Positions 1-64,000 are shown, counted from the first letter of the stretch. The stretch is 64,000 nt of DNA from Bradyrhizobium sp. (GCA_004799435.1 SSMV01000025.1:42959-106958), one strand, 5' to 3'. Notes: generated by a model not told the origin, from the sequence alone. Made by a program: numbers and translations.

Positions 1-184
1 CGCCAGCCCGATGACCGACGCTCTGAACGACAAGCAGCGCGAAACGATTCTGGCCTCGGTGCCGCTCGGGCGGCTCGGCGCGGGCGAGGACATCGGCGCG
101 GCGGCGGTTTATCTGGCCAGCGCAGAGGCGGCCTATGTCACGGGTCAAACGCTCCATGTCAACGGCGGGATGGCAATGATTTGA
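1..184 (+). CDS. fabG: 3-oxoacyl-ACP reductase FabG, C-terminal part (5' truncated by window edge)
   Basis: Frame reads SPMTDALNDKQRETILASVPLGRLGAGEDIGAAAVYLASAEAAYVTGQTLHVNGGMAMI*, the typical SDR/FabG C-terminus; followed by acpP and fabF. Confidence 0.9.
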   Translation, partial: ASPMTDALNDKQRETILASVPLGRLGAGEDIGAAAVYLASAEAAYVTGQTLHVNGGMAMI

Positions 185-441
185 GGCGTTTGGCGCCTGC
201 GACGGTCACCATGAACATGGGCTCGCCGCCTCTCGCCTTGCGTAGTGAGATATGCTATCGAGCCGGTTCGTCGACGCCGCCCGCCAGACGCCGGGATCGT
301 CCGAACGAGATTGGATTCGAAGCGCCGCCCGCATAAGCGCGTTCCTTGCCTTGGGGCGGCAAGCCAGATCGACGGACGGTCGGCGCGGGGGTTCAACAAG
401 CGGGCGTCTCTGGCGCCTGGCCGAATGAGGGAAAAGAAAAA

Positions 442-684
442 ATGAGCGACGTGGCGGAGCGGGTAAAGAAGATTGTCGTCGAACACCTCGGCGTTGACGC
501 CGACAAGGTCGTCGACAACGCCAATTTCATCGACGATCTCGGCGCCGACTCGCTCGATACCGTCGAGCTCGTCATGGCGTTCGAAGAGGAATTCGGCGTC
601 GAAATCCCCGACGACCAGGCCGAGACCATCGTCACGGTCGGCGACGCCGTGAAATTCTTGGAGAAGGCGTCGGCCGGGAAGTAA
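442..684 (+). CDS. acpP: Acyl carrier protein
   Basis: [54 protein letters not shown] phosphopantetheine site. Confidence 0.98.
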
Positions 685-787
685 CCGGCGTCGCCGTCGC
701 CGCGTCGAGCGCGCCTATCAACCAAGGGCCGGAGCAAGTCCGGCCCTTGCCGCGTTCGGGTGGCTGGGGGGAGCTTTGGGATCGGCA

Positions 788-2056
788 ATGAATCGCGTGG
801 TCGTCACCGGCCTGGGCATGGTTTCGCCCCTGGCTTTCGGCGTCGAAGCCACCTGGCGCAAGCTGCTGGCCGGCGAGTCGGGCGCGGCGCGGGTCGAAGG
901 CTTCGAGGTTTCCGACATCGCCTGTCAGATCGCCGCGCAGGTGCCGCGCGGCGCCGGCCCCGACGCGTTCAATCCCGACGACTGGATGGAGCCGAAGGAG
1001 CAGCGCAAGGTCGATGATTTCATCGTCTATGCGCTGGCCGCCGCCGGCCAGGCTTTGCAGGACGCCAACTGGGCGCCCAAGAGCTACGAAGACCAGATCG
1101 AGACCGGTGTGCTGATCGGCTCGGGGATCGGCGGTCTCGGCGGCATCTATGACGCGTCCGTCACGCTGCACGAAAAGGGACCGCGGCGCATTTCGCCCTT
1201 CTTCATTCCCGGCCGCCTGATCAATCTGGCGGGCGGTCACGTGTCGATCGCCCATGGGCTGAAAGGCCCCAATCATTCGGTCGTCACCGCTTGCTCGACC
1301 GGCGCTCACGCGATCGGCGACGCGGGACGGCTGATCGCGCTGGGCGACGCGAAGGTGATGGTGGCGGGCGGCGCCGAGTCGGCGGTCAACCGGCTTTCGC
1401 TTGCCGGTTTCGCGGCTTGCCGCGCGCTGTCGACCGGTTTCAACGACCGGCCGAAGCAGGCCTCTCGCCCTTACGACCGCGATCGCGACGGTTTCGTGAT
1501 GGGCGAAGGCGCGGGCTGCGTCGTGCTCGAGGATTACGAACACGCCAAGGCGCGGGGCGCGCATATCTACGCCGAACTCATCGGCTATGGCCTGTCGGGC
1601 GACGCCTATCACATCACCTCGCCTTCGCCCGATGGCGACGGCGCCTTTCGCGCGATGAGCGCCGCGCTGAAACGCGCCGGGCTGACTCCGGCCGACATCG
1701 ATTATGTCAACGCTCACGGCACTTCGACGCCGCTGGGCGACGAAATCGAACTCAAGGCGGTCGAGCGGCTGCTCGGCAACGCTGCGGCGACCACGACAAT
1801 GTCCTCGACCAAATCCTCGACCGGCCATCTGCTGGGCGCCGCCGGCGCGATCGAGGCGATTTTTTCGATTCTTTCGATTCGCGACCAGATTGCGCCGCCG
1901 ACGCTCAATCTCGATAACCCCTCGGTCGAAACCGCAATCGATCTTGCCCCGCATGTCGCGCGCAAGCGCCATATCGACGTTGCGCTCTCGAATTCCTTCG
2001 GTTTTGGCGGCACCAACGCGTCGGTGATTTTCAAGCGCGTCGCTGCTGTACACTGA
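788..2056 (+). CDS. fabF: 3-oxoacyl-ACP synthase II (KASII)
   Basis: MNRVVVTGLGMVSPL; VTACSTGAHAIGDAG active-site Cys; NAHGTSTPLGD; fabG-acpP-fabF order. Confidence 0.97.
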   Translation: MNRVVVTGLGMVSPLAFGVEATWRKLLAGESGAARVEGFEVSDIACQIAAQVPRGAGPDAFNPDDWMEPKEQRKVDDFIVYALAAAGQALQDANWAPKSYEDQIETGVLIGSGIGGLGGIYDASVTLHEKGPRRISPFFIPGRLINLAGGHVSIAHGLKGPNHSVVTACSTGAHAIGDAGRLIALGDAKVMVAGGAESAVNRLSLAGFAACRALSTGFNDRPKQASRPYDRDRDGFVMGEGAGCVVLEDYEHAKARGAHIYAELIGYGLSGDAYHITSPSPDGDGAFRAMSAALKRAGLTPADIDYVNAHGTSTPLGDEIELKAVERLLGNAAATTTMSSTKSSTGHLLGAAGAIEAIFSILSIRDQIAPPTLNLDNPSVETAIDLAPHVARKRHIDVALSNSFGFGGTNASVIFKRVAAVH

Positions 2057-2138
2057 GTGCGACGCCACTTCTTTTCGCCGCAAAAGCGGCTAGAGTGGCC
2101 GCCGCGAGACGGGCGGATTGCGAAGCGGCAAGGTTCCG

Positions 2139-3803
2139 ATGAATGACGCGTCGAATCAGGGCGACAAGGCCAAGCCGGGTTCGGCGCCGCAAAGGGTAAG
2201 CCTGTTCGGGCGGACTCGCGCGCCGACCCCGCCCGAGCGTCCTGAGAAACCCGCGCCCGAAAAACCGCCGCGCCGCCGCCGTTCGGGCGTCAGCGGCCTC
2301 AGCGGCGCGCTGTCTTTCGCGCTGATCTTCGGATTGCTGGGGCTCGGCGTCGTCGTCTGGAGCGTGATCGACGCGCGTAAGCCCGGTCCGCTCGCCGCCG
2401 ACAAAGTGGTGCTTATCGATCGCGAAGACGACGGCGGTCCGATCGGCGATCAGCTCGAACACGCCGGCGTGATCGACAGCGGCCTGTGGTTTTCGGTGAT
2501 GACGCTGCTCGACGGCAGCCGCGGCGGGTTGAAGCGCGGCGAATATGCGTTCAAGGCCGGCGTCAGCCTGCGTGATGTCGAAAGCGAACTGCTTTCGGGC
2601 CGGGTGGTGCTTCACACCCTCACCATTCCCGAGGGACTGACTAGCGATCAGGTCGTGCAGCGGCTCAACGACAATGAAGTTCTGATCGGCGACATCAAGG
2701 AAGCGCCGCGCGAGGGCTCGCTGCTACCTGAAACCTATAAATTCGCGCGCGGCGAAACGAGGCAGGCGCTGCTCGCCAAGATGGCCAAGGATCAGGCCAA
2801 GACGGTCGACGATATCTGGGCGAAGCGCGCGGCCGATCTGCCGATCAAGTCGCCGGGCGAACTGGTGACGCTCGCTTCGATCATCGAGAAGGAGACCGGC
2901 AAGGTTGACGAACGTCCGCGGGTCGCCGGCGTCTTCGTCAATCGTCTGCGCAAGCATATGAAGCTCGAATCCGATCCGACGATCGTCTACGGCCTCGTGT
3001 TCGGCAAGGGTACGCTCGGCCATTCGATATCCAAAGCAGAGTTGCAGGAATCGACCCCCTACAACACCTATTTCATCGCCGGCCTGCCGCCCGGCCCGAT
3101 CTGCAATCCCGGCAAGGCGGCGCTTGAGGCGGCCGCCAACCCGGCCACCACCAAAGACATTTTCTTCGTCGCCGACGGCACTGGCGGCCACGCCTTTGCG
3201 GAGACGCTCGACCAGCATCTCAAGAACGTCGCGCATTGGCGCGACATCGAAAAAGACGCCAAGGACAAGCTTGCGCCCGACGCTGCGCCGACGCCGTCGG
3301 CGACGCCGACGCCCGCGCCGGCCAAGCACAGCGCGCTCGACGACGGCGATCCGAACGCCTTCGGCGTGGTCGCGGTCGATACGCCGAGCGGCGACGACGA
3401 GGCGCTGGCGGCCAGGCTCGCCCAGCTCGGCCAGGACCGCCAGTCGGCCATCTCCGCCGCCAAGGAATCGGGCGGCAGTCGCAGCGTCGAAGATCTGGGC
3501 GCGGTGGTCGCCGGGGTGAATGACGCGCCGAAGGTCGCGGTCTTTCCCGACCAGACCGACGACGCCGATCCGCCGGCCTCCGCGCCAATGTCGGCGGCGG
3601 CGCTCGCCCAGCTTAAGGCGGGCATCGCGCGCTACGGCGATGCGGCAATCGCCGCGAACGCCGCCGCGCCCGCGCCGCCGGGGGCGCCCGTCGCGCCGCG
3701 CTCGCGCGGCTTCGACGCCTCAGAAGGCACGCCGCTCGATCCGCTGCTCAACCGGACTTACGATCTCAGCTTCGCCCATACCGTGCCGCCGCTCGAAAAC
3801 TGA
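2139..3803 (+). CDS. mltG: Endolytic transglycosylase MltG with a long A/P-rich C-terminal extension
   Basis: YceG-like motifs (LASIIEKETGKVDERPRVAGVFVNRL, ESDPTIVYGL, STPYNTYFIAGLPPGPICNPG); N-terminal TM helix; downstream of fabF. Confidence 0.93.
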   Translation: MNDASNQGDKAKPGSAPQRVSLFGRTRAPTPPERPEKPAPEKPPRRRRSGVSGLSGALSFALIFGLLGLGVVVWSVIDARKPGPLAADKVVLIDREDDGGPIGDQLEHAGVIDSGLWFSVMTLLDGSRGGLKRGEYAFKAGVSLRDVESELLSGRVVLHTLTIPEGLTSDQVVQRLNDNEVLIGDIKEAPREGSLLPETYKFARGETRQALLAKMAKDQAKTVDDIWAKRAADLPIKSPGELVTLASIIEKETGKVDERPRVAGVFVNRLRKHMKLESDPTIVYGLVFGKGTLGHSISKAELQESTPYNTYFIAGLPPGPICNPGKAALEAAANPATTKDIFFVADGTGGHAFAETLDQHLKNVAHWRDIEKDAKDKLAPDAAPTPSATPTPAPAKHSALDDGDPNAFGVVAVDTPSGDDEALAARLAQLGQDRQSAISAAKESGGSRSVEDLGAVVAGVNDAPKVAVFPDQTDDADPPASAPMSAAALAQLKAGIARYGDAAIAANAAAPAPPGAPVAPRSRGFDASEGTPLDPLLNRTYDLSFAHTVPPLEN

Positions 3804-3810
3804 GTGCGCG

Positions 3811-4706
3811 TCACGATGAGGCTCCGGCTGCCCCGGCGGCGATCGACAGGGCGATCGCGCAGGCGTTCGAGACATTCAGGCTTTTGATCGCGCCTGGCAG
3901 TTCGAGCCGCGCCAGCGCGTCGCAATGTTCGCGCGTCAATCGCCTCAGACCGCGATCCTCCGCGCCAAGAACCAGCGCAAGCGGACGTTCGAGCCGCGTC
4001 GCTTGCAGCGTCAGCGGCGCTTCGGAATCGAGACCGACCCGCCAATAGCCGAGATCGCCGAGTTCGCCCATCGCGCGCGCCAGATTGGTCACGGTGCAGA
4101 TCGGCACATGTTCGAGCCCGCCCGAGGCCGATTTGGCGAGCGCGCCTGCGAATTCTGGCGTGTGGCGCTCGGTCGTCACCAGGGCGTCGACCGCAAAAGC
4201 CGCTGATGTGCGCAGGATCGCGCCGACATTATGCGGATCGGTGATCTGGTCGAGAACGACCACCAAGCCGCGCGCAGGCAATTCGGAAATATCGATCGGC
4301 GCCAAGGGCCGCGCTTCCAGCAGCAGCCCCTGATGCACCGAATCGCGCGGCGCCCGCTGCGCGATGTCTTCGGCCGCCACGATCCGCATCTCGACGCCGC
4401 GCGCCGCGATCGCGTCGGCAAGTCGCTCCGCCGCGGCTGCGGTGGCGTAGAGGCGGATGAGTTCGCGTCGCGGCGCCCGCAGCGCCGCTTCGACGCTGTG
4501 AAAGCCCCAGATGCGCACGAAATCCGCGCTGCTCTCGTGGCGCGCCGGCCGGCGCGCGCGATCGGGCTTTGCCGGCGTTCGCTCTTCGCCTTTGCGCTCA
4601 GGTCGCGCGCCGCGCGTCACGCTTTCAGGCGGCGGTCGCTGCGAACTCTTGAACGGTCGCGCGGCCTGGCCATGGGCGCCGCCGCGATGCGGGGTCTTGC
4701 GGGTCA
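3811..4706 (-). CDS. rlmB: 23S rRNA (guanosine-2'-O-)-methyltransferase RlmB (SpoU family)
   Basis: WGFHSVEAAL..., VVLDQITDPHNVGAILRTSAAF, LVLGAEDRGLRRLTREHCD, SLNVSNACAIALS; GTG start at 4706 with an upstream AGGAG; the longer ATG start is unlikely. Confidence 0.9.
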
Positions 4707-4875
4707 CGAACGTCTCCTGCGGGCCAAGGCGGCGAAGCGGCAATACGCCAACGGCGTCGCGGACGCAAAAGAGGCGACGCTCCGTCTCGTCCGCGCCTTG
4801 CAATCGCGCTGCGGAACAAATTTGCCCCGTTGCACGTTTTATTCGCATCGATGGCTTTGGCGAAAGGGGCTCACC

Positions 4876-4953
4876 ATGGGACGCGGAATTCTGCTTTGGC
4901 TCATCGGCGTGCCGATCCCGATCATCATTCTGATTTCGCTGCTCTACCACTGA
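4876..4953 (+). CDS. 25-aa hydrophobic small membrane protein (MGRGILLWLIGVPIPIIILISLLYH)
   Basis: ATG ORF with AAGGGG about 7 nt upstream; one predicted TM helix; below the ORF-track length cutoff. Confidence 0.65.
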   Translation: MGRGILLWLIGVPIPIIILISLLYH

Positions 4954-5021
4954 ACGTCTCGCGCGCCGCGCGCGAAGCTTCAGGCCGAAATCTTTTTAAG
5001 GCGAACGACGAGGAATAGACG

Positions 5022-5936
5022 ATGACGGACACTGTCATGCGATTGCAGAGCGCAAGGCGCGAAACAACCTCGGCTTCGGGCGTTTCCTGGGGCGCGATCA
5101 TCGCTGGCGCGATTGTCGCTTCGGCCTTCTCGCTCGCGCTTGTGGCGCTGGGCGCCGGCATAGGTCTGATTTCGGTCTCGCCCTGGTCGAGTGCAAATCC
5201 TTCGGTGGCGACCTTCGGCGTGCTCGCCGGAGCTTGGCTCATCGCGGTGCAGCTTTTCGCCTCCGGGCTTGGCGGCTATCTCGCCGGCCGCCTGCGCGCC
5301 GGCTGGAGCGAAACGCACGAGGACGAAATCTATTTTCGCGACACGTCGCATGGCCTGCTGGTTTGGGCGCTCGGCGCGGTCATCAGCGCCTCGCTTCTCG
5401 CCTCGGCTGTGTCGTCGATCGCCAGCGGCGCGGCTTCGCTTGCCGGCGGCGCTGCGCATGCAGCCGCGTCGACCGCGCAGGCAGGCGCTGTCGCCGGCGC
5501 CGCTATGGCCCAACCCGACCGTCCGGCGGGCGGCGCTGGCGCGATGACGGGCTATTTCACCGATATGCTGTTTCGCGCCGATCATCCGATCGCCGCCGAC
5601 CCGGCCGCCGACGCTCAGGCGACCCGGATTCTTGCCGTGAGCGCCGCTTCCGGCGACATGTCGAGCGCCGACAAGGGCTATCTGTCGCAACTCGTCGCTT
5701 CGCGCGCCGGTCTCAGCCAGGCCGACGCCGACAAGCGCGTCGCCGATGTCTTCGATCAGTCGCAGCAGGCCAAGACCAAGGCGGCTGACGCCGCCAAGAC
5801 CGCCGCCGACGCGGCCCGCAAGACCGGCGTCTATGTCGCGCTCTGGGCTTTCATCGCGCTGCTGGTCGGGGCCCTGTCCGCCAGTTACATGGCGACCGTC
5901 GGCGGCCGCGTTCGCGACGAGGCGCCGATCGCCTGA
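5022..5936 (+). CDS. Multi-TM membrane protein of unknown function (of the kind sometimes named 'PhnA-like' in rhizobia)
   Basis: ORF with several hydrophobic segments (GVSWGAIIAGAIVASAFSLALVALGAGIGLISVSPW; GVYVALWAFIALLVGALSASYMATVGG). Confidence 0.8.
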   Translation: MTDTVMRLQSARRETTSASGVSWGAIIAGAIVASAFSLALVALGAGIGLISVSPWSSANPSVATFGVLAGAWLIAVQLFASGLGGYLAGRLRAGWSETHEDEIYFRDTSHGLLVWALGAVISASLLASAVSSIASGAASLAGGAAHAAASTAQAGAVAGAAMAQPDRPAGGAGAMTGYFTDMLFRADHPIAADPAADAQATRILAVSAASGDMSSADKGYLSQLVASRAGLSQADADKRVADVFDQSQQAKTKAADAAKTAADAARKTGVYVALWAFIALLVGALSASYMATVGGRVRDEAPIA

Positions 5937-5956
5937 CCTCTTTGGCGGTAATCCTC

Positions 5957-6175
5957 ATGCCGGGTGATGGGATGATCAGGAAACAGCCCAAACCGAAGAG
6001 CGAACAGGATCGCGACCTCTCGCGCGCTCTGGAAGAGACCTTCCCGGCGAGCGACCCGCCGGCGGCAATCGAACCCGGCGGCGGGATAACCGGTCCCGAG
6101 GCCGCCCGATCGCCCGATTCGAGCGGTAAAACAGCGTCAAAACGCCTGAGCGGGCGACAAAAGGGGACCGGTTGA
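5957..6175 (+). CDS. Small hypothetical protein with ALEETFPASDPPA motif
   Basis: ORF MPGDGMIRKQPKPKSEQDRDLSRALEETFPASDPPAAIEPGGG... Confidence 0.6.
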   Translation: MPGDGMIRKQPKPKSEQDRDLSRALEETFPASDPPAAIEPGGGITGPEAARSPDSSGKTASKRLSGRQKGTG

Positions 6176-6200
6176 CGCCCCGGCGTCCCCTCTTTATATA
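6172..6200 (+). promoter_or_regulatory. Predicted housekeeping-sigma promoter for the rpsM operon
   Basis: TTGACG (6172-6177), 17-nt spacer, TATATA (6195-6200). Confidence 0.6.
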
Positions 6201-6223
6201 CCAGCCATCCCGAATGCGTTCTG

Positions 6224-6252
6224 GGTCCCGGCGCTTGCAAGCGCGTGGGACC
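6224..6252 (+). promoter_or_regulatory. Leader hairpin in the rpsM 5' region (followed by TTTT)
   Basis: GGTCCCGGCGCTTGCAAGCGCGTGGGACC stem-loop downstream of the predicted promoter and upstream of rpsM. Confidence 0.5.
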
Positions 6253-6362
6253 TTTTGCGCTTTGGGACGCTTGGCATGGGCCGGCCTCCACCGGACGCCA
6301 GGGAACGATAACCGCAGCGCGCGGGCCTCGGCCCTCTGCGCCGCCGATATGGAGCGAAGAGC

Positions 6363-6731
6363 TTGGCCCGTATTGCAGGCGTCAATATCCCCACGAATAA
6401 GCGCGTGATCATCGCGCTTCAATATATCCATGGCATCGGCGCCAAGAAGGCCGAGGAGATCTGCGAGAAGGTGCATATTCCGGCCGAGCGGCGCGTGGCG
6501 CAGCTCAGTGACGCGGAAGTGCTGCAGATTCGCGAAACGATTGACCGAGACTATATGGTCGAAGGCGATCTGCGGCGCGAAGTTGCGATTAACATCAAGC
6601 GTCTGATGGATCTGGGCGCCTATCGCGGCCTGCGCCACCGCAAGCAATTGCCGGTGCGCGGCCAGCGCACGCACACCAACGCCCGCACGCGCAAGGGCAA
6701 GGCCAAGGCGATCGCCGGCAAGAAGAAGTGA
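6363..6731 (+). CDS. rpsM: 30S ribosomal protein S13
   Basis: [26 protein letters not shown]...[18 protein letters not shown]. Confidence 0.98.
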
Positions 6732-6800
6732 TCGCCACTCGCCGGATTGCAAATCTCTGACGGTTTTTCGCGCTGCTGGCGCGTTTGAAGGACGGACTTA

Positions 6801-7190
6801 ATGGCCAAGGAAGCAACCCGCGTTCGCCGCCGCGAACGCAAGAACATCGTGTCGGGCGTCGCCCATGTGAACTCCTCGTTCAACAACACGATGATCACCA
6901 TCACCGACGCGCAGGGCAACACGATTTCCTGGTCGTCGGCCGGCACCATGGGTTTCAAGGGCTCGCGCAAGTCGACGCCTTTCGCCGCCCAGATGGCGGC
7001 CGAGGACGCGGTCAAGAAAGCGTCCGAGCACGGCATGCGCACGCTGGAAGTCGAAGTGTCGGGCCCCGGTTCGGGCCGCGAGTCGGCGCTGCGCGCCATC
7101 CAGGCGGCCGGTTTCAACGTCACCTCGATCCGCGATGTGACGCCGATCCCGCATAACGGCTGCCGCCCCCGCAAGCGTCGCCGCGTCTGA
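6801..7190 (+). CDS. rpsK: 30S ribosomal protein S11
   Basis: [26 protein letters not shown]...[18 protein letters not shown]. Confidence 0.98.
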
Positions 7191-7281
7191 GTCCTGATTC
7201 CGCGCGGCTTCGCGAGCCGCGTTCCGCGTCGTCCCTTTAAGGGTGCGGCGCGTCCCCCCGTCGAACGGAAGGCTCACTGCT

Positions 7282-8298
7282 GTGATTCAGAAGAACTGGC
7301 AAGAACTCATCAAGCCCAAGAAGCTCGAAGTCACGCGCGGCGACGATCCGCGCCGGGTCGCCACGGTCGTCGCCGAGCCGCTTGAGCGCGGCTTCGGCCA
7401 GACGCTCGGCAATTCGCTGCGTCGGGTGCTGCTGTCGTCGCTGCAAGGCGCCGCGGTGACCTCGATTCACATCGACGGCGTGCTGCACGAGTTCTCGTCG
7501 ATCCCCGGCGTTCGCGAGGACGTCGTCGACATCGTGCTCAACGTCAAGGACATCGCCGTCAAGATGCAGGGCGAAGGCGTCAAGCGCCTCATCCTCAAAA
7601 AGCGCGGTCCCGGCGTCGTCACAGCCGGCGACATCCAGACGACCGGCGACATTCAGATTCTCAATCCGCAGCTCGTCATTTGCACGCTCGACGAGGGCGC
7701 CGACATCCGCATCGAATTCACCGTCGCGGCGGGCAAGGGCTATGTCCCGGCCGACCGCAACCGCGCCGAGGACTCGCCGATCGGCCTGATGCCGATCGAC
7801 AGTCTCTATTCGCCGGTGCGCAAGGTTTCGTACCGGGTTGAAAACACCCGCGAGGGCCAGGACCTCGACAAGGACAAGCTGACGATGACGATCGAGACCA
7901 ACGGCTCGATCACGCCCGAGGATGCGCTGGCCTATGCCGCGCGCATCTTGCAGGACCAGCTCGCGGTGTTCGTCACCTTCGAGGAGCCGCGTCGCGAGGA
8001 GGCGCAGCACGCCATTCCGGAGCTCGCCTTCAATCCGGCGCTGCTGAAGAAGGTCGACGAGCTCGAGCTTTCCGTGCGCTCGGCCAATTGCCTGAAGAAC
8101 GACAACATCACCTACATCGGCGATCTGATCCAGAAGACCGAGAGCGAGATGCTGCGCACGCCGAATTTCGGCCGCAAGTCGCTCAATGAGATCAAGGAAG
8201 TGCTGGCGCAGATGGGCCTGCACCTCGGCATGGAAGTGACCGGCTGGCCGCCGGAGAATATCGAAGAGCTGGCGAAGCGCTTCGAGGAACATTACTGA
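7282..8298 (+). CDS. rpoA: DNA-directed RNA polymerase subunit alpha
   Basis: [17 protein letters not shown]...[45 protein letters not shown]; alpha-[25 protein letters not shown] start likely. Confidence 0.97.
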
Positions 8299-8389
8299 GC
8301 GATTCCCTCTCCCGCTTGCGGGGGATGGGAATAAAACAAACGGCCGTACCTTGGCACGGCGGCCGTAGACCCGAGAAGGAGACCGCCAA

Positions 8390-8806
8390 ATGTACCACGG
8401 ACGCGCGAAGCGCCGTTTCAACCGCACGGCCGAACATCGTCAGGCGATGTTCGCCAATATGGCTCAGGCGCTGATCAAGCACGAGCAGATCGTCACCACG
8501 CTGCCCAAGGCGAAGGATCTTCGCCCGGTGGTCGAAAAGCTGGTGACGCTGTGCAAGCGCGGCGATCTCCATGCCCGCCGCCTCGCCATTTCCCGTCTGC
8601 GCGACGAAGCTTTGGTCAAGAAGCTGATCGACGTGATCGGGCCGCGCTACAAGGACCGTCACGGCGGCTACACGCGCATCATGAAGGCGGGATTTCGTCC
8701 CGGCGACAATGCGGCGATGGCGGTGATCGAGTTCGTCGATCGTGACGTCGAGGCCAAGGGCAAGGACTCTGGGCCGAAGCCGGAGCGGGCGGCGGCCGAG
8801 GGCTAA
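8390..8806 (+). CDS. rplQ: 50S ribosomal protein L17
   Basis: [53 protein letters not shown]. Confidence 0.98.
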
Positions 8807-8841
8807 GGCCCGATCGCGCGTTTCAATAACTTCGCCATCAA

Positions 8842-8878
8842 TAAAAAAGACGCGGCCATTGGCCGCGTCTTTCTTTTT
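8842..8878 (+). terminator. Rho-independent terminator (possibly bidirectional) after rplQ
   Basis: AAAAAAGACGCGGCCATTGGCCGCGTCTTTCTTTTT: perfect GC-rich stem with flanking A and T tracts. Confidence 0.9.
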
Positions 8879-8915
8879 GCGTTGAGCGCCGCGCGCGTTT
8901 CGCGAAGCCTCTGCC

Positions 8916-10115
8916 CTAGTGGCAGGCCGGCTCGCCGGGATGGCCGCAGGCGCGATCCGGCTTGCCGCCGCCTTGCGGCTTGGATTGCGGCCCCGGTCCT
9001 GGCTCGGGCTTCGGCCGGTCCATCTTCATCTCGGGCTGAGGCTTCGTCGGCTCGGGCTTGGGCTGCTCCATCTTCATCTCGGGCTTGGTTGGCTCGGGCT
9101 TCGGCGTCTCGAATTTCTTCTCCTCGGAGCGAGTCGGCGTGGGCGTCGGCTTGGGCTCCTCGGTCTTGAGCTCCATCGGAGTCTTGGTCGGCTCAGGCTT
9201 GGTCGGCTCGACCTTGGGCGTCTCGAACTTGTTGTCGGATGGCGGCTTGGTCGCCTCCGTCTTTGGCTCGTCCATCTTCTTCTCGTTCGGCGTCTTGCTC
9301 GGCTCGGGCGTAGCGCCACCCTGCGTCGGCAATGGGCCGCCCGCGGCCTTGGCGCCGACGACGCCTTCGCCCTTGAAGGCGCCCGGTTTGGCGGTCGCAG
9401 CGATGCGCGGCTTGCCCTTGTTTTCGGAAACGAAGGCTGAGTCGGTACGGCTCGCGACGCGCGCGTTGTGCAGCTGGTCCTTGGTCGGCGCGACGTGCTG
9501 TTCCTTGGCGGCCGCGATTTCCGCGTCGGTCGGTTTGGCGTCGACGCCGTTCGGCCCGTTGAAGCTCACGCGATTGTCCTCGCGCACGGTGACCGACTGA
9601 TTATAGACATTGACGATCTTGACCTCGCCAATGTTGGTGACCGAGCGGTTGTAGAAGAACCGGCCATTGTCCCAACGGCCGCCCTCGAAACCGGCCCCGC
9701 CATAGCCGAAGCCATAGGCGACGCCGCCGTAGAAGCCGACATGCTCGCCCCAATAGCCGCGATGGAAGCCGTAGACGCCGCCCACGAAGGCCCAATAGCC
9801 GGGCGTCCAAAGCAGGCCGGGCTGCGGCGGCTCGACCCAGGTGCCGGGCACCCAGAAATAGTCGTAACCGTTCCAGGCCCAATAGCCGGGCGTCCAGATG
9901 TCGCCATCGGTGGGAATCGGCGGTTGGTCGTAGTCAGGCAGCGGCGGCGGGGCGTCGTCGGCGTAAACCGTAACGCCGAGGGCTGCGGGGCCGGCCGCGG
10001 CGCCGTCGGGCGCGGACGGGCAGCTGCAGGCCTGGGCGGAGGCGGGAGCGACCTGCATTGCAAAAAGGCTGGCGCCGAGAAGGCTCGACAGCATCAGAGG
10101 TCGAAGATTTCGCAT
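8916..10115 (-). CDS. Secreted YXWGXW-repeat-type protein with long P/E/K/T-rich C-terminal tail
   Basis: Signal peptide MRNLRPLMLSSLLGASLFAMQVAPASAQ; WTPGYWAWNGYDYFWVPGTWV...LLWTPGYW repeats; tail KFETPK[VP]EPTKPE / MKM..PKPEP repeats. Confidence 0.8.
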   Translation of the reverse strand: MRNLRPLMLSSLLGASLFAMQVAPASAQACSCPSAPDGAAAGPAALGVTVYADDAPPPLPDYDQPPIPTDGDIWTPGYWAWNGYDYFWVPGTWVEPPQPGLLWTPGYWAFVGGVYGFHRGYWGEHVGFYGGVAYGFGYGGAGFEGGRWDNGRFFYNRSVTNIGEVKIVNVYNQSVTVREDNRVSFNGPNGVDAKPTDAEIAAAKEQHVAPTKDQLHNARVASRTDSAFVSENKGKPRIAATAKPGAFKGEGVVGAKAAGGPLPTQGGATPEPSKTPNEKKMDEPKTEATKPPSDNKFETPKVEPTKPEPTKTPMELKTEEPKPTPTPTRSEEKKFETPKPEPTKPEMKMEQPKPEPTKPQPEMKMDRPKPEPGPGPQSKPQGGGKPDRACGHPGEPACH

Positions 10116-10395
10116 GCTGGGTTCCGTCCTGTTGGGAAAAGGGTCGCTTGTTTGGCGAGAAAAGCGAGAAAGCCGAACGACTTCGCCCGCGTTCGGCAAG
10201 GCGCCGAAGCGATGTCCTGTTCGCTTCAACTCGCCGTGAACACTTAGGTTCCACCGCCTGAATTTGTCATGAATGCTTGACGGCGATTCATGGGCCGATC
10301 AGGGGCTGAACTGCGGCGAAGGGCGCGCCGGGGCAATCCTTGTCGCGGCGAAACTGGCATGTTAGCAACGCGCCGGAACGAAATATTGGAGGAAA

Positions 10396-11376
10396 ATGAT
10401 GGCGCCGACGAACATGAACAACGTCCGCCTCGGGCGGACAAATCTGTTCGTTTCGCCGATTTGTTTCGGCACGTCAGGTCTCGGCGACATGCCCGACACC
10501 TATGGCTACAAGGTCGAGGTCGACCGGGCGATGGCGACCCTCAACGCCATTTTCGATGGGCCGACCAATTTCATCGACACATCGCGCATCTACGGCATGG
10601 GACGCAGCGAAGCGCGCATCGGCGCGGCAATTCGCGAGCGCGGCGGCCTGCCCAAAGGCTTCGTCGTCTCGACCAAACTGGACCGCGATCCCGAGACCAA
10701 TGTCTTCAACGCCGGGCAGGCGCGCCGCTCGCTCGAGCAGAGCCTCAAAACGCTTGGCCTCGACCATATCGACCTTCTCCACCTCCACGATCCCGAACAT
10801 GCGGTCTCGATCACTGACGCGACGAGCCGCGAGGGCGCGCTGGGCGAGCTGTTCCGCATGCGTGAGGAAGGCCTGGCCAAAGCGGTCGGCATCGCGGCCG
10901 GGCGGGTCGACATCATGACGCCGCTGCTGCGCGACTGGGACTTCGACGCGCTCATCACCCACAATCGCTTCACGCTCCCCAATCGCAACGCCGGTCCGAT
11001 GATGGATCTCGCCGTGGCCAAGGGGATCGCGGTGCTCAACGCCGCGCCTTACGCCGGCGGCGTGCTGGCCAAGGGATCGGGCGCTTTTCGTCGCTATGTC
11101 TATCAGGAGGCGACCGACGAGACGCTCAGCCCGATCCGCCGCATCGAGGAGATTTGCGAGCGGCACAATGTGCCGCCGGGCGCCGCCGCGCTGCAGTTTT
11201 CGATGCGCGACCCGCGGGTCCTCTCGACGGTCTGCGGCGTCAGCAAGCCGGAACGCGTCGCCGAAACCCTGCAATGGGCTTCCTTTCCCATTCCCGACGC
11301 AATGTGGGCGGAACTCGACGCCTTGCCCTTCGCTGCCGACGATCCCGAGGCGACGCGCGACTATAAGCTCGGCTGA
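10396..11376 (+). CDS. Aldo/keto reductase
   Basis: VRLGRTNLFVSPICFGTSGLGD...DTSRIYGMGRSEARIG...LGLDHIDLLHLHDPE. Confidence 0.9.
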   Translation: MMAPTNMNNVRLGRTNLFVSPICFGTSGLGDMPDTYGYKVEVDRAMATLNAIFDGPTNFIDTSRIYGMGRSEARIGAAIRERGGLPKGFVVSTKLDRDPETNVFNAGQARRSLEQSLKTLGLDHIDLLHLHDPEHAVSITDATSREGALGELFRMREEGLAKAVGIAAGRVDIMTPLLRDWDFDALITHNRFTLPNRNAGPMMDLAVAKGIAVLNAAPYAGGVLAKGSGAFRRYVYQEATDETLSPIRRIEEICERHNVPPGAAALQFSMRDPRVLSTVCGVSKPERVAETLQWASFPIPDAMWAELDALPFAADDPEATRDYKLG

Positions 11377-11576
11377 GCGGCCGGCTCGGGAACGCGCCTG
11401 GGGACAGCGGTTGCGCATCCTCCGCCAGGGCTTGCGGGCCGCCTCACTCGCCGCAACAATCCGCCGCCGCCCGGCCTGCGCGGCAAGCGGGGTGCGGATT
11501 GAAGATATCCGCGTCCCGCGCCGGTCGGGGGGCAAAGCGGACGGCGGTCAACGCCGCCGGAGCGAGGGGGAGACAC

Positions 11577-11948
11577 ATGAAATCCTATGACTCTAATTTC
11601 ATCGCCATCGGCGCGCTTTGGCTGGTCGTTGGCATGCTGCTCGGCATCGGCATGGGCGCGAGCCATGATTTCACGCTCGCCCCGCTGCATGCTCACATCA
11701 ATCTGATCGGCTTCGTGTGTCACAGCATCTTCGGCCTCGCCTATCGCAGCTGGCCGGGGCTCAAGACTTCGGCGCTGGCGCCCTATCAGTTCTGGATCTT
11801 CGTCATCGCCGCGCCGATCACGCTGCTCGGCCTCTATTTCACCGTGACGGGCGGCCCCGAACTTCCGACGATCGTCGGCTCGATCGCCATTCTGATCGGC
11901 GCGGTGCTCTTCGCCGTGATGATCTGGATGGAGCGCATGCGCTCGTAA
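11577..11948 (+). CDS. Four-TM membrane protein of unknown function (HAHINLIGF motif, heme-copper oxidase subunit I-like segment)
   Basis: MKSYDSNFIAIGALWLVVGMLLGIGMGASHDFTLAPLHAHINLIGFVCHSIFGLAYR; upstream GAGGGGGAG. Confidence 0.75.
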   Translation: MKSYDSNFIAIGALWLVVGMLLGIGMGASHDFTLAPLHAHINLIGFVCHSIFGLAYRSWPGLKTSALAPYQFWIFVIAAPITLLGLYFTVTGGPELPTIVGSIAILIGAVLFAVMIWMERMRS

Positions 11949-12013
11949 GACACGGCCCAAGCGGACGGCGTGAGCGGATTGCCGCGCCGTCCGTTTGAGG
12001 CGAAAGTGGCGCG

Positions 12014-12565
12014 CTAGGCGGCCGTCAGGCCCAGCGCTTCGACGATCTTCTGCACTTCCTGGCCTGTGGGGGCCGTCGCGTCGACGGTGATGACAGGTTC
12101 GTCAGGCGCCGGTTCTTCGAGCGTCTCGAACTGGCTGTGCAGTAAAGACGCCGGCATATATTCGTGATGCCGGGCGCGCACGCGCTCGGCGATCACCGCC
12201 TCCGAGGCCTTCAAATAGACGAAACGCAGATCGGGTCGCGCCGCGAGCAGGCGCTGACGATAGGCGCGCGTAAGCGCCGAGCAGGTGACGACGCCCGAAC
12301 GACCCTCCGAGGCCCAGGCTTTCAATTGTTCGCCAATACGGTCGAGCCATGGCGCGCGGTCCGCGTCATTGAGCGGAATCCCGCGCCGCATCTTTTCGAC
12401 ATTGGCGGCGGGGTGGAAACTGTCACCCTCCGCCATCTCCCAACCCAGACGTTTAGCGAGCTCGACGCCGATGGTGGATTTTCCGCTGCCCGACACGCCC
12501 ATGACGACGACCGCTCGGGAAGCCGTCGCGCGGTCGTCGTCGTTTTGACGCCTGCTCTCGTCCAT
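12014..12565 (-). CDS. gntK: Gluconokinase
   Basis: VVVMGVSGSGKSTIGVELAKRLGWEMAEGDSFHPAANVEKMRRGIPLNDADRAPWL; VTCSALTRAYRQRL. Confidence 0.92.
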   Translation of the reverse strand: MDESRRQNDDDRATASRAVVVMGVSGSGKSTIGVELAKRLGWEMAEGDSFHPAANVEKMRRGIPLNDADRAPWLDRIGEQLKAWASEGRSGVVTCSALTRAYRQRLLAARPDLRFVYLKASEAVIAERVRARHHEYMPASLLHSQFETLEEPAPDEPVITVDATAPTGQEVQKIVEALGLTAA

Positions 12566-12597
12566 GGCGGCTTGCTCCAAACCGCGATCGTCGCGGC

Positions 12598-13899
12598 TTA
12601 CGTTGCTCGCTGGGATGCGGGGGGCTCGGCGATCGGTTCGATCCGGCCAAGCAGCACGATGTAAGCAAGAATGCCGATCAGCAGCACGATCCCGGCAACA
12701 AGGAAGGCGGTCGAGAAGGAATTGGTTTGCCCGACCAAAAAGCCGGTCACCGCCGGCGCGGCGGCGCCCATGAGATTGTTGAAGAAGTTCATGATGCCGC
12801 CGATCGTTCCGGTGCCGCCCTTCGGCGCGATCAGCGACGGGATCGACCAGCCGACCGGCGCCGCCGCGGCGAGCCCGCTGAGGGCGATCGAGATCCAGAC
12901 GATCGCCCAGATTGGATCGGTCGTCATGGTGGCGCCAAAGACCGCCAGGCCGAGAATCATTCCGGTCACCAGAACGGTCTTGCGCACGCCCGTTTCGTCG
13001 TAGCCGCGCGCAATCATCGTGTCGATCAACCAGCCGCCGACGACGAGATCGGCGATGGTCGCGCAGCCCCAGGGGATCGCGGCGTAGCCGGCGGATTTGA
13101 TGATGCTCATATGCATCTCGGAGACGAGATAGCCGGGCAACCAGGTGAGGAACAGATAGAAGGAATATCCATAGGCCGCGAAGCCAATGGTGAGACCCCA
13201 GACCTTCCGGTTGAGCGCCAGATAACCGAGCATCGCAAAGGGGCTGGCGTGCGACTCGCCCTCGGGCGCGGCGCCGCCCGCGACGATGTAATTGCGCTCT
13301 TCGGCGCTGAGTTGCGCATCGGCGCTCGGATCGCGATAGAGGAAATAATAGGCGAGGAAATAGGCGAAGCTCAGCAGCGCGGTGATTCCGAACGCCCAGC
13401 GCCAGCCGAACCACACGATCGACACCGCCACCAGCGGTACGCCGACGACATTGGAGAATTTCGCCGCTGCGTCGAAGATCGCCGTCGCCATCGCGCGCTC
13501 GCGACGCGGGAACCAATAGCCGGTCGCCTTGGCGTTGGCGGGAAAGGCCGGCGCCTCGGCGACGCCGAGCAGAAAGCGCGCGGCAACGATCGCGCCGAAG
13601 CCATTGGCGAAAGCGACTGCGCCCGAGGCGACGCCCCACAGGAACGCGCCGATTCGGCTGACCCGCGTGACGCCGAAACGGTCGAGCACCAGGCCGACCG
13701 GGATCTGAAGAAAGGCGTAGGACCAGAAGAAGGCGCTGAACAGCAAGCCAAGGTCTCCGGGCGTCAGACCGAACTCCTTCTGGAGTTCCGGTCCGGCGAC
13801 CGAGAGATTCACCCGGTCGAAATAATTGATGAGAATCCCGACCCCGAGCAAGACGCCGATGAGCCACCGGCGCCGTCCGACGCTTCGCATCTGAGCCAT
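12598..13899 (-). CDS. MFS transporter, ACS family (sugar acid/glucarate-galactonate-like)
   Basis: 12-TM protein; RRWLIGVLLGVGILINYFDRVNLSVAGPELQKEFGL...FLGVAEAPAFPANAKATGYWFPRRER. Confidence 0.88.
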   Translation of the reverse strand: MAQMRSVGRRRWLIGVLLGVGILINYFDRVNLSVAGPELQKEFGLTPGDLGLLFSAFFWSYAFLQIPVGLVLDRFGVTRVSRIGAFLWGVASGAVAFANGFGAIVAARFLLGVAEAPAFPANAKATGYWFPRRERAMATAIFDAAAKFSNVVGVPLVAVSIVWFGWRWAFGITALLSFAYFLAYYFLYRDPSADAQLSAEERNYIVAGGAAPEGESHASPFAMLGYLALNRKVWGLTIGFAAYGYSFYLFLTWLPGYLVSEMHMSIIKSAGYAAIPWGCATIADLVVGGWLIDTMIARGYDETGVRKTVLVTGMILGLAVFGATMTTDPIWAIVWISIALSGLAAAAPVGWSIPSLIAPKGGTGTIGGIMNFFNNLMGAAAPAVTGFLVGQTNSFSTAFLVAGIVLLIGILAYIVLLGRIEPIAEPPASQRAT

Positions 13900-14040
13900 G
13901 GCGCTACCCTCCCGCGCTGCGTCATTCGCCCTATTGGGTCGGACGGATTGTTTCCGACATCGCCCAGATCAACGCACTCGCCGCCAAATTGGATGCTGCA
14001 ATTTTGCAAAAGGCAAGGGTCAGAAACGCGAAGGCGCGCC

Positions 14041-15375
14041 TCAGGCGACCGCGCGAATGGTCCGCGCTGTCTTGTCGACGATCTCGCCGATCTGGTCCTC
14101 GCCGACGATCAGCGGCGGGGTCAATTCGATCGTGTCGCCGGAGAGGCGCAGCATGACGCCTGCCTCATGGAAGGAATATTCGAGCGCCGCATAGCCGCGT
14201 TCGCCCGGCGCCGCCGCCGGCGCAAGATCGATTGCGCCGGTCAAGCCGACGCAGCGGATGTCGAGCACGTTGGGCTGACCTTTGAGCGTCATCAGCGCAT
14301 CGCACCACTTGGCCTCAAGCGCCTGCGCGCGCTCGAACAGTTTCTCGTCGCGATAGAGATCGAGCGTCGCGATGCCGGCGGCGCAGGCGAGCGGATGGCC
14401 GGAATAGGTGTAGCCATGGAAGAGTTCGATGGCGTGGTCCGGGCCTTTCATGAAGGCGTCGTAGATCGGCTTGCGCACGATGACGCCGCCCATCGGCACT
14501 GTGCCCGAGGTGACGCCCTTGGCGAAGGTGATCATGTCTGGCGTCACGCCGTAGCGTTCGGCGGCGAAGGCGAAGCCAAGGCGACCGAAGCCGGTGATGA
14601 CTTCGTCGAAGATGAGCAGGACGCCATATTTGTCGCAGATGGCGCGCAGCTTCTGCAGATAACCCTTGGGCGCCGGCAGCACGCCGGTCGAGCCGGCCAT
14701 CGGCTCGACGATCACCGCGGCGATGGTCGAGGCGTCGTGCAGCGCGACAATCCCTTCGAGCGCGTCGGCGAGATGGCCGCCCCATTCAGGCTCGCCTTTG
14801 GTGAAGGCCTGATGTTCGCGATTATAGGTCGCGGGCAAATGATCGACGCCGGCCAGCAGCGAACCGAAGAATTTGCGGTTGTTGACCATGCCGCCGACCG
14901 AGATGCCGCCGAAGCCGACGCCGTGATAGCCGCGTTCGCGGCCGATCAGGCGCTGTCGCGAGGCGTTCCCGCGGACGTTGTGATAGGCGAGCGCGATCTT
15001 GAGCGCCGAGTCGCAGGCTTCCGAGCCGGAGTTGCAGAAGAAGACATGATCGAGATCGCCCGGCGCCAGCGCGGCGATGCGCGAAGCCAATTGGAAAGCC
15101 GGCGGATGGGCGAACTGGAAATTGGGCGAAAAATCCAGTTCCGCCGCCTGGCGCTGGATCGCTTCGACGATTCGCGGGCGGCCGTGTCCGGCGTTGCAGC
15201 ACCAAAGCGCTGCGGTGGCGTCAAGAATGGGCCGCCCCTCTGGGGTGTAATAATGCATGTCCTTGGCGCGCGCGATCAGCCGCGGCCGCTTCTTGAACGC
15301 CCGGTTGGGCGTGAAGGGCAGCCAGAAGGCTTCCAGATCGTTGGGAATTTCGGCGCGCTGCGCGGCGGATGACAT
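14041..15375 (-). CDS. Class III aminotransferase (omega-amino acid:pyruvate-type)
   Basis: FWLPFTPNRAFKKRPRLI..., NAGHGRPRIVEAI, FCNSGSEACDSALKIALAYHN, LLIFDEVITGFGRLG, TFAKGVTSGTVPMGGV. Confidence 0.9.
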   Translation of the reverse strand: MSSAAQRAEIPNDLEAFWLPFTPNRAFKKRPRLIARAKDMHYYTPEGRPILDATAALWCCNAGHGRPRIVEAIQRQAAELDFSPNFQFAHPPAFQLASRIAALAPGDLDHVFFCNSGSEACDSALKIALAYHNVRGNASRQRLIGRERGYHGVGFGGISVGGMVNNRKFFGSLLAGVDHLPATYNREHQAFTKGEPEWGGHLADALEGIVALHDASTIAAVIVEPMAGSTGVLPAPKGYLQKLRAICDKYGVLLIFDEVITGFGRLGFAFAAERYGVTPDMITFAKGVTSGTVPMGGVIVRKPIYDAFMKGPDHAIELFHGYTYSGHPLACAAGIATLDLYRDEKLFERAQALEAKWCDALMTLKGQPNVLDIRCVGLTGAIDLAPAAAPGERGYAALEYSFHEAGVMLRLSGDTIELTPPLIVGEDQIGEIVDKTARTIRAVA

Positions 15376-15602
15376 GCGGGCTTTCCTCATGAACCGTTTG
15401 GCTCGAACAATGCTGCCGTTGCGGCTGGAAGTCCAACCGCCGCCCGCGCGGCGCTGAGGCTTCGAAACACGTCCGGCGGGGCCGGCGCCCCATTGCGGGA
15501 CGGGCCGGGCGTCGGCGGGGTAACGCCGCCTCAACCTTAAGCCCCTATGAAAGAAGAGCTTCGAGTTTTCAGCGTGGCGTGCAGTCTCGGCGTGGGTCGC
15601 GT

Positions 15603-17003
15603 ATGGGTCGGTCGCGTGTAGCCTGGGTCGGATCGACGGTCGCGCCGTGGGGCATCGCCCTCGGCTTTCTCGTCTCGATCACCGCGCAGGCCGGACAGGA
15701 GCTGGGCGTCGAGGCCCGCCCCGCCGCGCTACGCGCGCTGAACGTCTCGTTTGTTTCGCCGACCTTGCCCGACGCCAAGCCCATACTCGAGGCGCGTCTG
15801 GTGCTCGGCTCGCGCGACGATCTATCCGTTCCCTCCGACGAGATCGATCCCAATCCTGTCCTCAAGCAGGGGCGCAGCGCCTTTCCGACCGTCGTGCGCG
15901 ACGACAAGGGCGATCCCTTCATCATTTTCCGCCCGAGCTTTCAGGCGCGGCGCGCTTCGCCATCGATCGCTAAATCCGACGCGCGCGACTGGCCCGACGA
16001 TTCGCGCAGTCCGGCGCTCGCCGCCGCCGCCGACGCGCCCGATCCGGGCGCTCCGCTGCCCTTCGGCGATGGCGCGACCCCGGGCCCATCGCTCGATTTT
16101 GCGCTGAACTCCGCGACCCCGACGCCAAGCGACGGCAAGCTGGTCGTCGCCGTCCAGAAGTCGCCGTCGCCTGTTGCGCCGGCAGCCGTTGCGCCCGCCG
16201 CCGCGCCGCCGGCTCCGCCCGCGACGGCTTTACAGGCCGCGCCCGCGCCCGTTCCGCAGACGACGACCGCGCTCGCTTCAAAGACGGCGCCGACACTGGC
16301 TTCGCAGACGCCAGCTTCGGCCGCAAAGACGGCCCCCGCTCCGGCGCAGCAGGCGATGGCCGCCGCCGCACAAACCACGATTGCGCCGCAGACGGCCGCG
16401 GCGCCGTCGCCTTTGGCCGCCAATGGCAAGCCCGATTATTCGGCGTTGATCGACCCCAAGGATTCGGCCCGCCAGATGCGCTGCCTTGCCGAAGCGATCT
16501 ATTTCGAAGCGCGCAGCGAACCCGAAGACGGACAGGCCGGCGTCGCGCAGGTCGTGCTGAACCGCGTGCGCAGCGGCATCTTCCCGAGCAATGTCTGCGC
16601 CGTCGTCTATCAGGATCACAACCATCCTTTCGCCTGCCAATTCTCCTTCGCCTGCGAAGGCAAATCGCTTCGCATCGAAGAGCCGGCCGCCTGGGCCACG
16701 GCGACGCGCGTCGCGCAATCGGTCGTTGCGGGCGCGACCTTTAATCCGCTGCTCGGCGAGGCGCTCAACTATCACGCCTATTACGTCTATCCCTTCTGGG
16801 CGCCGTCGCTGCGCCGCGTCGATCGCATCGGCGCTCATATCTTCTATGCGATGCGCAGCGGCTTGACCTGGACGCCGGGCGCCGTGGCGATACCCGTCGA
16901 TCCGACGGCGCTTGCTCCCCAGGCGACTTTCGCGCCGGGCGTCGAAACGACCGCGATGGCGCCGCCCACCGGCGCCGCCAATCCTGTCGCGGCGAACTGG
17001 TAA
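15603..17003 (+). CDS. Cell wall hydrolase (SleB-type) with A/P-rich linker
   Basis: C-terminal RCLAEAIYFEARSEPEDGQAGVAQVVLNRVRSGIFPSNVCAVVYQ...CQFSFACEGKS; N-terminal hydrophobic segment. Confidence 0.88.
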   Translation: MGRSRVAWVGSTVAPWGIALGFLVSITAQAGQELGVEARPAALRALNVSFVSPTLPDAKPILEARLVLGSRDDLSVPSDEIDPNPVLKQGRSAFPTVVRDDKGDPFIIFRPSFQARRASPSIAKSDARDWPDDSRSPALAAAADAPDPGAPLPFGDGATPGPSLDFALNSATPTPSDGKLVVAVQKSPSPVAPAAVAPAAAPPAPPATALQAAPAPVPQTTTALASKTAPTLASQTPASAAKTAPAPAQQAMAAAAQTTIAPQTAAAPSPLAANGKPDYSALIDPKDSARQMRCLAEAIYFEARSEPEDGQAGVAQVVLNRVRSGIFPSNVCAVVYQDHNHPFACQFSFACEGKSLRIEEPAAWATATRVAQSVVAGATFNPLLGEALNYHAYYVYPFWAPSLRRVDRIGAHIFYAMRSGLTWTPGAVAIPVDPTALAPQATFAPGVETTAMAPPTGAANPVAANW

Positions 17004-17095
17004 CCCGGGCTTACGAGGCGGCTCGCCTTGCCGCTGCCGGACGCAAGCGCTAAGCAGGCGCGCAGCCGCTTGCTTGGCGGTCGCGAGGATCAACG

Positions 17096-17344
17096 ATGGC
17101 TCAGCCCGGCCCCGACATCGCCAAACTGCCTTTCGAAGCGGCGCTCGCCGAACTCGAGACGATCGTCGACAAGCTGGAAAAGGGCGCTGTGGCGCTCGAA
17201 GACTCGATCGCGCTTTATGAGCGCGGCGAAGCGCTGAAGGCCCATTGCGACCGGCTGCTCGCCAACGCGCAAATGCGAATCGAGAAGATCGCGCTCAACG
17301 CCGAGGGCAAGCCCAAGGGCGTCGCGCCGCTCGACGGCGAATAG
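17096..17344 (+). CDS. xseB: Exodeoxyribonuclease VII small subunit
   Basis: [55 protein letters not shown]. Confidence 0.96.
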
Positions 17345-17543
17345 CGAAAACTTGTCGCGAAGCTGACAAGATCGTCAGCAAGCACCCCGCTATCATTCTG
17401 GAAACGCGGCTATTTTGGCCGCGCGGCGCCTTTTGGTCATACTTTGTTAACCATATCGGCCGCAATCATGAAAAGTGTTGTTAACCTTTGTCCGGGCCGC
17501 GATTCGCGCTCGGGCGCGAAGAAATGGAAAAGGGCGGACTTCC

Positions 17544-18200
17544 ATGCGGACAATCGCTTTCGTTACCCAAAAAGGCGGATCAGGTAAAAGCACATTGGCC
17601 TCCTCACTGGCGGTCGCGGCCAAGGACGTTGGCGAGCGCGTCTGCGTCATCGACCTCGACCCGCAGGCCTCTTTGCTGAGCTGGCGCAAGACCCGCAAGG
17701 CGACCGATATCGGCGTGATTCCCGCCAATATCGGCAAGCTGCCGGCGGTGCTCAAGGAACTGGCGAAGAAAGGCGTGACGCTGGCGATCATCGACACGCC
17801 CGGCGCCGACGGCGCGGCCTCGATGGCGGCCATGCGCGAAGCCGATCTCAACATCATCCCGTCGCGGCCGAGCATTTTCGACCTCTGGGCGAGCGCTCAG
17901 ACCCGCGCGGCGCTGAAGACGACCAATAGCGATTTCGTCTTCATGCTCAATCAATGCCCGCCGGCGCAGCAAAGCGCTCGTGTCGACGCGGCGATCGAAG
18001 CGCTCGAGGAAATGGGCGGCATGATCTCGCCGCTCGTGCTGGCGCGCGTCGATTATCAGGAAGCGGCGCGCCACGGACTCGGCGTCACCGAAATCAATCC
18101 CCATGGCGCGGCGGCGGTGGAAATGCGCGCGCTATGGTCGTCGATCAAGCGCCGTCTGGCCCGCGCGGCCACCAAGCCGGCCACCCGCAAGGCGGCCTGA
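17544..18200 (+). CDS. ParA/MinD-family ATPase (orphan)
   Basis: MRTIAFVTQKGGSGKSTLASSLAVAAKDVGERVCVIDLDPQASLLSW deviant Walker A; IIDTPGADG; no adjacent parB. Confidence 0.9.
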   Translation: MRTIAFVTQKGGSGKSTLASSLAVAAKDVGERVCVIDLDPQASLLSWRKTRKATDIGVIPANIGKLPAVLKELAKKGVTLAIIDTPGADGAASMAAMREADLNIIPSRPSIFDLWASAQTRAALKTTNSDFVFMLNQCPPAQQSARVDAAIEALEEMGGMISPLVLARVDYQEAARHGLGVTEINPHGAAAVEMRALWSSIKRRLARAATKPATRKAA

Positions 18201-18229
18201 AGACTCTGCCTTCACCCGCATCGACGGCG

Positions 18230-19684
18230 TCAGCCGCCGATGCGGGTGTGGATCACCTGCCCGCCGCGCGCGATCGCCATATCCCAGACCCGCGGATGTT
18301 GAGCGGCGGCGCTTTCGAGATCGCGGGTCGTTGCGATCTTGGCGCCATTGACCTCCAGCACCACGTCGCCCTTCTGCAGACCGAGATTGGCGGCAAGCGA
18401 ATCGCTTGGCGCTTCGGCGACGACCACGCCTTTGTCGATATCGCCGATCGACAGATCTTCCGTGACTGCGGGCGAGACATTCTCGACCAGCGCGCCCTGG
18501 AAGGGCGAGCGGGTCTTGATGCGGATCGCGTCACGCGGCGGCGTTTCGGGCGCGGCGACCAGCTTGAGTTCGAAACTCGCCGGCTTGCCGTCGCGCAGCG
18601 CCGAGATCGTCACCGTTCCGCCAAGTGGCTTGACGCCGAGGCGAAAGCCGACGCCGCCGGAATCGTCGACGCCGCGCCCGTCGACCATGGTCAATACATC
18701 GCCCCGCTTCAGGCCGGCTTCCGCTGCCGGTCCGTCAGGCCGGACATCCGCCACCAGAGCGCCGGCCGGCCGCGCTAGACCAAGCGAATCGGCGATGTCC
18801 TTCGTCACATCCTGCAGGCTCGCTCCGAGCCAGGGCCGCTTTACGACGCCGCCATGCTCAGCGGCGTAGATCACGCTCCTGACCATATTGACCGGAATCG
18901 CGAAGCCGATGCCGACGCTGCCGCCCGATCGCGAAACGATCGCCGAATTGACGCCGATCAGCTTGCCGTCGAGACCGACCAGCGCGCCGCCGGAATTGCC
19001 GGGATTGATCGCCGCGTCGGTCTGGATGAAGAAGCCATAATCATTGATGCCGATCTGCGTTCGCGCCAGCGCCGAGACAATGCCCTGCGTCACCGTCTGG
19101 CCGACGCCGAAAGGATCGCCGATCGCCAGCACGATGTCGCCGACCTCGATGGCGTCGGAATCGCCGAGCTCCAGTACCGGGAACTGCTCCTTGGCGTCGA
19201 TCTGCAGCACCGCCAGATCGGTGCGCGGATCGCTGAGCACGATCCTGGCCGGAAATTCGCGCCGGTCGGAGAGCGCCACTTTAACGTCGGTCATGCCGTC
19301 GATGACATGATGATTGGTGACGACAAGGCCGCTCGGGTCGACGATGACGCCCGAGCCGAGCGATTGCGCGACGCGCGATTCGTCGCCCTGATCGCCGAAG
19401 AACTGACGAAAGACCGGATCGTCGAACAGCGGATTGCGCGGGCGCTTGTCGACCCGCGAGGCATAGACATTCACCACCGCCGGGCGGACCTTCTTGACCA
19501 GCGGCGCAAAGGACAGATGCAGTTCGGCGACGCTTTGCGGCGCGGTTTTCTCCGCGGTTTCGGCGCCTGCGGCGACGACGAGGGCAAGGCTGATTGCGAT
19601 GGCGAGAGCGAAGCGGCGCAAGGGGGTTCTCCAGCGCGGACGGAAAGCCTGAATATAGGATGGGGGGCGCCTTGGAGCCAGCAT
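18230..19684 (-). CDS. DegP/DegQ (Do)-family periplasmic serine protease with two PDZ domains
   Basis: VVTNHHVIDGM, DPRTDLAVLQID, QTDAAINPGNSGGALVGLDGKLIGVNSAI; PDZ motifs; signal-like N-terminus. Confidence 0.94.
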   Translation of the reverse strand: MLAPRRPPSYIQAFRPRWRTPLRRFALAIAISLALVVAAGAETAEKTAPQSVAELHLSFAPLVKKVRPAVVNVYASRVDKRPRNPLFDDPVFRQFFGDQGDESRVAQSLGSGVIVDPSGLVVTNHHVIDGMTDVKVALSDRREFPARIVLSDPRTDLAVLQIDAKEQFPVLELGDSDAIEVGDIVLAIGDPFGVGQTVTQGIVSALARTQIGINDYGFFIQTDAAINPGNSGGALVGLDGKLIGVNSAIVSRSGGSVGIGFAIPVNMVRSVIYAAEHGGVVKRPWLGASLQDVTKDIADSLGLARPAGALVADVRPDGPAAEAGLKRGDVLTMVDGRGVDDSGGVGFRLGVKPLGGTVTISALRDGKPASFELKLVAAPETPPRDAIRIKTRSPFQGALVENVSPAVTEDLSIGDIDKGVVVAEAPSDSLAANLGLQKGDVVLEVNGAKIATTRDLESAAAQHPRVWDMAIARGGQVIHTRIGG

Positions 19685-19726
19685 GTGCTGAGCGCCACGT
19701 GCGGCATTCAAGCGGAACCGCAACCG

Positions 19727-19771
19727 TAGTGGCGCGGCCCTCCATGGCCGCGGGCGCGGAGGCCCGCGCTA
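19727..19771. repeat. Intergenic palindromic repeat, copy 1 (partner near 58005-58047, inverted)
   Basis: GTGGCGCGGCCCTCCATGGCCGCGGGCGCGGAGGCCCGCGCTAC; near-identical to the reverse complement of the 58.0-kb copy. Confidence 0.8.
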
Positions 19772-20557
19772 CTGGAAGCGGTAGATAAGGCCGATGCGGG
19801 CGATATCGCCCTGAACGGCGGCCGATCCCTGGAAGACATCGGGCGGCGTCAGAATGTCGACCATCGAATTCGTGACCTTGCCGAGGTCGTAATAGAGATA
19901 TTCGACCTGCACGCTCCAGTTCGGTCCCAGCGCATATTGCCAGCCGGCGCCGAGCGTGAAGCCGGTCATCCATCGCTGCGAATTGCCGCCGATGCAGAAT
20001 TTGATCGTGCCGCCGCAAATGTCGGCGGAAGTGTCGATGGCGAAGGTTGAGACGCTGGCGCGATTATAGGCGAGGCCGCCGGTCAGATAGATCAGCGAGC
20101 GATCCCATGGCGTAAAGCCGAGCCGTCCGCGCAATGTGCCGAGATTGTCGAGCCTCTGCCCGTCGGTCGTCTGAAAGTCGAATGGGATTTCAAGAAACGG
20201 GCCGACGACATGACTTCGCACATCGGCGAAGGAAAAGTCCGTCACGACGCCATAGACAATCTGTCCCGCCTGCCGATCGACACCGGCTTCGAAGCCGCCA
20301 AGCGCGCCGAAGGGATTGTCATTGAGCCGCGGGCTGACGAATCCGTCTCGGATCTCGGCGCCGGGAGACTCCGGCGCGATATCGACATGGCTGGGTCCGA
20401 AAGCGCCGCCGACATTGGCGCCGATGTACCAGCCCGACCAATCATAGGCCGGCGCGGGCGAGCCGGCGAAAGCCGCATTGGTGCAAACCAGCAGCGTCGC
20501 GGCGACGACAACCGCGAGCGCTTTGCCGTTGAGAAGGGCTCTCTTTGCTGGGGACAA
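19769..20557 (-). CDS. Outer-membrane beta-barrel protein (Omp25-like porin family)
   Basis: Signal peptide; YDWSGWYIGANVGGAFG; ends in ARIGLIYRFQ (terminal aromatic-rich strand). Confidence 0.88.
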   Translation of the reverse strand: MSPAKRALLNGKALAVVVAATLLVCTNAAFAGSPAPAYDWSGWYIGANVGGAFGPSHVDIAPESPGAEIRDGFVSPRLNDNPFGALGGFEAGVDRQAGQIVYGVVTDFSFADVRSHVVGPFLEIPFDFQTTDGQRLDNLGTLRGRLGFTPWDRSLIYLTGGLAYNRASVSTFAIDTSADICGGTIKFCIGGNSQRWMTGFTLGAGWQYALGPNWSVQVEYLYYDLGKVTNSMVDILTPPDVFQGSAAVQGDIARIGLIYRFQ

Positions 20558-20709
20558 TGCATCCTCCCGATCGGCTGACGGCCGCGATGGGGCCGTTCAG
20601 ATACGCGTCAGGACGCAACGCAAAATGATCTCACAAATTGTCTTGCGCCGATTCCCTCGTCAAGCACGGAGCGGGCCCAATTCACCGCGCGTTTTCGCCC
20701 GACAAGCGA

Positions 20710-22014
20710 TCAGGAACCGAAGACGCGCGCGAAAATCGTATCGACCTGCTTGAGGTGATAGTCGAGATCGAACAGCGCCTCGAGTTCGGCCGGCTGTAGC
20801 GCCCTGGCGACATCCTTGTCGGCCTTCAGCAGCGTCAGGAAATCGCCCTCGCCGCGCCAGACCGGCATCGCGTTACGCTGCACCAGCGCATAGGCCTCCT
20901 CGCGCGAGACGCCCTTTTGCGTCAGCGCCAGCAGCACGCGCTGCGAATGGATCAGGCCGCCGAGCCGGTCGAGGTTCTTGCGCATGTTGGCCGGATAGAC
21001 GAGCAGCTTGTCGACAACATCGGCCATGCGCGCCAGCGCGAAATCGAGCGTGATCGTAGCGTCGGGGCCGATCATCCGCTCGACCGAGGAATGCGAAATG
21101 TCGCGCTCATGCCAGAGCGCGACATCCTCGAGCGCCGGGATGACGGCCGAGCGGACCATGCGGGCAAGACCGGTGAGATTCTCGGTCAGGACCGGATTGC
21201 GCTTATGCGGCATCGCCGAGGAGCCTTTCTGCCCTTCGGAGAAATATTCCTCGGCCTCAAGCACCTCAGTGCGCTGCAGATGACGGATCTCAATCGCCAG
21301 CCGTTCCAGCGACGAGGCGACGACGCCGAGCGTGGCGAAAAACGCCGCATGCCGGTCGCGCGGGATAACCTGGGTCGAGACGGGCTCGACCGTCAGCCCC
21401 AGCGCCTTGGCGACATGGGCTTCGACGCGCGGATCGATATTGGCGAAAGTGCCGACGGCGCCGGAGATGGCGCAGGTGGAGATCTCCTCGCGCGCCGTCA
21501 CGAGGCGCGTCCGCGCCCGCTTAAATTCCGCGTAAGCCCCCGCGAGTTTGAGGCCGAAGGTGGTCGGTTCGGCATGAATGCCATGCGAGCGGCCGATGGT
21601 CGGCGTCAGCTTGTGCTCGTAGGCGCGCCGCTTGAGCGCCGCCAGCAGCGCGTCGACATCGGCGATCAGCATGTCGCTGGCGCGGCGCAACTGCACCGCC
21701 AGACAGGTGTCGAGCACGTCGGAACTCGTCATGCCCTGATGGACGAAACGCGAGTCGGCGCCGATGAATTCGGCCAGATGGGTCAGGAAGGCGATGACGT
21801 CATGTTTGGTGACTTTCTCGATCGCGTCGACGCGCGCGACATCGAACTTGACCTTCCCCGCCTTTTCCCAGATCGCCTTGGCCGCGGCCTCGGGAATGAC
21901 GCCGATCTCGGCCAGCGCGTCGCAGGCATGGGCCTCGATCTCGAACCAGATGCGAAAGCGCGTCTCGGGCGACCAGATGGCGACCATCTCGGGTCGGGAA
22001 TAGCGAGGGATCAT
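20710..22014 (-). CDS. purB: Adenylosuccinate lyase
   Basis: MIPRYSRPEMVAIWSPETRFRIWFEIE...EGQKGSSAMPHKRNPVLTENLTGLARMVR. Confidence 0.97.
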   Translation of the reverse strand: MIPRYSRPEMVAIWSPETRFRIWFEIEAHACDALAEIGVIPEAAAKAIWEKAGKVKFDVARVDAIEKVTKHDVIAFLTHLAEFIGADSRFVHQGMTSSDVLDTCLAVQLRRASDMLIADVDALLAALKRRAYEHKLTPTIGRSHGIHAEPTTFGLKLAGAYAEFKRARTRLVTAREEISTCAISGAVGTFANIDPRVEAHVAKALGLTVEPVSTQVIPRDRHAAFFATLGVVASSLERLAIEIRHLQRTEVLEAEEYFSEGQKGSSAMPHKRNPVLTENLTGLARMVRSAVIPALEDVALWHERDISHSSVERMIGPDATITLDFALARMADVVDKLLVYPANMRKNLDRLGGLIHSQRVLLALTQKGVSREEAYALVQRNAMPVWRGEGDFLTLLKADKDVARALQPAELEALFDLDYHLKQVDTIFARVFGS

Positions 22015-22132
22015 CGGCGCGCTTCCTTGGACAGGGGCCGCCAGCGGTCTATAGGAACATCGCGTAAATTTCGAGCCCCCTGGCTGGCGCATAGCGCCTT
22101 CCGGCGGCCCGGCGCAATCAGGGAAGATTGGC

Positions 22133-23383
22133 TTGGCTTCGCTTAAGACCGATGTTGTCGTGTTGGGCGCCGGGATCGTCGGCGTCGCCGCCGCGCTTCA
22201 TCTGCAAGCCAGGGGACGGGCGGTGGCGCTCGTCGATCGCGCGGCGACCGCGGCGAGCGAAACCAGCTTCGGCAACGCCGGCATCGTCCAGAGCGAGGCG
22301 GTCTTCCCCTACACATTTCCGCGCGCGCCGGCCGAAATTGCCCGCGCGGCGCTCGGGCTCGATCCCCGCGTCCATATCCGCTACGCGTCGCTGCCGGCAA
22401 TCGCCCCGTGGCTGTGGCGCTATTTCCTCGCCTCCTCGCCGCGCGGGCGGCTCGCGACCGCTATGGCGATGCGGGGTCTCGTTCAGCGCAGCGTCGCGGA
22501 GCATAGCGCGCTCGCCGAGGCGGCCGGCGCGCAGTCGTTGCTGCGTGGCGGCGGCTGGATCAAGGCCTATCGCACGAGGCGAGGCGAGGACCTCGCGCTC
22601 AAGGACATGGAGGAAACGCGGCCCTTCGACATCCCGAGCGTCGCGCTGGATCGCAACCAGATGCTGGCGCTCGAGCCGCATCTTGGCGAAGTCGCGCGCG
22701 GCGGCGTGCATTTCACCGATCCGCTGAGCGCCTCCGATCCGGCGGCGCTAACGCAGGCCTATGCCCGCCTGTTCGTCGCGCGCGGCGGACACTATCTCAT
22801 CGGCGACGCGCTGACCCTGCGCCAGTCGGGCGGCGACTGGGCCTTGGATAGTGTCGAAGGTCCGTTACGGGCGGGCGCGGCGGTCGTCGCGCTCGGGCCG
22901 TGGTCGAAGGAACTCGTTGACGCTTTCGGCTATCGGATCCCGCTCGGCGTTAAGCGCGGCTATCACATGCATTACGCGCCGAAGGGCAACGCCGTTCTCA
23001 ACCGGCCGGTGCTCGATCTTGAACGCGGCTATCTGCTGGCGCCGATGACGCGCGGCTTGCGTCTGACCAGCGGCGCAGAATTTGCGCGCCGCGACGATCC
23101 GCCAAGCTCGGTCCATATCGATCTGCTAGAACCTTCGGCGCGCGAGATGTTTCCGCTCGCCGAAAGGCGCGACGCCGTCCCCTGGCTCGGCAAGCGCCCC
23201 TGTTTGCCCGACATGCTCCCGGTGATCGGCCCCGCGCCGCGCCACAAGGGCCTGTGGTTCGATTTCGGCCATCAGCATCTTGGGCTGACGTTGGGCCCCG
23301 TCAGCGGGCTGTTGTTGGCGCAGATGATGAGCGGCGAGACGCCCTTTGCCGATCCGGCGCCCTTTCGCGCCGATCGGTTCTAG
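22133..23383 (+). CDS. FAD-dependent oxidoreductase, D-amino-acid dehydrogenase (DadA)-like
   Basis: DVVVLGAGIVGVAAALHLQARGRAVALVDR; GLWFDFGHQHLGLTLGPVSGLLLA. Confidence 0.88.
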   Translation: MASLKTDVVVLGAGIVGVAAALHLQARGRAVALVDRAATAASETSFGNAGIVQSEAVFPYTFPRAPAEIARAALGLDPRVHIRYASLPAIAPWLWRYFLASSPRGRLATAMAMRGLVQRSVAEHSALAEAAGAQSLLRGGGWIKAYRTRRGEDLALKDMEETRPFDIPSVALDRNQMLALEPHLGEVARGGVHFTDPLSASDPAALTQAYARLFVARGGHYLIGDALTLRQSGGDWALDSVEGPLRAGAAVVALGPWSKELVDAFGYRIPLGVKRGYHMHYAPKGNAVLNRPVLDLERGYLLAPMTRGLRLTSGAEFARRDDPPSSVHIDLLEPSAREMFPLAERRDAVPWLGKRPCLPDMLPVIGPAPRHKGLWFDFGHQHLGLTLGPVSGLLLAQMMSGETPFADPAPFRADRF

Positions 23384-23392
23384 GGCCGAGCC

Positions 23393-24385
23393 CTAGACGC
23401 TCCCATATTTCTGCCGCCAGCTTGGCTTTGCGCCGGGGAAGGAGAGCGCGGTCGCCTCATAGACGCCTCGGGCGATCGAACGGGCCAGACAATCGGCGGC
23501 GAGCATTCCGATTTCCGTCAGATCGCGCAGCTCGGGAATGCGGGTCGCGCGCGCGGTCGAGGCGACGAAAACGACGTCGCCGTCGGCCGGCGCATGGGTC
23601 GGGCGCAGCGCCAGCGCCAGACCGGCGCTTGCCATGATCGCGATGCGCGTCGCCTGGGCCTTGTCGAGCGGCGCGTCGGTGGCGACGACGGCCAGCGTCG
23701 TGGCGCCCAATTCGTCGCGCTTGAGCGCAAGGGCCAGCGCGTCCTCGCTGGGCTTGGGCCCTTCGCCGAGGCCGCCGAATTCATCGCCGCGCTCGTAGGG
23801 TGCGGCCCAGAAATAGGGCGTGGCCCCACGCGTCGAGCGGCCGATCGAATTGACCGCGGCGAGCGCGCCGACGGTGAAGCCGCGCGAAGTTCTCGCACTG
23901 GCCGAGCCGAGGCCGCCTTTAAGATCGCAGGTCGTCGCCCCGCAGCCGGCGCCGACGCTGCCAAGCGCGAATTCCTCGCGCGCATCTTGTGTCGCCGCAA
24001 AGCCAAGTTCGAAATAGGGCGAGCGGCGGCCCCAGGCCTTGTCGCCGCCATTGTCGAGATCGAATAGCGCCGCGCCGGGTGCGATCGGCGCCCGCGCTGC
24101 GCCGACCTTCAACCCACGCCCCTGTTCATGCAGCCAGGCGATCGCGCCGCCCGAAGCGTCGAGGCCGAAGACCGAGCCGCCCGACAAGACCAAAGCGTCG
24201 ATGCGTTGGACGGTCATTTCGGGGGCGAGCAGCGCCGCGTCGCGCAGCGCCGGCGCGCCACCGGGAATGGCGATCCCCGCCGTGGCCGGCGCATCGAAGA
24301 GGACAACGCTGACGCCCGAGGCGAGCTTGAGATCCTGCGCCGCGCCGACCTTCAGGCCGGGGACGTCGGTGATGAGATTGCGCAT
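23393..24385 (-). CDS. P1-family (DmpA-like) peptidase
   Basis: NLITDVPGLKVGAAQD..., LSGGSVFGLDASGGAIAWLHE, GSASARTSRGFTVGALAAVNSIG. Confidence 0.9.
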   Translation of the reverse strand: MRNLITDVPGLKVGAAQDLKLASGVSVVLFDAPATAGIAIPGGAPALRDAALLAPEMTVQRIDALVLSGGSVFGLDASGGAIAWLHEQGRGLKVGAARAPIAPGAALFDLDNGGDKAWGRRSPYFELGFAATQDAREEFALGSVGAGCGATTCDLKGGLGSASARTSRGFTVGALAAVNSIGRSTRGATPYFWAAPYERGDEFGGLGEGPKPSEDALALALKRDELGATTLAVVATDAPLDKAQATRIAIMASAGLALALRPTHAPADGDVVFVASTARATRIPELRDLTEIGMLAADCLARSIARGVYEATALSFPGAKPSWRQKYGSV

Positions 24386-24521
24386 TCTGGCCCTTCTCCG
24401 CCCGCTACCCTAAGGCCTCTCGCCGTCTTGCGAAATCGCCCACAACCGGCCCTTTCCGACCGCCCTTAACGCGCGGGCCGCCGGCGGATAGACTTGAACC
24501 TATGTCCCGCGCGTCCGCCTC

Positions 24522-27500
24522 ATGCTGAACGGCACGACCGTCTTCCTCGCCTCGCTCGGCTATGTCGGCTTTCTCTTCGCCGTCGCCTGGCTGGGCGATC
24601 GCTATGGGCGGCGCTTTTTCGTCGGCCGCCGCCGGGCGCTAGTCTATTCGCTGAGCCTTGCGGTCTATTGCACGTCCTGGACCTATTACGGCTCGGTCGG
24701 CGTCGCCTCGGCCAGCGGCTTCGACTTTCTGCCGATCTATATCGGACCGATCCTGGTCATCGGTTTCGGCCATCGCCTGCTGGCGCGCATTGGCGCGCTG
24801 TCGAAGGCGCAAAATCTCACCACCGTCGCCGATTTCGTCTCCGCCCGTTACGGCAAGTCGCAGGCGGCGGGCGCGCTGGCGGCGCTGATCGCCCTGATGG
24901 CTTCGGCGCCCTATATCGCGCTGCAGCTCAAATCGATCACCCAGACGATGCTGATGGTGGTCGAATCTTTTGAGCGCGGCCAGCTGACGCCGGGCGCGCC
25001 CTCGGCGCCCTTCTATTTCGCCGTGACGCTATTGCTCGCCGCTTTCGCCATGGCCTTCGGCACGCGGCGCATCGACCCGACCGAACATCAGGACGGCTTG
25101 ATCCTGGCGATCTCGGTCGAGTCGGTGGTCAAGCTGGTCGCCTTTCTCGCCGTCGGCGGTTTTGTCGTCTGGGGTCTGTTCGGCGGTCTTGGCGCGCTGG
25201 TCGCCGTCGGCGCCAAGGATCCGCGCATCGCCGACGTCATGCGCACGCCGCCCAACGCGGCCAATTGGCTGACGACGACGCTACTCTCCGCCTCGGCGAT
25301 CCTGCTGCTGCCGCGCCAGTTTCATGTCAGCGTGGTCGAGAACCGCAATGCGCGCGACATCGTCAGCGCCGCCTGGCTCTTTCCGACCTATCTGGTGCTG
25401 ATCAATCTCTTCGTCGCGCCGCTGGCGATCGCCGGCCTCGCCACTTTCGCCGATGGCGCGATCGACCGCGATCTCACGGTCTTGGCGCTGCCGCTCAACG
25501 CCGGCGCGCCGATCCTCGCGCTGACGACCATGCTGGGCGGCCTGTCGGCGGCGACCGGCATGGTGGTGGTCGAGAGCGTCGCTTTGGCGATCACCGTCTC
25601 CAATGATCTTGTCATGCCGATCCTGTTGCGTCGCCGCGCCGCCCAGGGCGATGGGCCGGCGGGCGAGATCGGCGCGACGGTGCTCAATGTGCGCCGTCTG
25701 GCGATTCTCGGCGTCCTGTCGCTCGGCTATCTCTACGCGCAATTGGCGGGCTCGGCGGGGCTCGCCTCGATCGGTCTGCTTTCCTTCGCGGCGATCGCGC
25801 AGATTCTCCCAGCCTTTGTCGGGGCGCTGATCTGGCGTCGCGGAACGGCGCGTGGCGCGGTGGCCGGCATGGCCATTGGCATCGCGGTCTGGTGCTACCT
25901 GCTGCTCTTGCCGAGCCTGAACGCCAAAGGCGCGATCGCCGATTTTCTTGTCGCCGGCCCGCTCGGCCTCGCCTGGCTGCGCCCGGCGGCGCTGACCGGC
26001 TTTTCCGCCTATCCGCTGGTTGGCGGCGTCGCGCTGTCGTTCGGCGCCAATGTGCTGGCCTTTGTTCTCGCCTCGCTGACCCGACAGGCGACGCCGATGG
26101 AGCGGATGCAGGCGACCGCCTTCGTCGGCGCCGCGCCGAGCGGCAAGCCGCAGGCGTTCCGCTTGTGGCGCGCCTCGACGACGATCGGCGAATTGGAGGC
26201 GACTGTCGCGCGTTATCTCGGCGCGGCGCGGGCGCGGCGCGCCTTCGAGAATTTCGTCGACGAGCGCGGCCTCGCGGCGGCGGCCAATGACGAGGCCGAC
26301 GCGCATATGATCCGTCACGCCGAACATCTTCTGTCGCCGGCGATCGGCGCTTCGACCTCGCGTCTGGTGCTGTCGCTGCTGCTGCGGCGCCGCGCCATGT
26401 CGGGCAAGTCGGCGCTTAAACTGCTCGATGACGCTTCCGCCGCCATCCAGTCGAGCCGCGACCAATTGCAGCACGCGCTCGATCACGCCCGTCAGGGCAT
26501 CACCGTCTTCGACAACAATCTGGTGCTGACCGCCTGGAACCGCGAATTCGCCGATCTCTTCGAATTGCCGCCGAGCATGATGCGGATGGGCGTCGGCCTC
26601 GACGAAATCATTCGCTTCAACGCGTCGCGCGGAGTCTACGGGCCGGGGCGGGTCGACGATCTTGTCGCCGAACGATTGGAAAACCTGCTCAACCACGAAG
26701 AGCCAATCCGCCTGCGCCTGCATCCCTCGCTCAGAGTGCTCGAGATTCGTTCGGCGCGCCTGCCCGACGGCGGCATTGTCACCACCTACACCGACGCCAC
26801 GCAGACCGTGCAGGCCGAGGAAGAACTCGCCGCCGCCAATGAACGGCTGGAGCGGCGGGTGCAGGCGCGCACCGCCGATCTCGAACGGCTCAATCGCGAA
26901 TTGGCGCGCGCCAAGACGACCGCCGAAGCGGCCAATCTTTCCAAGACGCGCTTTCTCGCCGCTGCCGGCCACGACATTCTGCAGCCGCTCAACGCCGCGC
27001 GGCTCTATGTCAGCTCGTTGACCGAATCGGCCGCGCAGGGCGCGCCCGAGGAGCGCCTCGCGCTGGTGCGCAATGTCGACGCGTCACTTGAAGCCGTCGA
27101 GGAAATTCTCGGCGTCTTGCTCGACATTTCGCGGCTCGATGCCGGCGCGACGCGGCCGGAAATCGTGAATGTTCCAATCCAGGATGTTTTCCGTCAGCTC
27201 GAAATTGAATTCGCGCCGACCGCGCGCGCCAAGGGGCTGACGCTGCGCTTCGTCGCCACGTCGCTCTGGGTGCGTTCGGACCGCCGGCTGATGCGTCGCC
27301 TGCTGCAAAACCTTGTCTCCAACGCGCTCAAATATACGCTGAAAGGCCGCGTGCTGGTCGGTTGCCGGCGCACGGCGGATGGCGCGCGCATCGAAGTCTG
27401 GGACACCGGCCTCGGCATTCCCCAGGATCAACAGCGACTGGTGTTCGAGGAGTTCCAGCGCCTCGAACAGGGCATGCGCGCAGCGCGCGGACTCGGCCTC

Positions 27501-28055
27501 GGCCTGTCGATCGTCGAGCGACTCGGGCGCGTGCTCGGCCATCCGATCGGCGTGCGCTCGGCGCCGGGCCGCGGCTCGGTCTTCTTTGTCGTCGCGCCGC
27601 TCGGGGTGGCCGGCGTCGCTCCAGCGCTTGAGGCGGGCGCGCCGGAAGCGCCGATCGTCGGCGATGCGCTGGTGGGTCTGCGCGTGCTGGCGATCGATAA
27701 TGAGCCGCGCGTGCTCGACGGCATGCGCGCGCTGCTCGGCAAATGGGGCTGCCGCGTCGCGCTCGCCGAGAACCTGTCGGAGGCGCGCGTCGCGCTTGCC
27801 GCGCTCGACGGCGGCCCCGACGCGATCATCGCCGATTATCATCTCGACGAGGGCGACGGACTGTCGGCGATCGCCGCGCTGCGCGATCAACTCGGGCGCG
27901 CGGTGCCCGCCATTCTCGCCACCGCCGACCGCAGCCAGGAGGTGCGCGAGGCGGCGGCGCGCGCCGATGTGGCGCTGCTCAACAAGCCGCTGAAGCCCGC
28001 GCCGTTGCGCGCGCAATTGCGCCGTTGCCAGGCGCTGCGCGAGGCGGCGGAATAG
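24522..28055 (+). CDS. Hybrid sensor histidine kinase/response regulator with N-terminal SLC5 (Na+:solute symporter)-like domain, PAS, HisKA, HATPase and REC
   Basis: Multi-TM symporter-like N-terminus; AIQSSRDQLQHALDHARQGITVFDNNLVLTAWNREF (PAS); AAGHDILQPLNAARLY (H-box); DTGLGIPQDQ / GLGLGLSIVERL; REC domain IIADYHLDEGDGL. Confidence 0.93.
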   Translation: MLNGTTVFLASLGYVGFLFAVAWLGDRYGRRFFVGRRRALVYSLSLAVYCTSWTYYGSVGVASASGFDFLPIYIGPILVIGFGHRLLARIGALSKAQNLTTVADFVSARYGKSQAAGALAALIALMASAPYIALQLKSITQTMLMVVESFERGQLTPGAPSAPFYFAVTLLLAAFAMAFGTRRIDPTEHQDGLILAISVESVVKLVAFLAVGGFVVWGLFGGLGALVAVGAKDPRIADVMRTPPNAANWLTTTLLSASAILLLPRQFHVSVVENRNARDIVSAAWLFPTYLVLINLFVAPLAIAGLATFADGAIDRDLTVLALPLNAGAPILALTTMLGGLSAATGMVVVESVALAITVSNDLVMPILLRRRAAQGDGPAGEIGATVLNVRRLAILGVLSLGYLYAQLAGSAGLASIGLLSFAAIAQILPAFVGALIWRRGTARGAVAGMAIGIAVWCYLLLLPSLNAKGAIADFLVAGPLGLAWLRPAALTGFSAYPLVGGVALSFGANVLAFVLASLTRQATPMERMQATAFVGAAPSGKPQAFRLWRASTTIGELEATVARYLGAARARRAFENFVDERGLAAAANDEADAHMIRHAEHLLSPAIGASTSRLVLSLLLRRRAMSGKSALKLLDDASAAIQSSRDQLQHALDHARQGITVFDNNLVLTAWNREFADLFELPPSMMRMGVGLDEIIRFNASRGVYGPGRVDDLVAERLENLLNHEEPIRLRLHPSLRVLEIRSARLPDGGIVTTYTDATQTVQAEEELAAANERLERRVQARTADLERLNRELARAKTTAEAANLSKTRFLAAAGHDILQPLNAARLYVSSLTESAAQGAPEERLALVRNVDASLEAVEEILGVLLDISRLDAGATRPEIVNVPIQDVFRQLEIEFAPTARAKGLTLRFVATSLWVRSDRRLMRRLLQNLVSNALKYTLKGRVLVGCRRTADGARIEVWDTGLGIPQDQQRLVFEEFQRLEQGMRAARGLGLGLSIVERLGRVLGHPIGVRSAPGRGSVFFVVAPLGVAGVAPALEAGAPEAPIVGDALVGLRVLAIDNEPRVLDGMRALLGKWGCRVALAENLSEARVALAALDGGPDAIIADYHLDEGDGLSAIAALRDQLGRAVPAILATADRSQEVREAAARADVALLNKPLKPAPLRAQLRRCQALREAAE

Positions 28056-28091
28056 CGCGAACTTACGGCTGCTTGCGCGTCCACTTTCCGT

Positions 28092-28119
28092 GTCACGGCC
28101 GGGCTTGACCCGGCCATCC
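28092..28119. repeat. Palindromic intergenic repeat, left arm
   Basis: GTCACGGCCGGGCTTGACCCGGCCATCC; reverse complement of 28173-28200 apart from one base. Confidence 0.9.
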
Positions 28120-28172
28120 AGACTGTCGGCAAGGGGATGCTACGAAGTGTGTTATCGGGGAGGCCGCCGCGT

Positions 28173-28200
28173 GGATGGCCGGGTCAAGCCCGGCCACGAC
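28173..28200. repeat. Palindromic intergenic repeat, right arm
   Basis: GGATGGCCGGGTCAAGCCCGGCCACGAC; inverted relative to 28092-28119. Confidence 0.9.
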
Positions 28201-28252
28201 GGCGGTAGGGGAGAAGCGAAAGATATGGGACGCAGCGTCCCGCGCCCCGCGT

Positions 28253-28858
28253 CTAGTCCTCGTCCTTCGCCTCTTTCCCCGCAAAGCCCGCCGCCGCCAG
28301 CGCGAGATGGACCTTGTTCTGGAAGCTCGCGTCCTGGCCCTTGGCCAGGGTCTCGGCGGCCCCGGCGATGGCCTCGCACATGGCGTCGACCCAGCCTGCC
28401 TCCGACTTGGCGAAATCGTTCAGCACATAATTATGAACGAGGTTCTTATCGCCGGGATGGCCGATGCCGAGGCGGACGCGCTTATAGTCGTTGCCGACAT
28501 GGGCGGTGATCGAACGCAGGCCGTTATGACCCGCCGATCCGCCGCCGATCTTGACGCGCAGTTTGGCAGGCGCGAGGTCGAGTTCGTCATGGACGACGAC
28601 GAGACTGTCGAGGCCGAGCTTATAAAAGCGCATCGCTTCGCCGACGCTGCGGCCGGACTCGTTCATATAAGTTTGCGGCATGACGAGCGCGACGCGCTCG
28701 CCGCCGATCGGCCCTTCGGCGATCAGGCCCTGAAAGCGCGAGCGGAACGGGCCGATGCGAAAGGCCTCGGCGATTTTTTCGACCGCCATGAAGCCGATGT
28801 TGTGGCGGTTGCCGGCGTGTTCGCGGCCGGGATTGCCGAGCCCCGCAATCAGAAGCAT
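28253..28858 (-). CDS. pth: Peptidyl-tRNA hydrolase
   Basis: [30 protein letters not shown]...[20 protein letters not shown]...VVHDELDL...[13 protein letters not shown]. Confidence 0.98.
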
Positions 28859-28955
28859 GACCCCTCATCATCGAAAAAGCCCGCCCGCCGGATCGGCGGA
28901 CGGGCCTGATTTTCGGTTCCGACCTGCGGTCAGAACGTTTAGCGCCGTCCGCGCG

Positions 28956-29699
28956 TCACTTCTTGGCGGGGGCGGGCGCGGCGCCCTTGGCCGGGGCGGC
29001 GGCGCCCTTCGCCGGAGCGGCGGCGCCGGGAGCGCCCGCAGGCGCAGCGGCGCCCGGCGTTGCGCCGGCGGCAGGGGCCCCAGGAGCGGCGGCGGTCGTC
29101 GCCGCAGCGGCGACCGGCGCCTCTTCGGTGAAGACGGTCGGCGGCACGACGGTCACGACCGTATAGTTCGTCCGCATGTCGGCCGGCTTGCAGCCCTCGG
29201 GCAGGACGAGATCGGAGATGTGGACCGAGTCATGGAAGTCGAGCCCGGTCAGGTCGATGGTGATCGACTCGGGGATCGCCTCCGCCGGCGCCAGAAGATC
29301 GACGCTATGGAGCACGAGATTGACCGCGCCGCCCTTCTTGAGGCCGGGCGAGGCTTCGCGATTGACGACATGCACGGGGACGGCGATGCGCACCCGCGAG
29401 CCCGCCTTAAGGCGGAAGAAATCGACATGCAGCGGCGTGTCGGAGACGACGTCGAGCTGATAGTCGCGCGGCAGAACCCGCTGTTTGCGGCCTTCGACGT
29501 CGAGCTCGAAGATCGTGGTCAGGAAATGACCGGAATAGATCAGTTTGTGGAGGTCCTTGAAGTCGACCGAAATCGGCTCGGGCTTTTCGCCGCCGCCATA
29601 GACGACTCCAGGAACGCGGCCCTCGCGACGAACAGAGCGGGAGGCCCCCTTGCCAATCCCGCTGCGCGTCACGGCCGCGAGTTGCTTGATCGCTGCCAT
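28956..29699 (-). CDS. rplY: 50S ribosomal protein L25/general stress protein Ctc with A/P/G/K-rich tail
   Basis: GASRSVRREGRVPGVVYGGGEKPEPISVDFKDLHKL...RVLPRDYQLDVVSDTPLHVDFFRL; adjacent to pth. Confidence 0.96.
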   Translation of the reverse strand: MAAIKQLAAVTRSGIGKGASRSVRREGRVPGVVYGGGEKPEPISVDFKDLHKLIYSGHFLTTIFELDVEGRKQRVLPRDYQLDVVSDTPLHVDFFRLKAGSRVRIAVPVHVVNREASPGLKKGGAVNLVLHSVDLLAPAEAIPESITIDLTGLDFHDSVHISDLVLPEGCKPADMRTNYTVVTVVPPTVFTEEAPVAAAATTAAAPGAPAAGATPGAAAPAGAPGAAAPAKGAAAPAKGAAPAPAKK

Positions 29700-29928
29700 G
29701 TCGTATGTCCTTATGATGTCGCGCCACGCCTCCAGGGGTGTCGGAAAGGGCGCGAAGCCGGGCTTATAGTGGGGTGGCGCGGCGAGGGCAAGACAGGCTG
29801 CCGCGGGTTCGTTAACCCGGCGGCGCCGATCTTGCTGCACACTCGGATGATTCGCACCCGGCGTCCAAGGGACGGCGCCGATTGGGAACGGCAAGTTGGG
29901 CGCGCAAGGTCGAACATCCAAGGTTTTG

Positions 29929-30711
29929 ATGATCCTGCATCAGGGTCATTCGACGCCCGGCCGGCTCGGCGAGAGCCTCAAACGGCGCGGCTTTGACCTC
30001 GATTGCCGCCGCCCGAGCCTTGGCGACCCGCTGCCCGCGACGCTTACCGACCATGCCGGCGTCGTGGTCTTCGGCGGTCCGATGTGCGCCAATGACGAGT
30101 TCGACTGGATCCGGCGCGAGATCGACTGGATGGCCGTGCCCTTGCGCGAAGGGCGGCCGATCCTCGGCCTCTGCCTCGGCGCGCAGCTTCTCGCTCGCCA
30201 TTTGGGCGCCCGGGTCTTCACCTTTTCCGATCGCCGCGGCGAAGTTGGCTATTGCGAGCTCAACCCCGCGCCGGAGGCCGACCGGCTGTGCGTCGCGCCA
30301 TTTCCGCGTCATGTCTACCAGTGGCATTTCGACGGTTTCGATCTGCCGCATGGCGCGCGGCTGCTGGCGAGCGCTGAGAGCGACTTCCCCAATCAGGCTT
30401 TCGCTTTCGGGCCGAATGCGATCGGCCTGCAATTCCACCCGGAAGTCACCTATTCGATGATGTGCCGCTGGACGGTGCTCGGGGCCGAGAAGCTCGAACG
30501 GCCCGGCGCTCAACCGCGCGAGCGTCATCTCGAGGGCTGGTTCCGCTACGATCGCGCCGTCGCCGAATGGGTCGACGCGCTGCTGCCGGCCTGGCTGGTG
30601 AGCGGAGCGCAAGAAGCGACGGCCGAGGCGTCCGTAGCGCGGTCTGCCGCCGCGCTGGGGCAGAGCGCGCCCTATCTCGTGTCCGCTGCCGCCGCCGCGC
30701 CGCAGGCTTAA
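29929..30711 (+). CDS. Type 1 glutamine amidotransferase (GMP synthase-like)
   Basis: MILHQGHSTPGRLGESLKRRG...GVVVFGGPMCAND...PILGLCLGAQLLARHLGARV...GLQFHPEVTYSM. Confidence 0.92.
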   Translation: MILHQGHSTPGRLGESLKRRGFDLDCRRPSLGDPLPATLTDHAGVVVFGGPMCANDEFDWIRREIDWMAVPLREGRPILGLCLGAQLLARHLGARVFTFSDRRGEVGYCELNPAPEADRLCVAPFPRHVYQWHFDGFDLPHGARLLASAESDFPNQAFAFGPNAIGLQFHPEVTYSMMCRWTVLGAEKLERPGAQPRERHLEGWFRYDRAVAEWVDALLPAWLVSGAQEATAEASVARSAAALGQSAPYLVSAAAAAPQA

Positions 30712-30723
30712 GGAGCGCCTCGG

Positions 30724-31158
30724 CTATTTCTTCTTCGCCTTGCTGGCGCGCGCTTCGACGTTCGCCGCCGCTGCGGCGCGGATCAGCGCCTTGAAGGCGG
30801 TCTCATTGAGCCTCTCGCCTTCGCGCACGTCGATCGCGCGGCGCACATTCCCTTCGAGGCTCGAATTGAACAGGCCCTTGGGGTCGGTGAGCGCGGCGCC
30901 GCGCGCGAAGGTCAGTTTCACGACCTCCTTATAGACCTCGCCGGTGCAGATGATCCCGTCGTGCGACCAAATGGGGACGCCGGGCGACTTCGGCTTCTCC
31001 CATTTCCATTCCTCGACGACTTGCGGGTCGGCGTCGTGGATCAGCCGGCGGAGGTGAGCGAGCGTCTCGCCGCGCCAGTCCGCCAGCCCCTCGATGCGCG
31101 CGCTGATCTTCGCCGCGGCGGCGCCGTCATCGGCGGATGTGGTCGGCTTCTTCGTCAC
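30724..31158 (-). CDS. DUF1801-type protein
   Basis: LAHLRRLIHDADPQVVEEWKWEKPKSPGVPIWSHDGIICTGEVYKEVVKLTFARGAAL. Confidence 0.85.
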   Translation of the reverse strand: MTKKPTTSADDGAAAAKISARIEGLADWRGETLAHLRRLIHDADPQVVEEWKWEKPKSPGVPIWSHDGIICTGEVYKEVVKLTFARGAALTDPKGLFNSSLEGNVRRAIDVREGERLNETAFKALIRAAAAANVEARASKAKKK

Positions 31159-31238
31159 GCGCGCTCCTTCGTTTCGCGGGCCGGCGCCCGCGCCAGAGGC
31201 GCGAGCCTAACCCGGAAAACTGGAGCGCGAATATGCTC

Positions 31239-31712
31239 TCAGTGCGGCGGCGCTTCGAGCGTCGCGCGCAGCTTCGGCACGACCTTCTTCCAGCCCTCGC
31301 CCATGTTGCGGAAGGCGGTTTCATTGACCGGCAATCTAAAGCCAGAGTGAACGACGCGCACCCGCGCGCCGGCGGGATCGTCAGCAAGCGTCCAGGTCAC
31401 GACCGTGTCGAGCTTGGAGCCATAGCCGACATTGCCCTCATGGCCGCCTTTCCAGCTAAAGGCGAAACGCCGATGGGGCCGCACTTCCAGCACCTGGCAA
31501 TGAATGACGCCGTCCCAGGCCCCGGCCGGCGTCGTCTGGAAGGTGAAATGGCGGCCCTCGACGGCCTCGAAACCGTTGGGCGTCATCAGCCAGCGAGCGA
31601 TCAATTCGCTCGATGTCAGCGCCTTCCAGATCAGTTCCGGCGAATGGGGGAAGACCTGATCGATGACGATTTCCTCGGTCGTCGCGCCAGTCATTGTCTC
31701 ACTCATGTTCAA
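31239..31712 (-). CDS. SRPBCC (AHSA1-like) domain protein
   Basis: IDQVFPHSPELIWKALTSSELIARWLMTPNGFEAVEGRHFTFQ; paired with ArsR regulator. Confidence 0.9.
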   Translation of the reverse strand: MNMSETMTGATTEEIVIDQVFPHSPELIWKALTSSELIARWLMTPNGFEAVEGRHFTFQTTPAGAWDGVIHCQVLEVRPHRRFAFSWKGGHEGNVGYGSKLDTVVTWTLADDPAGARVRVVHSGFRLPVNETAFRNMGEGWKKVVPKLRATLEAPPH

Positions 31713-32037
31713 TCTCCTTGAGCAGGGCGCCGAGATTGACGAAACGCTCGCGCCAGAAAATTCCGTAATGGCTCATCCAGTCGAAAAGCGGCGCCAGTCC
31801 CTTCGGCTCCGCTTGATAGAAGACGTTGCGGCCCTGCGGCCGGTCGATCACCAGACCCGCCGCTTTCAGCGAGCGCAGATGCTGCGACACCGCCGATTGG
31901 CTGACGCCGCTATCCTTGGTCAGATCGGCGACGCTGATCGTCTGCGATCGCACGATTCGCTCGAACACGGCGCGCCGGGTCGGATCGGCGAGCGTGCGCA
32001 TGACGGCGTCCAAAGCTGCGGTCTCAAGCATGAACAC
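31699..32037 (-). CDS. ArsR-family HTH transcriptional regulator
   Basis: LDAVMRTLADPTRRAVFERIVRSQTISVADLTKDSGVSQSAVSQHLRSLKAAGLV; overlaps the start of the SRPBCC gene. Confidence 0.93.
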   Translation of the reverse strand: MFMLETAALDAVMRTLADPTRRAVFERIVRSQTISVADLTKDSGVSQSAVSQHLRSLKAAGLVIDRPQGRNVFYQAEPKGLAPLFDWMSHYGIFWRERFVNLGALLKEIEHE

Positions 32038-32116
32038 GCATTAGCGCAGACTAATATATTAGTCAAGGCTTATGTGTTTACCTGAACGTACGCCCCGGCG
32101 CGGGTTCGGTCACGCC

Positions 32117-33697
32117 TCAAAACAACGAGCCTTGTTGGCCCTTGATGGCTTTCGGTTTTGCCCGCTGCGTCGGCGGATCGCCGCCCCGGCCATCGGCGGT
32201 CGCCCCTACCGTATCGTCGGCGAACTGGATGCGCAGCGCCTGGCCCGGCGCGATCGCCGCAGCGCGCGGCAGCGGCGCCCCGGCGGCGTCGCGCACCAGC
32301 GCGAAGCCGCGCGCCAGCACGCTGCGATAGCCGACCGCGCCGAGCAATTGCGTCGCCGCCGACAATCGGGTCTCGCGCCGCTTTTGCGCCTCCGCGAAGC
32401 CGCGCCGCAAGCGGCCCTCAAACTGCGCGAGGAAACGCGCGCGCTCGTCGAAGCGTCGCCCCTCCGCGCGCGTCAGCGCCGCCAGCCGTCGCCCTGCGGT
32501 CGTGAGCCGGTCGCGGGCGCGTTCGCTAAACATCGCGCCGGCGCGCGCCAATCTTTGCGCCAGTCCGCGCCGCCGCTCGGCAAGCCCGGCGAGCCGCGCC
32601 TGCGGCGACTGGCGCGCCAGTCGGCGCGATAGACGCGCCAGCTTCAGCGATCGCGCGTCGAAATCGGCGCGACCGTGCGCACGCAAGGCGGCGACCGCCG
32701 TATCGAGACGCTGGCGCGGTCCGGCGAGGATCGCCTCGCCCGAAGTCAGAGCGCGGGCGAGCGATCGCAGCTCGGCGCGCCGTCGCTCGGCCGCGCGCAG
32801 CGCCGCGCCCTTAAGCCGACCTTCGAGATCGGCGAGCCCGGCGAGAAGCTCGGCCCGCACGGGCGTCGCCAATTCCGCCGCAGCGGTTGGGGTCGGGGCG
32901 CGCAGATCGGCGGCGAAGTCGATCAGCGTCGTGTCGGTTTCATGGCCGACGGCGGAGATCAGCGGAATGTGGCTCTCCGCCGCCGCGCGCACGACGATCT
33001 CTTCGTTGAAACTCCAGAGATCCTCGAGCGAGCCGCCGCCGCGCGCGACGATGATGAGATCGGGACGGGGAATCGCGCCATCGACCGGGAAAGCGTTGAA
33101 GCCGTGGATCGCGCGGGCGACTTCCTCGGCCGAGGTCTCGCCCTGCACACGGACCGGCCAGACCAGAACATGGAGCGGAAAACGATCGGCGAGGCGATGC
33201 AGAATGTCGCGGATCACCGCGCCGGTCGGCGAGGTGACGACGCCGATGACACGCGGCAGGAAGGGCAGCAATTGCTTGCGCGCGGCGTCGAAGAGACCCT
33301 CCTCCGCCAGTTTGCGCCGTCGCGCCTCGAGGAGCGCCATCAGCGCGCCAACGCCGGCCGGTTCAAGCGATTCGACGATGATCTGATAGGCCGACTTGCC
33401 GGCGAAAGTGGTGAGTTTACCGGTGACGACGACCTCCAGGCCTTCCTCCGGCCGCACCCGCATGCGGCCGAAAACGCCCTTCCAGATCACCGCGTCGAGC
33501 CGTGCGCCCGTGTCTTTGAGCGAGAAATAGACATGGCCGGAGGAATGGGGCCCGCGATAGCCGGAAATCTCGCCGCGCACTCGCACATAGCCGAAGCGGT
33601 CTTCGATCGCCCGCTTGAGGGCGCCCGACAATTCGCTGACCGAGAATTCGGGCGCATTGGCGCCGGGCGCGTCGGCGGGTTGCTCGGATTCGCTCAT
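32117..33697 (-). CDS. xseA: Exodeoxyribonuclease VII large subunit
   Basis: [93 protein letters not shown]. Confidence 0.97.
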
Positions 33698-33909
33698 GCG
33701 TCGACTATGCACGAAGAGCGGTCGTCGGGGCCAGTCGAGGCCGCTATGGCGCGGCTTAAGAAAAATGCGTAAAAGCGCCCAGCCTCGGACGTGGCCACAA
33801 GCCTGGGGCATGGCGACAAGCCATGATGTCGCCGCGTTGTCCGGCGATAGCAGCGTTTTCGTTCGGCGCGGGCGTTTCGAGCGTCCGCCAGGTCCTCCAG
33901 AGCGGCAGA

Positions 33910-35037
33910 ATGATCAAACGCAGGATCAACGCTTACGCCCGCCGGGCCACACTAGGCCTCGCCCTGGTTCTGCTGGCGAGCGGGACTGGCTTTTTCAGTC
34001 AGGTGTCCGCCCAGCAGGCCGCCGATTGCCAGCGGCTCAAGCAGGCGATCGCCGATGCTTCGCGCAGCGATTCCTCGGGCGAATATCAGGCGGCGGCCGA
34101 GCGCCAGCGCGCCGAACTCGACCGCACCACCGCCTATGCGCGGTCGATCGGCTGCGATCGCAAACAGTTTCTCTTCTTCGGCGCGGCGCCGCCGCCCCAG
34201 TGCGGCGAGATCAACGCCCAGATTGGCCGCATGCGCGGCAATCTCGACGAATTGCAGAATCAGGCGAACGGCGGACCGGGCGGTCGCAACGATCTGATCG
34301 CCCGCTACAACGCGCAATGCGCGGCGCCGACGCAACCGGCCAATTTCTTGGACGCGCTCTTTGGCGGCGGCAGGCCGAACGACGTCCAGACCATGCCGCT
34401 GTCGCCCGACCAGCTCGATAGCACCGAGGCGCAGGCGGGCGCCAAGGCGGTCTGCGTGCGAAGCTGCGACGGCGCGTTCTTTCCGGTTTCCTATTCGGCC
34501 TCGTCCGGCCGCCTGGGCGGGCTCGAGGACATGTGCCGCGCGCTCTGTCCCAACGCCGAAGTGTCGCTCTACACCTATCCGGCCTCGGGCCAGATCGAAC
34601 AGGCGGTGTCGATCAGCGGCGCGCGCTATGTCGACAGCCCGAACGCGCTGAAATTCCGCCAGAGCTTCGATTCAAGCTGTTCGTGCAAGCGGCGCGGCGA
34701 CAATTGGGCGGACGCTCTGGCCGGCGCCGAGGCTAAGCTCGGCCGCGAGTCGAAGGGCGATGTTTACGTCACCGCCGAAAAGTCGATCGAACTGTCGCGG
34801 CCCAAGATCGATCCCAAGGCCAAGCCCAAGCCCGGCGACAAACCGGCGGCGCAAAGCGCCGACGTCGATGCGCTAAGCCAGGCGGCGGCGACGATCAGCC
34901 GCGAGACTTCGGGCATCGCCGGCGGCGACGCGCAACAGTCGGCCTCGCGCTATGGACAGGATCAGGGACAGACGGTCGAGAGCGTCGGCCCCGACGGCGT
35001 CAAGCGGCGGGTGCGGCTAATCGATCCAACGCTCTGA
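33910..35037 (+). CDS. DUF2865-type secreted protein
   Basis: Signal peptide; [58 protein letters not shown]. Confidence 0.85.
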
Positions 35038-36349
35038 CGCGGCCGATCAAAGGCAGCAGGGCGGCGAGCTCCGGCCCGGACTCTCGGCCCGTCAGCGCCA
35101 GCCGCAGCGGGTGATAGAGGTCGCGGCCTTTGCGTCCGGTTGCGGCCTTCACCTGCGTCGTCCACGCGCCCCAGGTTTTCGCGTCCCAGGGTTCGGGCGG
35201 CAGGCAGGCGGTCGCCGCTGCGAGAAAGGCGCGATCCTCGACGATCGGCGTGATCGCGCCTTGCGTAACCCGCCACCAGTCCTGCGCGTCGACGAGGCGT
35301 TCGAGATTGCCGCGCGTCGCCATCCAGAAGCTTTCCGCGAGCGCTCCCTCGATTCCCAGCGCCTTCATCCGTTCGCTCACCGCAGCGAAGGGCAGGTGAT
35401 GGAGAACGCGCGCCGACAGCGCTCTAAGCTCGGCTTCGTCGAAATGCGCCGCGCCGCGCGAGACATGCGAGAGGTCGAAGGCCTCCGCGAGTTCGGCGAG
35501 CGAGGACACCGGCCGCACCGCTTCGGCTGAGCCGATCAGCACCGCCAGCGCCGCAACCGCGAGCGACTCGACCCCGCTCTCGCGCAGCGAATGGATCGAC
35601 AGCGCGCCGCTGCGTTTGGAAAGACCTTCGCCGCTGGCGTCGGTCAGCAGATTGTGATGACCGAAGGCGGGCGGCGTGCGTCCCAGCGCTTCGAAGAGCT
35701 GGATCTGCACCGCGGTGTTGGTGACATGGTCGTCGCCGCGAATGACGTGGCTGACTTCGAGGTCGACGTCATCGACCACCGAGGGCAGCGTATAGAGATA
35801 GCTTCCGTCTTCGCGCCTCAGCACCGGATCGGACAATGAGGCGCAATCGATGCGGCTCGGCCCGCGCGCCAAGTCGTCCCATTGCACGATGGTCGGCTCG
35901 AGGCGGAAACGCCAATGGGGCTTGCGCCCCTGCGCCTCGAGTTCGGCGCGCTCAGTCGCGCTCAGGCGAAGGGCGGCGCGGTCATAGATCGGCGGTCGGC
36001 CAAGCGCCTGCTGGCGCTTGCGGCGGCGGTCGAGCTCCTCCGGCGTTTCATAGGCCGGATAGAGACGGCCCGCCTGCTCCAGCGCCGCCGTGGCGGCGTC
36101 GTAAAGCGCGACCCGTTCCGATTGGCGGCGCACGGCGTCGGGGACGATCCCGAGCCAGGCGAGGTCGACCTCGATCGCCTCGGCATATTCGCGCTGCGAA
36201 CGCTCGGCGTCGGTGTCGTCGAAGCGCAGAATGAAACGGCCGCCGCCACGCAGCGCGTAGAGCCAGTTGATCAGCGCCGTGCGGGCGTTGCCGATATGGA
36301 TGAAGCCGGTCGGCGAGGGCGCGAAACGGACGATGGGGCGGGCAGACAT
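35000..36349 (-). CDS. gltX: Glutamate--tRNA ligase
   Basis: [69 protein letters not shown] (KMSKS-like). Confidence 0.95.
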
Positions 36350-36429
36350 GCGCCTTCATAGAAGCGTCGCTTAGACCGGGCAATATGCCGTTCCGGCGAT
36401 TCGTGGCGCGCCTGCGCCTGGGGACCTCC

Positions 36430-37584
36430 ATGACGATTTCCGCCCTGGCGGCAGGCGCGGCGGGCGCTGGCGTCGCGATCCACCTGTTCAGCGCCACGCT
36501 TGCCGCCGTCCGCTGCCGGCGCAGCGGCGCTCCGCTCGCCGCCCCCGAGGGAGCGCCGCCCGTCGCCATCGTCCAGCCGCTCTGCGGCGTCGAGGCCTTT
36601 TCCCGGCAAACGCTGGCGTCGATTTTCGCGCTCGATTATCCCGATTATGAGATCGTCTTTTGCGTCGCCGACGCCGCCGACCCGATCGCGCCGCTGGCGC
36701 GCCGCGCCATGGCGGCCCATCCGCAGATCAAATCGCGCCTGCTCACCGGCGACGACCGGGTGAGCGCCAATCCCAAGCTCAACAATGTCGTCAAAGGCTG
36801 GAAGGCGACAGATCGCGACTGGGTGATCATCGCCGATTCCAATGTGCTGATGCCGCCCGATTACATTCAGCGCTTGCAGCGGCGCTGGCGGCCCAACACC
36901 GGCATCGTCTGCGCGCCGCCGATCGGCGCCCAGCCGGAAAGTTTCGCCGCCGAAGTTGAATGCGCTTTTCTCAATACCTATCAGGCGCGCTGGCAATTTT
37001 GCGCCGAGAGCCTCGGTTTCGGCTTTGCTCAAGGGAAAACGATGCTGTGGCGGCGCGCGGTGCTGGAAGCGGGCGGCGGCATCGAGGCGCTGGGCGCCGA
37101 GATCGCCGAAGACGCGGCTTCCACCAAGCTCGTTCACCACGCGGGCTTACGCGCCCATCTCGTCAATCAACCGTTTCAGCAGCCGCTCGGTTCGCGCTCG
37201 TGGCGCGATGTCTGGGCGCGGCAGGTGCGCTGGGCGAGGCTGAGGCGCGCGACCTTCGCGCTCTATTTCGCCCCCGAGCTGCTGACGACAAGCCTGGTCA
37301 CTTTGATCGCGGCGGGCTTCGGCGCCGAGGCGCTCGGTCTGTGGCCGCCGCTCGCGGTCGGTCTCGCCGCGGTTCTTTGGTATGGCGCGGAGGCCGGACT
37401 CGCCGCCGCGACCGGCTGGCCGCTGGCGCTGACTTCGCTTCCGGCCTGGATGCTGCGCGATCTGCTGATGCCGATCCTGTGGCTGGAGGGCTGGAACACC
37501 GAGCGCTTCGTCTGGCGCGGCAATGTGATGTCGGCCGACGAAGCTCTGGCGACCGACGGCGCCGGAACCGCCTCGGGGGGTTAG
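36430..37584 (+). CDS. Ceramide glucosyltransferase-like GT2 family glycosyltransferase
   Basis: VAIVQPLCGVEAFSRQTLASIFALDYPDYEIVFCVADAADP; VSANPKLNNVVKGWKAT; IIADSNVLMPPDYIQRL; QVRWARLRR. Confidence 0.88.
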   Translation: MTISALAAGAAGAGVAIHLFSATLAAVRCRRSGAPLAAPEGAPPVAIVQPLCGVEAFSRQTLASIFALDYPDYEIVFCVADAADPIAPLARRAMAAHPQIKSRLLTGDDRVSANPKLNNVVKGWKATDRDWVIIADSNVLMPPDYIQRLQRRWRPNTGIVCAPPIGAQPESFAAEVECAFLNTYQARWQFCAESLGFGFAQGKTMLWRRAVLEAGGGIEALGAEIAEDAASTKLVHHAGLRAHLVNQPFQQPLGSRSWRDVWARQVRWARLRRATFALYFAPELLTTSLVTLIAAGFGAEALGLWPPLAVGLAAVLWYGAEAGLAAATGWPLALTSLPAWMLRDLLMPILWLEGWNTERFVWRGNVMSADEALATDGAGTASGG

Positions 37585-37614
37585 CGCGGTCGGCTTGCCC
37601 GCCGTGCGGCGCGC

Positions 37615-38709
37615 TCAGCTTTCCGCCAGCGCCGGATAATCGGTGTAGCCCGCCGCTCCGCCGCCATAGAAAGTCTCGCGCATCGGCGTGGCGAGCGGGG
37701 CGTCGCGGCGCAGCCGCTCGACGAGATCGGGATTGGCGATGAAGGGGCGGCCGAAAGCGATGAGATCGGCGCGGCCCGAGGCGAGCGTCTCGATCGCCAG
37801 TTCGCGCGTATAGCCGTTATTGGCGATATAGGCGCCGCTGAAACGCTTGCGCAGCGCGCCGAAATCGAATGGCGCAAACGTGCGATCGCCGCCTGTCGCG
37901 CCCTCGACGATATGAATATAGCCGAGCTTGCGCAGCGAAAGCTGCGAGACGAGATGTCCGAAGATCGTCTCGGGCGCGGAATCCGCGACGTCATTAGACG
38001 GGCTGACCGGCGCCAGGCGAATGCCGACGCGCGACGCCGGCCAAACTTTCAGCACCGCGTCGACGGCTTCGAGCGCGAAGCGGGCGCGATTCTCGATCGA
38101 CCCGCCATAGGAATCCTCGCGCCGATTGGTTCCGTCGCGCAAAAACTGATCGATCAGATAGCCATTGGCCCCGTGCAGCTCCACCCCATCGAATCCGGCG
38201 CGCTTGGCGTTGGCGGCGGCGCGGCCGAAATCGGCGACGACCTCTGCGATCTCGGCGACGCTTATCGCGCGCGGTTCAGAGACTTCGGCAAACCCAGCTT
38301 CGATGAAGGTGCGGGTCTTGGCGCGGATCGCCGACGGGGCGACCGGCTGGCCGCCGTCGGGTTGCAGCGAAACATGGGAAATGCGGCCGACGTGCCAGAT
38401 CTGGGCGAAGATGCGCCCCCCCGCTGCGTGCACCGCGTCGGTCGCGCGCCGCCAGCCTGCGACCTGCGCCTCGCTATAGAGGCCCGGCGTCCAGATATAG
38501 CCCTGGCCCTGGCGGCTCACCTGCGTGCCTTCGGAAATGATGAGGCCGGCGCTGGCGCGCTGGCGATAATAGGTCGCGGCAAGTTCGCTCGCGACATCGG
38601 CGCCATGCTCGGCGCGATTGCGCGTCAGCGGCGCCATGACGATCCGGTTCGGCAATTCGAGATCGCCGAGGCGGAAAGGTTCAAAGAGAAGCTTGGCGTT
38701 CAAACTCAT
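37615..38709 (-). CDS. Old yellow enzyme-family alkene reductase (NemA-like)
   Basis: LFEPFRLGDLELPNRIVMAPLTRNRA; QIWHVGRISH; GFDGVELHGANGYLIDQFLRDGTNRREDSYGGSIENRARFALE. Confidence 0.95.
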   Translation of the reverse strand: MSLNAKLLFEPFRLGDLELPNRIVMAPLTRNRAEHGADVASELAATYYRQRASAGLIISEGTQVSRQGQGYIWTPGLYSEAQVAGWRRATDAVHAAGGRIFAQIWHVGRISHVSLQPDGGQPVAPSAIRAKTRTFIEAGFAEVSEPRAISVAEIAEVVADFGRAAANAKRAGFDGVELHGANGYLIDQFLRDGTNRREDSYGGSIENRARFALEAVDAVLKVWPASRVGIRLAPVSPSNDVADSAPETIFGHLVSQLSLRKLGYIHIVEGATGGDRTFAPFDFGALRKRFSGAYIANNGYTRELAIETLASGRADLIAFGRPFIANPDLVERLRRDAPLATPMRETFYGGGAAGYTDYPALAES

Positions 38710-38735
38710 GTCGGGATCCTGGGTTTAGACGAATT

Positions 38736-39731
38736 TCAGGCCGGCAGCGTCAGGAGCGCCGCCGCGCCGCTGTCGAGACCGACGATCAGCCGCGCGCCGG
38801 TCGAATCCCAGGCGAGCGCGGTGACCGCGCCGTCGCCGGGCTGACGCACGAGAATTTCGGCGGCGTCGACGAGCCGACAAAGCAGCGCCATGCCATCCGA
38901 ATAACCGATCGCGACGACCAGCGCGCGCGGATGAAAGGCGACCTGCGTGACGCGCGCCGAGCGCACGCCGCATTCGCGCGGGCCCTTGCCCATCGGCCCG
39001 TCCTTATCCTTGAACGGCCAGACGATGCAGGCGTCGGCGCCCGAGGTCGCCAGCCAATGTCCGTCATGCGACCACGCAAGCGCGCGCGTCTTGCCCGGAT
39101 AGCCGGTCATGCGCATGTTGCGCGAATCGGCGACCCGCCAGCCATGCAGCGCGTTCTCCTGCATCGAGGTGACGACGAAGCGCCCGTCGGGCGAAGCGGT
39201 GACGTCGAGATGCGAGCCCTTCCATTCGAGCGCGGTCGGCTCGGCGGCCGCATTGGGAAACCAGAGCGAAGCGCCATTGTAATGGGCGAGCGCCAGCCGA
39301 TAGCCCTTGGGCAGGAAGGCCAGTCCGCGAACGGTGCTGGGCGCGACGAAGCTTTTCACCGCGCCTGTCGCGTCCCGCGCATGGGCTTGCCTGCCGGCTG
39401 ACCAGGCGACCGCACCGCCGCGCGCGGCAAGCGCGTCGATCCAGCGCCCCTTTTCGTCGGCGATCGTGACGACGCGTCCGTCGGCGGAGATCTGCGCGAC
39501 GCGTCCGTCGTCGCCCCCGGTCAGCAACGCGCCGCCGTCACGCGCCACCGTCAGGATGGCGCCTTCCGGATGCGCGGCGACGCGCTTCTGGCCGCCGGCT
39601 TCGCCGATCCGCACTTCGCCATTCGCCAGCGCCAGCGCCGGCTCGTCGCCAAGAAACGCGGCGCCGACAACATGCTCGCCGGCGTCGAGCGGCCGCAAGT
39701 GGGCGGTGAGCGAGGCCGTCGGCTCGGTCAT
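38736..39731 (-). CDS. WD40-repeat protein
   Basis: Repeated beta-propeller-like blades (TRALAWSHDGHWLATSGADACIVWPF; VTALAWDSTGARLIVGLDSG). Confidence 0.85.
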   Translation of the reverse strand: MTEPTASLTAHLRPLDAGEHVVGAAFLGDEPALALANGEVRIGEAGGQKRVAAHPEGAILTVARDGGALLTGGDDGRVAQISADGRVVTIADEKGRWIDALAARGGAVAWSAGRQAHARDATGAVKSFVAPSTVRGLAFLPKGYRLALAHYNGASLWFPNAAAEPTALEWKGSHLDVTASPDGRFVVTSMQENALHGWRVADSRNMRMTGYPGKTRALAWSHDGHWLATSGADACIVWPFKDKDGPMGKGPRECGVRSARVTQVAFHPRALVVAIGYSDGMALLCRLVDAAEILVRQPGDGAVTALAWDSTGARLIVGLDSGAAALLTLPA

Positions 39732-39757
39732 CTCGTGGGGATCCGCGGGTTAGCGCG

Positions 39758-40801
39758 TCAGGCGGCGCAGGCGAGGAGACCCGCGCGAATCGTCGCCTCG
39801 TCGAGATTGCGGCCGATGAAGACCACTTTCGACTCGCGCGTCTCGCCTGCCTTCCATTCGCGTTGCGGCTCGCCGTCCAGCATCATGTGGACGCCCTGAA
39901 ACACAAAGCGCTTGGGATCGCCCTTGAAAGCGACAATGCCCTTGCAACGCAGGATGTCGGGGCCGCGCTCCTGGGTGAGCCGGCTGATCCAGGGCATGAA
40001 TTTGTCGGGATCGAGGTCGCCCGCAAGACGCGCCGAAATCGATTGCATGTCTTCGTCGTGATAGTGCTTGAGGCCGTGGCTGTGACCATGGTCATGATCG
40101 TGATGGTGATGATCGTGGTCATGATCATGATCGTCGATTTCGAGAAACGCCGGCTCGATTTCGAGGATGCGGTCGAGATCGAAAGCGCGCCGCTCGAGCA
40201 CTTCGGCGATCGCGACGTCGCAGCGTTCGGCGCGATGGAGCGTGGCGTAAGGATTGATGCCGCGGATGCGCGCTTCGACCTCGCGCAGCTCGGCCGCGCT
40301 CACCAGATCGGTCTTGTTGAGAATGACCACGTCGGCGAAGGCGATCTGGTTCTTGGCCTCGGGCGCGTCGCGCAGGCGCTGGCTCAGCCACTTGGCGTCG
40401 GCGACCGTCACCACCGCGTCGAGCCGCGCCGCCTCGCGTACGTCTTCGTCGACGAAGAAGGTCTGAGCGACCGGCGCCGGATCGGCGAGGCCAGTCGTCT
40501 CCACAATAATGCCGTCGAACTTGCCCTTGCGCTTCATCAGTCCTTCGATGATGCGGATCAGATCGCCGCGCACGGTGCAGCAGATGCAGCCGTTGTTCAT
40601 CTCGAAGACTTCCTCGTCGGCGCCGACGACGAGCTCGTTGTCGATGCCGATCTCGCCGAATTCATTGACGATCACGGCATATTTCCGCCCGTGGGGCTCG
40701 GACAGGATGCGGTTGAGCAGCGTCGTCTTGCCGGCCCCGAGATAGCCGGTCAGCACGGTGACGGGGATTTTTTCGTTGCTCGCGTCGGTCGTGGCGGTCA
40801 A
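39758..40801 (-). CDS. COG0523 (CobW/P47K) GTPase, putative metallochaperone, with His/Asp-rich loop
   Basis: VTVLTGYLGAGKTTLLNRIL (Walker A); NNGCICCTVRGDL (CXCC); DHDHDHDHHHHDHDHGHSHGLKHYHDED; probable TTG start at 40801. Confidence 0.9.
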   Translation of the reverse strand: MTATTDASNEKIPVTVLTGYLGAGKTTLLNRILSEPHGRKYAVIVNEFGEIGIDNELVVGADEEVFEMNNGCICCTVRGDLIRIIEGLMKRKGKFDGIIVETTGLADPAPVAQTFFVDEDVREAARLDAVVTVADAKWLSQRLRDAPEAKNQIAFADVVILNKTDLVSAAELREVEARIRGINPYATLHRAERCDVAIAEVLERRAFDLDRILEIEPAFLEIDDHDHDHDHHHHDHDHGHSHGLKHYHDEDMQSISARLAGDLDPDKFMPWISRLTQERGPDILRCKGIVAFKGDPKRFVFQGVHMMLDGEPQREWKAGETRESKVVFIGRNLDEATIRAGLLACAA

Positions 40802-40919
40802 GCGCGTGGCTCCGTGCGGATGGTGGAAGAGCTGAGCAGAGATATAGGTTGGGGCGGCGTATATGGGTAGGGGCGGGGAAAGGCGAAATCGCCTGCCGGA
40901 CCAGCAGAGTTTGGGCGAA

Positions 40920-41837
40920 TTAAAGCCCCTCAAGCCGCTCCAGCAGCGCGATCTGGCCGAGCGTCGCACAATTCTCCGGCGCCGGGGTCAATTTAATGCC
41001 CAGCGTGTCGCCAGCCGCGCGGTAGCGGGCGCTGAGCGCCGCCGAGCCGATGATCGTCGCGGCAGTCTCGCCGCCGACGCCGGCGAGGATTTCCGCGCCG
41101 ATCAGCAGGCCCGACAGAAAATCGGCGAGCCCGTCCTGCGGCAGGGCGTCGAAAAGGCCGAGCGTGCGTGTCTTGAAAATGGCGTTCAGCAGGTCGCCCG
41201 GCCGCTCGAGCTTGCTCGCGGCGGCAAGCCCGCGCGTAAAGCCGACGCCGCTGCGCGCCGGACCTCCGCCTGGCGCCATGAGCCGGCCGAGCACGGTGTG
41301 GTCCTTTAAGGCGGCGAAGACCTCGCCGGTCATGAAAGTGGCAAAACCGACGATGCGGCCCGCTTCGACCCGCACCCATTTGGAGTGAGAGCCGGGCAGG
41401 ACGAAAAGGCCCCCCTGGCGGCGGGTCGCGGCGAGCGCGCCGAGAATCTGCGTCTCCTCGCCGCGCATGACGTCGGGGCCGCCGGGCGCTTCGGGCGCGC
41501 TCACGCCGGGAACGATGAAGATACGGCCGAGCGACGGTTCGAGCGCGAGGACCTTCGCCGCGATGTCGTCGGCGCCGGCCGGGCAGGGCACATAGGGCGC
41601 TTCGAACCAGCCTTGCCGCGCGCCAGCCATGCCGCTGATCATGATCGGCAGGCCCGGAAACCGGGCTAGCCAGCCGCCGATCTTGCCGGCGAGAAAACGC
41701 TCGTGGGCGCCGGCTGGAAGACCAAGCGCGCCCTGATCCGTCTCGACCGCTTCGATCACGGCGCCGTCGGAGGCCGCGAGCAGAGCGCGAAACGAACTCG
41801 TTCCCCAATCGACGCTGACGAGAACGGGCGACGGCAA
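40920..41837 (-). CDS. dgoK: 2-dehydro-3-deoxygalactonokinase
   Basis: SVDWGTSSFRALL; PIMISGMAGARQGWFEAPYVPCPAG; VMRGEETQILGA; LPGSHSKWV. Confidence 0.9.
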   Translation of the reverse strand: MPSPVLVSVDWGTSSFRALLAASDGAVIEAVETDQGALGLPAGAHERFLAGKIGGWLARFPGLPIMISGMAGARQGWFEAPYVPCPAGADDIAAKVLALEPSLGRIFIVPGVSAPEAPGGPDVMRGEETQILGALAATRRQGGLFVLPGSHSKWVRVEAGRIVGFATFMTGEVFAALKDHTVLGRLMAPGGGPARSGVGFTRGLAAASKLERPGDLLNAIFKTRTLGLFDALPQDGLADFLSGLLIGAEILAGVGGETAATIIGSAALSARYRAAGDTLGIKLTPAPENCATLGQIALLERLEGL

Positions 41838-41909
41838 AGAAGCCTCCGGGGCGAAGCGACGAACAAAGACCGCCGAAGCGATGTAAGCCTTGTTAAAGCT
41901 TGGGCTGCG

Positions 41910-42539
41910 CTAAGGCTCGGGGCTGCGCGCGGCGGATTTTCTCTCGGCGATTTTCTTTTCCCGCCTGAACTGGAAGGCGCGCCGCTGCTTCGTGATCTCG
42001 TACAGCACGATGCCGGAGCAGGTCCCCAGATTGAGGCTCTCAATAATTCCGAACATCGGGACGTTGATGCAGAACGCGCTTCTTTCGACGGCGGATTGGC
42101 TGATCCCGGCCCCTTCGGTTCCAAACCAGACCGCGAGCTTTTTATACGGCGTGTAGTCGTGTTCGTGAAGCACCACGTTCTTGCGCCCCTTCAGATGCGG
42201 CGAGGTGACAGCCGAAACAAAGCCGTTCTTCTCCAGGTGGTCGAGACATGCGTTCGTGTCCTCGAAGGTCTTCACGAAGCTCCACTTTATGGCCGAAGCG
42301 GATATGGCGCCGAGCTTCCGCTTCGCACGCATGTCTTGCCGGTCGTCCGGCAACAGCTTTCGATTTGTGACGACATAGGCCTTCTCGACGCCGAGCGCGT
42401 TTACGTTGCGAATGATGACGCCGACATTCCCCAGATCGCTGGGGTTCTCGATAACCGCGATCAGGTTTTTGCACCGAAAGTCTTTGATCCTGTCGGCCCG
42501 CGCCCGGACGGTCGGTTTCGATTTTCGCTGGTCGTCCAT
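41910..42539 (-). CDS. TrmH/SpoU-family RNA 2'-O-methyltransferase
   Basis: NLIAVIENPSDLGNVGVIIRNVNALGVEKAYVV; VWFGTEGAGISQSAVE; IPMFGIIESLNLGTCSGIVLYE-type SPOUT motifs. Confidence 0.88.
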   Translation of the reverse strand: MDDQRKSKPTVRARADRIKDFRCKNLIAVIENPSDLGNVGVIIRNVNALGVEKAYVVTNRKLLPDDRQDMRAKRKLGAISASAIKWSFVKTFEDTNACLDHLEKNGFVSAVTSPHLKGRKNVVLHEHDYTPYKKLAVWFGTEGAGISQSAVERSAFCINVPMFGIIESLNLGTCSGIVLYEITKQRRAFQFRREKKIAERKSAARSPEP

Positions 42540-42611
42540 GAGCGATCCCGGGCGCTGCGCCAAAATTGAAAGATCAAACGGCCGCCGTGACCGCCGGCCG
42601 CCGACGGGGTG

Positions 42612-42687
42612 TGGTGGGCCGGGCAGGACTCGAACCTGCAACCAGACCGTTATGAGCGGCCGGCTCTAACCATTGAGCTACCGGCCC
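42612..42687 (-). tRNA. tRNA-Ile2 (anticodon CAT, expected lysidine-modified)
   Basis: Reverse complement GGGCCGGTAGCTCAATGGTTAGAGCCGGCCGCTCATAACGGTCTGGTTGCAGGTTCGAGTCCTGCCCGGCCCACCA folds as a cloverleaf; CTCATAA loop; encoded CCA. Confidence 0.93.
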
Positions 42688-42852
42688 TGTCAGGGCGACG
42701 GGGCAGGATTAACCTCATTCCCACGATGGAGGCAATCAGCGGCGGGGCGAGGCCGCCGCAACTTCGCCATTGATTTCGTTTCACTGGCGCCGGCGCTATG
42801 CTAGGCGATCCTCGGCGCATTGGCTCGGCGCCGCCTCGGACGTTAGGAGACC

Positions 42853-43587
42853 ATGTCGGCCCCCGCAACCAGAGCGGATTGGGCGGCCCCGCGGCGCGGC
42901 TTCAGGCGCGACGCGCCCTCGCCCCCCAGCCAGGACGACCGCCGCCGGCGGGCTTTCGTCGCGGCGGCGCGCCATTCACGGCTGGTCCGCATATTGCGAT
43001 TCGTCGCGCCGACGGCGGCGCTCGTCGCCATCGCCGCGATGATCCTCTTTGCCCTGTTCAATCCGTTTCGCCGCCAGGTCGGCGATCTGAGCGTCGGCGA
43101 ACTCAGCGTCGACGGCACGAAAATCGTCATGAACCATCCCCGCCTGACCGGCGCCCGGCGCGACGGGCAAGGCTATGTCGTCAACGCCGCCAAGGCGATC
43201 CAGGACATTACGCATCCCGCCACCGTCGAGCTCATAGAGATCGACGGCGATGTCGCGATGGCCGACAATAGCCGCCTGCGCATTACGGCCGCGACCGGCG
43301 TCTATGACAGCGTGCGCCAATTGCTGACGCTGTCGAAAAATGTGCATCTGCGCAGCCCGAATTACGACGTGACGCTGTCAAGCGCCGATGTCGATTTCAA
43401 AGGCGGCCTCTACAACACCAACGAGCCGGTGTCGGTCGTCACTGACAATGGCGCGACGATCCGCGCCGATTCGGCTTCGGCGCGCGACAATGGCGGCGAG
43501 CTGACCTTTATCGGCCATGTTCATTCCACTTTCGCCGGCGATGCGGACGCGCCCTCGCTCAGCGACTTGAAAGGCCCAGCCAAATGA
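42853..43587 (+). CDS. lptC: LPS export ABC transporter periplasmic protein LptC
   Basis: N-terminal TM; FNPFRRQVGDLSVGELSVDGTKIVMNHPRLTG; upstream of lptA and lptB. Confidence 0.88.
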   Translation: MSAPATRADWAAPRRGFRRDAPSPPSQDDRRRRAFVAAARHSRLVRILRFVAPTAALVAIAAMILFALFNPFRRQVGDLSVGELSVDGTKIVMNHPRLTGARRDGQGYVVNAAKAIQDITHPATVELIEIDGDVAMADNSRLRITAATGVYDSVRQLLTLSKNVHLRSPNYDVTLSSADVDFKGGLYNTNEPVSVVTDNGATIRADSASARDNGGELTFIGHVHSTFAGDADAPSLSDLKGPAK

Positions 43588-44204
43588 CCGCCCGCTGTCG
43601 AAGCGTTCTCGCCCTCGCTTTGGCCCTCCTGGCGGCAGGGCCGGCCGTCGCCGCGACCAAGGACCTGGGCACGCCGCTCTTGCCCGGCGCGGGTTCGAAA
43701 CAGCCGGTTTCTGTCGAGGCTGACAAGCTCGTCTATTTCGACAAGGAGCAGAAGGCCGTCTATTCCGGCAATGTCGTCGTCATCCAGGGCGACACCAAAA
43801 TGACCTGCTCGATGATGACGATCTTCATGGAAAAAGGCGCGACGGCCGCAGACGCGTCCCAGCCGGCGCCCGCCGCCACGCCCGCCGCGACTCCGGCTTC
43901 GGGCGCGGCGCCCAGCGCCTCCTCGAGCCACGTCAGACATCTCGACGCCGCCGGGCCGGTGACCGTCATATCCAAGACCCAGGTCGCGACGGCCGATCGC
44001 GGCGCCTATGACAAGGCGCAAAACAAGGTCTGGCTGATCGGCAATGTGACGCTGAGCGATGGCGGCAATGTCACCAAGGGCGACAAGCTCACCTATGATC
44101 TGACAACCGGCCAGGCGACGATCGACACCGGCGCCGCCGGACGGGTGAAAGGCCTGTTCGTTCCCGGTTCAAGCCCCGATGACAAAAACGCGACGCCGAA
44201 GTAG
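43584..44204 (+). CDS. lptA: LptA/OstA family LPS transport protein
   Basis: QPVSVEADKLVYFDKEQKAVYSGNVVVIQGDTKMTCSMM; VWLIGNVTLSDGGNVTKGDKLTYDLTTGQATID; ATGA overlap with lptC. Confidence 0.92.
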   Translation: MTARCRSVLALALALLAAGPAVAATKDLGTPLLPGAGSKQPVSVEADKLVYFDKEQKAVYSGNVVVIQGDTKMTCSMMTIFMEKGATAADASQPAPAATPAATPASGAAPSASSSHVRHLDAAGPVTVISKTQVATADRGAYDKAQNKVWLIGNVTLSDGGNVTKGDKLTYDLTTGQATIDTGAAGRVKGLFVPGSSPDDKNATPK

Positions 44205-44271
44205 ACATGGCGCCACCGTTTCCGCTTCGGACGCTCGCCACGGGCGGCCGCCGCGCTTGGATCGCTGAGAC

Positions 44272-45078
44272 TTGAGCGAAGCTCCCTCGGTATTGAGACG
44301 CGCGCGACCCCGCGTCGCCGCCGCGCCGGCCGTCGAGGCGGAAGCCGCGCCGGGCGACGGCTATCTCGCGGTCCATAACCTCGGCAAGAGCTACGGCGCC
44401 CGGGCGGTCGTGCAGGACGTGACCCTCTATGTGCGGCGCGGCGAGGCGGTCGGCCTGCTCGGCCCCAACGGCGCCGGCAAAACGACGGTCTTCTACATGA
44501 TCACCGGGCTGGTCAGGCCCGACAAGGGCGTGATCGAGCTCGACGGCTTTCCGGTCACCGGCCTGCCGATGTATCAGCGCGCCAGGCTCGGCATCGGCTA
44601 TCTGCCTCAGGAGGCCTCGATCTTTCGCGGCCTCAATGTCGAAGACAATATTCGCGCGGTGCTGGAAGTCACCGAGCCGGATCGCAAGGCGCGCGAGGCG
44701 ATGCTCGATTCCTTGCTCGAAGAGTTCGACATCGCGCGGTTGCGCAAGGCGCCCTCGATCGCGCTGTCGGGCGGCGAGCGGCGACGTTGCGAAATCGCCC
44801 GCGCGCTTGCCGGCAAGCCCTCGTTCATGCTGCTCGACGAGCCCTTCGCCGGCATCGATCCGATCGCGGTTGGCGATATTCAGGATCTGGTGCGCCATCT
44901 CAAGGGTCGCGGCATCGGCGTGCTGATCACCGATCACAATGTTCGCGAGACGCTCGGTCTGATCGACCGCGCCTATATCATCCACAGCGGTCACGTCCTG
45001 ACCGAAGGGCCGCCGGACGAGATCGTCAACCATCCCGACGTGCGCCGTTATTATCTGGGCGAAGATTTTCGGATGTGA
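44272..45078 (+). CDS. lptB: LPS export ABC transporter ATP-binding protein LptB
   Basis: GEAVGLLGPNGAGKTTVFYMITGLVRPDKG; GYLPQEASIFRGLNVEDNI; LSGGERRRCEIARAL; TTG start. Confidence 0.97.
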   Translation: MSEAPSVLRRARPRVAAAPAVEAEAAPGDGYLAVHNLGKSYGARAVVQDVTLYVRRGEAVGLLGPNGAGKTTVFYMITGLVRPDKGVIELDGFPVTGLPMYQRARLGIGYLPQEASIFRGLNVEDNIRAVLEVTEPDRKAREAMLDSLLEEFDIARLRKAPSIALSGGERRRCEIARALAGKPSFMLLDEPFAGIDPIAVGDIQDLVRHLKGRGIGVLITDHNVRETLGLIDRAYIIHSGHVLTEGPPDEIVNHPDVRRYYLGEDFRM

Positions 45079-45109
45079 GGGGGTCGTCCGGAGGACGGCG
45101 ATGCGCTCT

Positions 45110-45439
45110 TCACTCGTCTTCGCCGAAGCGGTCGGCGACCAAGGCCTCGAGCGCGTCGAGCGCCTCCCGCGCCTGATCGCCCAGCGCCGACACCGTAATC
45201 GTCGAGCCGACCCCGGCGCCGAGCATGAGAATGCCCATGATCGAATCGCCGCCAACGGTCTCGCCGCAGCGGGTCACTTTAATCTGCGCGTCGAAGCGCT
45301 CGACGCATTGAACGAACTTCGCGGTGGCGCGCGCATGCAGGCCCTTGCGATTGACGATCGGCATGTCGCGCACAAGCGCTCCTGCCATGACCGGCGGCGG
45401 CGGACATTCGTCCTCCTGTTGCGCCGGCGGTTCGCTCAT
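45110..45439 (-). CDS. HPr-family phosphocarrier protein
   Basis: PIVNRKGLHARATAKFVQCVERFDAQIKVTRCGETVGGDSIMGILMLGAGVGSTI. Confidence 0.95.
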   Translation of the reverse strand: MSEPPAQQEDECPPPPVMAGALVRDMPIVNRKGLHARATAKFVQCVERFDAQIKVTRCGETVGGDSIMGILMLGAGVGSTITVSALGDQAREALDALEALVADRFGEDE

Positions 45440-45837
45440 TTCCCCGCCAGCACCTTGCTTGCGACGGTGATGTATTTGCGTCCCGCGTCGCGCGCTTCCA
45501 TCACAGCGTGATCGAGATCGGCGCTTTCGCGTAACGTCGCCAGCTTGATCAACATCGGCAGGTTGATGCCGCAGATCACTTCGATGCGGCCGCCCTCCAT
45601 CACCGATATCGCGAGGTTCGAAGGCGTGCCGCCGAACATGTCGGTGAGCAGCACGACGCCGCTGCCGTCCTGAACGCGCGAAACCGCACTGAGAATTTCC
45701 GCGCGCCTCTGCTCCATGTCGTCTTCGGGGCCGATCGTGATTGTTTCAAATCGCGATTGGGAACCGACGACGTGTTCAAGGGCGGCGCGAAATCCGGTAG
45801 CGAGCTGGCCATGCGTGACCAGAACCATTCCAATCAT
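45436..45837 (-). CDS. PTS EIIA (mannose-type) component
   Basis: MIGMVLVTHGQLATGFRAALEHVVG (active His); GSGVVLLTDMFGGTPSNLA. Confidence 0.95.
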   Translation of the reverse strand: MIGMVLVTHGQLATGFRAALEHVVGSQSRFETITIGPEDDMEQRRAEILSAVSRVQDGSGVVLLTDMFGGTPSNLAISVMEGGRIEVICGINLPMLIKLATLRESADLDHAVMEARDAGRKYITVASKVLAGK

Positions 45838-45957
45838 CAACGTTCCATCACTTCGCGCGCCGCTGCGCCGGCCAACGGCCCCGCACCCGCGGAAGGGCGT
45901 ATTTTTGTGCACTGCGGCGCATTGTTCAAGCAAAATTAGCAACGCGGGCCAGTTAAC

Positions 45958-46428
45958 TCATGTCTTGTTCTCCAAGACTTCTATGATGACCGCCGCCTGA
46001 TCGAGCGGTCCGAGCGCCGGGACAACGGCGAGGCGCGGCAGGCGCAGGCCGAGGATTTCGGTGAGGAGCTCGCCCTCGTCGGGCAGGCGGGCAGGCGCCG
46101 GTCCTTGGCGACCGGGGAGATCGACCACCAGCCGAATCACCGCCTCACGCTCGTGCGGGACCCGGATCACGCCCTGACCCCGGCGCTCGATCTGGCCGGC
46201 GAAGCCTGCGACGCCGCGCGCTACAAGACGGCCAGCTTCGGCGCGGACAAAGATCCGGTCGTCGCCGACAAGGGCGAAGAAAAACAAGCGATTTCTGGAC
46301 GTTGAGAGGAGTGCGAGGGCCAACGCGCTTTTTCCGGCGCCCGACGGTCCGCGCAACAATACCCCATTTTCGCCAACCAGCACGGCTGTCGCATGCAGCG
46401 CCGACCACCCCGGCGGCGTCGCGCTCAA
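45958..46428 (-). CDS. hprK: HPr kinase/phosphorylase (short alphaproteobacterial form)
   Basis: LHATAVLVGENGVLLRGPSGAGKSALALALL; LVGDDRIFVRAEAGRLVARG; TTG start overlapping the chvG stop. Confidence 0.92.
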   Translation of the reverse strand: MSATPPGWSALHATAVLVGENGVLLRGPSGAGKSALALALLSTSRNRLFFFALVGDDRIFVRAEAGRLVARGVAGFAGQIERRGQGVIRVPHEREAVIRLVVDLPGRQGPAPARLPDEGELLTEILGLRLPRLAVVPALGPLDQAAVIIEVLENKT

Positions 46429-48284
46429 GGGGCGATCGCCGGCAGGGCGATGACGAAGCGCGCCCCGGCGCCATGGCGGATTCTGTCGTTGTCCTCGTCC
46501 GGCGTCGCGGCGGCCTGTGCCGGGGCGGGGCGATTTTCCGCCCATAAGCGACCGCCATGGGCCTCGACGATCTGTCGCGAAATCGACAGGCCGAGGCCGG
46601 AGTTCTGGCCGAAACCCTGTTCCGGCCGGTCGGTGTAAAAGCGCTCGAAAATGCGCTCCAGCGCATGGGGCGGGATGCCCGGCCCGTCGTCGTCGACCAG
46701 AACCCGCACCTCGTCGCTCGCCAATTTGCTCGCCGGCCTCGGTTGGCCGGCGACCCGACGCAAGGTGATGCGCACCTCGCCGCCGGGCTCAGAGAACGAG
46801 CAAGCGTTGTCGATCAGATTGGTGACGATCTGGGCGAGACGGGAATCATGTCCCATCACGATGAAATCGGCCGAAGCGCGCGGCGACGCTCGCCGCTCCA
46901 CTGCAAGCTTCAGCGTCACGCCGTTGTTGCGCGACGAATCCTCGACCATCGCCACGACTGCCTTGACGATCTCGACGAGATCGACGGGCCGCGCCTCGCC
47001 GCGCGCCAGCTCGGCGTCGAGCCGCGAAGCGTCGGAAATGTCGCTGATCAGCCGGTCGAGCCGGCGCACGTCATGCTGCATGATGTCGAGTAGCCGCTCG
47101 CGCGAGCGCCCCGCCTCGACTTTAGGCAGCGTCTCGACGGCGCTGCGCAGCGAGGTCAGCGGATTTTTCAATTCATGCGCGACGTCGGCGGCGAAGCTCT
47201 CGATCGCATCGATGCGATTGTACAGAGCTTGCGTCATGTCGCGCAGCGCGCGCGACAAATGGCCGATCTCGTCGGAGCGAGCGGTAAAATCGGGAATCTG
47301 CTGGCGTGACTTAATGCCTCGCCTGACGCGTTCGGCCGCTTCGGCGAGCTTGCGCACCGGTTCGGCGATCGTGTGGGCGAGCGCCAGCGACAGGAGGAAC
47401 ATCACCGCTGCAAGCACCAGAAAGAAGCGCAGCAGCGCCCAGCGCTCCGAGGCGATCACCGAATCGATGTCGCCGCCTTGCGTCGACAGCAGCAACGCCC
47501 CGCGGATCGAACCGGCGGCGCCCTCGATCGGCGCCGCAACGGAAACAATGGTCTCGTCGACCGCGTCGACATTGACCGTCGTCGCCGTTTTGCCGTCCAG
47601 CGCGGTCGCCACCTCTGGCAGCGACTTGCCGTTGGTCGCCCATTCTTCGGCGGCGCGCCGCTTCTTGGCCGGCGTGAAGGAGCTGCGCAGATCGAGCCAC
47701 AGGCGCAGCCACCACGGCCGGCTTTTGCTTTCGCTGCCCGCCGCCTTGGCGCCCAGCGCGCCGCCGCGCTCGGACAAGGTGCTGGAATCGAGCAGCAGCA
47801 ATCCGTCGCGATCGTAGATGCGCGCGCGCGTGTGGGTCGGCGTGACGAGACGATGGAGGACCGGCCCGACGCGTTCGGGATTGATCGAGAATTCGATCGA
47901 CTCTTCGTCACTCTCATTGGACGCCGGCGCGGCGGCATGCTCGGAGGGCGCCGCCTGCAGCAGTTTTTCGGGGTCGACAGTGATCGTATCGGTCTCGACC
48001 GTCGCGGAAGCCGCGATCGCCGCCGAGATGATGCCGGCCTGGGTTGTCAGGCTCTGCGTTCGCGCGGCGATAATGTCGGCGCGAAACTGATTGAGCAGCA
48101 GGAATCCCGCCACCAGCACCAACAGCCCGCCGAGATTGAGCACGACGATGCGCCGCGTCAGCGACGAAGAAAAGCCGGAAAGCAGCGCGCGACCGAGCCG
48201 GCGCAGGCGCGTCCTGGTGCGCGAACGCCGCCATCTCGCGCCGGCGTCGGCGAATACGGGCTCGCTGTCGACTTCGCTGCTCAT
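46425..48284 (-). CDS. chvG: Two-component sensor histidine kinase ChvG
   Basis: FAADVAHELKNPLTSLRSAVETL H-box; DDDGPGIPPHALERIFERFYTDRPEQGFGQNSGLGLSISRQIV; followed by hprK/EIIA/HPr. Confidence 0.95.
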   Translation of the reverse strand: MSSEVDSEPVFADAGARWRRSRTRTRLRRLGRALLSGFSSSLTRRIVVLNLGGLLVLVAGFLLLNQFRADIIAARTQSLTTQAGIISAAIAASATVETDTITVDPEKLLQAAPSEHAAAPASNESDEESIEFSINPERVGPVLHRLVTPTHTRARIYDRDGLLLLDSSTLSERGGALGAKAAGSESKSRPWWLRLWLDLRSSFTPAKKRRAAEEWATNGKSLPEVATALDGKTATTVNVDAVDETIVSVAAPIEGAAGSIRGALLLSTQGGDIDSVIASERWALLRFFLVLAAVMFLLSLALAHTIAEPVRKLAEAAERVRRGIKSRQQIPDFTARSDEIGHLSRALRDMTQALYNRIDAIESFAADVAHELKNPLTSLRSAVETLPKVEAGRSRERLLDIMQHDVRRLDRLISDISDASRLDAELARGEARPVDLVEIVKAVVAMVEDSSRNNGVTLKLAVERRASPRASADFIVMGHDSRLAQIVTNLIDNACSFSEPGGEVRITLRRVAGQPRPASKLASDEVRVLVDDDGPGIPPHALERIFERFYTDRPEQGFGQNSGLGLSISRQIVEAHGGRLWAENRPAPAQAAATPDEDNDRIRHGAGARFVIALPAIAP

Positions 48285-48333
48285 CGCTTTGCGCGCCGGC
48301 GCTGGCGCCGCGTCTCGTTCTTCAGGCCTGGCG

Positions 48334-49032
48334 TCACGACTCCCGGAAGCGGTAGCCGACGCCGTATAGCGTTTCGATCATCTCGAATTCCGACTCGACG
48401 ATCTTGAACTTCTTGCGCAGCCGCTTGATGTGGCTGTCGATGGTGCGGTCGTCGACATAGACCTGATCGTCATAGGCGGCGTCCATCAACGCATTGCGGC
48501 TCTTGACGACGCCGGGACGGGTGGCCAGCGCCTGCAGGATAAGGAATTCGGTGACGGTCAGCGTCACCGGCTCATTATCCCAGGTGCAGGTGTGTCGCTC
48601 GGGATCCATCTTCAGCCGGCCGCGCTCGAGGATCTTGGCTTCGCTTTCCTTCTGCGTCGCCGCGTCCTTGGGGTTGGAGCGGCGCAGGATCGCTTTGACC
48701 CGCTCGACCAGTAGACGTTGCGAGAACGGTTTGCGGATGAAATCGTCGGCGCCCATTTTGAGCCCGAACAATTCGTCGATCTCTTCGTCCTTCGACGTCA
48801 GGAAGATCACCGGCATGTCGGATTTCTGGCGCAGGCGGCGCAAGAGCTCCATGCCGTCCATGCGCGGCATCTTGATGTCGAAGATCGCCAGATCGGGCGG
48901 ACTGGCCTTCAACCCGTCGAGCGCGCTGGCCCCGTCGGTGTAGGTTTGCACCCGGTAGCCTTCAGCCTCCAGCGATAGGGAGACCGAGGTGAGAATGTTG
49001 CGGTCGTCGTCGACCAGGGCGATCGTCGGCAT
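48334..49032 (-). CDS. chvI: Response regulator ChvI (OmpR family)
   Basis: [28 protein letters not shown]...[58 protein letters not shown]. Confidence 0.97.
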
Positions 49033-49220
49033 GATGCTCCTGTTTTCCGTTCGCTTCTGCGACGCGTCGACTCCTGGCCGGCGCTTCTCACATACCGGGG
49101 CGGCACAATAAGGCCTTTCGCGGCTGAAGTGTGGCGCTCCCGGGCCCGCTCAAAGGTTCGGAAGGCGGCCGCCCACGCGATATGCGCCTGTTCGGCTCTC
49201 AAAATAGACCCCTTTGCCGA

Positions 49221-50012
49221 ATGTTCAACTCCGCAGACGGCTTGACCGATCCCAGACGCCGCGCTTTCTCTCGCCCCGGCGAGGCGAAGGCGGAGAAAAT
49301 GACGGTCCAGCGCGAGCTTGAAGGGCGTCGCGCCGCGATCGCCGACGTCAAGCGATTGCTGCGCGCCGCGCGCGTCGCTGCGCTGGCGACGCTTGGCCGT
49401 CGGGGCGCGCCGCTGACCACATGGGTCGGCTGCGCCAGCGACTTTGACGGTTCGCCGCTCTTCCTGCTCTCGCAGCTCGCCGAGCATACCAGGAACCTCG
49501 CCGCCGATCGGCGCGGCTCGTTGCTGTTGGTCGATGCGCCCGGCCGCGGCGATCCGCTCAACCATCCGCGCGTGACGCTTGGCGGGACAATCCAGCCCCA
49601 TTTCGAGCCCTTGGCGCGTCCGCGCTATCTGCGACGCAATCCCAAAGCCAAGCTCTATGCCGCTTTCGCCGATTTCGCGATTTATCGGCTGAGCGTCGAG
49701 ACGGTGCATTTCAACGGCGGCTTTGGCCGCGCCGCGCCGCTCGAGCCCGCCGATATTCTGAGCCCGCCCGGCGACGCCACGGCGCTCGCGGCGGCGGAGG
49801 AAAAATTGCTCGCGGAGATCAACGCGCCCAAAGGGGCGATCACGGCTTGGCGAGCCTCTCGCCGGCCAGCATGGCGGGCGGTCGGGCTCGATGTCGAAGG
49901 CCTCGATCTCGCCGCCGGCAAGGCGACGGCGCGGGTCGATTTTGCCGCGTCCGCCTTCGATCCTTCGAGCTGGCGCGAACGGCTCGTCGACGCTCTGGCG
50001 ACCGCGCCGTAA
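49221..50012 (+). CDS. HugZ/pyridoxamine 5'-phosphate oxidase-like protein with C-terminal DUF2470-like domain
   Basis: VKRLLRAARVAALATLGRRGAPLTTWVGCASDFDGSPLFLLSQLAEHTRNLAADRRGSLLL; C-terminal VGLDVEGLDLAAG. Confidence 0.85.
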   Translation: MFNSADGLTDPRRRAFSRPGEAKAEKMTVQRELEGRRAAIADVKRLLRAARVAALATLGRRGAPLTTWVGCASDFDGSPLFLLSQLAEHTRNLAADRRGSLLLVDAPGRGDPLNHPRVTLGGTIQPHFEPLARPRYLRRNPKAKLYAAFADFAIYRLSVETVHFNGGFGRAAPLEPADILSPPGDATALAAAEEKLLAEINAPKGAITAWRASRRPAWRAVGLDVEGLDLAAGKATARVDFAASAFDPSSWRERLVDALATAP

Positions 50013-50016
50013 CCGC

Positions 50017-51798
50017 TCAACTCGCCGACAGACGGCGGCTCTCGACCGCCACCCGCCAGGCGTCGAGATCGGATAGCATCGCGCGGGTCGCCGCCTCCGC
50101 CGCGCCGCGCAGCGAGCGCAGATCGAGCGATTCCGACATGCGCGCCTTGAGCGCGCGCAATTGCTCGGCGGTACGACGCGAACGGCGCGCGAGATCCTCG
50201 TAGTCGCCAAACAGCCTGACGCCATAGGACGCCGTCGCGGCGGCGGGAAGAAAGATCGCCGCCGCCAGACCCCAGGATTCGAAGCTTTCGAGCCCGTTGG
50301 GATCGACGACATGCGCGACGAGATAAGCGACATTATTGGCGAGGGAGGCCAGCAGCAGCCCGAGGCCGATCCCCTCGTAGACGCGGTCGCGCCGCTCGAG
50401 CCGTTCGGCGTTGTGCAGATGATAGGCGAGTTGCTCGTCGACCAGCGCGGCAAGAATATCGCGGATCTCGCCCAGCAGATCGGCGAGTTCGCCGCTGAAC
50501 AGCGGCAGCTCGCGCGTGATCGCGCGGGCATACCAGCCGGGCCAGGCCGCCTGGGTCGGCTTGAGATGGGCCGGCCGCGCCCCCAATAACCAGGTCGGCG
50601 CAACGACCCGCAGCCGCTCGGCGAGTTCGCGCGCCTCGAACCACTGACTGTGCCAGCGCCGGCGCGTCGCGTAGAACACCAATCCGCCGACCAATGCGAC
50701 CGTCACGAATTCAAAACCCGCCGCGGCGAAATGGAGCTCGCGGAAGCGAGCCGCTCCGGCGACGAGCGCGCTAGCGACCACCGTCACAGAAGAGCTGAAC
50801 AGAAACAGCAGGCGATAGCGCCCGGCGTTTCGCACCGCGACCTCCTCGGAGGCGAGCAGCGCTTCGGCATAGACCCGCGTAGCGTCTCGATTGGCGTTCG
50901 ATTCGGTGACCGCCGCGCTGACGCGCGGCCAATGCGCGCGGGGCTGATCGAAATCGCGACCGTCGAAAACACGGCTCGCTCGCCGGCTGGCGGTTGCGCC
51001 GAGACGGCAATTGAGAAACTCGGTCAGTTCGGCGCGTTCGCTCGTCGATGACGGCGGCGCGACGAGGCGGGCGATCAGCGTCGCCAGCGTCGGCTCGAGC
51101 GGGCAGGGCGGAATGTCGAGCGTGCGGCGCACGGCGCTCTCGTCGGCGCTCGCTTCGGCCCAGAGCAGGCGGGCAGCGCCATTCTCGGGGTCGACGATAA
51201 TGATTGGCGCGCCGCGCCGCGCGGCTTCCTCAACGATCTGGCCGGTGCCGCCGCGCCCGTCGGCCGGCTTGCCGTCCCATACCGCGATCAGAATGTCCGA
51301 GAGCGCGAGCATCGTCAGCCCGGCCGCCTCGAAGGCGATCGGCAAACGCTCCGCCAGGGATTGCGCGGCGTCGCCCGCCAGCGGCAGCACGAGGCGGGCG
51401 CGGGCGCGTGCGAGCAGCGTGTCGAATTCGCCGTTCGATTGCGCGTCGGCGAAACTCCTCTTGTAAAGCGCCGGCGCGCAGGGAAGCGCGACGTCGAGCG
51501 CGAAGCCGGCCGACAGGGCGGCCTGGGCGGCCAGGCGATCGGCGCCCTCGGCAAGCGCCGAGACGAGGGTGACGATCGGCGCTTCGTCGCTGAAATTTTG
51601 TTTCACGCCTGCGTCGACCGCGGCCAGGCCCGCAGCGACCTTGGCGCAGATTTGATCGAGCGCTTTGCCGACCGCCGCGATGTCGAAAACCCGCAGCGCC
51701 CCTGGGCCGGCTTCGCCCTCGGCCGGGGCGCGGCGCAGGCGATGGCCGGTGACGCCAAGCGTCAGCGCCAATCGAGGCTTAGGCGGATGGCGGATCAT
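50017..51798 (-). CDS. SLOG-like nucleotide-sensor domain fused to a 2TM SLATT-like membrane module
   Basis: GVTGHRLRR; TLVSALAEGADRLAAQAAL; LALSDILIAVWDGKPADGRGGTGQIVEEAARRGAPIIIVD; two TM hairpins; VDEQLAYHLHNAERLERRD; C-terminal DLDAWRVAVESR. Confidence 0.8.
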   Translation of the reverse strand: MIRHPPKPRLALTLGVTGHRLRRAPAEGEAGPGALRVFDIAAVGKALDQICAKVAAGLAAVDAGVKQNFSDEAPIVTLVSALAEGADRLAAQAALSAGFALDVALPCAPALYKRSFADAQSNGEFDTLLARARARLVLPLAGDAAQSLAERLPIAFEAAGLTMLALSDILIAVWDGKPADGRGGTGQIVEEAARRGAPIIIVDPENGAARLLWAEASADESAVRRTLDIPPCPLEPTLATLIARLVAPPSSTSERAELTEFLNCRLGATASRRASRVFDGRDFDQPRAHWPRVSAAVTESNANRDATRVYAEALLASEEVAVRNAGRYRLLFLFSSSVTVVASALVAGAARFRELHFAAAGFEFVTVALVGGLVFYATRRRWHSQWFEARELAERLRVVAPTWLLGARPAHLKPTQAAWPGWYARAITRELPLFSGELADLLGEIRDILAALVDEQLAYHLHNAERLERRDRVYEGIGLGLLLASLANNVAYLVAHVVDPNGLESFESWGLAAAIFLPAAATASYGVRLFGDYEDLARRSRRTAEQLRALKARMSESLDLRSLRGAAEAATRAMLSDLDAWRVAVESRRLSAS

Positions 51799-51917
51799 CG
51801 CGGCGAGCCCTCGCTTCGCGCGCCGTCACGGGCGGCGCGCTCTTCGTTTCACGCTATTTTTCCACTCGACAAGTTCGCGCGATTGAATTTCAACTGAGGC
51901 GCGAAATCCAGCCCCGC

Positions 51918-53462
51918 ATGGCCATGTTACACGCCCCGCTTCCGCTGTCAGGACCGGACGATCTCAGGCTCGCCCCTGCGCTCAATCTCCTGTGGGCGGG
52001 CGGGCAGGCCTTCGATTCCGTCGTGATCGCCGAGGCGGCGGCGCTGCTTCACGCGGCGGCCCATGCGGCGGCGGTTCGCTGGCCCGACGTCTATCACGAG
52101 CCGATGCGCACGCGCCTCATCTGCCGCGCCGACGAACGGCCGCCCGCGGCGCTGGTCGAGGCGGCGCAGCAAGCCGGGCTTGAGGTCGACGCCAGCAACG
52201 GCGCGACCGCGACTTGCGATTTGGCGCTGACGGTGGATGCGGACTTCGCCGGGATTTCTGCCACCCTGCCGGCGTTGGTTGCGACAGCCGGCGCGCCGTT
52301 GCAATTCGCGCTCGACGCCGGGGCGGGGCCGCAGCTCGAAGGCGCGCCGCGCCGGCGCATCCTTTCGGCCGCGACGCCCGAGACGGTCGCCGAAAAATTG
52401 CTGTCGCCGCCGCGCCGCGTCGCCGAGCGGCGCAAGCTTGGCGAATATCTTACCGAGGACGCCAGCCGCAACGTTCGCCGTTACGAATATGCGCTGCTGC
52501 TTCGCCTGATCGGCGAACCGGCGGATTCCGCCGCCGGCGCGCCCGACGACGCCTGGGAGCGCGCCGTCGCCTTCAATGCCGGAGCAAGCGTCGATCGTTC
52601 CGCCCCGCTCGCCGCCCTGCGGCGCGAACAAGAGCGCGGCGACGCTCTGGCGCTTGCCTATGGCCGGCTGTGGCGCAGCTCGCTGTCGGCGCGATCCTTG
52701 TTGTTGTTTGCCGCCAATTTCGCGTCCGGCTTCGTCGGCGCGGTGTTTCCCGCCGCCTCGCCAGTGACGCTGCCGCTGCAATTCGGCATGACCGGACTGC
52801 TTTACCTCGATCAGCATCTCGCCAAGCGCAACCGCTGGCGCGCCAAGTGGATCGACTATCGCCGTGTCGCCGAAGTCGCTCGCATCGGCCGTTTCTGCGT
52901 GCTGGCGGGCGTCGCGCCGCCGGTGAGCCCGGATGGCGGCTGGATCGACTGGCGCCTGGAGCGTGTGTTGCGCGCCGCGCCGCCGCCGGCGCCATTGCCC
53001 GAGCGCGATGCGCCAGCTTTTCTCGCCCATCTGAGCGAGGTCGAGATCGACCGTCAGATCGCCTATCACCGCGGCGCCTATCGGCGTTTCCGCCGGCTCG
53101 ACGCGCGGCTGCGCCGCGCTGCACTGACCATCCTGCTCGCCACCATGGCTGTCGGCGCCGGTCTGGCGGTCGTCGCGATCTCAGGTCTGGTGCGCGCGCC
53201 GGTTTCGCTGTTGAGCGCGGTTGGCCTCGCGCTCAGCGCCGGACCGGGCCTGTTCGCCGCGCTCAACGGATTGCGCACTCTTCTCGACGTTCAGCGGCAG
53301 GGCGGGCGCTCGGCGCGCATCGGACTGGCGTTGCGTCGGTTGCGCCGCACGCTCGCCAGCGCGCCGCCCAGCGCGCTCGTCGCGCGCAGCGCCGCCGCGC
53401 GCGCTGCCGAGATCATGCTCGATGACGTCTCCGCCTGGGACAGGGCAATGGAAATCGTCTAA
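51918..53462 (+). CDS. Diverged SLATT-like membrane paralogue of the 50017-51798 protein with degenerate N-terminal SLOG-like region
   Basis: Shared motifs: WxxxWxxxRxxAExxR before TM2, (D/E)xQ(L/I)AYH, C-terminal DD/DLxAWxxAxE; N-terminal CDLALTVDADFAG..ATAGAPLQFALD aligns by eye with SDILIAVWDG..RRGAPIIIVD but lacks GGT. Confidence 0.65.
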   Translation: MAMLHAPLPLSGPDDLRLAPALNLLWAGGQAFDSVVIAEAAALLHAAAHAAAVRWPDVYHEPMRTRLICRADERPPAALVEAAQQAGLEVDASNGATATCDLALTVDADFAGISATLPALVATAGAPLQFALDAGAGPQLEGAPRRRILSAATPETVAEKLLSPPRRVAERRKLGEYLTEDASRNVRRYEYALLLRLIGEPADSAAGAPDDAWERAVAFNAGASVDRSAPLAALRREQERGDALALAYGRLWRSSLSARSLLLFAANFASGFVGAVFPAASPVTLPLQFGMTGLLYLDQHLAKRNRWRAKWIDYRRVAEVARIGRFCVLAGVAPPVSPDGGWIDWRLERVLRAAPPPAPLPERDAPAFLAHLSEVEIDRQIAYHRGAYRRFRRLDARLRRAALTILLATMAVGAGLAVVAISGLVRAPVSLLSAVGLALSAGPGLFAALNGLRTLLDVQRQGGRSARIGLALRRLRRTLASAPPSALVARSAAARAAEIMLDDVSAWDRAMEIV

Positions 53463-53490
53463 CCGTCCCAGCGGCGACAAGGAGGACTGC

Positions 53491-54639
53491 ATGAGCGACC
53501 CGCAGCCGAGCCAAGTCTCCGCCCGCGATCGCCATCTTTTCGCGCCCGGCCCCAAGCGTATTCTGGCGCTCGATGGCGGCGGCGTGCGCGGCGTCGTGGC
53601 GCTGGCCTTCCTCAAACAGATCGAACAGGAGCTGGCCGCCAAAGCCGGACATCCGGTGCGGCTCTGCGATCACTTCGACCTCATCGGCGGCACGTCGACC
53701 GGCGCCATCATCGCCGTCGCTTTGGCGTTGGGTTATCGCGTCGACGCCATCACCGAATTCTATCATCGTCTCGCGCCGCTGGTCTTTCGCTCGCCGATGA
53801 TCAGGCTGCCCGGCTGGAAGGCGATTTTCGACGCCACGGCGCTCGCCAGAGAGCTTGAAACAGTGATGGGCGATCGTCGGCTCGACACCGAGGATCTACA
53901 GACCGGCGTCGGCGTCATCCTCAAACGTCTCGACACCGGCAGCGCCTGGGTGCTGGTCAACAATCCGCGCTCGAAATATTGGGAGACGCCGGCCAATCAG
54001 GACTATATCGGCAACCGTCACTATCGCCTCGCGCAGATCGTTCGCGCCAGCACGGCCGCGCCGCATTATTTCGATCCGCAGGAAATCGCCATCGCCGAAG
54101 GCGTGCAGGGCCTGTTCGTCGACGGCGGCCTGACGCCGCACAACAATCCCGCGCTGGCGCTGTTCCTTGCCGCCTATATTCCGACGACCGGCCTCGGCTG
54201 GGGGACGGGGCCGGACAAACTAACAATTGTCTCGGTCGGCGCCGGCACGTTCCGCGACAGTTTCAAGACGCAGATGCTGAGCGGCGCCGCCTCGGCGCGT
54301 CTGGCGCTCAGGGCGATGATCCAACAGATCGGCGACTCGCAGCAATTGGTGCTCACTCTGATGTCGCTCTTTGGCGAAAGCCCGACGCCCTGGGCGATCA
54401 ACGCCGAACTCGGCGAACTCGGCTCGACGCCGGCGCCGGGCGGCCCGCTGTTTCGCTTCCTGCGCTATGACATCAAGCTCGATCAGGCCTGGCTGCAGGA
54501 GCGCCTGGGCGCCAAGGTCAGCGAGCAGCAAGTCGGCCAGATGCGCCGGCTCGACGACGTGCGCTCGATGCAGAAGCTCGGCGAATTGGCCGCCGAGGCG
54601 GCGCGCCGCCAAGTGAAGACGGAAGACTGGGGCGGCTGA
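53491..54639 (+). CDS. Patatin-like phospholipase (CapV-like catalytic motifs)
   Basis: LALDGGGVRGVVALAFL (oxyanion loop), GGTSTGAII (GXSXG Ser), VDGGLTPHNNPA (DGG Asp); AAGGAGG SD; 28 nt after the upstream ORF. Confidence 0.93.
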   Translation: MSDPQPSQVSARDRHLFAPGPKRILALDGGGVRGVVALAFLKQIEQELAAKAGHPVRLCDHFDLIGGTSTGAIIAVALALGYRVDAITEFYHRLAPLVFRSPMIRLPGWKAIFDATALARELETVMGDRRLDTEDLQTGVGVILKRLDTGSAWVLVNNPRSKYWETPANQDYIGNRHYRLAQIVRASTAAPHYFDPQEIAIAEGVQGLFVDGGLTPHNNPALALFLAAYIPTTGLGWGTGPDKLTIVSVGAGTFRDSFKTQMLSGAASARLALRAMIQQIGDSQQLVLTLMSLFGESPTPWAINAELGELGSTPAPGGPLFRFLRYDIKLDQAWLQERLGAKVSEQQVGQMRRLDDVRSMQKLGELAAEAARRQVKTEDWGG

Positions 54640-54759
54640 GCCCGGCCTTGGCCTTTGCGAAGGCAATTCCCCGGCCTTTTTGCCGACGCAATTCTTTCGC
54701 TGCAATGCAATATAATGAGCTGGCCGCCGATTGCGGCGCGATGCCCTGGAGTTCGATTC

Positions 54760-55545
54760 ATGTCGCTTGCCAAACGTCACGCGCTGGTCACCGGCTCGAC
54801 CAGCGGCATCGGCCTCGCCATCGCCCGCGCGCTCGCCAAGGAAGGCGCCGACGTCGTCATCAACGGCATGGGCGATCCCACCAAGATCGAGGCCGAGCGG
54901 ACGGGAATCGAGAAGGACTTCGGCGTGCGCGCTGTCTTCAACGGCGCCGACATGACCAAGCCAGCCGAAATCGCCGCGATGATCGCCGACGCGCAGACCA
55001 AGCTCGGTTCGCTCGATATCCTCGTCAATAACGCCGGCATTCAGTTCGTCTCGCCGATCGAGACTTTCCCGATCGAGAAATGGGACGCCATTCTGGCGAT
55101 CAATCTCTCTTCCGCCTTTCACGCGATGCGCGCCGCGATTCCCGGCATGAAAACCCAGAAATGGGGGCGCATCGTCTCGACCGCCTCCGCCCATTCTCTG
55201 GTCGCTTCGCCCTTCAAAGCCGCCTATGTGGCGGCCAAACACGGCCTCGCCGGCTTGACCAAGACGGCGGCGCTCGAATTGGCGACCTCCGGCGTCACGG
55301 TCAATTGCATCTCGCCTGGCTATGTCTGGACGCCGCTGGTCGAGAACCAGATTCCCGACACGATGAAGACGCGCGGCCTGACGCGCGAACAGGTGATCAA
55401 CGACGTGCTGCTGGTCGCGCAGCCGACCAAGCAATTCGTCACCGTCGATCAGGTTGCGGCGATGGTCGTCTATCTCTGCTCCGATGCGGCGGCCCAGGTC
55501 ACCGGCGCCAATCTCTCGATGGACGGCGGCTGGACCGCCGCATGA
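54760..55545 (+). CDS. bdhA: 3-hydroxybutyrate dehydrogenase (SDR)
   Basis: HALVTGSTSGIGLAIARALAKEGADVVINGMGD; ASAHSLVASPFKAAYVAAKHGLAGLTKTAALE; TVNCISPGYVWTPLVENQI. Confidence 0.94.
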   Translation: MSLAKRHALVTGSTSGIGLAIARALAKEGADVVINGMGDPTKIEAERTGIEKDFGVRAVFNGADMTKPAEIAAMIADAQTKLGSLDILVNNAGIQFVSPIETFPIEKWDAILAINLSSAFHAMRAAIPGMKTQKWGRIVSTASAHSLVASPFKAAYVAAKHGLAGLTKTAALELATSGVTVNCISPGYVWTPLVENQIPDTMKTRGLTREQVINDVLLVAQPTKQFVTVDQVAAMVVYLCSDAAAQVTGANLSMDGGWTAA

Positions 55546-56576
55546 ATGATTCGCCCAAGACGATCAATCTGGCGCTGCAGGGCGGCGGCTCGCATGGCGC
55601 CTTCACCTGGGGCGCGCTCGACGCCCTGATCGCGGACGAGCGTATCGAGATTGGCGCGATTTCCGGCGCCAGCGCCGGCGCGATGAACGCCGTCGTCTTC
55701 GCCAGCGGCATGCTGGAGGGCGGCCGCGACGCCGCCAGACGCAAACTGCATAATTTTTGGCTGTCGGTCAGCGCTGAGGGGTCACTGACGCCGATCCAGC
55801 GCGGCTTCTACGACGCGTGGTTCGAAGCCTGGCGCGCGGCGCTGCCGCAGGCGGGCGCGATGTGGGACGCGCTCGCGACTTTCGTCAGCCCCTATGACGC
55901 CAATCCGCTCGATCTGAGCCCGTTGCGCGATCATCTCACGCAGCTCGTCGATTTCGACGCGCTGCGTAAGATGCCAGGGCCAAAGATCTTTGTCGCCGCC
56001 ACCAATGTGCACACCGGGCGTGGCGAGGTCTTCCGCCGCGACATATTGACGCCCGATCACATCATGGCCTCGTCCTGTCTGCCGCGCCTCTTTCGCGCAG
56101 TCGACATCGACGGCGAGCCCTATTGGGACGGCGGCTACGCCGGCAATCCGCCGCTCTGGCCGCTGTTCTACGAGACCGATTGCCGCGACACGGTGATCGT
56201 GCAGATCAACCCGGTCGAGCGTCACGCGACGCCGCACACCGCGCAAGAAATCGCCAATCGCGTCAATGAAATCACCTTCAACGCAGCGCTGCTCGGCGAA
56301 TTGCGCGCCGCCGATTTCGTCGCCCGGCTGATCGAAAGGGGTGCGCTGAAGGAAGGCGAGGGCTATCGCCGCGAGCTGCTCCATCGCATCGGCGGCGCCG
56401 GAAAGCTCGAAAGCTTCGGCGCCGCCTCCAAATTCGACGTAACCTGGAGCTTTCTCGTCGCGCTTTGCGAACTCGGGCGGCAGGCGACGCGCGAATGGCT
56501 CGACGAGAATTTCGCCGCCATCGGCGAGCGCTCGACGCTGAACATCGACCAGGCGCTGCGCCGCAAGCCGGCGTGA
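55542..56576 (+). CDS. Patatin-like phospholipase (second, PHB-locus type)
   Basis: NLALQGGGSHGAFTWGALDAL; ISGASAGAMNAVV; WDGGYAGNPPLWPLF; ATGA overlap with bdhA. Confidence 0.94.
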   Translation: MNDSPKTINLALQGGGSHGAFTWGALDALIADERIEIGAISGASAGAMNAVVFASGMLEGGRDAARRKLHNFWLSVSAEGSLTPIQRGFYDAWFEAWRAALPQAGAMWDALATFVSPYDANPLDLSPLRDHLTQLVDFDALRKMPGPKIFVAATNVHTGRGEVFRRDILTPDHIMASSCLPRLFRAVDIDGEPYWDGGYAGNPPLWPLFYETDCRDTVIVQINPVERHATPHTAQEIANRVNEITFNAALLGELRAADFVARLIERGALKEGEGYRRELLHRIGGAGKLESFGAASKFDVTWSFLVALCELGRQATREWLDENFAAIGERSTLNIDQALRRKPA

Positions 56577-56580
56577 CGCT

Positions 56581-57462
56581 TTAGGCCGATAGCGCCGGCT
56601 TGAGCGCGGCGATCGCGTCGCGCAGGCGGATCGGCTTCTGGCCGGTCAGCTTTTCGACGGCATCGGTGACGAGATCGACCTTGCCGGCGCGCGTATTGGC
56701 GTCGAAAGCGACGGTCAATTCGGCGATCGGTTTCGGCAATCCGGCGGCGAGCAAACCAGCGAGCAATTGCTCGTCGTTGACCGAGATAAATTCGATCTTC
56801 TTGTCGAAGACCTCGGCGACGAGCGCGGCGATCTGCCGGGTCGTCAGGAGATCGGGACCGGTGAGGTTGAACACGCCGCCCGGCGCCTTGACCAACGCGG
56901 ACGCCGCGGCGCGCGCCACATCGTCGCGGGCGATGTTGGCGAGTTTGCCCTCGCCGGCGGCGCTATACCACTTGCCGCTCGCGAAGACGCTTGGCAGCGC
57001 GCGCAGGAGATTCTCGACATACCAGGAGACACGCAGGATCGTGTGCGGCAATGCGCTCTTCGCCAGCGCTTGCTCGGTGCCGTAATGGTCGGGCGCGAAG
57101 GGGATCAGCGAGCCCGGCTCGGGATGGGGCATCGAGGTGTAGACGACATGGCCAACCTTGGCGCGCGCCGCCGCTTCGACCGCCGCTGTCTGCTGGCGCA
57201 GACGCCGGCCGGGCGTCAGCACGTCGTCGGTCGAGATGATCAGCAACCGGTCGACGCCCTTGAGCGCCGCGTCGAGCGAGGCGGCGTCGTCGAAATCGAT
57301 CCGCCGCGTCTGGGCGCCCTTTGCGGCAAGAGCGGCGAGTTTCGCCGGATCGCGCGAGGCGGCGATGATCGTGCCGGCCCTGGTCGCCAGCAGATGTTCG
57401 ACCACCCGCCGACCGAGTTGGCCCGAAGCGCCGGTGACGAGGAAGGTCGGAGAGGCGGCCAT
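56581..57462 (-). CDS. NmrA-like/SDR NAD(P)-binding quinone oxidoreductase-type protein (QorB/YtfG-like)
   Basis: FLVTGASGQLGRRVVEHLLATRAGTIIAASRDPAKL; divergent from an HxlR regulator. Confidence 0.9.
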   Translation of the reverse strand: MAASPTFLVTGASGQLGRRVVEHLLATRAGTIIAASRDPAKLAALAAKGAQTRRIDFDDAASLDAALKGVDRLLIISTDDVLTPGRRLRQQTAAVEAAARAKVGHVVYTSMPHPEPGSLIPFAPDHYGTEQALAKSALPHTILRVSWYVENLLRALPSVFASGKWYSAAGEGKLANIARDDVARAAASALVKAPGGVFNLTGPDLLTTRQIAALVAEVFDKKIEFISVNDEQLLAGLLAAGLPKPIAELTVAFDANTRAGKVDLVTDAVEKLTGQKPIRLRDAIAALKPALSA

Positions 57463-57545
57463 CGATTTTCCCTTCAGTCTGACTATTGGTTACGAATTGA
57501 GACCTGCTATAAAGGCGAGAGTGAGGCCTTCGTAAAGAGGGCAGT

Positions 57546-57983
57546 TTGGCGGAAGATAGGCACATGAAGGGAACCAGGGGCGACGGCGGGACGGCCAATC
57601 TCTTTGGCGACGGTCTCAATGGCTGGCGGGCGCGCTATCCCGATCTCGTCAATTGTCCGGTGCGCGGCGTGCTCGACCGGATCAGCGGCAAGTGGCAGAC
57701 GCTGTTGATCGTCGCTTTGAGCGACGGTCCGCGTCGCTTCGGCGAGCTCAAACGTGGGCTGCCCGATATTTCGCAGCGGATGCTGACCCAATCGCTGCGC
57801 GAATTGCAGCGCGACGGACTGGTTGCGCGCCGCGTCTATCCGACCACGCCGCCGAGCGTCGAGTATCGCCTGACCGACCTGGGCCGCTCGCTGATCGCGC
57901 CGCTGGCCGGTCTGATCCGCTGGGCCGAGGAGCGCGCCGAGGCGATCGCCGCCGCGCGTCAGGATTTCGACGCGGCGGCGTGA
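57546..57983 (+). CDS. HxlR-family winged-HTH transcriptional regulator
   Basis: CPVRGVLDRISGKWQTLLIVALSDGPRRFGELKRGLPDISQRMLTQSLRELQRDGLVARRVYPTTPPSVEYRLTDLG; true start may be the internal ATG at 57564. Confidence 0.94.
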   Translation: MAEDRHMKGTRGDGGTANLFGDGLNGWRARYPDLVNCPVRGVLDRISGKWQTLLIVALSDGPRRFGELKRGLPDISQRMLTQSLRELQRDGLVARRVYPTTPPSVEYRLTDLGRSLIAPLAGLIRWAEERAEAIAAARQDFDAAA

Positions 57984-58004
57984 GGTAGCAAAGCCGCGAT
58001 CGGT

Positions 58005-58047
58005 AGCGCGGGCCTCTGCGCCCGCGGCCACGGAGGGCCGCGCCACC
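58005..58047. repeat. Intergenic palindromic repeat, copy 2 (inverted relative to 19727-19771)
   Basis: GTAGCGCGGGCCTCTGCGCCCGCGGCCACGGAGGGCCGCGCCAC. Confidence 0.8.
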
Positions 58048-58071
58048 GGCGTTCCGGTTATACTTGATGCC

Positions 58072-58848
58072 TCACCGATTCTTGAAAACCGGCGGCCGTT
58101 TCTCGGTGAAGGCGCGCATGCCTTCCTTCTGGTCCTCGGTGGAAAAAAGCGCGTGGAACAGCCGCCGCTCGAAGCGCACGCCCTCGGCGAGCGTCGTCTC
58201 ATAGGCGCGATTGACGCTTTCCTTGGCCGCATAGACGGCGGTGGCCGAGAGGTTGGCGATCTGCGCCGCGCTCTTCAACGCCTCGGCGATGAGATCGGCG
58301 GCGGGAACAATGCGCGCGACCAGGCCGGCGCGCTCGGCCTCGGCGGCGTCCATCATGCGTCCGGTCAGGATCATCTCCATCGCCTTGGACTTGCCGACAA
58401 AGCGCGTCAGGCGCTGCGTGCCGCCTGAGCCGGGGATCACGCCAAGCTTGATCTCCGGCTGGCCGAACTTGGCCGTGTCGGCCGCGAGGATGAAGTCGCA
58501 CATCATGGCGATTTCGCAACCGCCGCCCAGCGCGAAACCGGCAACCGCGGCGATGACCGGCTTGCGCATCCGCCCGATGATTTCCCAGCGCGAGATGAGA
58601 TCGCCGAGAAAGACGTCGGCGAAAGTCCTGTCCTGCATTTCCTTGATGTCGGCCCCGGCGGCGAAGGCCTTTTCCGAGCCGGTGAGCACCACCGCGCCGA
58701 TTGCCGGATCGGCCTCGAAGGCGCCAAGCGCGCTATTGAGATCCTCCATCAGCGCCGCGTTGAGCGCGTTGAGCGCCTGAGGCCGGTTGAGCCGGATCAG
58801 GCCGACGCGGCCATGGGTCTCGACGAGAATATTGGCGTAAGTCGTCAC
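58072..58848 (-). CDS. Enoyl-CoA hydratase
   Basis: [78 protein letters not shown] start at 58848. Confidence 0.95.
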
Positions 58849-58957
58849 GATGCGCGCCTCCGAGGGGACTTGAGGCGAGCCTAGCGCGTCTTGGCGGCCA
58901 GGCGTAGGGCCGCCGCCATTGACATGCCGGCGCGCCAAACCTTATGAAGCGCGCCGT

Positions 58958-59042
58958 GCCCAGGTGGCGGAATTGGTAGACGCACTGGTTTCAGGTACCA
59001 GCGGTGCAAGCCGTGAAGGTTCGAGTCCTTTCCTGGGCACCA
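58958..59042 (+). tRNA. tRNA-Leu (anticodon CAG)
   Basis: GCCCAGGTGGCGGAATTGGTAGACGCACTGGTTTCAGGTACCAGCGGTGCAAGCCGTGAAGGTTCGAGTCCTTTCCTGGGCACCA; class II tRNA with long variable arm and encoded CCA. Confidence 0.96.
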
Positions 59043-59134
59043 CCATCTGAAAATCGAAGGCGATCCGGAGTAGGCGAAGGATTGCGCCCAAAGGCGAGTA
59101 AGATGGTTCGCAAGCCGCTACCAAGGGTTCCGGC

Positions 59135-59302
59135 GTGAGCAAACCGATTGTCATCGTGCTTTACGTGGCGGCGATGGCCGCCGTCATCGTCGGCGTCGAT
59201 GTCGCCTTCTTCAGAGAGCGATTCTGGGAACGGTTGATCGCCAATATCGGTATCGTCCTCCTGTTCGGCGCCTTCTATCTGAGATTCCTCGCGTCTCCAT
59301 GA
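59135..59302 (+). CDS. 55-aa small membrane protein (GTG start)
   Basis: VSKPIVIVLYVAAMAAVIVGVDVAFFRERFWERLIANIGIVLLFGAFYLRFLASP*; two hydrophobic segments; absent from the ORF track. Confidence 0.65.
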   Translation: MSKPIVIVLYVAAMAAVIVGVDVAFFRERFWERLIANIGIVLLFGAFYLRFLASP

Positions 59303-59430
59303 TCGCTGTGACGGGGCCGCGGCGCGCGAGAGCCTCGAGAAGAAATATTTCCGTCGCCGCGAACCCTTTTGCCTCCACCGGCCCTCTTCATAGTCGGGCC
59401 GCCCGCTTCGGGGCGGTTGGGAGCGCGCCC

Positions 59431-59670
59431 ATGGGCTTCGACAAGAATTGGATCTTCGCCAAGAACCTGCCGACGTGGGAGCGCTTGCTGCGTCTGCTCG
59501 CCGGCGCGGGCGTCATAGGTTACGGATGGCTGGCCGCTCCTTCGACGATCGTCCTCGCGATCGCGATTGCAGCGGGCGCGACCCTGATCGTCACGAGCCT
59601 CGTCGGCTTCTGCCCCGCCTGCGCGATGATTGGCCGGCGCCCGGTCGACAACAACCGGCAACCGCGATGA
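59431..59670 (+). CDS. DUF2892/YgaP-like small membrane protein
   Basis: NLPTWERLLRLLAGAGVIGYGWLAAPSTIVLAIAIAAGATLIVTSLVGFCPACAMIGRRP. Confidence 0.88.
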   Translation: MGFDKNWIFAKNLPTWERLLRLLAGAGVIGYGWLAAPSTIVLAIAIAAGATLIVTSLVGFCPACAMIGRRPVDNNRQPR

Positions 59671-60188
59671 CCGCCGCCTTGCGAATTGAACCCGAGACCA
59701 TCCGCGCGGCGAGCGGCGGCGATCGTGACGCGTTGACGCGCCTTCTGACGCTCGCTCAACCCGATATCCGCCGCTTCGCGCAACGCGCCTGTCACAACTC
59801 AAGCGATATCGACGATGCGGTGCAGGAGGCGCTGTGGCTGCTGGCGCGACGGATTGGCGGCCTGCGCTCGGTCGGCGCCTTCTCGGCCTGGCTCTTCGCC
59901 GTCGTGCGGCGCGAATGTTTGCGGCTCGCGCGGCGCTTTAAGCCCAGCGAAAACTTGGACGATCACGCCGATGCGCTGGTCGCGCAGCGCTCGGACGCCG
60001 ATCTGCGGCTCGATCTCGCCGCCGCGCTTCTTTCGCTGCCCGATCACTATCGCGAAGTCATTCTGATGCGCGACGTCGAGGAACTGACCATCGGTGAAAT
60101 CGCCGCCGCGCTCGCGCTCACCCGCGAGGCGGTGAAGGCGCGACTCCATCGCGCGCGCGGTCTCGTGCGCGAATATCTGATTCAGTGA
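59667..60188 (+). CDS. ECF-type RNA polymerase sigma factor
   Basis: Region 2 DIRRFAQRACHNSSDIDDAVQEALWLLARRI; region 4 LPDHYREVILMRDVEELTIGEIAAALALTREAVKARLHRARGLVREYL; ATGA overlap with upstream gene. Confidence 0.94.
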   Translation: MTAALRIEPETIRAASGGDRDALTRLLTLAQPDIRRFAQRACHNSSDIDDAVQEALWLLARRIGGLRSVGAFSAWLFAVVRRECLRLARRFKPSENLDDHADALVAQRSDADLRLDLAAALLSLPDHYREVILMRDVEELTIGEIAAALALTREAVKARLHRARGLVREYLIQ

Positions 60189-60204
60189 GACGAAAGGCCT
60201 GCCG

Positions 60205-60546
60205 ATGAGCTACGCCGATCGCGCCGACATGCGCCTCGTCAAGGATCTGACGGCGCTCGCGCCGGTCGAGGCCAAGGGCTATTTCGCCCTGAGCGACGCC
60301 GCCGAGCGCGCCGACGGCCGCATCCCGCCCAAATATCGCGAGTTGATGTCGATCGCCGTCGCGCTGACGACCCAATGCGCCTATTGCCTCGATGTCCACA
60401 CGAAACGCGCCTTGGCGGCAGGCGCCTCGCGCGAAGAGATCGCCGAGGCCGCCTTTATCGCCTCGGCTTTGCGCGCTGGCGCGGCGGCGGCGCATGGGCT
60501 TCTCGCCCTGAAGCTTTACGACGAGCATGCCGCGGTCGCCTCCTAG
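60205..60546 (+). CDS. Carboxymuconolactone decarboxylase/AhpD-like protein
   Basis: RIPPKYRELMSIAVALTTQCAYCLDVHTKRALAAGASREEIAEAAFIAS (CXXC...H). Confidence 0.94.
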   Translation: MSYADRADMRLVKDLTALAPVEAKGYFALSDAAERADGRIPPKYRELMSIAVALTTQCAYCLDVHTKRALAAGASREEIAEAAFIASALRAGAAAAHGLLALKLYDEHAAVAS

Positions 60547-60557
60547 GGACGTTCAAT

Positions 60558-60929
60558 TCATTGAACGTCTACGGAGACCTTCACGTTCGCAGGCCCGCTG
60601 CGCACATTGTTCGATCCGACGATCGAAATCACGAATTCGTCGGCGCCTTTGTACCCCGAGCTCGGTTGATATCGAAACTTGGGATAAGCGAAGGAGTTAT
60701 TCCATGACGCGGAGCCGTGCTTCGGCTGTTGCGATATTTGGATGGAATCAACCCTCGAAGTCTCGGCGATGACTCCTATGCCGGTTGTGCAAGAACTGCC
60801 ATCGGTGATGTGCATCACCGTGTTTGTGTCCTCGGCAAAATAGAAGCGCTATCTGTCCACGTTACAGCCGGCGTAGCTAGAGGCGACGCTCGCCAGCAAG
60901 ATCGCAGCAGAAAATATTGCAACGCGCAT
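60558..60929 (-). pseudogene. Secreted Ig-like domain protein interrupted by one in-frame TAG
   Basis: From ATG at 60929: MRVAIFSAAILLASVASSYAGCNVDR(TAG)RFYFAEDTNTVMHITDGSSCTTGIGVIAE...HGSASWNNSFAYPKFRYQPSSGYKGADEFVISIV...NVKVSVDVQ*; TAG at 60849-60851; AGGGGAAG SD upstream. Confidence 0.75.
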
Positions 60930-61039
60930 TCACTTCCCCTTTTCAAGATATGAATTCGCCGCTTTTCGGCGATGTCGCAATGACGCACTCGCTCGTCGCG
61001 CGAGGCGCCGAAGTTTTCTGCGTGTCTCGGCGCGCCTCG

Positions 61040-61444
61040 CTAGAGCGCCTCGACAACCTCGCCATCCTCTTTGACGAAACGCCCGATATGCGGGTTTGGC
61101 AGGATCGAAAGCACAAGTTCGGACGGCCGGCACAGCTTCACGCCGAGCGGCGTGACGACGATCGGCCGATTGATCAGGATCGGATGCGCCAACATGAAAT
61201 CGAGCAATTCGCCGTCGCTCCATTTCGGATCGGCAAGCCTCAGCTCGGCATAGGGCGTTCCCTTCTCGCGCAGGAGTGCGCGGGTCGACATGCCCATCGC
61301 CGCGATCAACGCCTTGAGCTTTTTCCGCGTCGGCGGCGTTTTCAGATATTCGATGATTGTCGGTTCTTCGCCGCTGCGCCGGATCATAGCGAGCGTGTTG
61401 CGGGACGTTCCGCACGCAGGATTGTGATAGATTTCTATGGCCAT
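61040..61444 (-). CDS. arsC: Arsenate reductase (glutaredoxin-type ArsC)
   Basis: IEIYHNPACGTSRNTLAMIRRSGEEPTIIEYLKTPPTRKKL...ILINRPIVVTPLGVKLCRPSE. Confidence 0.95.
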   Translation of the reverse strand: MAIEIYHNPACGTSRNTLAMIRRSGEEPTIIEYLKTPPTRKKLKALIAAMGMSTRALLREKGTPYAELRLADPKWSDGELLDFMLAHPILINRPIVVTPLGVKLCRPSELVLSILPNPHIGRFVKEDGEVVEAL

Positions 61445-61516
61445 GTTTCGTCGACCGGGCTCGCGTCACTTACGCTGAGCCCGGCCTTCGCACCGTCCTT
61501 CGCGGACGACGATCGT

Positions 61517-61705
61517 CTAGCGATACCAGCAATAACCGTTGTGATTGCAGACGCGCTGATGCGGGTAGATGAAGCCGGGACCGGCGCAGAAATTATACCA
61601 GTGGTAGCCCGTCACGCCGAGGCGATAGCAGCCGGCGCTGGCCTCGGAAATCGCCATGGTCGACAGCAGCGCGACGGCGGCGACGGTCAAAAAGAGCTTG
61701 GTCAT
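61517..61705 (-). CDS. Small secreted Cys/aromatic-rich peptide
   Basis: MTKLFLTVAAVALLSTMAISEASAGCYRLGVTGYHWYNFCAGPGFIYPHQRVCNHNGYCWYR*; signal peptide plus about 38-residue mature part with 4 Cys. Confidence 0.7.
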   Translation of the reverse strand: MTKLFLTVAAVALLSTMAISEASAGCYRLGVTGYHWYNFCAGPGFIYPHQRVCNHNGYCWYR

Positions 61706-61810
61706 TTCGTCTCTCCCTCTAAAGCGGCGCCCGGCGGGCGCCTTGATGTTCGGCTGGCGCCCGTGGCGCTCTTGTAAAGACCTTAATTCACAAGACGGCC
61801 TGGCGGTTCC

Positions 61811-62635
61811 TCAATCCCCGACAAGATTGGCGTCGCTGGCGCTGACCGAGGCGACGCCGTCGAGCTCACTCAATCTATCGACCAGTTTTGCGACAGAACG
61901 TTTGCCCCGCACCTCCAGCATCAGTGTCACCGGACCCTTGGCTCGGACGCTTTCACTCTCCGACGATTCGGCAAGATCCGCGGCCCCGTCAGCGCTCTGC
62001 CTGGCGCGGTTCTTCCCGGCGTGCTTTGCCCAGGGCTCGCGCTCGCCGCCGTCCTCTTTTTGCACCTGAACGCGGGTGACGGCGAAATCCTGTTGCGTGC
62101 AAAGAACAAGAATCTCGCGCAGCAGGCCCCGCCCGTCCTGATAGGAAATCTGCAGCGAGGAGGGCGCCCAGCGCGACTTCGGCAGCCGGCGCTCGATAAC
62201 AGGAAAACCGAAGATCACGACGAAATTGGCGGCGGTGACGGCGATCGCCAGCAGCGGCAGGCCGGCGCCGCAGGCCATGCCGACCGCCGAGGTCACCCAG
62301 ATTGTCGCCGCAGTGTTGAGGCCGCGCACCAGATCCTTGCGCACGAAAATGACGCCGCCGCCGATGAAGCCGATGCCCGAGACGATCTGCGCGGCCATGC
62401 GCGAGGGGTCGAGCACGATGCGACCCTCGCTCAGGATGTTGGTGAAGCCATATTTCGAGATCAGGAGAATGAGCGCCGAGCCGACGCCAACCAGCGTATA
62501 GGTGCGCAGGCCCGCGCTTTTCTGGCGCATCTCGCGCTCGAGCCCGATCAGCGCCGACAGCAAAAGCGCCAGACCCAGTTCCGCGAACTGGAGCCAGCTC
62601 TGGCCGATCGGCTCGCCGACGAACGTGCTCAGCAT
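61811..62635 (-). CDS. MgtC/SapB-family membrane protein
   Basis: ALLLSALIGLEREMRQKSAGLRTYTLVGVGSALILLIS; DPSRMAAQIVSGIGFIGGGVIFVRKDLVRGLNTAATIWVTSAVGMACGAG. Confidence 0.93.
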   Translation of the reverse strand: MLSTFVGEPIGQSWLQFAELGLALLLSALIGLEREMRQKSAGLRTYTLVGVGSALILLISKYGFTNILSEGRIVLDPSRMAAQIVSGIGFIGGGVIFVRKDLVRGLNTAATIWVTSAVGMACGAGLPLLAIAVTAANFVVIFGFPVIERRLPKSRWAPSSLQISYQDGRGLLREILVLCTQQDFAVTRVQVQKEDGGEREPWAKHAGKNRARQSADGAADLAESSESESVRAKGPVTLMLEVRGKRSVAKLVDRLSELDGVASVSASDANLVGD

Positions 62636-62823
62636 GACTGCCCGCCCAAATCTGGACGATAGGGACCCGCAACGTTGAAGCAACCTCGCTGCGCAGGGTC
62701 AAGCGCTAGGCTGACGGCAATTTGTCCGGTCCGCCGGCTTGTCTGGCGCTTGGGCCCAGCCAATACTGAGGCCGCATTCAAGCATGGCGGCGCGCCGGCT
62801 CAGGCGCGCCAAGAGGAGGGGCA

Positions 62824-63306
62824 ATGGGCAAGCGCGCAGCCTTCGCCTGCACTCTCGCCTTGGTCGGCCTGACGACGGCGACCGGCGCGAGAGCGGCGAT
62901 TCAGTTCTGCAACAAATTCCCGCAAAAGATTTTCGTCGCCATCGCCTATTCCCAGGCCGACGGCTCGTGGGAGTCGCGCGGCTGGCTCGAACTCGACAAC
63001 GGCGACTGTCGCGACTTCGATTCGGCGCTTCACCCCGGCACGTTATTCTACCGCGGCGAGAGCGTGACCTATCGCAATCAGCGCGGCCAGAACGTCACCA
63101 CCGTCTGGAGCACGCCCGGACACCAGTTCGCGACGTGGGAAAAGGACAATTTCGAATATTGGGGCGCTGAGGGGAAGGTTCTGAATTCAACCCTCGAGGA
63201 TTTCACGCTGGTCGCCGACGATCTCGACAATGACACGTCGGTCACTGTCACCTTCGAAGAGGACGGCATTCACACGACGACCGACATCAAGCGCCCGCCA
63301 CGTTAG
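62824..63306 (+). CDS. DUF1036-like secreted protein
   Basis: Signal peptide; IQFCNKFPQKIFVAIAYSQADGSWESRGWLELDNGDCRDF. Confidence 0.85.
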   Translation: MGKRAAFACTLALVGLTTATGARAAIQFCNKFPQKIFVAIAYSQADGSWESRGWLELDNGDCRDFDSALHPGTLFYRGESVTYRNQRGQNVTTVWSTPGHQFATWEKDNFEYWGAEGKVLNSTLEDFTLVADDLDNDTSVTVTFEEDGIHTTTDIKRPPR

Positions 63307-63335
63307 GCGGAAACGACGTCAAGTCGGGGCGCCGT

Positions 63336-63746
63336 TCAATTGGCGGCGTGGCTCGCCTGCCAGCCTTCGTCGGCCATGGCGAAAGGCTCGCCGTTGCGTC
63401 GCCACAACATGACGCGCGCCTTCACCTTGAGCCCGGCGAGCCCGGTCGCGCGGGCGGTTTCGATCCGCAGCGCGACGCGATTGGTCGCCGCCCGAGCGCG
63501 ACGCGTCGCCATCCGGGTTTTGGCGTTGTCGTTGCGCTTCTGCGCGATGAGCGCCGCAATCTCCTCGGCCCAGGCGCGCTCGAACTCGCCGCCTTCGCGG
63601 AGCAAGGCCATGTCGAGGGCGCGCGGCGGCTCGCTATGCACCTGCGGCGCACGGCGCCGGCAATGGGCTTCAAACCGTTCGATGCGTCCGAATAACACCC
63701 CGAGATCGAAGTAACGGGGCTCACGGACGAGCAATCCGTAAGTCAT
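63336..63746 (-). CDS. Hypothetical protein
   Basis: ORF from ATG at 63746: MTYGLLVREPRYFDLGVLFGRIERFEAHCRRRAPQ...; codon-plausible, no family recognised. Confidence 0.55.
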   Translation of the reverse strand: MTYGLLVREPRYFDLGVLFGRIERFEAHCRRRAPQVHSEPPRALDMALLREGGEFERAWAEEIAALIAQKRNDNAKTRMATRRARAATNRVALRIETARATGLAGLKVKARVMLWRRNGEPFAMADEGWQASHAAN

Positions 63747-63939
63747 GACGCGACAACTCCAAATCAATATTGACGGAAAGGCGCAACTCTACAGTCACAA
63801 CTACACCGTAACCAGAAGTCTGCGCCCCGACTTACGCTATGTCAACTCTGTGATTACTAGAATAATTTCTTAACTTCAAAACCAATATAAGCCGATGCGG
63901 CGATATTGATTCAAATTGTATCGATCGAAGCGGGGTGCG

Positions 63940-63973
63940 CTCGCGCCGGCGCGATAGGTTTCGCCGGCGCGAG
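63940..63973. repeat. Perfect 12-bp inverted repeat (hairpin)
   Basis: CTCGCGCCGGCG-cgataggttt-CGCCGGCGCGAG; no adjacent T-tract, so not called a terminator. Confidence 0.7.
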
Positions 63974-64000
63974 CCCAGGCTTTTCAGTCTTCCGTGCTTT

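Follow-up and report, generated by a model that had tools for sequence, protein, structure and literature searches.

A SLOG–SLATT gene, its diverged paralogue and a patatin-like phospholipase gene form a conserved accessory module in Bradyrhizobium

The three genes and their products

The window analysed here is a 64,000-nucleotide stretch of a Bradyrhizobium sp. genome that carries a compact group of three genes. Gene A (50017..51798, minus strand) encodes a 593-aa protein that combines a SLOG-type domain with tandem 2TM SLATT/DUF4231 modules. Gene B (51918..53462, plus strand) encodes a diverged paralogue of A of 514 aa. The two are divergent and separated by 119 nt (51799..51917), in which a promoter scan returned one weak match only and no clear shared promoter. 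Gene C (53491..54639, plus strand) encodes a patatin-like phospholipase of 382 aa. Its ATG at 53491 lies 28 nt after the stop of B, with an AAGGAGG Shine-Dalgarno sequence (53479..53485, plus strand) 5 nt upstream. An earlier sequence-only reading had described the three reading frames, the 28-nt gap, the Shine-Dalgarno sequence and complete catalytic motifs in the patatin, and all of these are present. The neighbours of the triad in the window are housekeeping genes (HK/RR, HugZ, bdhA and NmrA), and no recognised defence island surrounds it. The interval from the triad to NmrA (54760-56576) holds a bdhA-like SDR gene overlapped over 4 bp by another patatin-like gene. Comparison with a congener (L212, genome G405) shows purifying selection on A, B and C, in the range of their neighbours (dN/dS 0.27, 0.43 and 0.24, respectively, compared to 0.21 for HK, 0.34 for NmrA and 0.45 for HugZ).

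The predicted SLOG domain of A spans residues ~8-245 (51064..51777, minus strand) and carries the motifs GVTGHR, LAEGADR and WDG...GRGGT; GVTGHR, LAEGADR and WDG...GGT are common to its relatives. It is followed by a first 2TM SLATT/DUF4231 module at residues 301-409 (50572..50898, minus strand; Pfam, hydropathy and model) and a second, SLATT_1-like module at residues 438-587 (50038..50487, minus strand; Pfam/NCBIfam, hydropathy and model). Hydropathy and the AlphaFold2 model (pLDDT 84, pTM 0.85) give two 2TM hairpins, or four TM segments. The SLOG-like N-terminus proposed earlier is thus retained, and the single 2TM module has to be replaced by two. A matches DUF4231 (PF14015) with E=2.2e-5 and 25.3 bits, against a Pfam gathering score of 24.7, and lies just under the cut-off of NCBIfam SLATT_1 (E=7.4e-10, 38.9 bits against 41). 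Matches to Pfam SLATT_3 and SLATT_1 were under their gathering scores, and that of the N-terminus to the SLOG family YAcAr was sub-threshold (E=0.0067, 16.7 bits against 28.2). PADLOC returned a weak match of A to ShosA, and PDB sequence searches gave nothing meaningful for either A or the SLOG profile. In the model the N-terminus is a Rossmannoid domain, and the nearest solved folds found by Foldseek were DprA, ShosA, LOG-like proteins and the Moco carrier protein. The matches reach probabilities of up to 1.00, but their E-values stay at 0.03-0.18, since a single domain within a long chain accounts for them. The Rossmannoid matches offer independent support for a SLOG domain beside the weak Pfam matches. 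Profile searches did find SLOG/SLATT signal in A, as the earlier reading supposed; the SLOG assignment draws on sub-threshold Pfam matches and fold matches with weak E-values.

LOG enzymes carry the catalytic motif PGGxGTxxE, with a catalytic Glu. This Glu is absent from A (GRGGTGQI), and its position is hydrophobic in most of the relatives listed. Since the position is not conserved, a role of the A SLOG domain as a LOG-type phosphoribohydrolase was rejected, and the hydrophobic residue makes a binding domain more likely than a hydrolase.

The N-terminal domain of B (51987..52397, plus strand) has lost the SLOG motifs and is possibly a degenerate SLOG/Rossmann remnant. The AlphaFold2 model of B, poorer than that of A (pLDDT 72), shows this domain as alpha-beta-alpha-beta-beta in a region of low confidence, and hhalign placed it in register with SLOG at a non-significant probability of 7.7%. 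Two 2TM modules follow, at residues 228-330 (52599..52907, plus strand; Pfam, hydropathy and model) and 362-513 (53001..53456, plus strand; hydropathy and model), and by hydropathy and AlphaFold2 they form two hairpins with four TM segments. The score of B against the SLATT/DUF4231 family was 14.0 bits, below the cut-off, and its fold search gave no significant match, with coiled-coil-type chance matches only. Over their SLATT parts, A and B are 26% identical (E=3.5e-5), and the B profile picks up A in its own genome at E=4e-15. The best reading of B is therefore that it diverged from A as a paralogue. To the 2TM motifs that B had been said to share with A, a second module and the degenerate N-terminal domain are now added.

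Judged by its sequence, C belongs to the patatin phospholipases and has kept the catalytic dyad intact. It matches the patatin family PF01734 with E=5.1e-30 and 105.5 bits (cut-off 27.7). The oxyanion-hole motif GGGVRG is at residues 29-34 (53575..53592), the GTSTG nucleophile elbow with catalytic Ser69 at 53689..53703, and the DGG motif with catalytic Asp211 at 54121..54129, all on the plus strand; S69, D211 and G212 are invariant across 15 aligned homologues.

Conservation of the module in relatives

The full triad, with A on the minus strand and B and the patatin on the plus strand, was found in the window, in the congener L212 and in a Methylovirgula MAG (L088, a record that seems to be identical with G475). 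In L212 the order is HK, RR, HugZ, A, B and patatin, with the same left flank as in the window. Here B and the patatin overlap by 4 bp, NmrA directly follows the patatin, and the bdhA-like gene and additional patatin gene that the window has at this point are absent (L212 9797-9880). A and B are also divergent in L218 (G316), where the contig stops before a third gene could appear. In Methylocapsa sp. S129 (L089/L213), B and the patatin are present and a divergent WD40-caspase gene occupies the position of A; the A homologue of this strain lies on another contig, adjoining a second WD40 gene of the same type. The starts of the L088 patatin and of the L089 B were taken from tblastn coordinates. 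Pairs of A and patatin were found in L070, L072, L097, L102 (Nitrospirales), L135, L136, L215, L216 and L227.

The sequence-only reading had proposed a single module, which depended on the genes being neighbours in relatives. The triads of L212 and L088 and the partial sets elsewhere bear this out, and the conserved order and neighbours in the window, L212, L088, L218, L089/L213 and the A-patatin loci make a conserved module of A, B and C well supported. It is an accessory module, since in several other congeners the HugZ site is present and gene A is absent within the downstream sequence covered. Among 246 genomes of the family, the B model matched in 12, some of these matches being A-type proteins, and the patatin clade was present in 18. 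A universal three-gene system was rejected, as B occurs in few genomes of the window's family only and A with patatin or with other partners is commoner.

Several further gene arrangements were observed. The WD40-caspase gene adjoining B and the patatin in Methylocapsa sp. S129 is of PG_binding-WD40-caspase type (L213:11086-14010). Its contig-truncated paralogue lies beside the A homologue (L242:2401-4272), and a similar gene adjoins a SLATT-like reading frame at G412:C251:20440-24212. This gene type may be yet another exchangeable partner, and the window genome showed no close homologue of it. A stand-alone 593-aa protein at L219:2158-3939, with no patatin nearby, matches both the SLOG and the B profiles and may represent a form intermediate between the two genes A and B. 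At L217:359-4037, genes for a patatin, a SLOG-only protein and a SLOG-SLATT protein form a same-strand overlapping run, which is another three-gene arrangement. Finally, a conserved secreted or lipoprotein-like gene recurs near the module in several relatives (L088:4954-6093, L213:14153-15418, L216:1950-3080, L072:2211-3221 and L097:10925-11911); the L213 copy has no Pfam match, and in the window no such gene adjoins the module.

Sensor-type partners of the wider patatin clade

A patatin-profile scan with one genome per species returned at least 80 loci across many phyla. Together with the loci from genome searches they gave 104 patatin neighbourhoods, annotated with our own gene caller and iterated HMMs. 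In 52 of the 104 loci, the patatin has a SLOG, SLATT, TPR-S, RyR or DRHyd-like gene no more than two genes away, and about half of the loci have no recognised sensor gene within this distance. One locus (L089/L213) is counted twice, and there is close relatedness among the Bradyrhizobium, Hyphomonadaceae and some other loci, so that these counts overstate independence. With the duplicate removed, sensor genes occupied 52/198 positions at ±1, 18/178 at ±2, 3/166 at ±3, 2/155 at ±4, 1/131 at ±5 and 0/267 at six or more. Partner labels are our own HMM calls except for the Pfam-scanned proteins, and the genomes include many draft MAGs. Pfam confirmed TrkA_N with RyR in L068, TrkA_N with a sub-threshold RyR in L154, RyR in L072 and L216, and TPR-S in L085 and L112. 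In L079 the partner is a TPR-S protein with a guanylate-cyclase-like domain and a SLOG-like region. In a Chromatiales MAG, a DRHyd-like-TPR-S-SLATT fusion with a strong SLATT/DUF4231 match directly follows the patatin (L107:5999-8083), a compact version that would be useful experimentally.

The SLOG family is present in 17 of the 18 family genomes with the patatin clade, in some of which it sits elsewhere in the genome. It was found in 8 of 228 genomes without the clade (p=2.7e-19) and in none of 31 genomes with only distant patatins (Fisher 2.8e-12), the division into close and distant patatins having been drawn after the hit list and scores were seen.

The partner domain types bind or process nucleotides, often NAD+ or ADP-ribose derivatives. 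TPR-S, for example, was reportedly predicted by Burroughs and Aravind in 2020 to read NAD+-derived signals. A phage protein with an RyR domain has been described that both binds 2'/3'cADPR and degrades it (PMC13232231). That such partners are interchangeable beside one lipase points to a nucleotide input, probably NAD+-derived.

Within the locus no signal synthase was seen, and no TIR gene lies next to the module in the window. Elsewhere in the window genome there are three TIR_2 matches, one CD-NTase-type match and one DRHyd-like-TPR-S protein (L240:1186-2520; G000 contig C16), all on other contigs and none of them tied to the module by position. The signal could be made by an unlinked TIR protein or by A itself. 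By eye, the L240 protein has neighbouring reading frames that resemble a TetR-type regulator and DnaE2/ImuB, and no patatin was seen nearby. A TPR-S match of this kind is present in G405 as well.

A proposed mechanism, its alternatives and known systems

We propose that the module reads a nucleotide signal at the membrane and responds with membrane damage, a model that we consider to have an even chance of being right. The cytosolic SLOG domain of A would bind a nucleotide that the cell produces under stress or infection, with an NAD+ or ADP-ribose derivative as the likeliest ligand. The four-helix SLATT part of A would assemble in the inner membrane with B, which would act as a related subunit without recognisable sensor motifs. 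A ligand-induced change would then activate the patatin, leading to phospholipid cleavage, and/or open a pore formed by A and B, and the cell would arrest growth or die. The stress or anti-phage role, the ligand, the gating of the lipase and the A–B complex are all elements that we infer. Support for the model comes from the conserved gene order, the coupling of B to the patatin, purifying selection, the domains themselves, the intact dyad, the four TM segments and the position-dependent association of the patatin clade with nucleotide-type sensor domains, and the solved patatins nearest to C, CapV and related phospholipases, are activated by nucleotides. The housekeeping surroundings, a locus in which no signal synthase was seen, the generic PADLOC assignment, the modest SLOG scores and the related patatin loci with no recognised sensor gene nearby weigh against it. 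YpsA-like SLOG domains include cADPR sensors, SLATT is a predicted ADPr-regulated effector of membrane permeability (PMC9503650), and DRT10 phage defence in E. coli needs a SLATT gene (PMC12632851).

The strongest alternative, which we nevertheless judge rather unlikely, is that the A/B pore and a separately acting patatin answer one diffusible signal in parallel, with no direct regulation of C by A. SLATT is predicted to be a pore-forming effector in its own right (PMC7159879; PMC12632851), CapV-type patatins are directly activated by nucleotides, and sensor-type genes are swapped beside the same patatin, all of which would suit two parallel effectors. The tight coupling of B to the patatin (28-nt gap; 4-bp overlap in L212) and the fusion of SLOG and SLATT in A argue for regulation within the module instead. 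Co-inheritance of SLOG and the patatin clade (17/18) fits such interdependence and is compatible with parallel action too.

It is improbable that the module is a housekeeping device for envelope stress or lipid remodelling rather than for immunity. This reading is favoured by the fixed chromosomal site by a two-component system, flanked in L212 as it is in the window, and by purifying selection like that of its neighbours. However, its spread is patchy (12/246 family genomes for the B model and 18/246 for the patatin clade), the HugZ site of several congeners lacks gene A within the downstream sequence covered, and partners of sensor type are exchanged in the manner of conflict systems.

A CBASS-like arrangement, in which C would be a CapV-type effector responding to a cyclic oligonucleotide from a CD-NTase, appears very improbable. 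The nearest solved relatives of C are indeed CapV (PDB 8zr9) and a cUMP-AMP-activated phospholipase (9iom), which share with it the patatin fold and the GGGxRG, GxSxG and DGG motifs. PADLOC assigned C to generic CBASS phospholipase models (2.9e-45), its sole assignment in the triad besides the weak ShosA match of A. However, C scored 117.4 bits (E=7.5e-34) against NCBIfam CBASS_lipase NF041079, far below the equivalog cut-off of 200. No CD-NTase was seen at the locus, and SMODS (CD-NTase) was found in one of five genomes with the module or part of it, on another contig, and not in the other four, some of which are incomplete MAGs. These observations together disfavour a locus-linked CBASS, and membership of C was rejected on the missing locus CD-NTase and the NF041079 score. 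The comparison with CapV made in the sequence-only reading therefore holds for fold and catalytic motifs and fails for CBASS membership: C is related to CapV but lies outside CBASS. Unlike CapV, C has membrane SLOG-SLATT partners and no CD-NTase, and the CapV match covers positions 13-258 of 380 in the C-clade profile, leaving the clade-conserved C-terminal region outside. Chance adjacency of unrelated membrane genes and a lipase, for which the promoter scan without a clear shared promoter could be cited, is hardly credible and is ruled out by the gene order kept in other genomes and the strong positional enrichment of sensor genes.

SLATT/DUF4231 2TM effectors and SLOG domains were reportedly described by Burroughs et al. 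in 2015. A review also covers them (PMC9503650). A and B resemble them in their 2TM helical modules, with SLATT_1, SLATT_3 and DUF4231 matches, and in the Rossmannoid SLOG domain fused in A. They differ in having two modules per protein, two paralogues side by side and a patatin partner, and most of their scores are near or below the family cut-offs. In Thoeris, ThsA is a SIR2-SLOG protein activated by cADPR (PMC11204291). Both would place SLOG in a nucleotide-regulated effector system, which for our module is a prediction; its effector is a lipase and SLATT instead of SIR2, and in the window there is no adjacent TIR gene. TRPM channels also carry an LSDAT/SLOG region, and like A they join a SLOG-type domain to a membrane part. 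TRPM8 appeared in the Foldseek list of A with a probability of 0.06-0.09; A has no ion-channel fold and the likeness is an analogy only. The module can also be compared with TPR-S and RyR conflict systems (RyR in PMC13232231): in relatives, patatins of this clade have TPR-S, DRHyd-like and RyR genes as neighbours, whereas the window version is SLOG-SLATT. Literature searches for SLATT with SLOG and patatin, DUF4231 with patatin, and patatin with TPR-S returned no papers in the collection covered; an earlier description in SLOG/SLATT or TPR-S surveys may exist. The module thus consists of known parts, those of nucleotide-regulated membrane effectors, in a combination that we did not find described.

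More tentatively, and with the odds rather against it, the patatin clade might represent an undescribed, CD-NTase-independent immune family. One phospholipase would be combined with swappable receptors of NAD+/ADPR type (SLOG-SLATT, TrkA_N-RyR and DRHyd-TPR-S-SLOG), and the A/B pair would sit in the membrane as a receptor and gate the lipase directly. If this is true, nucleotide-activated phospholipase immunity would reach beyond cGAS-like CBASS to probable NAD+/ADPR signalling. SLATT proteins, whose role as pores is a prediction, would gain a partner enzyme of measurable activity. One lipase with swappable sensors would also be a natural experiment, in which the shared effector could reveal the ligand of each sensor class.
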